IMG/VR virus record: IMGVR_UViG_3300019762_000003
Span: 1-40,885 of that record
Source: a virus
Reading direction: 5' to 3' (one strand)
DNA length: 40,885 nt
Numbering within the stretch: position 1 is the first letter of the stretch; the number at the start of each line of letters is the position of its first letter. A program made the translations under genes and the position numbers. Shown piece after piece: positions 1 through 40,885 of the stretch. The notes below the pieces were generated by a model. It did not search any database and had not been told where the DNA came from. It saw only the letters and a list, made by a program, of their open reading frames with translations.

Positions 1-123
1 CTTCTAAATCAAGTTGGGCTGCAGTTTCAGGAAACAGCAAAAATTCTATTGTTTATCAAGAGAATGATATTAGTGCAGGTGCTGGTCATACAGTTGTATT
101 TGATTATGATGGTAACTTAAGCC
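1..123. repeat. Terminal direct repeat, left copy (assembly overlap)
   Basis: These 123 bases are identical to 40763-40885. The reading frame of the capsid gene continues exactly across the join, so this is the overlap of a circular assembly. It marks a complete, circular or circularly permuted genome. It gives no evidence of physical ends. Confidence 0.95.
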
Positions 124-1031
124 AAAGAGCTATTAAAGGTAAAACTACAGCTCAAGGTAAAGGTGAGCAAAAGAAAAAATTTAGTGATAAATTAACAGTT
201 ACTGACTATAGATTAGTTGTTGATAATGGTGATAAATTTGATGGTGTAAATATTGGAGATTTAAGTATTAACTCTCATAGTCACTCTAGAAGTGGACTTG
301 CAGATTTATATACAAGATTCAAAGATCAAGCATTATTTGATGCTGCTCAAGGTAACCTTGGACAAGCTGCAACTCATATTATAGATTCTACTACTTTTGA
401 TATTGGTGTTTTAACTGATATTGAGACTACACTTAGAACAGGTGTTGGATTTAATACAGGTGGAACAAGAAGACCACCAGAACCTTTTATGATGGCTAAT
501 GGTGAACCTATTTGGATTTTAAAAGTTGATGCATTTTTAGCAGGAAAGTTAAAAAATTCTACTGGTTACCAATCATTAGTTTATAATGGTGATGTTAGAG
601 GTAATAACAATAGAGCATTTACTGGTATTATTGGTAAAATTGGTAGATTACTTATTCAAGAAGAAGCTTCATTTATGGGTGAAACTGATGCAGGTGCATC
701 ATGGGGATTAGATTCTTCAGATATTGAATTATCAGGTATGAGACAATATGATGTTACTAATAATGCATGGACTGGTCAAGAAGGTTTTGATTATGCTAGT
801 ACATTAAAATCAAGAGCTCTTATCTTAGGTGCTGGTGGATTAATGTTAGCTAATGGTAAATCACCAGATTATAAATATGAAGAAACAGATTTTGGTAAAA
901 AATCAGAATCAGCAGTTGAGTTTTGGATGGATGTTGCAAAATGTAACTTAAAAGCAGAAAACTCAGATTATAAACAAGCTAAAGTTGCTGATATCGATTA
1001 TGGTGTTATTGCTTTAGATATTGAAATTTAA
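1..1031 (+). CDS. Major capsid protein, N4 gp56-like family (3' part)
   Basis: This is the C-terminal part of the major capsid protein; the start codon is at 40687 near the right end. Codons are in frame from base 3 and end at TAA 1029-1031. Joined through the repeat, the gene has 1107 bases and encodes 368 residues, a normal size for the N4 gp56-type HK97-fold capsid family. The middle has the family-like stretch THIIDSTTFDIG followed by a TRRPPEPFMM segment, and the C-terminus ends VIALDIEI. It would form the icosahedral shell, working with the scaffold encoded just upstream at 40049-40675. The family call rests on recognition by eye and on synteny (terminase, scaffold, capsid), and I am confident of it. 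Confidence 0.9.
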   Translation, partial: SKSSWAAVSGNSKNSIVYQENDISAGAGHTVVFDYDGNLSQRAIKGKTTAQGKGEQKKKFSDKLTVTDYRLVVDNGDKFDGVNIGDLSINSHSHSRSGLADLYTRFKDQALFDAAQGNLGQAATHIIDSTTFDIGVLTDIETTLRTGVGFNTGGTRRPPEPFMMANGEPIWILKVDAFLAGKLKNSTGYQSLVYNGDVRGNNNRAFTGIIGKIGRLLIQEEASFMGETDAGASWGLDSSDIELSGMRQYDVTNNAWTGQEGFDYASTLKSRALILGAGGLMLANGKSPDYKYEETDFGKKSESAVEFWMDVAKCNLKAENSDYKQAKVADIDYGVIALDIEI

Positions 1032-1040
1032 GGATAGAAG

Positions 1041-1430
1041 ATGGCAGCTAAAGATTTAAAAAGAGTTGGAATTAATAATCAAAAAAGAGGAGTGACTTTA
1101 ATGGTTGCTACTCTAGCTGCTGCTGACTTAGCAGCAGATGGTTCAATTGTTGGTGAATTACCTGGTAAATCACTTATTACTTCAGTTAGAGTTATTGAGA
1201 ATGAAGCAGTTACTACTTCAGGTACAATTGATATTTTAGTTGGTTCTACTACAGCTTATGATGAGCTTGCAGCAGATGCTACAGCTGAAGTAAGTGGAGG
1301 TGTTTATGTAAATTTAGTACCTTCAGATGTTACAATTAAAGTTGGTGCAAGTGCAATTGCAGCTGGTAATATTACAGTATTAATTGAGTATGTTGAGTAC
1401 GAAAAAACTACTGGTGAATATACAAACTAA
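1041..1430 (+). CDS. Small capsid-associated protein, possible decoration protein
   Basis: A 129-residue protein begins 9 bases after the capsid gene, with an AAGGA ribosome site overlapping the capsid stop. It is rich in Ala, Val, Thr and Gly with alternating hydrophobic residues, as expected for a beta-sandwich or barrel. It has no Cys, signal peptide or membrane segment. I do not recognise a family. Its place directly after the capsid gene and before a strong terminator suggests a protein made in amounts similar to the capsid, such as a decoration or capsid-stabilising protein. That role is inferred from position only. Confidence 0.75.
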   Translation: MAAKDLKRVGINNQKRGVTLMVATLAAADLAADGSIVGELPGKSLITSVRVIENEAVTTSGTIDILVGSTTAYDELAADATAEVSGGVYVNLVPSDVTIKVGASAIAAGNITVLIEYVEYEKTTGEYTN

Positions 1431-1440
1431 TTGTTTAATA

Positions 1441-1475
1441 AAAAAGTCATAAGAATAATCTTATGACTTTTTGTT
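1441..1475 (+). terminator. Rho-independent terminator after capsid genes
   Basis: A perfect 13-bp stem (1441-1453 with 1460-1472) closes a 6-base AATAAT loop. The A tract on the left and T tract on the right mean it can work in both directions. No promoter is visible between it and the adaptor gene at 1498, so adaptor and tail transcription would depend on read-through. It would lower downstream expression relative to capsid. Confidence 0.85.
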
Positions 1476-1497
1476 TAAGTAATTAAAAGGATAAAAG

Positions 1498-2268
1498 ATG
1501 GCTAGACATAGTAAAATAAGTGAAATATTCACAGATGCTAGATATAAGTTAGCTGACCCAGATGGTAAAAGTTGGTCTAATGCAAGACTTTTAAGTTTAT
1601 TAAATAATGGTATTAGAAATATTGTATATAATACAGAATTATTAAAAGCTGAGACTTATGTACTATTAGTTGAAGGTCAACAAAAATATGATATATCTGA
1701 TTTAGCTATTAAAATTACTAGGGTTGATTTTGAAAGTAAAAGTATAACTTTTAAAACTCATGCTGATTTAGATAATCTTAATATAGATTGGGATTTAGAC
1801 ACATCTAGTAAGATTAAACATATTATATATGATAAATCAGATAGAGGAGTATTTAAAGTATATCCAAGACCAGAAAAATTAGTAACAAATGTAATAAGTT
1901 CACCTTATGGTATTATTACAGCTATTGATACAGTATATGATATAACATATTATGGAGAGACTTTACAAGACTTACCAAATGATATAGTTAATAATGGTAC
2001 TATGAAAATATATTATGTTAAGAATCCAGATAAATATACAATAGATGATTTAGAAAATGAGATAATTCTAGATGATATTTGGGATGATATATTAGTTCAT
2101 TGGATTGTTGGTACTGCATTAAAAGACGATAGGGATGAGCAAAACCGAGTTATAGGAGCAGATAACTTAAAAGAGTATACCGAAAAACTTAGTACGGCCA
2201 AAGCTGGTGCAGTATCAGAGTTCACTGCATCTAAAGGTAGAACAACTTATAATGGAGGATTTCAATAA
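1498..2268 (+). CDS. Head-to-tail adaptor protein (DUF6682-like)
   Basis: This 256-residue protein matches the phage adaptor family. Its N-terminus has the typical pattern of an Asp-rich turn followed by WSNARLLSLLNNGIRNIV at residues about 26-43, a helix seen in ring-forming connector proteins under the portal. A helical C-terminus with DDIWDDILVHWIVGTALKDD follows. Members form the dodecameric ring joining the portal to the tail nozzle in short-tailed phages. It is preceded by AAAGGATAAAAG as ribosome site and its stop overlaps the next start (TAATG), so it is translationally coupled to the tail fibre. Family assignment is by motif recognition. Confidence 0.75.
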   Translation: MARHSKISEIFTDARYKLADPDGKSWSNARLLSLLNNGIRNIVYNTELLKAETYVLLVEGQQKYDISDLAIKITRVDFESKSITFKTHADLDNLNIDWDLDTSSKIKHIIYDKSDRGVFKVYPRPEKLVTNVISSPYGIITAIDTVYDITYYGETLQDLPNDIVNNGTMKIYYVKNPDKYTIDDLENEIILDDIWDDILVHWIVGTALKDDRDEQNRVIGADNLKEYTEKLSTAKAGAVSEFTASKGRTTYNGGFQ

Positions 2269-5200
2269 TGATAGAAATAGAAAAAAACCTCATAGGTAAA
2301 GAAGATATACTTTTTGGAGTAGGTACTGTTACACAACAAAGAGGTGGTAAATCAGTAAGTATAACAAAAATTAATACTGCTGAAATGCCTTATGATGAAA
2401 CCCTAACTTTAGCAGAGAAGCTACAAGAAGTAGTAGAGGGTAATATTATTGACGATAGTGATATAGCTCTAGATAAAACATATAGTAGTGCTAAAATACA
2501 ACAAATTGATGATGACCAACAAATTCAAATAGATGCTAATCAACAAAATATTGCCAATTTAGCAACAGCACAAGCAGAATTTGGAAGTTCTACACCATTA
2601 GTATTAACTACATCTGAACAAACTTTAGATTGGGATACTTTAGTACCTTCTACTGATACAGATGTTATGACATTAGATGATGTTACAAATAATCAATTAT
2701 TAAAATTAAATGCTAGTTTTAACTATAAAACTGATATGGAATTTGCTATAGGTACAAATCAAGCTAGATTAATTACAGTTAGAGGTAGAAAACTCTCTGA
2801 TGATAGTTTAATTTATGAGCGAAGTGTTACAGTTGATAGTAATAATGGATCAACAGAAACAATACATACTAATAAGTTATTAACAGTTGGTAAGAATGGT
2901 ATACCATCACAACCTTTGGATATTTACTTTACTATTCAGTGTAATGGGACTGGTATTACATTGAATAATTGGTCTTCAAATTTAGCTAGTAGTGCAAGTT
3001 ATGACTTAACAACAACTAGTAAATTTACAGAATTACTAGATACACCAAATAGTTACCAAGGTCAAGCTGGTAAATATCCTAGAGTTAATAATACTGAAGA
3101 TGGGTTAGATTTTGGTAGTTCTTTAAGTACAATAGCTTGTAGTATATGTACAGGTACGGTTGCTATAGACAATATAATACCTACTAAAGGTAGTTTAACA
3201 TATTTATATATAGGTACTGGTGTAAGTAATCCATTGGACTTAGGTGTAGGTTTTATTGACTTTACAGTAGCATTTAATGGTAGTGGTTATTGGTTAGATA
3301 GAAGTGGTGGGTATGGTAATGAAGTATTTAGAAATGATGCTGGTATTGCTCAAGATTTAACAACACCTATTGTATTAGCTCTACCAGTAAATAAATATGC
3401 TGGTAAGTTTGATATCAAGAACAGAGATGCAACTGATAGTCATCAAAATACAGACTCATTAATAGGTATAGATAGTTACCTACATACTAATACAAATGGA
3501 GCAGAAGAAACTAATGTTAATAGAATTACAGATGTTTCTACTACTGGTATTACTATAGGAACTGATGTAACTGTCAATACATTAAATGAAAAATATGTTC
3601 TTCATATAGAAGTATACACACACATCATAGCATCTCTAGTTAATGGTAATCTACAAGTAGTAGCATGGAATCCAATAACTAAAATGGGTATGGCTTATAG
3701 ATTAGGTAGCGATAGTATAGTTAATGCAGATAGACCTTTTAAAGTTGATTATCAAGAAACTAAGAGGTTAGATAGTACAACTATAGGACCAATATATTAT
3801 GGTGATAATTCTAAATATCTTCAATTACATAGTGTTTATAGTACTTACGGAGCTTTAGATATTGTTGATTTTTGGGATAGCACATCTCCTACAAGTACTG
3901 CATTTACATTTATAGGTGGAAACACTATTGTAAACCAATTAGGTGGTGTATATGTAGATTACTTCTTTGGTAATAGTGAATATAAGAAGCTCACAGATAA
4001 TGGTTCAAAAATCACAATAGAAGAGTTTGATATAAATAGAAACACATCATTATTAACTGATAAGAATTACTCTACGACTGGTGATTGGAATAGAATAGAT
4101 TATCAAAGAGGGAACACTAAGGTTATAGAGTTAAATACTGTTGATATAGAAAAAACAATCACTGCAGATAATAGAGTTAATGGAACAGAGGATATCATAT
4201 TCCCATTCGTTACAGATGATAATAACTTATTAGTTACAGATGGAGGGTATATCTACACAGATGGTAAGAACTTAGATGGTTCATTTAATAAGACAAGTGA
4301 AGCGGTATCAGGTGTACAATCATTTGATTTAACTGGTGTAAGTGATGGTAAGAAGTATCTAGCTAGAGAATATGGGACTGGAGCATTGAAAGCTTATGAT
4401 GGCTATTCAGTAGGATTATATGATAAAGAGAGTGCTGATGATAATAGACTAGTGTTTGATGTTGAGAGTGGTAAGCATTATGAGACTGTTGGGGGAGAGT
4501 TAGTTGTTAATGGTACTTTTGATACAGATGTAAGTGGGTGGAGTACTAATAACAGTTCAATTACTCAAGCTAGTGGTGGGCTACAAGTTACAGCTACAAC
4601 GGTAAATGGTTATGCAGTTCAGGGCATCGCAACTATTATTGGAGAAACATATTGTTATATAGCGAGATTAAAAGGCACAACTAGCGGGCAATGTCAACTA
4701 TTTATAGGTACGGAAGGTGGTGATTATTCAAATGTTCTAGAGTTTACAGCTACAAATACAGCTGAAACTAAAGATGTTTCAGGAGTCTTTACCGCTACTA
4801 CAACTACTACTTTTATATCGTTAGTAACTACTGCAGTGGGATACACTACAAATTTCGATAACGTATCAGTATTCAAAAAAGAAGCAACACTTGATACACC
4901 ACTAGCTACACCAGTATCATTCATATCAAGATACCCATATATGGTAGTGTCTGAAACACCTCAATACGAGATGGTAAATGAGAAAGCTATTCCAGTCAAT
5001 ATGATGGATAATTTGACAGCTAGTGGTGATATAGAAACTAAAGGTAAGTTTGTAGGTAAAAATGCTTGTACAGCATGGGTTAGCTTTGATGGTACAACAA
5101 CACCACCTACTATTAGAAGTAGTTTTAATGTTATTGATGTTGTAAGAATAGCTACTGGTAGGTTTGAGATATACTTTACAGAAGATATGAGTACTAATAA

Positions 5201-5378
5201 ATATGTTGGAGCGTATGCAGCGATAAATAATAATACTAATACTGGAGACCATTTATATCAGTGTGTATTGAATTATAAAACACCACAAAAAGTAGCAGTA
5301 AATACAGGGTTCTCACACACTTCAGGGTTGCTAAACCTAAAGGAAGTAGAAGTAATTATATTTGGAGGTAAAAACTAA
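2268..5378 (+). CDS. Tail fibre / receptor-binding protein with carbohydrate-binding-like domain
   Basis: A 1036-residue protein. The N-terminus (about 1-110) has virion-attachment character with a short helical stretch rich in Gln, Ile and Asp. Around 253-281 lies the FTELLDTPNSYQGQAGKY motif common in phage fibres. Around 743-870 is a module beginning LVVNGTFDTDVSGWS and ending TNFDNVSVFKK, the signature of CBM4/9/22-like beta-sandwich carbohydrate-binding domains. The rest is Gly/Asn/Thr-rich beta structure. It should be the host-recognition spike or fibre, and the module suggests a glycan receptor. The start overlaps the adaptor stop and the stop overlaps the chaperone start, giving a coupled trio. 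I saw no hydrolase motif. Confidence 0.85.
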   Translation: MIEIEKNLIGKEDILFGVGTVTQQRGGKSVSITKINTAEMPYDETLTLAEKLQEVVEGNIIDDSDIALDKTYSSAKIQQIDDDQQIQIDANQQNIANLATAQAEFGSSTPLVLTTSEQTLDWDTLVPSTDTDVMTLDDVTNNQLLKLNASFNYKTDMEFAIGTNQARLITVRGRKLSDDSLIYERSVTVDSNNGSTETIHTNKLLTVGKNGIPSQPLDIYFTIQCNGTGITLNNWSSNLASSASYDLTTTSKFTELLDTPNSYQGQAGKYPRVNNTEDGLDFGSSLSTIACSICTGTVAIDNIIPTKGSLTYLYIGTGVSNPLDLGVGFIDFTVAFNGSGYWLDRSGGYGNEVFRNDAGIAQDLTTPIVLALPVNKYAGKFDIKNRDATDSHQNTDSLIGIDSYLHTNTNGAEETNVNRITDVSTTGITIGTDVTVNTLNEKYVLHIEVYTHIIASLVNGNLQVVAWNPITKMGMAYRLGSDSIVNADRPFKVDYQETKRLDSTTIGPIYYGDNSKYLQLHSVYSTYGALDIVDFWDSTSPTSTAFTFIGGNTIVNQLGGVYVDYFFGNSEYKKLTDNGSKITIEEFDINRNTSLLTDKNYSTTGDWNRIDYQRGNTKVIELNTVDIEKTITADNRVNGTEDIIFPFVTDDNNLLVTDGGYIYTDGKNLDGSFNKTSEAVSGVQSFDLTGVSDGKKYLAREYGTGALKAYDGYSVGLYDKESADDNRLVFDVESGKHYETVGGELVVNGTFDTDVSGWSTNNSSITQASGGLQVTATTVNGYAVQGIATIIGETYCYIARLKGTTSGQCQLFIGTEGGDYSNVLEFTATNTAETKDVSGVFTATTTTTFISLVTTAVGYTTNFDNVSVFKKEATLDTPLATPVSFISRYPYMVVSETPQYEMVNEKAIPVNMMDNLTASGDIETKGKFVGKNACTAWVSFDGTTTPPTIRSSFNVIDVVRIATGRFEIYFTEDMSTNKYVGAYAAINNNTNTGDHLYQCVLNYKTPQKVAVNTGFSHTSGLLNLKEVEVIIFGGKN

Positions 5379-5908
5379 TGTATGGGAAATTAAACATAGA
5401 TGGGACACTGAGTTCAGCTAATAAACAGCATGAGGGGTTCGTTTCTCTTGAGTTGTTTGATAGGAAAACAGAAGAAACAAAAATATTTAAAAATACTGAT
5501 GTTGGTGGTATATTTTGGTATGCTACTTATTATAAAGAAGTAGATGGTAAGTATATAGTTGATACAGTTAAAGAAGCTAAAATGGAAACTGATGAGCTAG
5601 AGAAAGAGGTTAAAATAAATAAAGACCTTGCTCTTGGTTCATTAGTTGTAGATGTGAACACAGTACCATTTGATGCTAATAATCAAAGTATTAATTATAT
5701 GAGTTCTGTATTAGCTGTAGCGAATTTCAAATATAACCAAGCGGTTAGTGCTGGTGCAGACATCACAGCCACATATACAACTATATACAAGACTATTATA
5801 AAGTGGAAGAATGCAAACAATACAGTTAGTGATGTACAATTAGAAACAGTAGCTGAGGCGCTAGAAGCTAGTATGAGTGCTGTTGGCTCTATTAAGACAG
5901 GAGTATAA
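5378..5908 (+). CDS. Tail fibre assembly protein (DUF4376-like)
   Basis: A 176-residue protein whose C-terminal half (about 90-170) reads as a DUF4376-type domain: a Val-Pro-Phe-Asp-Ala entry, a helical middle, then the IKWKNANNTVSDVQLE motif and a final amphipathic helix. This domain is common in small proteins encoded directly after tail fibres that act as fibre chaperones or caps. The TAATG overlap with the fibre gene suggests stoichiometric co-translation. The N-terminal half has a predicted beta-rich region with GGIFWYATYYKEVDGKYIV. Family assignment is by eye. Confidence 0.75.
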   Translation: MYGKLNIDGTLSSANKQHEGFVSLELFDRKTEETKIFKNTDVGGIFWYATYYKEVDGKYIVDTVKEAKMETDELEKEVKINKDLALGSLVVDVNTVPFDANNQSINYMSSVLAVANFKYNQAVSAGADITATYTTIYKTIIKWKNANNTVSDVQLETVAEALEASMSAVGSIKTGV

Positions 5909-5909
5909 G

Positions 5910-6302
5910 ATGGTTGAATTTTATATACCTAGTAAAGAAGTAGAGGATAGACTTTTAAATAAGTCTATCCCTAAGAATGGTTGTGGCTCTGGTTGGAGTA
6001 CTTATCTAGTCCCAGATAGTTTTATTTTATTTGATTTTACTATACCTTGTGCTATACATGATGAAATGTATACCTTAGGTAAAACATTAGAAGATAAAGA
6101 TATAGCAGATAGAGTATTCTTAAATAATATGTTAAGAGAAGCTGATAGTAAGAATTGTTTTATAAAACCAATTGCTAGGGCAATAGCTTATCAATATTAT
6201 GATAAAGTAGTTAAGTATGGTGGAGCAGCTTATTGGGATGGTAAGAATAGTTTAAAACAAATGAAATCAGTAGTTATATCTGCTGGAAGGTTGGTAATAT
6301 GA
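5910..6302 (+). CDS. Phospholipase A2-like protein
   Basis: I place the start at ATG 5910, directly after the TATAAG that ends the previous gene and behind an AGGAG site; an upstream in-frame start at 5877 would lie inside the chaperone gene. The 130-residue product has the two halves of a PLA2 active site: a calcium-loop-like GCGSG at 24-28 and CAIHDEMY at 47-54, with His50-Asp51 as the expected catalytic pair, and then a helix with ADRVFLNNML at about 77-86. Secreted PLA2 and viral PLA2 domains share C-G-x-G and C-x-x-H-D-x-x-Y. It may cleave phospholipids during entry or lysis. It has no signal peptide. It precedes the lipoprotein, membrane protein and endolysin genes. Confidence 0.7.
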   Translation: MVEFYIPSKEVEDRLLNKSIPKNGCGSGWSTYLVPDSFILFDFTIPCAIHDEMYTLGKTLEDKDIADRVFLNNMLREADSKNCFIKPIARAIAYQYYDKVVKYGGAAYWDGKNSLKQMKSVVISAGRLVI

Positions 6303-6511
6303 AAAAGTTAATATTAATATGTTGTATATTTGCATTAGTTGGTTGTTCATCAACGCAAGATAAAATAGATGTTTATAAAGAAAAAAGAGATGCAATAGCA
6401 CAAAAAACCTTGCATACAGTTAGCAAAGTTAACTGTATTAAACACTGTAATGAGACTTTTGAGCTAGGAGCAGATAGAGCTGAATGTAAAGCTTTATGTG
6501 TTATTGACTAA
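6299..6511 (+). CDS. Small lipoprotein with twin CX3C motif, possible o-spanin
   Basis: A 70-residue protein starts with a lipoprotein signal: MKK, a hydrophobic run, and a lipobox LVGC with Cys16 as the lipidated residue. The mature part is about 54 residues and charged. It carries C46-x3-C50 and C63-x3-C67, a spacing that would give a disulfide-locked helical hairpin in an oxidising periplasm. The start overlaps the PLA2-like stop and the stop overlaps the next ATG (TAATG). In a lysis cluster a short lipoprotein is a candidate outer-membrane spanin, but the gene order relative to the membrane coiled-coil protein is not the usual Rz/Rz1 nesting, so I leave this open. Confidence 0.75.
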   Translation: MKKLILICCIFALVGCSSTQDKIDVYKEKRDAIAQKTLHTVSKVNCIKHCNETFELGADRAECKALCVID

Positions 6512-6921
6512 TGGATAACTGGTTAGCTATTACTTGTTCTATATTTACATTAGTTACTGGTATAGGTACATATGTAGCATCTATTGTAACAGTTAGAAAC
6601 AAAACTGAACAAAATAATAAAGACATAAGTGATCTAAAAGCACAACATATTAAAGATATTGATGAAGTTAGAAAATCATCAATTAGGCATCATGAAGCAG
6701 ATGAATTACTACACTCTAAGTTATTTGAAAAACTAGATGGTATTAATGAAACAATTACTGAACATAAAACAAGACTAGGAAATGCACCATCAATGGAACA
6801 AGTAAGAGCTGAGTTTGTAAGTAAAGAGATGTTCAAGCAAATGGAAAAGCATATAGATGAAAAATTTGATAAAGTTGAAAATGGTATTGATAAAATATTA
6901 AGTAAATTAGAAAAGGTATAG
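6511..6921 (+). CDS. Membrane-anchored coiled-coil protein, candidate holin or i-spanin
   Basis: This 136-residue protein has one N-terminal membrane segment (about 4-26, WLAITCSIFTLVTGIG and on). A long charged helical part follows, with heptad-like patterning and many Lys/Glu, ending in IDKILSKLEKV. This type II topology fits an inner-membrane spanin, and some single-span holins also look like this. It is coupled to the preceding lipoprotein by a TAATG overlap and sits one base before the endolysin, so a role in lysis is likely. The sequence alone does not separate holin from spanin. Confidence 0.7.
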   Translation: MDNWLAITCSIFTLVTGIGTYVASIVTVRNKTEQNNKDISDLKAQHIKDIDEVRKSSIRHHEADELLHSKLFEKLDGINETITEHKTRLGNAPSMEQVRAEFVSKEMFKQMEKHIDEKFDKVENGIDKILSKLEKV

Positions 6922-6922
6922 T

Positions 6923-7300
6923 ATGACAACAAATTTTAAACAAAAAGAGTTTGCTTGTAAATGTGGTTGTGGGTTAGATAGTATCTCTCCCACAGTTACA
7001 TTAATATGGCAGATGGTTAGAAGTAAATTTAACACTTCAGTTAATATAACTAGTGGTTGTAGATGTGTTAGACATAATAAAAAAGTTGGTGGTGTAAAAA
7101 ATTCTACACATTTAAGATTAGCAGAGGATGGATTAACACATGCTGCTGATGGTCAAATTGATGTACCTTTACAAGAAGTTTATGATTATATAGATAATAT
7201 ATTTCCAACTAGTTTAGGTATTGGTATTTATAATACATTTATACATATTGATGATAGAATGGATAGAGCCTATAGATGGGATAAAAGAACAGGAGCATAA
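6923..7300 (+). CDS. Endolysin, M15-family peptidase
   Basis: The 125-residue protein reads as a peptidase M15 (D-Ala-D-Ala or L-Ala-D-Glu type) domain. It starts with FACKCGCG at 10-17, common in the M15A phage group, then SGCRCVRHNKKVGG at 44-57, STH with His63, AAD with Asp76, and FIHID with His108. His63, Asp76 and His108 are the expected zinc ligands. The gap between the first His and the Asp is 13 residues, longer than the usual seven, because of an inserted Glu-Asp-Gly loop. It should cut peptidoglycan cross-bridges at the end of infection. It has no signal peptide, so it would depend on a holin. Confidence 0.9.
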   Translation: MTTNFKQKEFACKCGCGLDSISPTVTLIWQMVRSKFNTSVNITSGCRCVRHNKKVGGVKNSTHLRLAEDGLTHAADGQIDVPLQEVYDYIDNIFPTSLGIGIYNTFIHIDDRMDRAYRWDKRTGA

Positions 7301-7301
7301 A

Positions 7302-8783
7302 ATGCAATTAGCACAATTTAGTGGTGGTAAGTCAAATAGACTTGCTCCACAATTTATACAACCAACTGAGGGTGTTATTTTTAAGAATATAGAAACAACT
7401 AGAGGTATACTTGAACCAATTAAGAGTCCATTAGATTTATCTATTAGTATTAATAAATATTTCTATAAATTTAAAGATACTTTTATAAGTTCTAACAGTA
7501 AAAGGTATTATTTAGAATATCAAGAAAAATTATATTACACCGAAGAAAATACATATCCTAAAAAATTTGATGGTACAACTGAAAATAGATTAGGTATAGT
7601 TGGACCAACAAATATACCAGTAACTGTTACTGATGGAGTAGGACCCCATATAGGTACATATCAATATTGTTATACTTATTATAATGAGGTAGACGGTACA
7701 GAATCTAAACCTAGTACTTATTCTGATGAGATAGAAGCTACAAATGAGGCTTTAAGAACACAAATTATATTATCTGATGACCCTCAGGTTACTCATATAA
7801 GATTATATAGAATTGGTGGTGATATAACTACTATGACTTTAGTTATTCAGTTAGATAATGTTAGTGTGTTCTATACTGACAGTATAGCTGATTTAGATAT
7901 TGATGGCTCAGTATTAGATACTTATAATAGTTATGAAGCACCAGATAATTTAAAATATTTAGTTGAAGCTTATGCAAGTTTCTTTGGTGCTGTTGGTGAT
8001 AAGTTATGGTTTAGTGCAGCGGGTTTTCCTAATGCTTGGAGTCCTTTACAAACTATAGATTTCGATGCTGATATTACAGGTATAGGTGTATTACCAGAGG
8101 GTATACTTGTATTTACTAAATATAAAACTTATATTATTACAGGTACAGATAGTAGTACATTTGTTAAATATTTGTTAAGTTCTGACCAAGGTTGTATAGC
8201 TCATAGTTCTATAAATTTTATACAGAATATTTTAGTTTGGGCTTCACAAGATGGTATATGTTCATCTAATGGTACAGCTATACAAGTAATATCACAAGAT
8301 AAACTTGGTAATTTAGATTTAGTTATTGAAAGTTCATTAGTATTTGAAGATGTTTATTATCTTAGTACACCTACAACTTTATTATGTTTAGATATGCGAT
8401 ATAATCCTATCTTTAAAGAGTTTGAAGTACAAGGTGATTATATAGCTTCATTTGATGATACTTTATATATTCATAATAATGGGGCTTTATTTGAGCTATT
8501 AAAAGGTACTACTGATTTAACTTTTACTTATAAAACTGGATTACTTACTGATGGTGGATTAACATTTAATAAAAACTATAGTACTATAAAAGCTAGAGTT
8601 ATTGGTGAACTGATAGTTAAAGTTTATATTGATGAGATATTAGTAGATACTACAATTATTAATGAAGAAGAAATAAATACTGTAGATATTAGTTTGGGTA
8701 GAGTATCACAAGCAGGATTTTCACTAGAGTTTGAAGTATCTGGTACTGGTAAACTATTTGAAATATCTTATAAGGTTGCTTAG
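7302..8783 (+). CDS. Tail nozzle / tail tube protein (P22 gp10 / T7 gp12-type)
   Basis: I start the gene at ATG 7302, after AGGAGCATAAA; an upstream in-frame start at 7221 would overlap the endolysin by 80 bases. The 493-residue protein is beta-rich with repeated Tyr-Thr-Asp turns. It has two segments typical of podoviral nozzle proteins: GTYQYCYTYYNEVDGTES near 119-136, and WFSAAGFPNAWSPLQTIDF near 263-281 leading into the DITGIGVLPEGILVFTKYKTYII propeller blade. These proteins form the hexameric nozzle below the adaptor ring. It lies directly before a small structural gene and upstream of the ejection proteins, as in related phages. Confidence 0.8.
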   Translation: MQLAQFSGGKSNRLAPQFIQPTEGVIFKNIETTRGILEPIKSPLDLSISINKYFYKFKDTFISSNSKRYYLEYQEKLYYTEENTYPKKFDGTTENRLGIVGPTNIPVTVTDGVGPHIGTYQYCYTYYNEVDGTESKPSTYSDEIEATNEALRTQIILSDDPQVTHIRLYRIGGDITTMTLVIQLDNVSVFYTDSIADLDIDGSVLDTYNSYEAPDNLKYLVEAYASFFGAVGDKLWFSAAGFPNAWSPLQTIDFDADITGIGVLPEGILVFTKYKTYIITGTDSSTFVKYLLSSDQGCIAHSSINFIQNILVWASQDGICSSNGTAIQVISQDKLGNLDLVIESSLVFEDVYYLSTPTTLLCLDMRYNPIFKEFEVQGDYIASFDDTLYIHNNGALFELLKGTTDLTFTYKTGLLTDGGLTFNKNYSTIKARVIGELIVKVYIDEILVDTTIINEEEINTVDISLGRVSQAGFSLEFEVSGTGKLFEISYKVA

Positions 8784-9047
8784 ATGATTAATAATAGTAT
8801 TATAAAAGTACCAAATAATCTTAATGATGAAATAAGTCTACGAAGGTTTTTAAAAACTTTAGTTACTCAAGTAGATACTTTATCAGGTTATAGAGGTGAA
8901 GTAGAAACAATAAGTAATAATAAAATAATAGAAGTTATACCTTCTACTACTTATGTGCAGACTGAAGCAGAACAAATAGTAGCTAATCAAATATTAATTA
9001 ATAATAAGCTTAATGAGTTATTAGGTTTATTACGAAATAGGGTTTAA
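8784..9047 (+). CDS. Hypothetical small protein, probably virion-associated
   Basis: An 87-residue protein whose ATG follows the nozzle stop codon directly. It is mostly helical: a Lys-Val-Pro-Asn entry, then LRRFLKTLVTQVDTL, and a C-terminal helix NNKLNELLGLLRNRV that could form a coiled coil. Small helical proteins next to the nozzle gene are common in podoviruses and may be needle, plug or assembly factors. I do not recognise a specific family. It is the last gene before the promoter at 9043. Confidence 0.7.
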   Translation: MINNSIIKVPNNLNDEISLRRFLKTLVTQVDTLSGYRGEVETISNNKIIEVIPSTTYVQTEAEQIVANQILINNKLNELLGLLRNRV

Positions 9048-9076
9048 TATTAATTTAATATTAAATTAGATATAAT
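9043..9076 (+). promoter_or_regulatory. Promoter of the shared phage class, before the GNAT gene
   Basis: TTTAATA at 9043-9049 and again at 9054-9060, then TATAAT at 9071-9076. Spacing matches the other elements exactly (28 bases from first heptamer to -10). The first heptamer overlaps the last codons of the previous gene. The ATG at 9082 lies 6 bases after the -10, close to the expected transcription start. Confidence 0.75.
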
Positions 9077-9081
9077 ATAAT

Positions 9082-9510
9082 ATGAATATAGAAAAAGCAA
9101 ACATTGAAGATTATCAGATTATTGTTAAGATGTTTTATAACTTCACTAAAGAAGTATATAAAACAATGACACTAGGTCCTAAGGCAACATTTCATAAACT
9201 AGTGTTAGGTTGGTATGCTAAAGGTATAGATATTCATGTAGTAAAGCAAAATAATAAGATTATTGGTTTTACTATGTGTTATGTTGATACTTTTGCTGGT
9301 ATACTTAATCCAGTATATAGATGTGAAGTAACATATGTAAAGCCTAAGTTTAGAAAAACAAGAGCTTGTTATATATTAATGACTGAAGTAATTAAACGAG
9401 CAGAGTCTGTTGGTTTAAAAGTACATTCTAAAGCCTCAACATATAATAATACTGAAAATTTACATAAACGATTAGGTGCAAAACAAATTTTTATAGAAAC
9501 GGAGAGATAA
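9082..9510 (+). CDS. GNAT-family N-acetyltransferase
   Basis: The 142-residue protein has the GNAT layout. An N-terminal strand-helix is followed by IGFTMCYVDTFAG (about 60-72), a V-x-P-x-F/R-K-T-R-A-CoA-binding turn with YVKPKFRKTRACYILM near 90-105, and a C-terminal TENLHKRLGAKQIF ending that matches the motif B region of the fold. Acetyltransferase genes often sit beside the ejection and portal genes in podoviruses; their targets are not known. No Shine-Dalgarno site lies upstream, and the start is almost on top of the predicted transcription start, so this mRNA may be leaderless. Confidence 0.8.
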   Translation: MNIEKANIEDYQIIVKMFYNFTKEVYKTMTLGPKATFHKLVLGWYAKGIDIHVVKQNNKIIGFTMCYVDTFAGILNPVYRCEVTYVKPKFRKTRACYILMTEVIKRAESVGLKVHSKASTYNNTENLHKRLGAKQIFIETER

Positions 9511-9512
9511 AA

Positions 9513-10442
9513 ATGAATTTAATTGACGAATTAAATACGTTACCAAAACGAGAACTAAAGTTTAATAGAGAGTTAAACTTTTCTAGATTTAATAAAGGCT
9601 TGATGGGTGGTATTACTGATGGTTTAGGACTTACTGATTATTCAGGACAAGAGCGAAGAGAAAGTGCAGCTCAAAAATCTGCTGATGCTGCTAGAAACGC
9701 TAGTTTAGCTATATCTAAAGAAAGTATAGCTTTTCAAAGAGAGCAATATAATGAATGGCAAAGTATATATGGACCTATACAAGAGCAATTAGCTGCTTAC
9801 TATAGTGATATAGATACTGCTAATAAGCAAGTAGTAGCACAGTTACAAGATGAAGCATCTAGTACTCAAGCACAAGAGACAGCGCTACAAGCAGAATTTG
9901 CACAACGTGGTATTTCTGGTAGTGGTATTGAAGCTGCAGCAATGACTAATATGGCTACTTCTTCTGCTCAAAATAGAGCTGGTATAAGATCATCTGCTGA
10001 AGAAATAAAAGCTCAAAATCAAATGAATTTCTTAGGTTTAGGTTTAGGACAAGGTACACAAATGTTAAGTGTTAATCAAGCTGCAAGCTCAGCAGGTGCA
10101 AACACACAAATGTCAGGTGCTAATAGTTTAAATAGTGTACAAACAGCATATGGTAATATGCAAAATCAAGCTAGAATGAATACTATGAGTACTTTAGGTG
10201 GTGTGGGTAGTTCAGCTATAGCAGCTAGTGATAGAAGATTAAAGAAAAATATTAAACTAATAGGTAATATTAGTGGTATTAATTTCTATGTTTGGACTTG
10301 GAATAAGAAAGCTAATAAGTTAGGATTATATGGTTATGATTATGGTGTTATTGCACAAGAAGTTAAAAAGAAATATAGAGTTAGATTTAAAGGTACCAAA
10401 TATATTGGTGTAAACTATAGTAAACTATTGGGAGATTTATAA
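9513..10442 (+). CDS. Ejection (internal virion) protein with C-terminal S74-type autocleavage domain
   Basis: A 309-residue protein. Residues about 45-230 are Ala/Ser/Gln/Gly-rich helix with repeated AQN and GAN patterns, typical of DNA-ejection proteins. The C-terminal 70 residues form a peptidase S74-like intramolecular chaperone: SDRRLKKNI with the Ser239-Lys244 dyad, then FYVWTWNKK, YGVIAQEV, and a final Tyr-rich strand. This domain usually folds and then cleaves itself from fibres and spikes; here it is attached to a probable internal protein. A ribosome site GGAGAGATAAA overlaps the GNAT stop. The stop overlaps the next gene (TAATG). Confidence 0.75.
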   Translation: MNLIDELNTLPKRELKFNRELNFSRFNKGLMGGITDGLGLTDYSGQERRESAAQKSADAARNASLAISKESIAFQREQYNEWQSIYGPIQEQLAAYYSDIDTANKQVVAQLQDEASSTQAQETALQAEFAQRGISGSGIEAAAMTNMATSSAQNRAGIRSSAEEIKAQNQMNFLGLGLGQGTQMLSVNQAASSAGANTQMSGANSLNSVQTAYGNMQNQARMNTMSTLGGVGSSAIAASDRRLKKNIKLIGNISGINFYVWTWNKKANKLGLYGYDYGVIAQEVKKKYRVRFKGTKYIGVNYSKLLGDL

Positions 10443-12040
10443 TGGTTGTAAGAGAAAAAGGAATATTTCAAAATAATGCTGAATATGCTGCTCAGGTACG
10501 AGAGGATGAAAGTAATAAAGCATTACAAAATGCTGGATATATTATTGACCCAGAAACTGGTGGTATTAAGTTACAAGAGGGTGGTGGATTTGAAGTACAA
10601 CAAGGTACTCAAGCTGACCTTCAACAACAACAAACTCAAAATTTAATTCAGCAACAACAAGCTCAATTACACTTAATTAAGAACCAAACAATGGGTAATA
10701 CAATACAAAATATGACTCAAAATTTTGTTGAGACTGGTGATGCTAATGTGCTACAAGATGGTATTCTAGAGAATCCTCATTTTGCTGAACGGTTACAAGC
10801 TAAAGGTATATATAGTGTATCACCAGTAAACTGGAGCGACCCAAAAGATTTATCATTACTTGAAGATGAAATTGGAAGTACTGCTTTTAATACTTTAGTA
10901 AAAGATTTTAAAGATGAGAATGGTAATATTATTATACCAGAAGATTTAAAACGTGAACTAAATAGTGGTATGTTCTTAATGAAAGATGCTCAAGGTAAAC
11001 CAACTATTGGTGATATTAATGACTTAGATGCTATGTTAAATAAGAACACTCGTAAAGGTAAACTATTAAGTCAAAACTTACAAAGTATTAATGAAACATT
11101 AAATAGTGCTATAACTAAAAGATTAACACCAACAGCTGATATGCAAAATGCTCAATATTTAGCTGGGTTAAAAACTGCATTAACTGGTTTAAATCCAGAT
11201 AGTGAAGAGTATAGCACAGTTAGTACTTTAATTAAAAGTATGGAATCAACTATGATGACAAGCAAAGAGAAAGATATTAGAACAGGTACAAAAGTTGCTG
11301 AACAAGCTAATCCTTTTACTTATGCTTTAGATACTGGTAATTATGATTCTATTAGTAATGATGATTTATTAAAACAAATTAATGTAGAGCAAGGAGTAGA
11401 TAAAAGTTTATTTACATCTCCAACAGGTGATTGGGCTAAACAAGGTCAAATATTAAGTACATTAAAAGATGGTATTGAATTAAATAATAAATATATACAA
11501 ACATTAAGTCCAACAGAATGGAAGCGAACTTATGATGATACAGGCAAATATTTAAACTTAGTTGCTAAATATACTAAAACTGATGCTGAAGGTAATGCAT
11601 CTATAGACCCAAAAGATATGAAAGCTTTATTAAGAGAAACTTCTGTTAATACTAGAATGGGTAAATACTTTGCAGCTTATCTTAAGGATACTTCAGGTAC
11701 AGCAGTAGCTGATGCTGAATTTGCAAGATTAATGAAAGTTGTTACTGGTGGTGAAGGTGCTAACTTAGAAGTATTTAAGAAAGCATTTAGTGAATTTGTT
11801 TCAGCAACTAAAGATTCATTAATTAATTCAGTTAAATCTACTGCTATTGGTAAAGAAGCTAATACAGTTAAAAGACTTAGAGATATTGGGTCATTAAAAA
11901 TAGATTATAATGAGCCAATAAGTATTAAGAAAAGTGAAAAATCTTTAAATAACTTTCCAAAGTTTAAAGAAGATGAACCTGGAATAATTGATAGAGCAAC
12001 AAAATGGACTAAAGATACATTTAATAGTTTATGGAATTAG
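10442..12040 (+). CDS. Probable ejection / internal virion protein
   Basis: A 532-residue, strongly helical, soluble protein. Residues about 52-80 are Gln-rich (QGTQADLQQQQTQ, then a second Gln cluster). The remainder is charged with few aromatic residues and no Cys. I do not recognise a conserved enzyme motif. It lies between an ejection protein with an S74 domain and the portal gene and is coupled to the former by TAATG. That is the position of the second internal virion protein in other podoviruses. The function is inferred from location and composition. Confidence 0.7.
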   Translation: MVVREKGIFQNNAEYAAQVREDESNKALQNAGYIIDPETGGIKLQEGGGFEVQQGTQADLQQQQTQNLIQQQQAQLHLIKNQTMGNTIQNMTQNFVETGDANVLQDGILENPHFAERLQAKGIYSVSPVNWSDPKDLSLLEDEIGSTAFNTLVKDFKDENGNIIIPEDLKRELNSGMFLMKDAQGKPTIGDINDLDAMLNKNTRKGKLLSQNLQSINETLNSAITKRLTPTADMQNAQYLAGLKTALTGLNPDSEEYSTVSTLIKSMESTMMTSKEKDIRTGTKVAEQANPFTYALDTGNYDSISNDDLLKQINVEQGVDKSLFTSPTGDWAKQGQILSTLKDGIELNNKYIQTLSPTEWKRTYDDTGKYLNLVAKYTKTDAEGNASIDPKDMKALLRETSVNTRMGKYFAAYLKDTSGTAVADAEFARLMKVVTGGEGANLEVFKKAFSEFVSATKDSLINSVKSTAIGKEANTVKRLRDIGSLKIDYNEPISIKKSEKSLNNFPKFKEDEPGIIDRATKWTKDTFNSLWN

Positions 12041-12050
12041 GAGTAAGTAA

Positions 12051-13874
12051 ATGAAAATAGATATAGAAACATTAAAAGATACATTTAAAATAGGTTATGA
12101 AACTTTTGTAGATTCTAGAATGGAGGCTTTGGAAATTTTAAATTTGTATCATAATAGACAATATACATCAGACCAATTAGTTACCCTAGAGAATCGTGGA
12201 CAACCACCAGAAACATTTAATATTATTAAATTATATAGTAGAATGCTAACTGGTTATTACTCTACTATTATTAATACTATTAATATACAACCAGTACAAC
12301 AAAGCGATATTACTAAAGCCACTTTAGTAAATGATACTATTGATTATATTTTTAGAGATAATGGTATGACTGCTGAGGGTGATAAGATTAAACTTGATGG
12401 TATGCTTAGTGGACTTATGGTTGCTTATATTGATGCTCAAGAGCAAGAAGAAACAGATGAGTTTGGTAGACACTTATATAAAGTTAAAATTAATCATGTT
12501 CCATCAGAAGAGATAGTACTAGACCCAATGAGTACTGAAGATGATTATAGTGATGCTAGGTTCTTACATAGATTTAAGTGGGTATCACAAGATGAAGCTG
12601 TTAGATTATATGGACAAAAGAAAGTTGATAAACTAGATAGTTATAGTAATCACTTAGATATCCAAGAAGCTGAATTTGCAACTATTTATAATAATGAATT
12701 TAGTGGCTATTATAAAGTGTTTGATAATTATTTAATAGTACAAACAGCTATTAAAGATGATGATGGTAAAACTTGGATGATTCATTGGAGTGGTGATGAG
12801 ATATTATTTAAGAAAGAACTTACTTATAAAGAAGTTAAGTTTCCTTATAGAGTAGAGAAATTACATACTTCAAATAAAGCAGAATATTATGGAATCTTTA
12901 GGGAGATTCTGAATACACAACATTCTATTAATCAAGCTTTAATTAAGATACAACTAATGGTTAATACAGAGAAAGTATTATATGAATCAAATTCAGTAGA
13001 TAATGTTGAAGAGTTTACAGAGCAAATTAATAGAGTAAATAGTGTGATTAAAGTTAATTACTTATCTGGTATTAAATTTGAGAATTTAACTAAAGATATT
13101 ATTGACCAATATACTATTATTGATAAAGCTTTAGATAGAGTACAACGAGTGTTAGGTATCAACGATAGTTTCTTAGGTATGGCTTATGCATCAGATAGTG
13201 GTAGAAAAGTACAGCTACAACAAAATCAGGCAGCTATGTCATTAAGATATGTATCTAGTAGATTTGAAAACTTTTATAAACTTTTAGGTTGGGATATTGC
13301 AAACTTAGTTAAACAATATTATACAGCACATCAAGTTATTAGAGTATCAGATGAATATGCTGGTAATAGATGGTTAGAGTTAAATCAACCACAACAAATT
13401 TGGGATGGTTATACTTATGGACCAGATGGTATGCCTCAATTATATACACCAATGGAAGAAGTATTAGACCCAGCAAATGGTGAAGTTAAGACTGATGAGG
13501 ATGGTGCTATTCTTATGGCTCCAGCAACAAGCCCAGCTACTAATATAGCTTTTAGTAATATTGATATTGAGATTACAGCTAGTTCATACAATGATGATGA
13601 TGAACAAGCACAAGCTCTGATTGATAATACTTTAAATGGTACAGTTGGTGGATTATTATCACAAGTGAATCCTGCGGGGTTCTTTAAGATGGCTGGACTA
13701 AGTATTAGAAATACTAAAGTTAAAGGTAGTGAAGAGATGTTTGCAATTTTGAATAATACTTCAATGATGTTAAACCCTCAACAACAACAAGCAATGCAAC
13801 AAGGGCAATTACAAGGTCAGGTTGGTGGTCAGTCTGGCAACCCATCTAATGCAACACCAAGATTACAAGGATAA
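12051..13874 (+). CDS. Portal protein (P22 gp1-like)
   Basis: A 607-residue protein with the P22-type portal N-terminus: ALEILNLYHNRQYTSDQ (about 26-42) followed by ENRGQPPETFNIIKLYSRML (about 47-66), the most recognisable signature of this family. The middle holds the wing and stem region, with WISQDEA-like and LHTSNKAEYYGIFREIL (about 272-288). The Gln/Gly-rich C-terminus (QQQQAMQQGQLQGQ) resembles portal barrel tails. Portal dodecamers form the packaging and exit channel, dock terminase and connect to the adaptor. Its location far from terminase, within the ejection cluster, is unusual but compatible with circular gene order. Confidence 0.85.
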   Translation: MKIDIETLKDTFKIGYETFVDSRMEALEILNLYHNRQYTSDQLVTLENRGQPPETFNIIKLYSRMLTGYYSTIINTINIQPVQQSDITKATLVNDTIDYIFRDNGMTAEGDKIKLDGMLSGLMVAYIDAQEQEETDEFGRHLYKVKINHVPSEEIVLDPMSTEDDYSDARFLHRFKWVSQDEAVRLYGQKKVDKLDSYSNHLDIQEAEFATIYNNEFSGYYKVFDNYLIVQTAIKDDDGKTWMIHWSGDEILFKKELTYKEVKFPYRVEKLHTSNKAEYYGIFREILNTQHSINQALIKIQLMVNTEKVLYESNSVDNVEEFTEQINRVNSVIKVNYLSGIKFENLTKDIIDQYTIIDKALDRVQRVLGINDSFLGMAYASDSGRKVQLQQNQAAMSLRYVSSRFENFYKLLGWDIANLVKQYYTAHQVIRVSDEYAGNRWLELNQPQQIWDGYTYGPDGMPQLYTPMEEVLDPANGEVKTDEDGAILMAPATSPATNIAFSNIDIEITASSYNDDDEQAQALIDNTLNGTVGGLLSQVNPAGFFKMAGLSIRNTKVKGSEEMFAILNNTSMMLNPQQQQAMQQGQLQGQVGGQSGNPSNATPRLQG

Positions 13875-13877
13875 TAA

Positions 13878-16625
13878 ATGTTTAATGAAGAAATAGTTAA
13901 AATGTCAGAGAGTATGTCTAAAGAAGATACTCTTATGTCAATATATGAACAAGGTGATGAAACTGCAAATGCTTATATACATGAACAAGCTGCAGCAGGT
14001 AAAACAAAAGCCGAAACACTTGAAGGTTTATTTATGTTAGGTAATGAACAACCTACTCAACAAGAGCAACCTATTCAACAAGAGCAACCTATAGTTCAAA
14101 GAGAATCTTTACAACCATCAACTCTACAGTCAACAGGTAGTGAATCTGGTGGGATGCTAGGAATGAACTTAAGTAGTGTTCGTAATCAAGACTTACCAGA
14201 AAGTTATTATATACAAAAAGATTTAGAAGAGCAATCAAAAGCTTTAGCTGAGAAAGCACAAAAAGAAGCTAATGAACTAGGTTTTTCAGAACCTTATATA
14301 GACCCATTAACTGGTAATGAAGTTGGTAGTGTACAACCTGAGGGAGCTATGCCAGATTTACCTATTGCTTTTGGTAAATTAGCAACATTTGGTATTGCAT
14401 CAGCAGCTGGTTATGGTGGTTATAAGATGGCTACTGGTCTTGCATTTAAAGAAGCTAAAGCTTTAACTCAATATGCTAAAAAAGATCCAAAGTTTGCAGA
14501 AGATATGTTAGATGCAGTTAAGTTTGCTAAGGAGAATAATATACCAATACCTAAAGCAGTATGGCAAGATGATAAAATAGTTAAAACAGGTAATAGTTTT
14601 TTAGATGTTAAATTAACTAATATTAGAGAGAATTATAAAGATTTAGAATATGATACTATGAGTAAAGCACTATCTAATATTGCTGAAGGTCCTGTAACAT
14701 CTACTGAGATTAGTAAAATGTTCCAACATGATATGAGTAAAAAATATGATGAATTTGCTCAAATTAGTAAGCAAAAATGGGATGCTTATAATGAACAAGC
14801 TGAAAATATTGGATTAAGTAAAAATGCTCAAAAACAGTTTATGCAGAGAGTTGATGAAGCTTTACCTAATGCTGATACTACTGTTAAAAATTTTATTAGT
14901 AGAACTTTATTTAAGAATAAAGAAGAGGGTACTATGTTTATTAAGCAGTTAGATGAAGAGGCTACTACTTTAAAAAATAGAATTAAACAATTTCCAAGTA
15001 AATTATCTAAAACTGAGGCAGCTACTAAAACTAGATATGAATCAGAATTAAGGTCTAAACTAAGAGATATAGCAAAAACAGAATCTGAGATGCTTAATAA
15101 ACCACTAGAATTATCAGATTTAGTAGCTGCTAAACAAGCTATTAATAATAAGATGTTTGTTAAAGGTGGTGCAATTAGTACAGGTAATAAACTTGAGAGA
15201 AAACACTTACTTGATGTTAATGAAATCTTAGATAAGCAAATTGAGTCTATGAGTTCACCACAAGCAAGACAAGCATTAGCGGATGCTAGAGAGTCATCTA
15301 AACAAACATTTGAAACATTTGGTTATGATTTAACTGGTGTTAATAAAGGTCAGAAGACTGATTTATCTGGTAGTGTAATTAAAGAGAATGAAATTGGTAC
15401 TATTAAAGAGTTTGAAAAAGAATTAATGAGTGAAAATGTTGATGTAGCTTTACAGAAATTTAAAAAGTATGAAACTTTATTAGATAGTCCAGAGAGTGTT
15501 AAACAAGCTAAAAAGCTTTATGTTAGTAAATTATTTGGTTTAGATTTATCTAAATTAACTAGTGAAACAGGACTACAAGGTTTACAATTAGATGATAAAT
15601 TACTTAGTCAAGGTTTAACTAAAGCTTTAGATTCTGAAGCTAGTAGAAAATTAACAAAAGATATTTTTGGTGATGAAGGTTTTAAAAACTTAGTCGCATT
15701 GAAAAAACTAGATAGATTACTTAAAGCTAAAATTAGTAGCGATAGTACTACTTGGTGGAAAGAAGCAACTTCTGGATTTGATTCTACTATTGGTGGTGTA
15801 GTTATGGGAACCACAAAGTTATTAAAATCAGCTACAACTGATATATTAACTTATCCATTCTTAAATAAAAGTCAAAAGTATAATACTTTGATTATTAACA
15901 AATTAACTAAAGAATTAGATAAAGCAAATGGTAAACCTGGAACAGTGCAGAAACTTATTAATGAACTAGATACTATGTTAAATAGTGGTGGTTATAAAAA
16001 TGTTGATGAGATGAATGCTGCAGCTGGTGGTGGTAGAGGTTCTATTGATAGTCCGATGGGTAGAGAATATGATTTAGGTACTAAAGGTGATAAAGCTTCA
16101 GTATTTCAAGTTGATGAAACTCATATTGGTGTAGATATGTTACCTATTAAAACAATGAAGCAAGGTTTAGGTACTAAATTTATAGATGATGTTATTAAAG
16201 AATTTCCAGATAAGAAAATATTAATAACTGAAGATACTACACCAGGAGCTAAAGAATTTTTTAAAAAGATGATGGCTAAGTATCCAGGTAAGTTTGTATT
16301 AGATGATGGTGTTAAAGTTGCTGGACTTACTGGAATCTTAGGAGCTTCAGTAGCTGCACCACAAGATGCTAATGCTGGTAGTTTTAAGAAGTTACCCCCA
16401 GCTGAAATTAGAAAACAAACTGATGATTTAGAATGGCTAGTTTATGCTGATATTCAAGAACTTATAGAAATAGGAACACAATATACTAAAAGTAAAAATT
16501 TTAGTAAAGACTCTGAGCATTATAAGAAGATTGAAGCGATAATGGAAAAGATGTATACTAAGTCTAAATCTGGTAAAATTGTAACACCTAGAGAATTTTA
16601 TGAATTAAGGAAAGCTATTAAATAG
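13878..16625 (+). CDS. Large ejection protein
   Basis: A 915-residue protein, largest but one in the genome. Residues about 55-72 carry a short QQEQP tandem repeat. A hydrophobic Gly/Ala stretch FGKLATFGIASAAGYGGYK near 165-183 could cross or insert in a membrane. Long Lys/Glu-rich helices fill 190-700. A C-terminal segment near 750-810, with MKQGLGTKFIDDVIKEFPDK then a Pro-Gly-Ala-Lys-Phe-Phe motif, resembles the acetyl-CoA-binding core of GNAT folds; that is a weak similarity. A second hydrophobic patch GLTGILGASVAAP follows. Size, helicity and position next to portal fit the large core/ejection protein. It ends inside the convergent minus-strand helicase gene. Confidence 0.7.
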   Translation: MFNEEIVKMSESMSKEDTLMSIYEQGDETANAYIHEQAAAGKTKAETLEGLFMLGNEQPTQQEQPIQQEQPIVQRESLQPSTLQSTGSESGGMLGMNLSSVRNQDLPESYYIQKDLEEQSKALAEKAQKEANELGFSEPYIDPLTGNEVGSVQPEGAMPDLPIAFGKLATFGIASAAGYGGYKMATGLAFKEAKALTQYAKKDPKFAEDMLDAVKFAKENNIPIPKAVWQDDKIVKTGNSFLDVKLTNIRENYKDLEYDTMSKALSNIAEGPVTSTEISKMFQHDMSKKYDEFAQISKQKWDAYNEQAENIGLSKNAQKQFMQRVDEALPNADTTVKNFISRTLFKNKEEGTMFIKQLDEEATTLKNRIKQFPSKLSKTEAATKTRYESELRSKLRDIAKTESEMLNKPLELSDLVAAKQAINNKMFVKGGAISTGNKLERKHLLDVNEILDKQIESMSSPQARQALADARESSKQTFETFGYDLTGVNKGQKTDLSGSVIKENEIGTIKEFEKELMSENVDVALQKFKKYETLLDSPESVKQAKKLYVSKLFGLDLSKLTSETGLQGLQLDDKLLSQGLTKALDSEASRKLTKDIFGDEGFKNLVALKKLDRLLKAKISSDSTTWWKEATSGFDSTIGGVVMGTTKLLKSATTDILTYPFLNKSQKYNTLIINKLTKELDKANGKPGTVQKLINELDTMLNSGGYKNVDEMNAAAGGGRGSIDSPMGREYDLGTKGDKASVFQVDETHIGVDMLPIKTMKQGLGTKFIDDVIKEFPDKKILITEDTTPGAKEFFKKMMAKYPGKFVLDDGVKVAGLTGILGASVAAPQDANAGSFKKLPPAEIRKQTDDLEWLVYADIQELIEIGTQYTKSKNFSKDSEHYKKIEAIMEKMYTKSKSGKIVTPREFYELRKAIK

Positions 16626-16629
16626 CTTT
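16611..16629. other. 19-bp palindrome at the convergent gene ends
   Basis: AAAGCTATT at 16611-16619, a central A, and AATAGCTTT at 16621-16629. It contains the stop codons of both converging genes (16623-16625 plus, 16618-16620 minus), which overlap by 8 bases. No U-rich tail is present on either side, so termination activity is uncertain. Confidence 0.6.
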
Positions 16630-17853
16630 ACCTTCATATGTTGAGTTATTGAAGTCTTCCTTCTTACTCACCTTTTTATATACTTGTTCAGATATTCCAT
16701 TCTTTACAAGTATATGATGTACAGTAGTAGATTTACTACCGTTTACATTTACTACTCTATCTCTTCTTTGTATAAATTTACTTCCACTATAGTCTGAGGA
16801 CATAATAACGAAAGATTCAAGATGCGATAAATCGACACCCTCCGCATGTGAAGACGAACTATAGATACTAGCATTCTTGAAGTGCCTCTCCAATAGTTTA
16901 CGCTCACCGACAAAATGGCACATAATACCAACACCTTTAGTATCTCCGAATGTTTTTTTGACATAATTAATTTTCTCCAAATTTCCTAACTCTATATAAT
17001 AATCATCTATCTTAACAACACCAGACTCTAACATATGTAATGTAGTTCTTAACTTCATAGTAGTGTCACAAACTAGTTTTAAACTAGGTAATGATATTAA
17101 TCGATTAATACCTAATGAACCAAGCCAAACATCAACTATGTTATCTTGAACTAGAGTATTATATAAACTTTTAGTTATATCATCTAACTCAACATAATGA
17201 ACCTTATCTACTGCTTGTACATTACTATCAATACCAGCATCTTCTTGTGTCATATAAACTGTAAATGAATCTATAATAGGCATAAGCTTCTCTAAATTAG
17301 CTTTATCATATTGTTGTATTTCTCTACCAGCAGCTTTTATATAGTAAGGTTTACCAAACTCTCTATGAAAATCATAAAAGTTCTTATGTCTAAATGGTTT
17401 ATACTTACTAATACACATTTGATGGTATATACCATTTGGTGACTCTACTATTGCAGTACCAGATAAATGAATATGTGGTAAGTTCCAACATAAAGTTCTA
17501 ATTGTTTTAATTCTTTGTGAAGGTTTGGCAAGTGTACCTAAGTTATGACTCTCATCAATAATAACTAAATCATAATCATCTTTATTTAACTTATGTGCTT
17601 GCTCATAATTAGTAACATAATACTCATGTTGTAAACCAAGCTCTACATCATCAATAAATTTATTCCAACCAGGTATAGCATTCTTTTTAGTTAAAATCAA
17701 AATAGATTTAATCTTAGTACTCTTCTCAGCTATAAGTAAACTGGTGAGTGTTTTACCACTCCTAGGTTTACCAGCCAAATATACATAACCTTTAACTTTT
17801 AGAATATTCCAACAAGCTTCAGCTTTTTCTATTTGATGTAGGAAAGGTTTCAT
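16618..17853 (-). CDS. SNF2/SF2-type helicase
   Basis: The start is ATG 17853, which overlaps the stop of the VRR-NUC gene (ATGA) and follows GAGGAAC; an upstream in-frame start would only add 15 residues from the other gene. The 411-residue protein has Walker A GKPRSGKT at 28-35, DESH at 100-103, LSGTAI near 132-137, and a degenerate motif VI FIQRRDRVVNVNGS near the C-terminus. These mark an SF2 ATPase of the SNF2/DEAD type, which would remodel or unwind DNA. It is encoded directly after a VRR-NUC nuclease, a pairing often seen in phages and suggestive of joint work in recombination or repair. It is the last gene of the minus block. Confidence 0.85.
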   Translation of the reverse strand: MKPFLHQIEKAEACWNILKVKGYVYLAGKPRSGKTLTSLLIAEKSTKIKSILILTKKNAIPGWNKFIDDVELGLQHEYYVTNYEQAHKLNKDDYDLVIIDESHNLGTLAKPSQRIKTIRTLCWNLPHIHLSGTAIVESPNGIYHQMCISKYKPFRHKNFYDFHREFGKPYYIKAAGREIQQYDKANLEKLMPIIDSFTVYMTQEDAGIDSNVQAVDKVHYVELDDITKSLYNTLVQDNIVDVWLGSLGINRLISLPSLKLVCDTTMKLRTTLHMLESGVVKIDDYYIELGNLEKINYVKKTFGDTKGVGIMCHFVGERKLLERHFKNASIYSSSSHAEGVDLSHLESFVIMSSDYSGSKFIQRRDRVVNVNGSKSTTVHHILVKNGISEQVYKKVSKKEDFNNSTYEGKAI

Positions 17854-18209
17854 TTTGTTTGTTCCTCTACATATTGTTTTACTTGTTGAAAGTTCCAAGC
17901 TAATAAAGCTAAACCACCCATATCTATAACATTATTAAGTTTATGTATTTGTAATACTTCACCATCTCTTAATTTTGATTTGTCTAATATAGTGATTTTA
18001 CCATCATTACCAATTAGTAAATGTTTCATCATTTTATTATAGTTAGCTTCAGTCTTAACTTCTACTGCAAGATATCTAAGTATCCCATTAATAGGATAAC
18101 CACATTGTAAGTCTGCTTCTCCAGCTTTAGTATAGACACCATTAATAGCTTTACCTTTAATCTTATCTATAGCTTTTATAATTTTACTTTGATAAGCACT
18201 TTCAGTCAT
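17850..18209 (-). CDS. VRR-NUC domain nuclease
   Basis: A 119-residue protein made of a single PD-(D/E)XK-like VRR-NUC domain: an N-terminal helix SAYQSKIIKAIDKI, then KAGEADLQCG with Asp33, then LAVEVKTE with Glu50 and Lys52 as the expected metal and catalytic residues. A C-terminal GGLALLAW strand and a QQVKQYVEEQ helix follow. Small stand-alone VRR-NUC proteins in phages act as Holliday-junction-type or flap nucleases. It begins directly after the stop of the upstream gene and overlaps the SNF2-like gene by ATGA. Confidence 0.85.
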   Translation of the reverse strand: MTESAYQSKIIKAIDKIKGKAINGVYTKAGEADLQCGYPINGILRYLAVEVKTEANYNKMMKHLLIGNDGKITILDKSKLRDGEVLQIHKLNNVIDMGGLALLAWNFQQVKQYVEEQTK

Positions 18210-18572
18210 CTAAGACTCCTTTAACATCTCTGGTTTTTGTGATACTGCTACAAGCTTTGTGATAGCATCTAAACCAAATGTATCATTTGAGGGTTTATCT
18301 TCTAACTTATTTAATTGTTCAGTAATATATTTTAGTTTTCTATCAACATCTTGAGCATAAGATTCTCTAGCACATTTAGTTGAGTCATCAATCTTTTGTT
18401 TAAAAATATCAACATTTTGTAATGGTATAGCTTGTACCATATTACCTAGTACTGATACTAAGTGGAAAGCTATACCATCATTTACTAGATTTAAACTATT
18501 TGGTTCATACATCTCTGGTTTAAATAAATCATCAGGTTTTATTTCTAGTTCATTAAATTCTAATTTTATCAT
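18210..18572 (-). CDS. Hypothetical protein
   Basis: A 120-residue acidic protein. The N-terminal half looks beta-rich (LNLVNDGIAFHLVSVLGN), and the second half has a helix with DRKLKYITEQLNKLED at about 77-92. No membrane segment and one Cys. I recognise no family. Its start overlaps the stop of the 48-codon gene upstream (TAATG) and it is followed without a gap by the VRR-NUC gene, so it belongs to the same transcript. Confidence 0.7.
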   Translation of the reverse strand: MIKLEFNELEIKPDDLFKPEMYEPNSLNLVNDGIAFHLVSVLGNMVQAIPLQNVDIFKQKIDDSTKCARESYAQDVDRKLKYITEQLNKLEDKPSNDTFGLDAITKLVAVSQKPEMLKES

Positions 18573-18718
18573 TATTCTATTACCTCAACTCTCTTTGTAT
18601 TATAATAAGATATTCTACTACCATTAATTCTAACAATAGTATTATCACCTCTCTCTGCTCTACCTCTATATTGTATTTCTATAATAGCACCATCTTTACA
18701 ATCTTTTAATTCTATCAT
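18572..18718 (-). CDS. Small protein (48 aa), unrecognised
   Basis: A 48-residue gene fills the gap between nrdB and the next gene. It starts at ATG 18718 behind TTAGGAGAAATA, a good ribosome site, and its TAA overlaps the following ATG. The product MIELKDCKDG and on has alternating strands (AIIEIQYRGR, NTIVRINGSR, ISYYNTKRVEVIE), consistent with a small SH3-like or OB-like barrel. Strong ribosome site, exact overlaps and full use of the gap make it a likely real gene. Function unknown. Confidence 0.75.
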   Translation of the reverse strand: MIELKDCKDGAIIEIQYRGRAERGDNTIVRINGSRISYYNTKRVEVIE

Positions 18719-18726
18719 TATTTCTC

Positions 18727-19749
18727 CTAAAACTCATCAAAATCTAAACTACCCTTAGAATAGTTTACAACATTACCTTCAAAGAAATTAGTTCTTTGGT
18801 CATTAAAACTAGAGTATCCATCAACCCAAGGAATTGGATGTTTAACATTATATTCAGGTTTATAACCCACTGCTTCAAGTCTTCTATCTGCTAAGTATTG
18901 AATATATTGTCTAATAATAGAATCAGTAAATCCTAAAATCTTACCTTGTGTAATATAAGAACCCCAAACTGATTCTAACTTAACAGCTTCTCTAAACATA
19001 CTTCTAACTTCTACTTCAAGTTCTGAATCAAACAACTCCGGTCGTTCTCTTCTTGTACTATTAATTAAATTTTGAAACAATAGTAAATGTGTTACTTCAT
19101 CTCTTTGAATGAATTTAATCATTTGAGCTGAACCTTGCATCTTACCACTTTTACCCAAAGCATATATCGCAGCAAAACCAGCATAGAAATAAATACCTTC
19201 TAATATTTGATTTGCAAACATTGCAAGTACAATTTTTCTATCAGTAATATCACCAGTTAAATTCTCATATGTTTCAGCAATATAATTATTTTTCATCTGT
19301 AAAACAGCATCCACTTTCCACATATTATATATCTCATCTGTATTATCAGAAATTGATTCTACCATAACAGCATATGATTTACTATGGTTTGCTTCTTCAT
19401 AAGATTGTCTAGCTAAAATAGCATTAATCTCAGGAGCAGTAATATATGGATTTATATTATCCATAAGATTATTTACTTGTAAACTATCCATAAAAATTAA
19501 CTGACTTAAAACTAAATCATACATTCTCTTTTCTTCTGGAAGTAAATATTTATAATCTTTTGCATCTTGAGTCATTTGTACTTCTTTAGGAAACCATGTA
19601 TTTGCTTCCATTTGATCCCAAAGTCTTGTTGCCCATTCATATTTACATCTTGTAAAATTTATCATACCATCAGGATTACCACTAATAGTACATCTATCAT
19701 TAAGAGTTTCTAATGAATCTGGGTTATATACTATTTTCTTACCAGTCAT
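18727..19749 (-). CDS. nrdB: Ribonucleotide reductase class I, beta subunit
   Basis: The 340-residue protein has every metal ligand of an R2 subunit: Asp88 (MDSLQ), Glu119 and His122 (EEANHSKSY), Glu184 ([11 protein letters not shown]), Glu218 and His221 (RDEVTH). The radical Tyr is present at 126. It makes and holds the radical that lets the alpha subunit reduce ribonucleotides to dNTP precursors. The C-terminus LDFDEF could dock to an alpha subunit. No alpha subunit is encoded in this complete genome, so it must pair with the host NrdA. It overlaps the ligase gene by 11 bases and starts behind GAGGATAAAG. Confidence 0.95.
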
Positions 19750-20611
19750 CTTTATCCTCTCTTATTCTTTTAAAACTAGGTTGTACATAAGTATTAACAC
19801 CCATAGACTCATAATTAATCTCTATAAACTTACCAATAAAATATGATGGATCTTTAGCTTTTAGATGATGTTCTAAACCACCAGCTGCAACTTCTCTACC
19901 TTCAATATCTCTTAATAGTAAACTACCAATATCTTTTGGATTAATATCACTATATTTAACATCATAACATAATAAATCAGCAGTTGGTTTCTCTTTAATC
20001 TTAATAGCTAATTGACTTCTACCCTTATCTTTATGGATATGTGTTGGATGGAATGCAAATACACCTTCCCAACCTTTACTACATAAATCTTGCGATAATC
20101 TTTTAGCATCTTCAAGAGTTATATACTGAAAATCAACTAAATCTACATTAGTACCTAAATCTAACTGAGGTAGATAATCTTTATATCTAATATCAAAATT
20201 ATCTTCAGGTTCTCTACTATATATTTCAGTTAGATTTTTACTTAGGTATAGAATATCAAAGCATTTAAACTTAGTACTAAAAGCATTACTAGGTATACTT
20301 TTAGTGAAATTTGCTCTCCAAGTACCAGTACTACATCGCCCCCTACTACCAAGCTTACCATTAGTATTACCAATGAATTCTGTTTCAATAATAAAATCTG
20401 TATTAGGATTAAGTCTTACTAATTCCGCACCAATATCTAATAATCTAAACTCTTTACCACCAGAAGTGAAGAATCTTACTATATTACCAAACTTATGTAT
20501 CTGAATATAATTACCATCATACTTAGTACCAACTAAGTATTCATCCTCTTTATGATTAGATTTAGTTATTTTCTCTAAATCTGTACCTTTATATTGTTTA
20601 ATAAAATCCAT
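19739..20611 (-). CDS. ATP-dependent DNA ligase
   Basis: A 290-residue minimal ligase. Motif I is KYDG with Lys30 as the adenylated residue, followed by motif [14 protein letters not shown] at 72-82, motif [11 protein letters not shown] near 181-189, and motif V LAIKIKEK near 202-209. The C-terminal 80 residues ([10 protein letters not shown], then [10 protein letters not shown] and SFKRIREDK) read as the OB-fold domain. It would seal nicks in replication and recombination. It follows the exonuclease gene with adjacent stop and start and overlaps nrdB. Confidence 0.9.
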
Positions 20612-21180
20612 TATAATATCCTAGTACTTAATTTATAGTGTAATGTTCTCGCTACTTCTGCATCACTCATTGAATCATGTGGGTTATGAGGAATTTTAAA
20701 ATGTTTAGCAATAGACTCTAAACTTTCTTTACCATCAACTGTTTTAATCTCACTAAACCACACTAAATATTTAACTATAGCAAATGGGTCAAGATGTTTA
20801 TAATCAATAGTTTTCCAATATGTACTAGGTACTAATTTATCCATCCAATACTTAATAAAACTAGTGTCGAAATCGCCATTATATGCAACAAGTTTATACT
20901 TCTCACCATTACTAAATTCGTTTAAAACTTTAATAAAAGCTAAACATTGCTCTTTAGCATCTGGTAGTGTTTTTATTTGTTCTAGAGTATAACCATTAAT
21001 CTCTAAAGCTTTTTCACTTACTTTTTTACTATATGTAAGTGGATTCATCTCTAAAGTACCTCTAGTTAATTCTTTACCATCTATATCATCAATAATATAA
21101 GATAAACTAATAATACCATGATTGTAAATGATTAGTCCAGATGTCTCAATATCTAAAGTAAGTAGTTGTTTATTTTGCAT
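20611..21180 (-). CDS. DnaQ-like 3'-5' exonuclease (DEDDh)
   Basis: The 189-residue protein carries the DEDDh motifs: ExoI DIET with Asp10 and Glu12, ExoII NGDFD with Asp105, and ExoIII HDSMSDAEVA with His168 and Asp173. It has no polymerase domain, so it is a stand-alone exonuclease of the RNase T/DnaQ type, acting in DNA or RNA trimming or as a proofreading helper. The family A polymerase in this genome already has its own exonuclease domain. It overlaps the upstream MazG-like gene by 11 bases. Confidence 0.9.
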   Translation of the reverse strand: MQNKQLLTLDIETSGLIIYNHGIISLSYIIDDIDGKELTRGTLEMNPLTYSKKVSEKALEINGYTLEQIKTLPDAKEQCLAFIKVLNEFSNGEKYKLVAYNGDFDTSFIKYWMDKLVPSTYWKTIDYKHLDPFAIVKYLVWFSEIKTVDGKESLESIAKHFKIPHNPHDSMSDAEVARTLHYKLSTRIL

Positions 21181-21751
21181 TTTTAAACTCCATTAATAAT
21201 TGTTCATAATTATCATCAGTTGATTTAATAAAAGTACCTTCAGTGTTTAAGAACCCTTTTCTATCTTTAATATCGTGATAAGCAATAGACCAACAATCTT
21301 CCATTGTAGTTCCATAATATTCACAAAGACTTGCAAGATGTACAATAAGAATACTTAACTGTTCACCAATAATTTCTTTATCTTGACCCTTAATAATCAT
21401 ATCACATAGTTTACCTAAGTCACTACCAAGTAATAATATGTTACTATCTCTATCTCTTAAGTCTTCCGACCAATGTTCAGCTAAATCTTTGAAACCTACT
21501 AATTGAGATAGATTACAAATAACTACTAGCATATCACCAATATCATCTCTGAAGTCTTTATCAGTAGCAATAGATTTATCTAATTCACCTTTTTCACTCA
21601 CTAGTTTTAAACATTGTGTAACAGCTTTACCATTAGTAAGAATACCTCTATCATAAGACCACTTAACTGTTAGCTCTTTAAGCTTATCCCAAGTATAATG
21701 TTTTACCACTTTATTTGTTTCTATATAACCCTGTTCTGTATCTACTACCAT
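21170..21751 (-). CDS. MazG-like NTP pyrophosphohydrolase
   Basis: This 193-residue protein has the all-alpha NTP-PPase signature: E53-K-G-E56 and D70-I-G-D73, in KLVSEKGELD and FRDDIGDMLV. MazG-type enzymes convert (d)NTPs or ppGpp to monophosphates. A second helical part (about 110-190) has an YEYYGTTMEDCW-like stretch followed by IAYHDIKDRKGF, common in MazG proteins of phages. In this nucleotide-metabolism block it could remove unmodified dCTP, dUTP or signalling nucleotides; substrate cannot be read from sequence. A GGAG ribosome site precedes the start. Confidence 0.8.
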   Translation of the reverse strand: MVVDTEQGYIETNKVVKHYTWDKLKELTVKWSYDRGILTNGKAVTQCLKLVSEKGELDKSIATDKDFRDDIGDMLVVICNLSQLVGFKDLAEHWSEDLRDRDSNILLLGSDLGKLCDMIIKGQDKEIIGEQLSILIVHLASLCEYYGTTMEDCWSIAYHDIKDRKGFLNTEGTFIKSTDDNYEQLLMEFKNAK

Positions 21752-21979
21752 CTATTCTCCAATCTCTAATTTTAAACTTTTTTCTGCAAAAGGATGCAGA
21801 ACTGTACCATCATATTTATAAACATTACAAGCTACAGATAAGCTAGGATTATAAGATTTCTTATAAGCACTTAACATACTTGCTGATACTTGAAGTATGT
21901 CAATCATTTTATTACTTTCCATACCTGCTTCTAACTTCTCAGTAACATACTTTTGTATAGTTACAACTTCATCTTCCAT
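21752..21979 (-). CDS. Small putative HTH regulator
   Basis: I place the start at ATG 21979, seven bases after an AAAGGAG site; the longer frame to 22000 would begin inside the -10 box. The 75-residue protein is mostly helical, with NKMIDILQVSASMLSAYKKS at about 23-42 resembling the helix-turn-helix of small Cro-like proteins. The rest, LSVACNVYKYDGTVLHPFAEKSL, has helical and strand character. The promoter directly upstream is overlapped by a 22-bp palindrome, so I suggest it binds there and controls itself. The DNA-binding role is inferred and the HTH match is moderate. Confidence 0.6.
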   Translation of the reverse strand: MEDEVVTIQKYVTEKLEAGMESNKMIDILQVSASMLSAYKKSYNPSLSVACNVYKYDGTVLHPFAEKSLKLEIGE

Positions 21980-21989
21980 TAAATCTCCT

Positions 21990-22011
21990 TTGTGATACAA
22001 TTATATCACAA
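21990..22011. promoter_or_regulatory. 22-bp palindromic operator
   Basis: TTGTGATA at 21990-21997 and TATCACAA at 22004-22011 flank CAATTA. Only one pair in the whole 22 bases is not complementary. It covers the -10 box of the promoter at 22000-22033 and ends next to the ribosome site, the position of a repressor operator. A similar half-site is at 27952-27965 before the DNA polymerase gene. Confidence 0.65.
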
Positions 22012-22033
22012 TATTTATTAAAATCTTATTAAT
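22000..22033 (-). promoter_or_regulatory. Promoter of the shared phage class, before the HTH gene
   Basis: Reading the minus strand: ATTAATA at 22033-22027, TTTAATA at 22022-22016, TATAAT at 22005-22000, with the same 28 and 17 base offsets as the other copies and an extended -10 (GTGA before TATAAT). The predicted start is near 21993, giving a leader of about 14 bases with a strong ribosome site. Confidence 0.8.
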
Positions 22034-22086
22034 AATTTTTATAGTTATTAATACATCAAATATCTCATATAAAATCATATAATATT

Positions 22087-22180
22087 GATAAACGTCCATA
22101 TATCATCATAACTAGACTATATGGACGTTTATCTCTTAGACAACATAAACTATTATCAAAAATTTAAAAAGTCCATATTT
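22087..22180 (-). other. Structured element B: three-armed stem-loop
   Basis: A perfect 15-bp inverted repeat (22087-22101 with 22119-22133) has a 17-base loop. A third arm, GTCCATAT at 22167-22174, can pair with ATATGGAC at 22119-22126, so two hairpins compete. The 22114-22180 part resembles 37373-37438 in sequence and spacing, with compensatory changes in the paired arm. It lies between the dNMP kinase stop and the promoter of the HTH gene, in the minus-strand transcript. It has no U-tract, so it is not a simple terminator. Confidence 0.6.
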
Positions 22181-22198
22181 CTTAGGCCACGCAATTAC

Positions 22199-22735
22199 CT
22201 ACTTAGAAAGTATACCATTATTCTCTAAAAAGTGTAAAAATTCTTCACCTGGGCCAGTATTTATATACTTAAGGTCTATTTTATCTACAAACTTTTTAAT
22301 ACGTTCATCATAACCCTGAAATATAGGAATGTTAGGTCTTGTTACATATATTACTATAAAACCATCTTGTACTAAATCTTCATATTCCCAATCATTTCTT
22401 GTATCAGTAACAATAATATTATCATTATTTAAAATTATATTATTAATATTCACTAAAGTTAACTTATGAAAAAATCTATCATCAGTTTTAGATTTTTCTC
22501 TAGATATTCGTTGCCAAATATCTCTAGGTGTTTCATGTTTTATGTTCCAAGTCTCAGGTACTATTTTATCTTTATTCTCATGATTATTATAAAAACCAAG
22601 ATTAGGATAAATTGTATTACAATAATTTTTTAAACTATCAGCCCAAGCAATTTTAGTAAAACCATAAGTAGATACTAAAAAATCTGCTAAATAATCTTTA
22701 CCTGCACCAGCACTACCAACTAGAGCTATCTTCAT
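22199..22735 (-). CDS. Deoxynucleoside monophosphate kinase
   Basis: A 178-residue P-loop kinase: GSAGAGKD at 7-14 at the N-terminus, a PRDIWQRISREK helix near 70-81, and IIVTDTRNDWEYEDL near 107-121 that resembles the Walker B and lid region of T4 gp1-type dNMP kinases. Such enzymes phosphorylate dTMP, dGMP and, in T-even phages, 5-hydroxymethyl-dCMP. It is encoded three bases after the thymidylate-synthase-family enzyme, which fits a two-step route to a modified dCTP. Specificity for a modified nucleotide is inferred, not shown. Confidence 0.85.
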   Translation of the reverse strand: MKIALVGSAGAGKDYLADFLVSTYGFTKIAWADSLKNYCNTIYPNLGFYNNHENKDKIVPETWNIKHETPRDIWQRISREKSKTDDRFFHKLTLVNINNIILNNDNIIVTDTRNDWEYEDLVQDGFIVIYVTRPNIPIFQGYDERIKKFVDKIDLKYINTGPGEEFLHFLENNGILSK

Positions 22736-22738
22736 ATC

Positions 22739-23437
22739 TTACCCCTTTAATTCAAATGTTAATGGTTTACCATAATCTGATTCACTTCGCTCTAATAATA
22801 GTCTAGCATTATCAATATGTTCACTATAAATATGAACATTAGATAAACTAAACATACAAGTACCAATAACTAAACTACATTCAGTCGCAACTAATTCCAT
22901 AAACTTATAAGCTAAGTAAATATCAGCAGGTAGACCAATCATAGTATCTACACTTCTTTGAGTCCATTTTAAATGTAATGTACCATCTATCACACTAAAT
23001 GTTAATCCATGCCAACAACAAGGTAAACTTAAATTCTCTATATTTTCATGGTTCCAAAGCTCTATAACATGCCGTCTAGAATTTTCATCAGCTTTAATAC
23101 TTTCAACTAATTTTGTTAGTTGAGGTTTTAACATATTAGCATAATCAAGATTTAGCTCACCATCTGTACCAGCCCACTTAGACCAATAATTACAACCATT
23201 AGCTTCGAATTGATTAACATTAGTTAGAGGTTCATCTGATACTAATGTTTCGAATTCACCAGCAACACCAGTATAATACATTTTTCTAAGTTTAAGGATA
23301 TGATTATCATGGTTTTGCATATCTAATGTAAAAGCATAATGTGGTATAATCAATTGACTACCATTTCTACAATCTTGTTTAATTCCATCAGTTAATATAG
23401 TATCAACTAATTTTTTATATTCGTGTGTTAAACTCAT
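22739..23437 (-). CDS. Thymidylate-synthase-family enzyme, probably dCMP hydroxymethylase or methylase
   Basis: The 232-residue protein is clearly of the ThyA fold: ENSRRHVIELWN (118-129), catalytic LPCCWHG with Cys140, QRSVDTMIGLPADI (160-173), and VHIYSEHID (201-209). At the position of E. coli Asn177 (GLPFNI), which selects dUMP, it has Asp172 (GLPADI). T4 dCMP hydroxymethylase has Asp at the same place, and the N-to-D change is known to shift the family to dCMP. It is also shorter than ThyA, near the 246 residues of T4 gp42. I therefore prefer a dCMP hydroxymethylase or methyltransferase over a true thymidylate synthase. Confidence 0.75.
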   Translation of the reverse strand: MSLTHEYKKLVDTILTDGIKQDCRNGSQLIIPHYAFTLDMQNHDNHILKLRKMYYTGVAGEFETLVSDEPLTNVNQFEANGCNYWSKWAGTDGELNLDYANMLKPQLTKLVESIKADENSRRHVIELWNHENIENLSLPCCWHGLTFSVIDGTLHLKWTQRSVDTMIGLPADIYLAYKFMELVATECSLVIGTCMFSLSNVHIYSEHIDNARLLLERSESDYGKPLTFELKG

Positions 23438-23880
23438 TAGTTCAACCTTGCAACTGTATAATCAGCTTTAATCCATAAAGCTTTTGCTTCATCACTTAAA
23501 TCTTTTTCAAATTTACCATCAACCATTGAGCCTCTTCTTGAATTAATTTCTAATCCACATTGTTCAATAGCTTTAATAGGGTCATAACCTAATTTAAGTA
23601 ATGCACCAACACTAAATGTAATAACATCACAATAAGCATCTGCTTGCTCATCTTTTGGTGTTTTATTAAAACCACTAAATACCGTATGTGCAATATCTTT
23701 CTTACTTAGTTGTTTAACAAAATCAGCTAAAGCTATTTTTAATTTAGTTCTATTTTCTTTTGGTACATCAAGACCAATACTTTCTAATAATTCTGCAAAA
23801 ATATTTGTATGTTCATTTAATGCATCATAAGCTTTTTTATCTAAATCTCTATCTGTTTGGAATTTTATTATGTTTTCCAT
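23437..23880 (-). CDS. MazG/PRA-PH-like pyrophosphohydrolase
   Basis: I choose ATG 23880, seven bases after AAGGAT; a TTG at 23895 would overlap the previous gene further. The 147-residue protein is all-helical with acidic residues in KDEQADAYCDVITFSVGALL at about 76-95, then a helix-turn with QCGLEINSRRGSMVDGK and the ending of phosphoribosyl-ATP-pyrophosphohydrolase/MazG-like phage proteins. It would hydrolyse a nucleotide triphosphate to the monophosphate. It is the second such protein here and lies next to the dCMP-modifying candidate, so removal of unmodified dCTP is possible. Confidence 0.65.
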   Translation of the reverse strand: MENIIKFQTDRDLDKKAYDALNEHTNIFAELLESIGLDVPKENRTKLKIALADFVKQLSKKDIAHTVFSGFNKTPKDEQADAYCDVITFSVGALLKLGYDPIKAIEQCGLEINSRRGSMVDGKFEKDLSDEAKALWIKADYTVARLN

Positions 23881-23884
23881 TTTA

Positions 23885-24121
23885 TTATCCTTCAATAATT
23901 TTATATTTTAATTTAGGTAGAGCATAATCACCATTTGATGCATACTCTTCCATTCTTTCTTTTAACTCTTTATCTTGAGCAACTGTTAGTGTCTTTTTAT
24001 TAGAACAGAACTTCCATATATGAGCTGTTTCTGCTCTATCATATTTTAATTCAGGTTCTCCAAGTTGGTCATTAATTACCGCCTCAGAGAATCCCATAGC
24101 TCTTAACTCTTCCCTAGTCAC
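23885..24121 (-). CDS. Hypothetical protein
   Basis: A 78-residue charged protein starting at GTG 24121, which overlaps the exonuclease stop (GTGA). An internal ATG eight codons later is an alternative start. It has a helical N-terminus (TREELRAMGFSEAVINDQLG) and a Lys/Glu-rich helix KELKERMEEYASNGDY. Nothing identifies a family. Its close packing in the operon supports it being a real gene. Confidence 0.65.
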   Translation of the reverse strand: MTREELRAMGFSEAVINDQLGEPELKYDRAETAHIWKFCSNKKTLTVAQDKELKERMEEYASNGDYALPKLKYKIIEG

Positions 24122-25086
24122 CCCCTATTCATCTCTTCAAGAGTTCTAAGTTTAATTACTAAATCGTCACCAACTTGATGTAATAATCTCATATCAACTA
24201 AATTTAGATTCTTAAGAGCTTCCTCTTCAGTTCTACCTTTTTTAAGGTATTCTTTTACCACAGCTTGCCAAAGTTGTTTCTGGCTCATACAATTAAGTAG
24301 AGCTTTCTGTGCTTTAGCAGGACCAATACCAGATAGACCAATAATACCATCAGTTTTATCACCTGTAAGAGTTTGTACAAATCTCCAAGTTAAACTAGTG
24401 TATGCATCAATCTCTACCCACTTCATATTAATCTCTTTAAGTTCAACACCATGTCTTGTAGTACTTTGTGCTCTCTCATAGTAATTGAAATGTTTACCTG
24501 CAATAGTATTTAAAACATCTTTATCAATAGCACATAATGTATACATATCAGGATATTTAGTTTTTAGATAAACAACTATATCATCAGCTTCCCAACCAGT
24601 ATGTATTGTACCATTATATTTATCAGCCAATAATTGTTTTAACTCTGATAAACCAGCAGGTGTTCTTTGTGTTCTATTTGCTTTATATTGAGAGTCTACT
24701 TTATATCTAAAGTTTTCTCTACCACCAGAGAAATGTAATTCAACTTTTTGACAACCAGTTTTATCTAATATTCTTTGGATTTTAGCATCAGCTTTTTCCA
24801 TTGCATTAGTCATATCACAAGTCCATTGAATCATATCTTCTTCAATAAATTGCTTATCTAATTTTAATGCTTGCCACTCTTCAGGTGTATGAAAATCTTC
24901 AGCCATAACTTCACCAGCTACCTCAGTACCAAGACAAGCATTGTATGCAATAGTATCAGCATCAACTAAAGCTATCTTATCATTCTTAGCTGGCATTGGT
25001 TTACAATCAATATCTAAATCTATATCAACTATTTCATCTTCAATACCATCTAAATCTACGTCATTTTGTTCTAAATCTAAACTCAT
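24118..25086 (-). CDS. 5'-3' exonuclease (FEN/PIN family)
   Basis: A 322-residue protein with an acidic N-terminal extension (about 1-36, many Asp/Glu), then the FEN fold: VDADTIAY with Asp42 and Asp44, YKANRTQR near 130-137, WEADD near 165-169, AIDKDVL near 187-193, and the helix-hairpin-helix GDKTDGIIGLSGIGPAKA near 240-257. These are the metal ligands and DNA-binding loop of phage 5' nucleases such as T7 gp6. It would remove primers and trim DNA ends for recombination. The acidic extension is unusual and could contact SSB or the helicase. Confidence 0.9.
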   Translation of the reverse strand: MSLDLEQNDVDLDGIEDEIVDIDLDIDCKPMPAKNDKIALVDADTIAYNACLGTEVAGEVMAEDFHTPEEWQALKLDKQFIEEDMIQWTCDMTNAMEKADAKIQRILDKTGCQKVELHFSGGRENFRYKVDSQYKANRTQRTPAGLSELKQLLADKYNGTIHTGWEADDIVVYLKTKYPDMYTLCAIDKDVLNTIAGKHFNYYERAQSTTRHGVELKEINMKWVEIDAYTSLTWRFVQTLTGDKTDGIIGLSGIGPAKAQKALLNCMSQKQLWQAVVKEYLKKGRTEEEALKNLNLVDMRLLHQVGDDLVIKLRTLEEMNRG

Positions 25087-25088
25087 AA

Positions 25089-25502
25089 TTAATCCTTATC
25101 CAATTTTGGTATATCTGTTGTACTACCTTTAAAGTCCCAATCTTTTATAATAGTTTGAGGTTTAAATATTACTTTATAGTGATAAACACTAACATCAATA
25201 TCTTTTAATTGCTCTGCAAAATAAGTAACATTATCAGATAAACCTAAGAAATGTTTTTTAAAACCTTCTTTAGTTTTACAAGTTACTTTTAGTTGTCTAA
25301 CATTATCAGTAATAGAGCATCTACCTTGTATTGTTAGTATATACTCACCATTGATACCATTATAAAAAACTATACGTCTTTCTAGTTCAAACATATCAGC
25401 TTTAGTTGATAGATTTTTAGATGCTATATCTGCATCAGACTGACAACCTGTTAATACAGCTACTAATGCTACACATAGTATTATTAATTTTAACTTCTTC
25501 AT
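25089..25502 (-). CDS. Phage beta-sandwich-type lipoprotein
   Basis: A 137-residue protein with a lipoprotein signal, MKKLKLIILCVALVAV then the lipobox LTGC at 17-20, so Cys20 would be lipidated. The mature part has a motif series widespread in phage lipoproteins: ASKNLSTKADMFELERRIVF, YILTIQGRCSI, KKHFLGLSDNVTYFAEQL, VYHYKVIFKPQ. I recognise these as a conserved phage beta-sandwich lipoprotein family whose function is not settled; superinfection exclusion is one possibility. It lies between dCMP deaminase (ATGA overlap) and the exonuclease, so it is made early, unlike lysis lipoproteins. Confidence 0.75.
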   Translation of the reverse strand: MKKLKLIILCVALVAVLTGCQSDADIASKNLSTKADMFELERRIVFYNGINGEYILTIQGRCSITDNVRQLKVTCKTKEGFKKHFLGLSDNVTYFAEQLKDIDVSVYHYKVIFKPQTIIKDWDFKGSTTDIPKLDKD

Positions 25503-25972
25503 TTCTCTTCTCCTTTATATTGTTGTACTTCTACACCACAGTCTCCTAGAAATTTCACACCTGATAAATCTTTATACTTTTCTAAGTAGACTACTCTTTT
25601 TATACCTGCTTGTACCATAAACTTAGCACATGTAGCACAAGGGCTAAGTGTTATATACATAGTTGCACCATCAGTTGATATACCATCTTTAGCACAGAAA
25701 GCTAAAACATTCTGCTCAGCATGTACTGTAAAGTCAGAAGTCTTAAGTATTTTTGGTATACAAGTATCTTGAGTTATTCGTTTACCATAATTTGGATTTG
25801 CAACTTCAATCTCACAAACATTAGGTTGTCCACTAACTGTACCATTATAACCAGTAGCGATGATTCTTCCATCATCACTAGCTAATACAGCCCCCACTTG
25901 TTTCTTAACACAATAAGATTGTTGTGCCCATATCTTAGCAGTTTCTATCATTGCTTTATCAAATTTACTCAT
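25499..25972 (-). CDS. dCMP deaminase (zinc-dependent)
   Basis: The 157-residue protein has the cytidine/deoxycytidylate deaminase site: HAEQN with zinc ligand His84 and catalytic Glu86, and PCATC with Cys112 and Cys115. The KKQVGAVL and ATGYNGTVSG stretches (24-49) are typical of dCMP deaminases. It converts dCMP to dUMP, feeding thymidylate synthesis. Together with the candidate dCMP-modifying enzyme it would compete for dCMP, as in T-even phages. A GGAG ribosome site precedes the start. Confidence 0.9.
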   Translation of the reverse strand: MSKFDKAMIETAKIWAQQSYCVKKQVGAVLASDDGRIIATGYNGTVSGQPNVCEIEVANPNYGKRITQDTCIPKILKTSDFTVHAEQNVLAFCAKDGISTDGATMYITLSPCATCAKFMVQAGIKRVVYLEKYKDLSGVKFLGDCGVEVQQYKGEEK

Positions 25973-25984
25973 ACTAATCTCCTT

Positions 25985-26218
25985 CTATGGTTTTATTATA
26001 GCATAAATAGAAATTTCTAAATGTCTATCAACTATGTTTATTGTTTTAATTCTTGTATATTCAACTACAGTAGTTGATACAAAATCACCAGGTCTTTTTT
26101 GTTGTACATTAACACATAGATTCTCTATTGGTAATAAAGCTTTATATGTTGGATGATTTCTCTCTAAAGTCTTAGTGGTTAAATCTAGTGGTCCACCAAT
26201 AAAATAAGCTTGTATCAT
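25985..26218 (-). CDS. Hypothetical protein
   Basis: A 77-residue protein with beta-rich character (an FIGGPLDLTTKTLERN entry, then VNVQQKRPGDFVSTTVVEYTRIKTI). No membrane segment. The N-terminal YFIGGPLDLTTK recalls small phage proteins of unknown function that start with a Gly-Gly-Pro-hydrophobic motif. It is packed between the DNA polymerase (3 bases) and dCMP deaminase genes, with a GAGAGG ribosome site. Confidence 0.65.
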   Translation of the reverse strand: MIQAYFIGGPLDLTTKTLERNHPTYKALLPIENLCVNVQQKRPGDFVSTTVVEYTRIKTINIVDRHLEISIYAIIKP

Positions 26219-26221
26219 AAC

Positions 26222-27931
26222 TTATACCTCTCTACAAACATACTTAGCTTCGCCAGAACTATAATCGTTATACTCTACCTCTACAGGCATTGGTATATCT
26301 TTATAGAACAACATAGGTCGTTTACACATTTCAACCCAACCCTTCTTCATAGCATCAACTAATCTATGAGACCATTCTTCTTCAGTACCTTTAGGAACTC
26401 TAAGATATACAGCATCATGAACTACATTATAAATATAGTTTAAAGCCTCAGGATAATCACTAACTAAATAATGAATAGCTAATTTAGTAGTTTCTCCAAT
26501 ACAACCTTGTGTTGCATAGTTAATAGCATCTGTACCAAGTCTAGCTTGATTTCGCCTATTTAATGGAGTCTGTACTGGTACAGTTTTATAATCATTCCAT
26601 CTAGCTTGTGCATACTTAGCAATCTGAGGATATCGTTTCTGATATGCTTTTTTAATCTTAGTAGCTTCTTCTAATGTAAATATAACACCATAACCCATAT
26701 AAGCATATTCAACAAATGATGCTGCTGACATACCAAAAATAAAACCAAAACTAATAGCTTTACCTTTCTGTCTATCTGCTTTACTAACATCTTCAGGTTT
26801 ACCACCCATAGCTAAAGTTGTAGCAATTTTATGTAAATCAATACCTGCTTTTAACTCTTCATACATCTGAGCATCTCGCATAATACTACAACCAGCTCTA
26901 AGTTCTGCTGTACTATAATCTGCATGAACAACAACTGTATCTTCAGTATCACTATTAAAGATATATTGTAAATCTCTAGTAATCTGCTGAGCATTGATAC
27001 CAGTTGGTAAATCTTTACCTGTACTAGTGAATCTACCAGTTGCAGCACCAGCAGGGTTAAATCTTGTAACACAACTTGGATGATTATAACTATGTAAGAA
27101 TGTTCTTCTCTTTAGCAATCGTCGTTGGTCGTATACAGCTTTAGCCATTTCTGCTTGTGGTCCTTGCTCAGTAATAATTTTAATTAAAACTTCTTTAGCT
27201 GAGCTATCAGTACCTAAAAACTCTTTAACTTGCTTAGGGCTATTAGGATTCAGAGTACCTAGTATCTCCTCATTCTTTTTAATATCATCAACTAATTTAT
27301 CAAGCTCTTTCATTACTGAATGTTGATGAACAACTAGTCTATTTTGTTGGTATTGAATACTATGTTTTATACTAAGTATATCAACTTTATAACATAACTT
27401 TTCTCTAGTTGCTTGAATCTTTTTATTTTGCCATATATACCATAAAGCAACAACATCTGCACTAGCATATTGTAGTTGGTCATGTGATAAATAAGCACCT
27501 CTAACAAAACCTGCTTTTTGCATCGCAGCTTTATCTAAACCTTCATATAACCAACCAAGCCCTAACTTCTCTACTATTTTGTTTAGTTTGAATTCTTTCC
27601 ACTCAGGGTAAGCAGTTCTAGCTAATAGTAGTGTATCATCAAATCTATCAGTTGTCATGTTTAATGTACCAAAATCGTATGTACAACCTTGCCAAAGTGT
27701 CCACATAGGTTTTAAGTAGGCTTTAATCTCATCTAATGTTCTATCAATAATATCCATATCAATAATCCATACAAGTGGTGAAGTTTCTGGTTGAAATAAT
27801 TGTATCAATCTAGTATATAAATATAAACCATCAGTTTCAATATCTGAATTTATAATTTTAGAGAAGTCAAAATCTGGTAGCTCATCAAAAGAATCTACTA
27901 CTTTATAATCAACTTTAATTCGTTCTGTCAT
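26222..27931 (-). CDS. polA: DNA polymerase, family A, with 3'-5' exonuclease domain
   Basis: A 569-residue polymerase. The N-terminal exonuclease has DIET (Asp30, Glu32), YDFGTLNM near 85-92 and YASADVVALW near 155-164. The polymerase part has the TGR motif GAATGRFTSTG (295-305), motif A HADYSTAELRAG (336-347, Asp338), motif B R387-K391-F395 in RQKGKAISFGFIFGMS, and motif C VVHDAVYLRV (503-512, Asp506). It replicates the phage genome with proofreading. The residue matching E. coli 762 is Phe395. The position of E. coli Tyr766 is Phe399, and Glu883 is replaced by Ala507. It is preceded by a terminator and a half-operator. Confidence 0.95.
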   Translation of the reverse strand: MTERIKVDYKVVDSFDELPDFDFSKIINSDIETDGLYLYTRLIQLFQPETSPLVWIIDMDIIDRTLDEIKAYLKPMWTLWQGCTYDFGTLNMTTDRFDDTLLLARTAYPEWKEFKLNKIVEKLGLGWLYEGLDKAAMQKAGFVRGAYLSHDQLQYASADVVALWYIWQNKKIQATREKLCYKVDILSIKHSIQYQQNRLVVHQHSVMKELDKLVDDIKKNEEILGTLNPNSPKQVKEFLGTDSSAKEVLIKIITEQGPQAEMAKAVYDQRRLLKRRTFLHSYNHPSCVTRFNPAGAATGRFTSTGKDLPTGINAQQITRDLQYIFNSDTEDTVVVHADYSTAELRAGCSIMRDAQMYEELKAGIDLHKIATTLAMGGKPEDVSKADRQKGKAISFGFIFGMSAASFVEYAYMGYGVIFTLEEATKIKKAYQKRYPQIAKYAQARWNDYKTVPVQTPLNRRNQARLGTDAINYATQGCIGETTKLAIHYLVSDYPEALNYIYNVVHDAVYLRVPKGTEEEWSHRLVDAMKKGWVEMCKRPMLFYKDIPMPVEVEYNDYSSGEAKYVCREV

Positions 27932-27951
27932 AATTTTCCTTTACAATTTAG

Positions 27952-27965
27952 TTGTGTCACAATTA
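27952..27965. promoter_or_regulatory. Half-operator-like sequence before the polymerase gene
   Basis: TTGTGTCACAATTA here matches TTGTGATACAATTA of the 21990-22011 operator at 12 of 14 positions and contains the inverted repeat TTGTG/CACAA. It lies between the SSB terminator and the polymerase start. A weak -10-like TATAGT is at about 27964-27969 on the minus strand. Binding by the same regulator is a guess. Confidence 0.4.
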
Positions 27966-27970
27966 AACTA

Positions 27971-28001
27971 TAAAAAATAAGAGAGTGTTAAACTCTCTTA
28001 T
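27971..28001 (-). terminator. Rho-independent terminator after SSB
   Basis: On the minus strand ATAAGAGAGT (28001-27992) pairs perfectly with ACTCTCTTAT (27986-27977) around a 5-base loop and is followed by TTTTTTATAG. It begins three bases after the SSB stop, so it separates SSB from the polymerase gene. Confidence 0.85.
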
Positions 28002-28003
28002 AA

Positions 28004-28669
28004 TTATAGTTGTGGGGCATTATCTTCATTATCTGCAATACCTGCAACAGCATCTTCAGAATCTAAGTCTAAATCATCACCCTCAATCTCTTCTGTATCA
28101 ACAGTATCACCCTCATATTTAACTAAAGATGCTAATTGAACAGCTTTTAAATATAATGTTACTTTTTGAGTACCACCAGTATCATTTCCTTGTGCAGTTC
28201 CATGAATAATTCCTCTAGAACCTTCACCAATTGCCCAAGAAGCTTTTTGGATAATATTTGTTAAGTCTTTACCAGATTTATCAAACACTTTAATAATTTG
28301 TGCATTACCATCAGCCCATTTTGTATTAGTTTTGAATGTGATAAGAACATTACCAGTTGGTACTTTCTTAATCTCTTCTGTTTCTGGGTCAATTTCACCA
28401 GACTCACAATTTTTCATTTCATCTTTAATACCATTAGTTTTTGGTAAACCTTTTGCACCAACAAATTTTTTGTAATCTTCCCACTCTTTAGTAATTTGTT
28501 CTAAAAAATGTTTATGAATTTCACCATCTTTTTCACATACTAATGTTGATGTATATTGCATTCTTGGTTCTTCACCAGGCATTGCATTATTTTTACCTTC
28601 ACCTGTAATAAATACATATTTTAAATCACCTACTTTTGTCTTAACTGTTGTACCTTTTCTTTTTGCCAT
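28004..28669 (-). CDS. Single-stranded DNA-binding protein (phage type)
   Basis: I start at ATG 28669 (behind AAAGAAAGAG); the longer frame begins with TTG at 28711. The 221-residue protein starts with basic residues (MAKRKGTTVKTK), has a beta-rich core including LVCEKDGE and VPTGNVLITFKTN, and ends in a very acidic tail (DTEEIEGDDLDLDSED and on), the hallmark of phage SSBs that recruit partners through the C-terminus. It looks like the DUF2815/gp2.5-like group. It would coat replication forks and contact polymerase and helicase. A long structured leader precedes it and a terminator follows, so it is a one-gene transcript. Confidence 0.8.
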   Translation of the reverse strand: MAKRKGTTVKTKVGDLKYVFITGEGKNNAMPGEEPRMQYTSTLVCEKDGEIHKHFLEQITKEWEDYKKFVGAKGLPKTNGIKDEMKNCESGEIDPETEEIKKVPTGNVLITFKTNTKWADGNAQIIKVFDKSGKDLTNIIQKASWAIGEGSRGIIHGTAQGNDTGGTQKVTLYLKAVQLASLVKYEGDTVDTEEIEGDDLDLDSEDAVAGIADNEDNAPQL

Positions 28670-28869
28670 GTTATACTCTTTCTTTATCTTTTTTAATTTG
28701 TTTAATTTCAACTGCCTACAGGATTATAGACTTATTTTAACATATAGTGGCAAAATAAATAACACCACTTAATTATAAAGGAAAATCCACTATATGCTAA
28801 AATAAATCTAAAGTTAATTAGATTTATTACTTAATAAAATGGAGTGCTAAATTCCATCCAGTCTATCGG
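28670..28869 (-). promoter_or_regulatory. Structured 5' leader of the SSB mRNA
   Basis: About 190 untranslated bases lie between the predicted start (near 28863) and the SSB ATG. They contain several hairpins: ATGGA/TCCAT at 28839-28857, an 11-bp stem at 28801-28811/28818-28828 with a 6-base loop, and CATATAGTGG/CCACTATATG at 28741-28750/28787-28796. AAGTCTATAATCC occurs near both ends. Such a leader could let SSB regulate its own translation. Confidence 0.5.
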
Positions 28870-28903
28870 ATTATAGACTTTTAAATACTAATATAATATT
28901 AAC
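28860..28903 (-). promoter_or_regulatory. Promoter of the shared phage class, before SSB
   Basis: On the minus strand GTTAATA at 28903-28897, ATTAGTA at 28892-28886, TATAAT at 28875-28870, offsets 28 and 17 as in the other copies. The -10 lies in a perfect 7-bp stem AGTCTAT/ATAGACT (28860-28866 with 28873-28879). It is the most divergent copy. Confidence 0.6.
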
Positions 28904-28910
28904 ATTTAAA

Positions 28911-28983
28911 AATCTATAATATACCAAAGCAACATCGTTCGTCTTTAACATCACTAGGATGACTTCGCCATATATTATAGATT
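28911..28983 (-). other. Large inverted repeat upstream of the SSB promoter
   Basis: AATCTATAATATA at 28911-28923 pairs perfectly over 13 bases with 28971-28983. The 47-base interior contains smaller repeats (CATC/GATG). It lies downstream of the terminator-like hairpin of the early gene and upstream of the SSB promoter. Purpose unknown; an RNA structure or protein-binding site is possible. Confidence 0.5.
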
Positions 28984-28988
28984 AATAA

Positions 28989-29014
28989 GTTAAGTAAGAA
29001 TAATCTTACTTAAC
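28989..29014 (-). terminator. Terminator-like hairpin overlapping the stop codon
   Basis: GTTAAGTAAGA (28989-28999) pairs perfectly with 29004-29014 around a 4-base loop. It contains the stop codon of the gene ending at 29006. A weak T-run follows on the minus strand. Confidence 0.6.
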
Positions 29015-29500
29015 ATCTTCTTCTGCAGGTTTAGGTACAATAATACCAACTTTAGAGAAGTCTGGTTTTGCAGCAGCTAATTTAGTTAACAACTCTTGAC
29101 CAGCTTCAGGTGTAATTTTCTTGCTAATAACATCAGCCATGATAGCTTTTTCAGATGCAGTATTAACTTTGATAAATTGTTTTCTAACAGCTTCAGCTTG
29201 TCTTGATAATCTTTTAAGACCATTGATACCTTTACCTTCAACTTTCTCTTCATAGAAGTACTCAGGTGTTGCAGGTAAGAATTTACCAGATACAGAACAT
29301 TGAATTTCAACAATTTTACCATCTTTATCTTTTTTAGTTACTTCATCAATATTTACAGTTGCTCCACCAGCTTTTGGTGCTAAATGTACATCAAGAACTT
29401 CATTTAATTCTGCTGTTACTTTTTCATTTAATTTGTTTGCTTTACATACTGCTGCGATTGCCGCTACTACTAGTTGGTGAGTCTCTTTTTTACTTGCCAT
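29006..29500 (-). CDS. Early protein, paralogue of the gene at 36023-36508
   Basis: A 164-residue protein. Residues 8-40 are a helix with KVTAELNEVLDVHLAPKAGG, almost the same pattern as SVQAELLEVLRQHLEPKGSGG in the 36508 gene. A middle part has EIQCSVSGKFLPATPEYF, matching CRWHQKYYPEEF of the relative but without its other Cys and His, so a zinc site is probably lost here. The C-terminus is helical and ends acidic. It is the first full gene of a promoter-headed, terminator-closed unit. I recognise no function; DNA or RNA polymerase contact is possible for an early protein pair. Confidence 0.75.
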   Translation of the reverse strand: MASKKETHQLVVAAIAAVCKANKLNEKVTAELNEVLDVHLAPKAGGATVNIDEVTKKDKDGKIVEIQCSVSGKFLPATPEYFYEEKVEGKGINGLKRLSRQAEAVRKQFIKVNTASEKAIMADVISKKITPEAGQELLTKLAAAKPDFSKVGIIVPKPAEEDVK

Positions 29501-29574
29501 TATTTATCCTTTAAGTGAGGTGGTGCCTCGAATTTAATTAATAGTTTAACGACCTTCTTCAAGTCGTCTATCAT
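29500..29574 (-). CDS. Possible leader peptide (24 aa)
   Basis: A 24-codon frame starts at ATG 29574, about 11 bases after the predicted transcription start, and its TAA overlaps the ATG of the next gene (TAATG). The peptide begins MIDDLKKVVKLL and is amphipathic. The leader has a hairpin ACGAC/GTCGT near its start and another near the ribosome site. No clear ribosome site precedes it. The exact overlap suggests translational coupling, but the reading frame is short enough to be chance. Confidence 0.35.
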   Translation of the reverse strand: MIDDLKKVVKLLIKFEAPPHLKDK

Positions 29575-29591
29575 TTTGTTTTGATAAATAT

Positions 29592-29624
29592 ATTATATCG
29601 AAATAATCTTAAACGAATATTAAA
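29592..29624 (-). promoter_or_regulatory. Promoter of the shared phage class, before the 29006 gene
   Basis: On the minus strand TTTAATA at 29624-29618, TTTAAGA at 29613-29607, TATAAT at 29597-29592. Offset from the first heptamer is 27, one less than in other copies. It lies just after the stop of the helicase gene. Confidence 0.75.
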
Positions 29625-29628
29625 CGAA

Positions 29629-30807
29629 TTAAATAATATAAATTTTATTTTTAGCTCTCGAAAGGGCAACATACATCAATCTAGCATAAGTCATATAATA
29701 ATTAGGTTTGATTGCTTTCTTAATATCTGTTTGTGCAACAAATACAGTATTCCATTCTTGCCCTTGACTTTTATGCACTGTTGATGCAAATATATAATCC
29801 ATAGTAAATGCTCTATTTAGTGCATACACATGTTTAAACATCTTTTTATTTTGTACTGCTTTATCTTTAGCATCATTTCTTGCTTTATATGCTCTATCAA
29901 CACCAGCAATAACACAATAAGTTGTATTACCAGATAGTATAAATTCAATAGTTTTATTATCAATCAATGCTTGTAATGATGCTTCTAAATACATACTATT
30001 AATATTACTATTCTGAAGCTTAAGAGTACCATTCTTAAAACCTTCAAGTAGTTCTTGAATTGTAGGCTCTATAAACTTATCTACTATTATTGTATCAACT
30101 TCATTACCTAGTTGAACTTCTTGACCTTCATAACCTTTAATACCTAAGTGAGCTGCGATAAGTTTATTATAGTTACCAACACAATTATTAGTAAATCCTA
30201 AGACTTTATCACCCTCTTTAAAATTTTTAATGTTCTCAGCGAATATAATATTGTCTGACTCTTCAATTTTTAAATCTTCAGTATTAGTACCCCTTAAGAA
30301 ATCAACAAACTTCATAAATGTTCTAACTATATCAGGACTCTCTGCTCTATACTGAGTGTTTAGTTCAGTAGTGCTATCAGGGTCAATCTGAATCTGATAA
30401 CCCTTAACAGGTAGAAGTTGGTATGGATCTAGAAACAGATGTAACTGTGCTTCTGGGTTTGCAACTTCAATCTTCTCTATCATCTCATATAACATATCTT
30501 CGTTCATCATACCAGCTTCATCAATAATGATATGCTTGTAATACTCCATAGGTTTATCAAGCTTACAAGTTGCATCTACATGATTAACATGACTAGCATC
30601 TTCATTAATAGTAGGTATCCAACCTAAGATACTATGTATAGTTCTCAGCTCAAAATCTTGCTTAAGTTCTTTTCTTAATCTATCAAGTGCTTTATGTGTT
30701 GGTGCTAATACTATTGTATTATCAACTCTTAAAGTATCTAATAAATCTAGTAAAGATTTAGACTTTCCACTACCAGCAAAACCAGTAGTATATTTAATAT
30801 CTAACAT
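29629..30807 (-). CDS. SF1 helicase, Dda/RecD-like
   Basis: A 392-residue helicase. Walker A GFAGSGKS at 9-16, motif Ia VLAPTHKA near 34-41, Walker B IIIDEAGMM with Asp97-Glu98, a FLDPYQLLPV motif near 125-134 (motif III, with Gln), and a C-terminal VHKSQGQEWNTVFV near 348-361 then YVALSRAKNKIYII at the end (motif VI). This is the Dda/RecD2 (SF1B) arrangement, 5'-3' polarity in relatives. It may start replication or clear proteins from DNA. Its start is coupled to the small membrane protein upstream (TAATG). Confidence 0.9.
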   Translation of the reverse strand: MLDIKYTTGFAGSGKSKSLLDLLDTLRVDNTIVLAPTHKALDRLRKELKQDFELRTIHSILGWIPTINEDASHVNHVDATCKLDKPMEYYKHIIIDEAGMMNEDMLYEMIEKIEVANPEAQLHLFLDPYQLLPVKGYQIQIDPDSTTELNTQYRAESPDIVRTFMKFVDFLRGTNTEDLKIEESDNIIFAENIKNFKEGDKVLGFTNNCVGNYNKLIAAHLGIKGYEGQEVQLGNEVDTIIVDKFIEPTIQELLEGFKNGTLKLQNSNINSMYLEASLQALIDNKTIEFILSGNTTYCVIAGVDRAYKARNDAKDKAVQNKKMFKHVYALNRAFTMDYIFASTVHKSQGQEWNTVFVAQTDIKKAIKPNYYMTYARLMYVALSRAKNKIYII

Positions 30808-30962
30808 TATTTCTCCTTGTTATCTAAATCTGATAAAGCACCAACACTTAACATTAAACCAAATATAATAAAACCACCTAAAGAATCATTTTCTAATGGT
30901 ATAAATAAAGGTATAGTCCACCAACATATAGCTAATGGAACTGTAAAGTATTTTTGTTTCAT
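30807..30962 (-). CDS. Small membrane protein (51 aa)
   Basis: A 51-residue gene in the gap before the helicase gene. MKQKYFTVPLAICWWTIPLF starts a first membrane segment (about 6-22) and GGFIIFGLMLSVGAL (29-43) a second, with a charged tail DLDNKEK. The stop overlaps the helicase ATG and its ATG lies two bases before the stop of the upstream gene. Full packing supports a real gene. A role at the host membrane early in infection is possible. Confidence 0.7.
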   Translation of the reverse strand: MKQKYFTVPLAICWWTIPLFIPLENDSLGGFIIFGLMLSVGALSDLDNKEK

Positions 30963-30964
30963 AA

Positions 30965-31456
30965 CTAAATACCACAACTAGAATTGTGAGATTTAAGAAC
31001 ATCATCCCAAGTAATTTTTCTATCTTTATATAGTTGCATTACTTTACAATCTAATGATATATTATATGTCTCTCTATCTAAAGCTTTGGCAATCTTTTGA
31101 ATTACTTTTTGTTTAGTTAATTTTGTAATCACTTGTGGTAATTCAAATTTTGGTATAAATACACTTCTACTAACATTATAATATAATGTTTCTCCATTTT
31201 TATATGTCCAACAAGTTTTACAAACGTTTCTTTCAACATCTAAACCAATCTTAAAATCTCTACATTTACCATAGATTTTGGTTTGCTCAGCTATAACATT
31301 ATTTGTTGTTATATTACTAACATCATTTATTTTTATCTTATGTGATACTAATTTAACCATATATTCTGGAACACTATGAATATCTAAATTCTTATAATGT
31401 TCCATAACTTCTTTTGTAACTTCTTCTCTAGCTATAGTGGTGTATAACTTTTCCAT
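30965..31456 (-). CDS. Hypothetical protein with Cys pair
   Basis: I choose ATG 31456, seven bases after AAAGGAAAC; an in-frame ATG at 31489 would add 11 mostly Lys residues. The 163-residue protein has CRDF near 65 and CKTC near 79-82, which together could bind zinc. The rest is mixed helix and strand, with VITKLTKQKVIQKIAKALD as a clear helix. No family recognised. It follows a non-coding stretch. Confidence 0.65.
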   Translation of the reverse strand: MEKLYTTIAREEVTKEVMEHYKNLDIHSVPEYMVKLVSHKIKINDVSNITTNNVIAEQTKIYGKCRDFKIGLDVERNVCKTCWTYKNGETLYYNVSRSVFIPKFELPQVITKLTKQKVIQKIAKALDRETYNISLDCKVMQLYKDRKITWDDVLKSHNSSCGI

Positions 31457-31489
31457 ATTAGTTTCCTTTTTTTTTTTTATTGTTTTCAT

Positions 31490-31725
31490 CTACTTAATAC
31501 TAATCAACAAAGTAGGCTCATCTACCATAATCATTTTCATAATTACCTTTTAATCTCAATCTGTACCTCCTTATAGATATATAACTATGCTCCACACTAT
31601 CCTGTATGACGCCTTATAAGCACCTTGGGGAGGTGTTTATAATGTCAGGGACTAAATAAAAATATTAATTCTACCGTAGGTGTATCCTTTCTTCGCTATT
31701 AACGAAAGGGAGCACAGATATATAC
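31490..31725. other. Non-coding stretch with strong hairpins
   Basis: No gene longer than about 20 codons is supported here. TTATAAGCACCT (31614-31625) pairs with AGGTGTTTATAA (31631-31642) around a 5-base loop, with a G-U pair on the plus-strand RNA, and TGAC/GTCA pair outside it (31607-31610/31644-31647). A second hairpin lies at about 31685-31710 (CCTTTC/GAAAGG). It separates the coiled-coil gene from the Cys-pair gene on the minus strand. I see no promoter of the shared class in it. Confidence 0.5.
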
Positions 31726-31956
31726 CTACATATATTCTTTAAATTTACTTAGTTTCTCTTCTAATATATTCCTATTACTAATCTCATACGATAATTCATT
31801 TTGTAAGTCCACTACTTTCATTGTGAGACTCTCAATAATACCATCTTTGTAATCTATTGTCTTAACTAGTTTACGATTGTCATAATCTTTAGCTAGCATA
31901 TCTCGCTCTACTCTTCGTGCAATTGTTCTTAATGCTTCAGCATGTGGATTATTCAT
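31726..31956 (-). CDS. Small coiled-coil protein
   Basis: A 76-residue, almost fully helical protein. An N-terminal basic helix (AEALRTIARRVERDMLAK) is followed by DGIIESLTMKVVDLQNELSYEISNRNILEEKL, a heptad-like coiled coil. Probably an oligomer; no family recognised. The start follows a strong AGGAGAAAAT site. It overlaps the end of the 56-residue gene upstream. Confidence 0.7.
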   Translation of the reverse strand: MNNPHAEALRTIARRVERDMLAKDYDNRKLVKTIDYKDGIIESLTMKVVDLQNELSYEISNRNILEEKLSKFKEYM

Positions 31957-32119
31957 ATTTTCTCCTTTCTATTTTCATACTTAATAACTCACCAGTAAGT
32001 TGTGACTTTTTCCGCAACAGTTTCTTATCTGTTGGGAATTTTCTTAATTGTCTAATAATCAGGATATAGTCTTGCCGCTTACTTTTTATCTTCTTGTATA
32101 ACTTCTGTAGATTGTCCAT
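31949..32119 (-). CDS. Small basic protein (56 aa) overlapping the gene upstream
   Basis: A 56-codon frame starts at ATG 32119 inside the 3' end of the gene at 32079-32285, in another frame, behind GGAGTAACATATT. It ends TAA inside the start of the 31956 gene. The product is strongly basic: MDNLQKLYKKIKSKRQDYIL and on, with LRKFPTDKKLLRKKSQLTGELL. It fills an otherwise empty gap with a good ribosome site. It may bind nucleic acid. It is a likely gene that length filters would miss. Confidence 0.6.
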   Translation of the reverse strand: MDNLQKLYKKIKSKRQDYILIIRQLRKFPTDKKLLRKKSQLTGELLSMKIERRKYE

Positions 32120-32285
32120 AATATGTTACTCCATTTTCTTTAATAAACTGCTCTTGCAACTTCTTCATTTTAAGCTCCTCTTCAAGTGTCATTTTGTGAG
32201 GTTGGTCTCTTTTTATAGGTTTCTTAGTACCTGTACTATATTTGTTTCTACCATTGTCCATCGGATGTCTCTTTTTATTACCCAT
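32079..32285 (-). CDS. Small basic protein
   Basis: A 68-residue protein. The N-terminus is very basic and Gly/Asn/Lys-rich (MGNKKRHPMDNGRNKYSTG), probably disordered. A helix, TLEEELKMKKLQEQFIKEN, follows at about 33-51, with an acidic tail. A GGAG ribosome site precedes the start. No family recognised. Confidence 0.65.
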   Translation of the reverse strand: MGNKKRHPMDNGRNKYSTGTKKPIKRDQPHKMTLEEELKMKKLQEQFIKENGVTYYGQSTEVIQEDKK

Positions 32286-32373
32286 TTAATACTCCTAAAC
32301 CTATAAATACTAATGGTACTGCTAAGTACACTATTGTTAAAAATAATACTGTTCCTAATAAAAATTTAATCAT
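32278..32373 (-). CDS. Small membrane peptide (31 aa)
   Basis: A 31-codon frame begins at ATG 32373, overlapping the stop of the primase-helicase gene (ATGA), and its TAA overlaps the next gene by 8 bases. The peptide MIKFLLGTVLFLTIVYLAVP and on is a single membrane segment with almost no charge. A GGAGTAGAAG site precedes it. Such one-span early peptides in phages often act on host membrane proteins. Confidence 0.6.
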   Translation of the reverse strand: MIKFLLGTVLFLTIVYLAVPLVFIGLGVLNG

Positions 32374-34562
32374 TCTTCTACTCCTTCAATTGATTCAATA
32401 CCTAAGTCTAATCCCTCAGGTGCCTCATATATTGTTATATATTTCTCAACAATATTCTTATTAAATTTTAGTCTTTTGTTACCATCTTTTTCAGATGCTA
32501 TTCTATCTATTGTTTTATTAATAGAGTCGTTACCAGAGTTTCTAGCGAATGCATTTTTCAATGAGGTCACACTAATAACTAAGTTTTTTGCTTTATTATA
32601 TTTAAAGTCAAAATCTTCCATATTCAAACTAAATGCTTCTAATATTTTAACAAACCCATCATAGTTCTGCTCCCATAATAATGTAGATGCTAAGTCTGAT
32701 TTACTTTGAGTACTCTCAAGATATAAATCATAAGCTTCTGACTTTTGCCTACTTATAGCATTCTTATAATGGTCTACAGTAAATGTTGGGTTATGATAAA
32801 CATTACCTAACCAATAATAAAAATCTAATATATTCTTATTACTAATAATACTTGTAAGCTCAGCCGAACTATAATTACCTCCAGACTCTACCTCTAGTGG
32901 GTGAGGCATATAAACAACATGCACCCGTCTTTGTGTTAAGGGGTCTGTATGTAACTTAACCCACTCGTTCGCAGTTATCCATATCTTTATTAATGTGGGT
33001 ACCACTGTTGCTGTCTTCTGCATATCTCTAAATGTAACATTACCATTACTACCAGATATAGTCTTTAGTTCTGTTAGTAAATCAGCTCGTTCCATAGACT
33101 TCCATGAACCTATCTCACTAAATACTGCATTCTCTTCAGTCTGCCAATTACTATGCTTATCTTTAAGTAACTGATAGTTAAGATTCTGAGGGTGTGAACT
33201 AAACCCAGCAGTTAACAATGCTACAGTTAAATCCTTACCACTACCTTCAGTACCCTTTAAAAATGTAACCACCGGACTAAACTGAAATGTACTATATCTA
33301 TGCTTAGTAGTGCTTAACAAATAGTCAAACTCCTCACCCCACATATATCTCATCAAGTCTAACAATCTAGTAGGCTCAGTATAGTCACTAGGTTTTGTAC
33401 CTGTAAATGCAGTCAAGTTACTATTTATAAATGCTTTGTTATAACAGTTACTTTTAAAGTCATAACCCGCAGGTATTTTATAGTCGTTTATAATTTCTAC
33501 TGGTGTAACATCTGCTGTCTTCCTCCTAAGCACATCTTTCTTATGTTGAGATATCTTCTCCATTATCTCTATATAACTGCTAACATTCTTAAGTGTATGC
33601 ACCTCAGTAACACCCTTACCATCCAAGTAATGTATCAGATAACTCCCATCAGCTATATTAAAATATGCACTTATCTTAGTCTTATATCTTCTATGGATAG
33701 TAGTAAATGTATGAGTAAGTTTATTCTTGTCATACCTCCACAAACCATTAGTGTTCTTTACCATCCTATCAGTTATCTCTAACCTAAGCGCACTTTCAGT
33801 CTTCCTCTGATGCTCTTTATTAAATTTTTCCATTACCGCTAAGTAATCATCAATGTTTATAGTCTCATCAGAAGCAAGCCTAGTACTTAGTGACAAGTAA
33901 GCCTCATTACTACCACCCTCAGGTATCGGATTTTGCACACCATAAAACTCATGGAACTGCTCTTGACTTATGAGGTTACTAAGATATGCCTTAATAAAAT
34001 CTGCTGCATCATCACTATACCGCTCACCATCTCTTAGAGATATAGTTCTCATCTCTTGTGGTATATGTTGCAGTACCAATAAACTAACGAATGTATTTAT
34101 CACACTATTATACTTAGTTAGTGTACCACGATGCAATACCATCTTACCAGCATCACCCTTACTAGGTGCTATAACATTGTGACCACTACCAACTAATATA
34201 TCTAATACTTGTTGTTTAGTGTGCCCATCAGGTAGTTGTACAGTATCGTTGCTTAAGTAGTAAAAGTGACCACCGTGCCGCATACTCTTTATTATCAATC
34301 CACACTGATATTCAGGCGCTAAACTATCGTTAAACTCTAGTGCTTGGTTAAATGCACCATCATCATCAAAATCTATTACCGAGACATTATCAGTTCTAAT
34401 AACCATCAAATGTTCCGACTCTATTATATCCTCAAGAGTCATCGTAGCTTTACTCTTCTTCCACCCACTCTTAAGATATAATTCAGATAATACCTTCTTA
34501 TCATCTTTAGTAACTATCTTATGTGTTGTACTTAGAGTCGCTATATTAACTAAAGTGTTCAT
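32370..34562 (-). CDS. Primase-helicase, AEP-type primase with SF3-like helicase
   Basis: A 730-residue bifunctional protein. The N-terminal part has VIDFDDDGA with Asp64 and Asp66, then RHGGHFYYLS (95-104) and GSGHNVIAPS (125-134), the arrangement of a primase-polymerase (AEP, PrimPol-like) domain. The helicase domain has Walker A KGTEGSGKD at 436-444, Walker B NAVFSEIG at 478-485 with Glu483, and a later TLIKIWITANEW that fits the SF3/D5-type. It should start and unwind at the origin. The gene lies next to the iteron-rich AT region at 34975-35340. Its base composition looks less AT-rich than its neighbours. Confidence 0.85.
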   Translation of the reverse strand: MNTLVNIATLSTTHKIVTKDDKKVLSELYLKSGWKKSKATMTLEDIIESEHLMVIRTDNVSVIDFDDDGAFNQALEFNDSLAPEYQCGLIIKSMRHGGHFYYLSNDTVQLPDGHTKQQVLDILVGSGHNVIAPSKGDAGKMVLHRGTLTKYNSVINTFVSLLVLQHIPQEMRTISLRDGERYSDDAADFIKAYLSNLISQEQFHEFYGVQNPIPEGGSNEAYLSLSTRLASDETINIDDYLAVMEKFNKEHQRKTESALRLEITDRMVKNTNGLWRYDKNKLTHTFTTIHRRYKTKISAYFNIADGSYLIHYLDGKGVTEVHTLKNVSSYIEIMEKISQHKKDVLRRKTADVTPVEIINDYKIPAGYDFKSNCYNKAFINSNLTAFTGTKPSDYTEPTRLLDLMRYMWGEEFDYLLSTTKHRYSTFQFSPVVTFLKGTEGSGKDLTVALLTAGFSSHPQNLNYQLLKDKHSNWQTEENAVFSEIGSWKSMERADLLTELKTISGSNGNVTFRDMQKTATVVPTLIKIWITANEWVKLHTDPLTQRRVHVVYMPHPLEVESGGNYSSAELTSIISNKNILDFYYWLGNVYHNPTFTVDHYKNAISRQKSEAYDLYLESTQSKSDLASTLLWEQNYDGFVKILEAFSLNMEDFDFKYNKAKNLVISVTSLKNAFARNSGNDSINKTIDRIASEKDGNKRLKFNKNIVEKYITIYEAPEGLDLGIESIEGVEE

Positions 34563-34939
34563 TATTCTATACTCCCACCAAGATGATTATCTACTAAATC
34601 TTTATGTAATGCTTTAGCTCCTGGTGTACTACTCACTTCCTCATCTCTAGATTTAATAACTAGTTGAGATAGTTTAGCATTACCAAGAGGCTCTACCTGT
34701 ACTAAATTATCCATCTGGGATGCTTCTACTAATAATAGTTCCGCCTCTAATACCTCTTTAAGTAGTGGAAGTAGGTGACTAAATTTTACACTGGTTAATC
34801 CTAAGTCTATAGCGACTCTATTTTGATTCCGTAGTGAGATGTCCAGTAGTATCTCCTTAGTAAAGTGTATTAATAGTTGATAATAGTTTTGCATTTTGTT
34901 GTTTTGTTTTATTTGCTGTTTAAATTCGTTATAGTTCAT
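34562..34939 (-). CDS. Putative HTH protein, possible replication regulator
   Basis: A 125-residue helical protein. Residues about 38-64 (RNQNRVAIDLGLTSVKFSHLLP) resemble a helix-turn-helix; the remainder is Leu/Glu/Lys-rich. It has its own promoter (34968-35001), and AAAGGACAAATACA precedes the start. It lies directly upstream of the primase-helicase gene (TAATG overlap) and directly downstream of the iteron-rich DNA, so an origin-binding or regulatory role is a reasonable guess. Confidence 0.6.
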   Translation of the reverse strand: MNYNEFKQQIKQNNKMQNYYQLLIHFTKEILLDISLRNQNRVAIDLGLTSVKFSHLLPLLKEVLEAELLLVEASQMDNLVQVEPLGNAKLSQLVIKSRDEEVSSTPGAKALHKDLVDNHLGGSIE

Positions 34940-34967
34940 TGTATTTGTCCTTTCATTGATATTCGTT

Positions 34968-35001
34968 ATTATATCTTAATATATATTAAAATTATATTAA
35001 A
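34968..35001 (-). promoter_or_regulatory. Promoter of the shared phage class, before the HTH-primase operon
   Basis: On the minus strand TTTAATA at 35001-34995, TTTAATA at 34990-34984, TATAAT at 34973-34968; all three boxes are perfect matches with 28 and 17 base offsets. The predicted start is near 34961, about 22 bases before the ATG. Confidence 0.8.
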
Positions 35002-35340
35002 TATATAAATTAGTTTTTATTTTAATTTATATATTTAATATATCCGCGATATTTGATATATTTGTGATATTTGATATATTTATTTTGATACCTAATATCA
35101 TTTGAGATACAGTTGTGTAAAATACTCCAAAAAAGAATTTTAAAATTTGTCAAAATGTGTTACTGTTCTACTCAAAAAATCATCAAAAATCATCAGATAT
35201 ATCAAATATCGCGATATCAAGTTTTCTAAACTCGCAAATATTGATAATTACTTTTTGTTTTTTCGATATATCTGATGTTATTTATATATTTTGATATATT
35301 TGATATATTTAATGATATTTGATATATTTCACTAATTAAT
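34975..35340. repeat. Iteron-rich AT region, candidate replication origin
   Basis: GATATTTGATATATTT occurs at 35048-35063, 35066-35081 and 35314-35329, with a longer variant at 35293-35310. CGCGATATTTGATATAT at 35045-35061 is repeated in inverted form at 35197-35213, next to the 12-bp palindrome ATATCGCGATAT at 35206-35217. Between them are AAAAATCATC repeats. The stretch has no gene and lies between the small-gene operon and the HTH/primase-helicase operon. Repeats, AT-richness and neighbours fit an origin. Confidence 0.6.
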
Positions 35341-35369
35341 AATAGTTATCAAAATCCATTAAGCCACAA

Positions 35370-35783
35370 TTAGTTATCAGAATCCATACTACATCCCATT
35401 CGTTCCAACATATCTATAAGCATAGTACCAGCATCCATCTCATTTTCACATTCTAATAGTAACTTCTCAATATCTCTATTAAGCTTCTCAAAATTTTCAT
35501 CTGATACATCAATATCATAGTATCCAATAGTTTCAAGTTTACCAAGAAAATAATTGATTTTAGGTATAAGAATTTGTTGCTTTAATCTATTATCACCAGC
35601 TTCAATCTTTAGTTCTTGTTCTTCTAATTTATTTAATGCAACTATAATCCATCTAACTCTATTATCAACTTTAATACTATCTAATAATCCACTAGCTTCT
35701 AGTTCTTTATAATTATTAGTCTTAATAGTGCTACCTTCAATAATATTTCTCACATCTTGTACATATTTTTCATATTTATTCAT
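35370..35783 (-). CDS. Hypothetical helical protein
   Basis: I choose ATG 35783, seven bases after AGGAG; an in-frame ATG 18 bases upstream lies deeper in the previous gene. The 137-residue protein is helical throughout, with acidic runs (DENFEKLNRDIEKLLLECENE) near 100-120 and a C-terminal DMLERMGCSM. No family recognised. It overlaps the previous gene by 8 bases and is followed by the iteron region. Confidence 0.65.
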   Translation of the reverse strand: MNKYEKYVQDVRNIIEGSTIKTNNYKELEASGLLDSIKVDNRVRWIIVALNKLEEQELKIEAGDNRLKQQILIPKINYFLGKLETIGYYDIDVSDENFEKLNRDIEKLLLECENEMDAGTMLIDMLERMGCSMDSDN

Positions 35784-36033
35784 CTTCTTGCTCCTCAGCA
35801 TCTTCTAAATCTATCTCAGCGAATGTTTGAAACATATCATCGCTCAACTCACTTATACCACTAACTTTAGTTTGTACATCACTTAGTAATTCATCATCCT
35901 CCAATACAATAGTTATCGTATACATTTTACTTCTAATAATTCTAGTAGCATGCATCTCAATATCTGTAATACTAAAACTAGTAGTGAGTGGTATTGTTGT
36001 ACCAGGCAGTATTATATTTTCTCTAAATGTCAT
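35776..36033 (-). CDS. Hypothetical acidic protein
   Basis: An 85-residue protein with a beta-rich N-terminal half (ILPGTTIPLTTSFSITDIE, then MYTITIVLEDDELL) and a very acidic C-terminus (EIDLEDAEEQEDE). No family recognised. Acidic tails on small early proteins can mimic DNA or contact DNA-binding proteins, but that is speculation here. It overlaps both neighbours. Confidence 0.65.
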   Translation of the reverse strand: MTFRENIILPGTTIPLTTSFSITDIEMHATRIIRSKMYTITIVLEDDELLSDVQTKVSGISELSDDMFQTFAEIDLEDAEEQEDE

Positions 36034-36508
36034 CTTTCTCTACCTCTTTTTTATTATTTTTATTGAATACTTCCCAATCTTCTTTTTGTGAATAGAATTC
36101 TGGTTTGTTAAAATTATCTTTTAATGTTCTACTAGCAAGTGCAACTTCTTGGGCTTTGTCAAAATTTCCACTACTCATTAGTTTAACAGCTTCACTCTCT
36201 AATTTTTTAATTTCACTATTAGTTTTATTCCACTTACTAATTGCAGCTTTACAATACCCTTTTGATTTTCCTTTACTCATAACCATAAACTCTTCTGGGT
36301 AATACTTTTGGTGCCATCTGCAATAATAGTTCATCACTCCATCAATTTCCATAGGTGGATGAAGACTATTCCCTCCACTACCTTTTGGTTCTAAATGTTG
36401 TCTTAATACTTCTAATAGTTCGGCTTGTACTGATTTATCAACTTTATTATTATTCAATACTTCTAGTACACTTTTATTCACTTTATCAAATAGTTCTACC
36501 TTTTTCAT
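36023..36508 (-). CDS. Early protein with Cys/His zinc-like motif, paralogue of 29006-29500
   Basis: A 161-residue protein. The N-terminal helix ends ELLEVLRQHLEPKGSGGN, shared with the 29500 gene. In the middle YYCRWHQKYYPEEFMVMSKG followed by GYCK gives C-x2-H ... C, a possible zinc site. The C-terminus is helical and Lys/Asn-rich. It lies in the first operon after the stacked early promoters, starts behind GGGAGAATAATT and overlaps its neighbour. Function unknown; probably an early regulatory or DNA-binding protein. Confidence 0.7.
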   Translation of the reverse strand: MKKVELFDKVNKSVLEVLNNNKVDKSVQAELLEVLRQHLEPKGSGGNSLHPPMEIDGVMNYYCRWHQKYYPEEFMVMSKGKSKGYCKAAISKWNKTNSEIKKLESEAVKLMSSGNFDKAQEVALASRTLKDNFNKPEFYSQKEDWEVFNKNNKKEVEKDDI

Positions 36509-36510
36509 AA

Positions 36511-36843
36511 TTATTCTCCCTTATTTATTACTTCTATCAAACTATCAAATAGTAAGTCAAATTGATTCTCAAATTTTTCACCAGACGTTTCTCCGCTCAG
36601 AACTCTAGCCAATTCCACTATTTTATTATAGACTTCAGTATTCTTTTGACAATGTTTAGTTAAGTCTCTAATAAACTCTTGATGTTTCACTGGAGCAATA
36701 TATTTCTCTACTAATTCATTATGCTCTTTACTTCCAATATATAAATCAAAAAGGTTTCTATAATCATCATTATCACCAAAACATTCATCATTAATAGTAT
36801 AACCATACTTTTTCATTAGTTCTCTTTCTTCATTATATAACAT
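36511..36843 (-). CDS. Hypothetical early protein
   Basis: I choose ATG 36843 behind GGAGG; an upstream TTG adds five residues. The 110-residue protein is helical with many charged residues (EERELMKKYGY, KHQEFIRDLTKHCQKNTEVYNKIVEL). No family recognised. It lies between two other early genes with no gap. Confidence 0.65.
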   Translation of the reverse strand: MLYNEERELMKKYGYTINDECFGDNDDYRNLFDLYIGSKEHNELVEKYIAPVKHQEFIRDLTKHCQKNTEVYNKIVELARVLSGETSGEKFENQFDLLFDSLIEVINKGE

Positions 36844-36844
36844 C

Positions 36845-36997
36845 TTACATTCCTCCAAAGAATACTTTAGTACATTGTACTGTAATTTCTAGTCCATTTC
36901 TAGACACTTCTATACTATCACAAGTATTGATAAAAATCTCTACTTCTTGTAATTTATTTAATAGTACTTGTTTACTATTAGTTATTAACTCTAACAT
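36845..36997 (-). CDS. Small early protein (50 aa), first gene of the early operon
   Basis: A 50-codon gene starts at ATG 36997 with an AAAGGAAAC ribosome site, about 17 bases after the start predicted for the nearest promoter (37021-37054). The product MLELITNSKQVLLNKLQEVE and on has a helix then strands (IEVSRNGLEITVQ). The stop lies one base before the next ATG. As the first gene transcribed it may be a host-takeover protein; sequence gives no family. Confidence 0.7.
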   Translation of the reverse strand: MLELITNSKQVLLNKLQEVEIFINTCDSIEVSRNGLEITVQCTKVFFGGM

Positions 36998-37020
36998 TTG
37001 TTTCCTTTATTTATATTATA

Positions 37021-37054
37021 ATTATATCATACTTTCTATTAAATTTATATTAAA
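37021..37054 (-). promoter_or_regulatory. Early promoter 3
   Basis: On the minus strand TTTAATA at 37054-37048, TTTAATA at 37043-37037, TATAAT at 37026-37021 with extended -10 TATG. It is one of three copies about 110 bases apart and the one closest to the first early gene. Confidence 0.85.
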
Positions 37055-37130
37055 TTTTCGAACTAATTCAAATTTTTAATATTCACTTAATAATAAAATT
37101 TAATATAATATTCTTTTTAAATATATTATA

Positions 37131-37164
37131 ATTATAACATACTTATTATTAAATTTATATTAAA
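37131..37164 (-). promoter_or_regulatory. Early promoter 2
   Basis: TTTAATA at 37164-37158, TTTAATA at 37153-37147, TATAAT at 37136-37131, with the same extended -10 (TATG). It sits 110 bases upstream of promoter 3 and shares flanking sequence with it, so the two arose by tandem duplication. Confidence 0.85.
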
Positions 37165-37241
37165 TTTTTCGATTAATTATAATTTTTAAATAACACAAAA
37201 ATATATAAACTTTATATATATCTCTCTTTTTATATATTATA

Positions 37242-37275
37242 ATTATATCATACTTTATATTAAAGTTATATTAAA
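37242..37275 (-). promoter_or_regulatory. Early promoter 1
   Basis: TTTAATA at 37275-37269, TTTAATA at 37264-37258, TATAAT at 37247-37242, extended -10 TATG. It sits 111 bases upstream of promoter 2. All three would read toward the first early gene. Confidence 0.85.
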
Positions 37276-37351
37276 AAGTAATATTAATTATATATATATT
37301 AATATTATATAAAAATATATAAATTATATATATAAAAATTTATATAATATA

Positions 37352-37448
37352 TCCTAAATGGCTCATACTTGAGATATATGGGCTTTTATATATTTAGGCT
37401 TATTATTATATTAATAAATTTTAAAAGCCCATATTTCGCGAGTATGGG
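37352..37448 (-). other. Structured element A: long stem-loop
   Basis: ATATGGGCTTTTA at 37376-37388 pairs perfectly with 37422-37434 (13 bp). Outside an internal loop, CTCATACT (37362-37369) pairs with AGTATGGG (37441-37448), with one G-U pair. It resembles element B at 22.1 kb in sequence and spacing. It lies in the leader of transcripts from the two upstream promoters and above early promoters 1-3. Confidence 0.65.
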
Positions 37449-37474
37449 GTTATTTTAATATATTATATACAAAT

Positions 37475-37493
37475 AATAATGATAATTAATATC
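37475..37493. promoter_or_regulatory. Fur-box-like sequence 1
   Basis: Matches the classical 19-bp Fur consensus at 16 of 19 positions (AATAATGATAATTAATATC). It lies just downstream of the -10 of promoter 37503-37536, about +3 to +21. In AT-rich DNA such matches can arise by chance. Confidence 0.4.
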
Positions 37494-37502
37494 AAGTGTC
37501 TT

Positions 37503-37536
37503 TAAATAACATAATTTATATTAAAAGTAGCTTAAA
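37503..37536 (-). promoter_or_regulatory. Upstream early promoter (32-bp repeat copy 1)
   Basis: TTTAAGC at 37536-37530, TTTAATA at 37525-37519, TATTTA at 37508-37503, offsets 28 and 17. Most of it lies in a 32-base repeat (37510-37541) that is identical at 37593-37624. The -10 is weaker than in promoters 1-3. Confidence 0.6.
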
Positions 37537-37563
37537 TAATATATAAATTTAAAACTTTATGGT

Positions 37564-37582
37564 GATAATCATTATTATTTGC
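37564..37582. promoter_or_regulatory. Fur-box-like sequence 2
   Basis: GATAATCATTATTATTTGC, 15 of 19 matches to the Fur consensus on the other strand. It covers the predicted start of promoter 37586-37619, the same relative place as box 1 at its promoter. Confidence 0.4.
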
Positions 37583-37585
37583 TTA

Positions 37586-37619
37586 TAAATAGCATAATTT
37601 ATATTAAAAGTAGCTTAAA
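37586..37619 (-). promoter_or_regulatory. Upstream early promoter (32-bp repeat copy 2)
   Basis: TTTAAGC at 37619-37613, TTTAATA at 37608-37602, TATTTA at 37591-37586, the same layout as copy 1, 83 bases further upstream. The repeat core 37593-37624 is identical to 37510-37541. Confidence 0.6.
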
Positions 37620-37639
37620 TAATAATATTTTTGTTACTT

Positions 37640-37658
37640 GATAATGATATTCAATACC
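37640..37658. promoter_or_regulatory. Fur-box-like sequence 3
   Basis: GATAATGATATTCAATACC, 16 of 19 matches to the Fur consensus. It lies upstream of promoter copy 2 on the minus strand. Confidence 0.35.
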
Positions 37659-37714
37659 CCCCTATAGACAATCCTCTTTTTATTCTTTTAACAATGGTTG
37701 CTCAAATTTACGGG

Positions 37715-37875
37715 TACAGTTTTCAAACATTCATCACAACTCAATTACATCTCATAGAATCTAATAAAATTTATTATACAGTTTTCAAACATTCATCACA
37801 ATTTAATCACATCCCATAGAATCTAATAAAATTTTAGATAATACATCACAATTCAATTAATTTACAAAGAATCCC
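37715..37875. repeat. 62-bp tandem repeats before the terminase genes
   Basis: Two imperfect copies, 37715-37776 and from 37777 to about 37838, share TACAGTTTTCAAACATTCAT then CACAA, ATAGAATCTAATAAAATTT. A partial third copy (about 37843-37875) keeps CATCACAAnTCAATTA and AGAATC. They end just before the promoter at 37888. A packaging (pac) site or regulatory array is possible. Confidence 0.7.
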
Positions 37876-37876
37876 C

Positions 37877-37910
37877 CTTAAGCAAACTCTAATATAAATC
37901 AAGATATAAT
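37877..37910 (+). promoter_or_regulatory. Promoter of the shared phage class, before terminase
   Basis: CTTAAGC at 37877-37883 (similar to TTTAAGC of the early copies), TCTAATA at 37888-37894, TATAAT at 37905-37910, offsets 28 and 17. Predicted start near 37917, 15 bases before the terS ATG with AAGGAA between them. Confidence 0.7.
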
Positions 37911-37931
37911 AAGAGAAAACAAGGAATTCAA

Positions 37932-38450
37932 ATGGCACTTTCAAACACATTACTCCTATCATACCAAATCGAATATCAAACGACAGATATTACCATACTA
38001 GAACTATGTGAGAAGTATAATATTAGTACAAAAGATTTAAAAGGTTACACTAAATGGGAGAAAGAGAACCTACCAGAGGTTGAAGCAGAAGAAACTATAG
38101 TAACAGACATACAAACTATTACAGAACCAACTACATTAGTTGAAGAGTCTAAAACAATAGTAACAGACATACAAACTATTACAGAACCATTAGGTATTGA
38201 GCCAGATTCAAATACTAATAGTGAAGTGGATAAATTACGTGATGATATAAATTCGTTTAAAACTAAAGCGATGGCAGAATGTTTAAGATGGATGGATAAT
38301 GATGCAGAGTATGGGGAGGTTAAGGAGTTTAAAGATATAGTATCTATAGTTGATAAATTAGAGCAGAGTATAAGTGATAAGAAACCTGAGAATGAGACTC
38401 CACAAATTCAGATACAAATTAATAATATAATGAGTAAATATGCAGACTAA
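37932..38450 (+). CDS. Probable small terminase subunit
   Basis: A 172-residue protein directly before the large terminase gene, overlapping it by 11 bases. Residues about 17-38 (TTDITILELCEKYNISTKDL) read as a helix-turn-helix, expected for the DNA-recognition end. The middle carries a duplicated stretch, TIVTDIQTITEP twice about 21 residues apart, whose DNA copies are nearly identical. A helical C-terminal part (residues about 95-150) could form the oligomer core. It would recognise phage DNA at a packaging site, possibly the repeats just upstream. Assignment rests on position and HTH. Confidence 0.7.
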   Translation: MALSNTLLLSYQIEYQTTDITILELCEKYNISTKDLKGYTKWEKENLPEVEAEETIVTDIQTITEPTTLVEESKTIVTDIQTITEPLGIEPDSNTNSEVDKLRDDINSFKTKAMAECLRWMDNDAEYGEVKEFKDIVSIVDKLEQSISDKKPENETPQIQIQINNIMSKYAD

Positions 38451-39972
38451 AAATTTAACACCAGAGCAGGAAGAATTCGTAAAAACAAAACTTAGTAATA
38501 AGGCTTGGAGACTTAATAATCTGTATAAGATTAAGAATAAGGATGGTAGAGTTGTTACTATGAAGCTTAATGATGCTCAGACTAAACTTACATATAAGTT
38601 TAAACATAATCGTAAGATTATTCTTAAGTCGCGGCAGCAAGGAATTAGTACATACTATCTAGCATCTGAACTAGATGATTGTTTATTTGATGATGGTATT
38701 GAAGCTGGTATTCAATCTATTGGGCAGGATGAGGCTGAGAAGCTTGCAAGAAGAGCATTATTAATGTGGGATGAATTTGACCCAGATATTAAAGCACTTT
38801 TAGGGATTACACTAATAACAAACAATAGTAAAGGTATGTCATTTAGTAATGGTTCAATTCTTAAGATAGGTAACTTTAGAGGGGATACACTACAAAGATT
38901 ACATGTTTCAGAGTTAGGGAAGATAGCTAAGAAATATCCAGAGAAAGCTAAAGAACTTAAGACTGGAGCATTCCAGGCAGTATCAGTATCTAATCATATT
39001 ACTATTGAGTCTACAGCTGAGGGTAAAGAGGGATTATTTGCTGAGATGTGGTTTATAGCTTATGCTAAAGCATTATCTAATCTACCATTAACTCCACTAG
39101 ATTTTCAGGCGATATTCCTTAGTTGGGTTTATGATAATGACTGTGCTATGAATATGGAAGTAGTGATACCAGATAGTATACAAGAGTATTTTGATAAGAT
39201 AGAGAAAGAACTAGATATAATACTTACACAACAACAGAAATGGTGGTATGCTGCTAAGTCAATAGAATTAGGTGAAGATATTAAACGTGAATATCCCGCA
39301 ACACCAGAAGAAGCATTTGAGCAATCAGTAGAGGGTACTATATTAAGACAAGAATATAAACGATTATTTGAAGAGGGAAGAGTACAGAAAGATTTAGCTT
39401 TTAAAGATTATCCAACATCAGTTTCATATGATTTAGGTGTTAATGATACAACAGTGCTTACATTTGTACAAAAACCACCAAATAGTAAACCTAGGGTAGT
39501 ATTTGAATATGAAAATAGTGGTGAAGGTTTAGAGTTTTATGTAGATATTATGAGACGTTCTGGTTTTAATATCACAGTAGTATACTTACCACATGATGCT
39601 AATGTTAGAGACTTTAGTACAGGTGTTACAAGGATAGATATGTTTAGACGTCTTGGTGTACCTGCTGTATTATTGAAGAGACATAGTCATGAGGATTACA
39701 TACAAGCACTTAGGTATTTTATTAATAATTGTTTGATAGATGAAAGATGTGAGAGATTAATTACTGCTATACAAACATATAGATGGAAGTTCGATAAGAT
39801 GATAGGTGTTTATCTTAAGATACCTCAACATGATCAGGTTAGTAATAATATAGATAGTTTGAAGTATATGGCTATAGGTTTAGGTATGGCAATGCATGGA
39901 AATAACAATAGTAACCAACAACCACAAAAAAATACAACTAGTAGAGTAAAGAAAAAAGGTTATTCTGTTTAA
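38440..39972 (+). CDS. terL: Terminase large subunit
   Basis: A 510-residue packaging motor. The ATPase has a deviant Walker A, LKSRQQGIST (Arg65 to Thr71), and Walker B LHVSELG with Glu158. A hydrophobic strand, AIFLSWVY, and the EYPATPEEAFEQSVEGTILRQEY linker (284-306) are typical of P22/Sf6-type large terminases. The nuclease (RNase H-like) has SYDLGVND with Asp331, LPHDANVRD with Asp386, and a late Asp in NNIDSLKYMA. It cuts and pumps DNA into the prohead through the portal. The C-terminal 25 residues are Asn/Gln/Lys-rich. Confidence 0.95.
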   Translation: MQTKNLTPEQEEFVKTKLSNKAWRLNNLYKIKNKDGRVVTMKLNDAQTKLTYKFKHNRKIILKSRQQGISTYYLASELDDCLFDDGIEAGIQSIGQDEAEKLARRALLMWDEFDPDIKALLGITLITNNSKGMSFSNGSILKIGNFRGDTLQRLHVSELGKIAKKYPEKAKELKTGAFQAVSVSNHITIESTAEGKEGLFAEMWFIAYAKALSNLPLTPLDFQAIFLSWVYDNDCAMNMEVVIPDSIQEYFDKIEKELDIILTQQQKWWYAAKSIELGEDIKREYPATPEEAFEQSVEGTILRQEYKRLFEEGRVQKDLAFKDYPTSVSYDLGVNDTTVLTFVQKPPNSKPRVVFEYENSGEGLEFYVDIMRRSGFNITVVYLPHDANVRDFSTGVTRIDMFRRLGVPAVLLKRHSHEDYIQALRYFINNCLIDERCERLITAIQTYRWKFDKMIGVYLKIPQHDQVSNNIDSLKYMAIGLGMAMHGNNNSNQQPQKNTTSRVKKKGYSV

Positions 39973-40001
39973 TATTAGTTTAATAAAACTTTGGTTATAA
40001 T
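39968..40001 (+). promoter_or_regulatory. Promoter of the shared phage class, before scaffold and capsid
   Basis: TTTAATA at 39968-39974, TTTAATA at 39979-39985, TATAAT at 39996-40001; extended -10 TGGT. It overlaps the terL stop. It would drive scaffold, capsid and the small capsid gene up to the terminator at 1441. Confidence 0.85.
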
Positions 40002-40003
40002 AT

Positions 40004-40030
40004 ATTAAATGATTTAAAATATCATTTAAT
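40004..40030 (+). other. Stem-loop at the 5' end of the scaffold-capsid transcript
   Basis: ATTAAATGAT (40004-40013) pairs perfectly with 40021-40030 around a 7-base loop, directly at the predicted transcription start near 40008. A 5' hairpin can protect mRNA from decay. It leaves the AAGGA ribosome site at 40036-40040 free. Confidence 0.5.
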
Positions 40031-40048
40031 AATTATAAGGACTAAATT

Positions 40049-40675
40049 ATGGATGAATATGGTATTCCAACAGAACAAAATAATTCTGATGCTACCGCTA
40101 CTCCTGAGGTAACTCTTGAGACTTTGCAAGTAGAATTAGAAAAGACACAGAAGAGATTCAGAGATACGCAAGCAGCGTATACTAAAGGTCAACAAGAACT
40201 TGCACGAATGAAGGCTGAGAAAGAGACAACACCTCTTATAATTGATGCTAAGACTCAAGAGGAACTTGATACACTAAAGTTTGAAGACCCGGACGCATGG
40301 AAAGCTAGATTAGATAAGCTAGACCAAGAGCATAAACAAAAAAATAAAGAAATATTATCAAAAGCTGAGATGGCTAGTGAGATGGCTAAACGTGAAGTAT
40401 TACTTTCGGACTTTAATGCAAACAGAGAGACTCCTATAACATTTGATACTATCAAAAAAGATGTCCCTTTTCGAATTACTGAGAAGTTATCTAATGGTGA
40501 AGTAACATTTGAAGAATATTTAGTAGAGGTTGATAATTATTTATCAATCCCAAAAGTTGTTGCTGGTAGTAAACCTGGTGAAAAAGAACCAGATTTTAAC
40601 GGTGCAGGTGGTAGCTCAGAAGTTAGAGCTAGTGCAGCAGAGCAAGAAAAAAGTTATGAAAATGATGTTTATTAA
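40049..40675 (+). CDS. Scaffold protein
   Basis: A 208-residue acidic, coiled-coil protein without Cys between terL and the capsid gene, the usual place of a scaffold. Residues about 24-60 (LQVELEKTQKRFRDTQAAYTK) and 88-120 are strong coiled coils. The middle has TIKKDVPFRITEKLSNGEVTFEEYL. The C-terminus is Gly/Ser-rich and disordered. It would guide capsid assembly and leave before packaging. It is the first gene after the promoter at 39968. Confidence 0.85.
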   Translation: MDEYGIPTEQNNSDATATPEVTLETLQVELEKTQKRFRDTQAAYTKGQQELARMKAEKETTPLIIDAKTQEELDTLKFEDPDAWKARLDKLDQEHKQKNKEILSKAEMASEMAKREVLLSDFNANRETPITFDTIKKDVPFRITEKLSNGEVTFEEYLVEVDNYLSIPKVVAGSKPGEKEPDFNGAGGSSEVRASAAEQEKSYENDVY

Positions 40676-40686
40676 AAGGATAAAAC

Positions 40687-40885
40687 ATGGCAACAGGTGT
40701 TGTAGATTACAATTCTGACTTAGTTAGAAAAAAATGGATGAGAGAGGGGTTAATTCAAAACGCTTCTAAATCAAGTTGGGCTGCAGTTTCAGGAAACAGC
40801 AAAAATTCTATTGTTTATCAAGAGAATGATATTAGTGCAGGTGCTGGTCATACAGTTGTATTTGATTATGATGGTAACTTAAGCC
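40687..40885 (+). CDS. Major capsid protein (5' part)
   Basis: The capsid gene begins at ATG 40687 behind AAAAGGATAAAAC, 11 bases after the scaffold stop. The first 66 codons run to the end of the window in frame. The N-terminus MATGVVDYNSDLVRKKWMRE fits N4 gp56-type capsid proteins. Bases 40763-40885 repeat the window start, so the protein continues at base 3 of the window (see the entry at 1-1031). Confidence 0.9.
   Translation, partial: MATGVVDYNSDLVRKKWMREGLIQNASKSSWAAVSGNSKNSIVYQENDISAGAGHTVVFDYDGNLS
40763..40885. repeat. Terminal direct repeat, right copy (assembly overlap)
   Basis: These 123 bases are identical to positions 1-123. They should be removed once to obtain the circular sequence of 40,762 bases. 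Confidence 0.95.

Follow-up and report, generated by a model that had tools for sequence, protein, structure and literature searches.

In Campylobacter jejuni and Helicobacter pylori, the promoters recognised by sigma-70 have no −35 box and consist of the element gnTAnaAT and a T signal at positions −7, −17, −27 and −38 (PMC3847290). Of 8,019 start sites of C. jejuni, about 89% show a periodic A/T pattern together with TGxTATAAT (PMC3656092). The canonical −35 of this bacterium has also been given as TTTAAGTnTT, which doubled the activity of the cj0183 promoter when it was put into it (PMC3824568), and the promoters of Sulfurospirillum resemble those of the TTTAAGTnTT type (PMC7755780). PMC3824568 and PMC3656092 refer to Wosten (1998) and Petersen (2003) for the housekeeping promoters of the Campylobacterota.

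The DNA analysed here, hereafter the window, is a whole podovirus-like phage contig of 40.9 kb. By portal, terminase and DNA polymerase, the closest named phages are Vibrio phage VPMS1, Pseudoalteromonas phage PH1, Edwardsiella phage KF-1 and Dickeya phage Amaethon, which infect gammaproteobacteria, and two Manatee Spring genomes were also among the nearest by these proteins. The leftward genes encode DNA polymerase, primase/helicase, ligase, thymidylate synthase, dCMP deaminase and NrdB; the rightward genes encode terminase and structural proteins, and the promoter array described below lies in the divergent region between both blocks. The terminase genes of the window (37932-39972) are co-directional with the structural genes, whereas VPMS1 and Amaethon have theirs on the other strand, together with the early genes. 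The gene of the ribonucleotide reductase small subunit (18727-19749) has its nearest named phage proteins at 33–38% identity, and a gene for the large subunit was not seen in the window. As host marker NrdB was uninformative, no tRNAs were found within the window, and a nucleotide search for the host with its right-hand 10.9 kb gave no match.

Scanning both strands of the window for TTTAATA-N4-TTTAATA-N10-TATAAT identified six exact sites and one with a single mismatch, all seven located upstream of genes (Table 1). An earlier note on this sequence had proposed a single promoter architecture repeated just upstream of genes, and the position of these seven strong sites bears this out. Its count of twelve copies was generous, since the other five (37877+, 28903-, 29624-, 37536- and 37619-) are looser and two of them (37536 and 37619) do not have TATAAT. 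The one exception that the note mentions to the offset of 28 bases between first heptamer and TATAAT is site 29624-.

Table 1. Sites related to the double-heptamer motif in the window, and the intergenic region that contains the array.
Feature	Position	Strand	Context
Exact promoter, first of three in tandem	37242..37275	-	before leftward early genes; TGA before TATAAT
Exact promoter, second of the tandem array	37131..37164	-	TGT before TATAAT
Exact promoter, third of the array	37021..37054	-	TGA before TATAAT
Exact promoter	34968..35001	-	28 nt ahead of ORF 34562-34939
One-mismatch site	22000..22033	-	before small gene 21752-21979 and the genes after it
Exact promoter	9043..9076	+	before GNAT gene 9082-9510
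Exact promoter	39968..40001	+	before ORF 40049-40675
Degenerate site CTTAAGC / TCTAATA / TATAAT, four heptamer mismatches	37877..37910	+	before ORF 37932-38450
Variant TTTAATA-N4-TTTAAGA-N9-TATAAT, one base shorter, offset 27	29592..29624	-	upstream of gene 29006-29500
Weak site, three mismatches	28870..28903	-	upstream of ssDNA-binding-protein-like gene 28004-28711
Doubtful promoter, TTTAAGC-N4-TTTAATA with TATTTA in place of TATAAT	37503..37536	-	
Doubtful promoter, TTTAAGC-N4-TTTAATA with TATTTA at the −10 position	37586..37619	-	copy of the 37536 unit, 83 bp away
Divergent intergenic region, 1.07 kb, 82% AT, holding the promoter array	36860..37931	.	between leftward replication block and rightward terminase/structural block

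The double-heptamer motif is real. Among the 77 TTTAATA words of the window, pairs of the form TTTAATA-Ng-TTTAATA peak only at g=4 (6 times), every other gap being found at most twice, and TTTAATA-Ng-TATAAT has its peaks, of 7 occurrences each, at g=10 and g=21. The earlier note had proposed shuffled sequence and related phages as controls. The exact motif did not arise in 400 shuffles keeping the dinucleotides within 300-bp blocks, nor in 5000 shuffles of the region 36860-37931, and the orthologous genes of relatives carry the promoter, as detailed below. A compositional accident, in which AT-rich intergenic DNA and local duplication yield TTTAATA and TATAAT by chance, would fit the AT content of that region and the presence of three of the six exact sites in one duplicated unit. 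However, the shuffles, the fixed phase (TTTAA is enriched before TATAAT only at hexamer offsets −28 and −17) and the conservation of the motif before orthologues leave this reading a negligible probability, and chance in AT-rich DNA is refuted by the shuffles and the relatives.

The duplicated unit is 93 nt long, contains the sites at 37054, 37164 and 37275, and is repeated at 110–111 bp with copies 78% and 68% identical. The three sites of the array are therefore not independent, and it is the relatives that carry the statistical weight. The site at 37054 precedes a short ORF (ATG near 36996, with AAAGGA as ribosome site), which is followed by ORF 36511-36858. Two further repeats were observed in the same intergenic region. 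A 62-nt unit at 37463-37588, duplicated 83 bp apart, contains the Fur-box-like palindromic stretches TGATAATCATTATTATT and TGATAATTAATATCA, and one of the sites 37536 and 37619 is a copy of the other. A 58-nt direct repeat, a possible operator or origin element, stands in three copies at 37715-37884, after the early array and ahead of the rightward promoter; the copies have spacings of 62 and 50 bp, and two of them are 93% and 62% identical to the first.

The motif is present in the IMG/VR contigs G001 to G004, whose proteins in common with the window average 43–53% identity, and the same promoter was found upstream of orthologous genes at about 40–60% protein identity. Motif sites precede the orthologues of ORF 40049-40675 and of ORF 37932-38450, the gene directly ahead of terminase, in G002, G003 and G004. 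In G003 and G004, two tandem copies of the motif precede the orthologue of early gene 36023-36508. The counterpart of small gene 21752-21979 in G003 has an orthologous site, and a looser one is found before the G004 orthologue of ORF 34562-34939. At 9043+ the TATAAT ends 5 nt ahead of the ATG of the GNAT gene, and because of this distance its mRNA is predicted to be leaderless; site 23487- of G003 stands at an equal 5-nt distance from its ORF. For C. jejuni, mRNAs without a leader and with such a layout have been documented (PMC3847290).

Alignment of 55 sites of the window clade refined the consensus to TTTAAT(A/C)-N4-TTTAAT(A/C)-N8-G-N-TATAAT. The G two bases ahead of TATAAT is present in 48 of the 55 sites and a T just before that position in 32. 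The words are mostly TTTAAT, with G at position 6 in 7 of the 55 first heptamers and 4 of the 55 second ones. At two orthologous promoters of G004 the heptamers are TTTAAG/TTTAAA, so that T and G forms are interchangeable, and both are covered by the relaxed pattern TTTAAK-N5-TTTAAK-N8-TGNTATAAT. The one-base-shorter spacing of site 29624- predominates in the T4-like contig G012, which suggests some tolerance in spacing. No earlier description of such a doubled word was found in the open-access papers searched.

When the last T of TATAAT is set at −7, the T-runs of the heptamers end at −27 and −38. The sites of the window clade also possess the extended −10 feature of Campylobacterota sigma-70 promoters (gnTAnaAT or TGnTATAAT), and TTGAC showed no enrichment at any offset before intergenic TATAAT. 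The earlier note had compared the motif with host sigma-70 promoters, for which the E. coli type is the wrong yardstick; the motif matches the published layout of Campylobacterota sigma-70 promoters. This sharpened likeness to a Campylobacter-type housekeeping promoter makes the host polymerase the most likely reader and points to the host of the phage. The sites are thus very probably near-optimal host-type sigma-70 promoters for the RNA polymerase of Campylobacterota (epsilonproteobacteria). From the promoter sequences we infer that the host would belong to the Campylobacterota or be a bacterium with the same sigma-70 specificity.

The distribution of the motif was studied with an exact scan of its TG form. 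Among 2.9 million viral contigs, 21 stretches were obtained, essentially all in two phage clades, the podovirus clade of the window and a T4-like clade from metagenomes whose capsid proteins are nearest to those of Vibrio Va1-like and Campylobacter phages. Among 84,980 bacterial and archaeal species there were seven scattered matches, of which five came from MAGs of Bacilli or Erysipelotrichaceae, and no exact copy in a Campylobacterota. With the word relaxed to TTTAA and the reversed pattern as control, Campylobacter phages CP220, F379 and F341 gave 65 sites against 17, 84 against 16 and 29 against 9, respectively, carrying the word as TTTAAG-N5-TTTAAG with TATAAT. Vibrio phage Va1 was not enriched (6 against 3), and the gammaproteobacterial podoviruses VPMS1 and PH1 gave no sites with this relaxed pattern. 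Counting TTTAA at both phased positions gave 5 sites for the window and 35 for its relatives, 32 for the T4-like contigs and 18 for CP220, with a single one in F341, whose first word is mostly GTTAAG or ATTAAG. None was present in the podoviruses of gammaproteobacteria, in the two genomes from Manatee Spring, in Va1, in the H. pylori phages KHP40 and FrMEG235U or in the three Campylobacterota plasmids described below. A T-phase score over all intergenic TAWAAT reached z values of 3–4 in the window relatives, the T4-like group and CP220, and was too diluted both in F341 (0.0) and in the window alone (0.7). Neither a strict site nor a phased TTTAA signal was detected in a 100-kb Aliarcobacter plasmid and two Sulfuricurvum plasmids of about 160 kb. 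Measured against the genome scan and these three plasmids, the greater strictness that the earlier note had ascribed to the motif relative to host promoters was confirmed (7 genome matches versus 21 viral stretches).

Both clades have motif-bearing and motif-free members, and within each the motif tracks the type of host and not the lineage. Where the host is known, it separates Campylobacter from gammaproteobacterial hosts. Proteins common to both clades, namely a thymidylate-synthase-like protein shared by podovirus G002 and T4-like G008 (64% identity) and segments of the fibre-like protein of the window (2268-5378) shared with G012, are signs of gene exchange and suggest encounters of the two clades in hosts of a similar kind. 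G012, a T4-like contig of 194 kb, has a predicted tmRNA gene beside a tRNA-Thr (L086:334-721) and, elsewhere, tandem 11-bp units TTTAATACTAC. Some observations stand against a host reading of the motif. The Campylobacterota plasmids and H. pylori phages tested are without the strict motif, the genome scan gave no exact copy in a Campylobacterota, the T4-like phages from metagenomes are no closer to Campylobacter phages than to Vibrio phage Va1, and the heptamer is TTTAAT here and TTTAAG in C. jejuni material.

The earlier note had suggested from the strictness of the motif that a phage sigma factor or activator may read it. No Sigma70_r2 or Sigma70_r4 domain was detected in the window, no Sigma70_r4 in G002, G003, G014 or G015, and no PHROG or Pfam match to an RNA polymerase or sigma factor among the proteins searched. 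PF00940 (T7-type RNA polymerase) had no match in five phages, a search whose control likewise matched no genome. On these negative domain searches a phage sigma factor was rejected as reader, and a phage RNA polymerase seems unlikely in that role. No transcription factor common to both clades was recognisable either, the shared proteins being nucleotide-metabolism, ligase, tail-fibre and unassigned ones. Moreover, the motif stands at a presumptive immediate-early array, which would have to be active before any phage protein is present, and this position does not support a phage factor.

Classic sites of OmpR/PhoP-type factors are laid out as direct repeats at 11 bp beside a −10. The phage might accordingly encode an activator, carried in the virion or synthesised early, that binds the heptamers as a direct-repeat dimer and recruits host RNA polymerase to the extended −10. 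Besides the layout, the strictness of the motif relative to host promoters and the many small early proteins without family speak for such an activator. We consider it very unlikely, since at the array before the first leftward genes, where the motif is strongest, a factor that first has to be synthesised would arrive too late, two unrelated clades have the motif with no recognisable factor in common, gammaproteobacterial relatives with the same core genes do not have it, and published host promoters show the same layout. It is also improbable that the phages exploit a host activator, different from sigma-70 itself, that binds the direct repeat. The 11-bp repeats would suit a response regulator, and the sites of an OmpR-family regulator of Sulfurospirillum are direct repeats overlapping the −35 region (PMC7755780). 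However, the share of mapped C. jejuni start sites with the periodic pattern goes far beyond any one regulon, and the repeat is found here across early, middle and late genes.

According to the preferred reading, a Campylobacterota-type host polymerase, RNA polymerase with the housekeeping sigma factor would bind, on phage entry, one face of the DNA at about −38, at −27 and at the extended −10, the heptamers being 11 bp, one helical turn, apart. No TTGACA box would be needed. The tandem array before the first leftward genes would give a strong early burst, and the dispersed copies would drive later operons. As a more tentative proposal, the "periodic signal" of the Campylobacterota might be a sequence-specific word pair, TTTAA(T/G) with starts near −40 and −29, read by the sigma-70 holoenzyme as a doubled replacement of the −35, whose full consensus two unrelated phage lineages would have reached independently. 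If this were true, the phage consensus would show the preference of the host polymerase. Promoter finding without a −35 box in Campylobacterota knows only a diffuse periodic AT signal, for which these phages give a sharp consensus. For phages that only metagenomes have revealed, the motif could be used as a signature of the host, given that the viral scan returned essentially two clades. Campylobacter phages would also be better annotated with it: for at least one, the C. coli phage IBB_35, a Eucampyvirinae relative, the promoters were annotated with the E. coli consensus (PMC3322345).

Finally, the motif was compared with known systems. The middle promoters of T4, with their MotA box, also have an upstream word at a fixed distance from an extended −10, and OmpR/PhoP-type sites are likewise direct repeats at 11 bp, but the word differs in both cases. 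Unlike MotA-type middle promoters, the motif of the window is also found at the presumptive early array, "early" being by gene position only. The double heptamer is missing from VPMS1, KF-1, PH1 and Amaethon, phages of Vibrio, Edwardsiella, Pseudoalteromonas and Dickeya that belong to the podovirus clade according to their portal, terminase and DNA polymerase. The Campylobacter T4-like phages CP220, F379 and F341 (Eucampyvirinae) share the two words 11 bp apart and the 28-base offset to TATAAT, and differ in the word, TTTAAG, and in that CP220 seldom has G at −14. The sigma-70 promoters of the Campylobacterota coincide with the motif in the extended −10, the G at −14, the absence of TTGACA, the T-tracts at about −27 and −38 and the period of 10–11 bp; whereas in the host they form a weak periodic signal, in the phage they are a pair of sharp heptamers whose offset is fixed, for the most part TTTAAT(A/C) and not TTTAAG.
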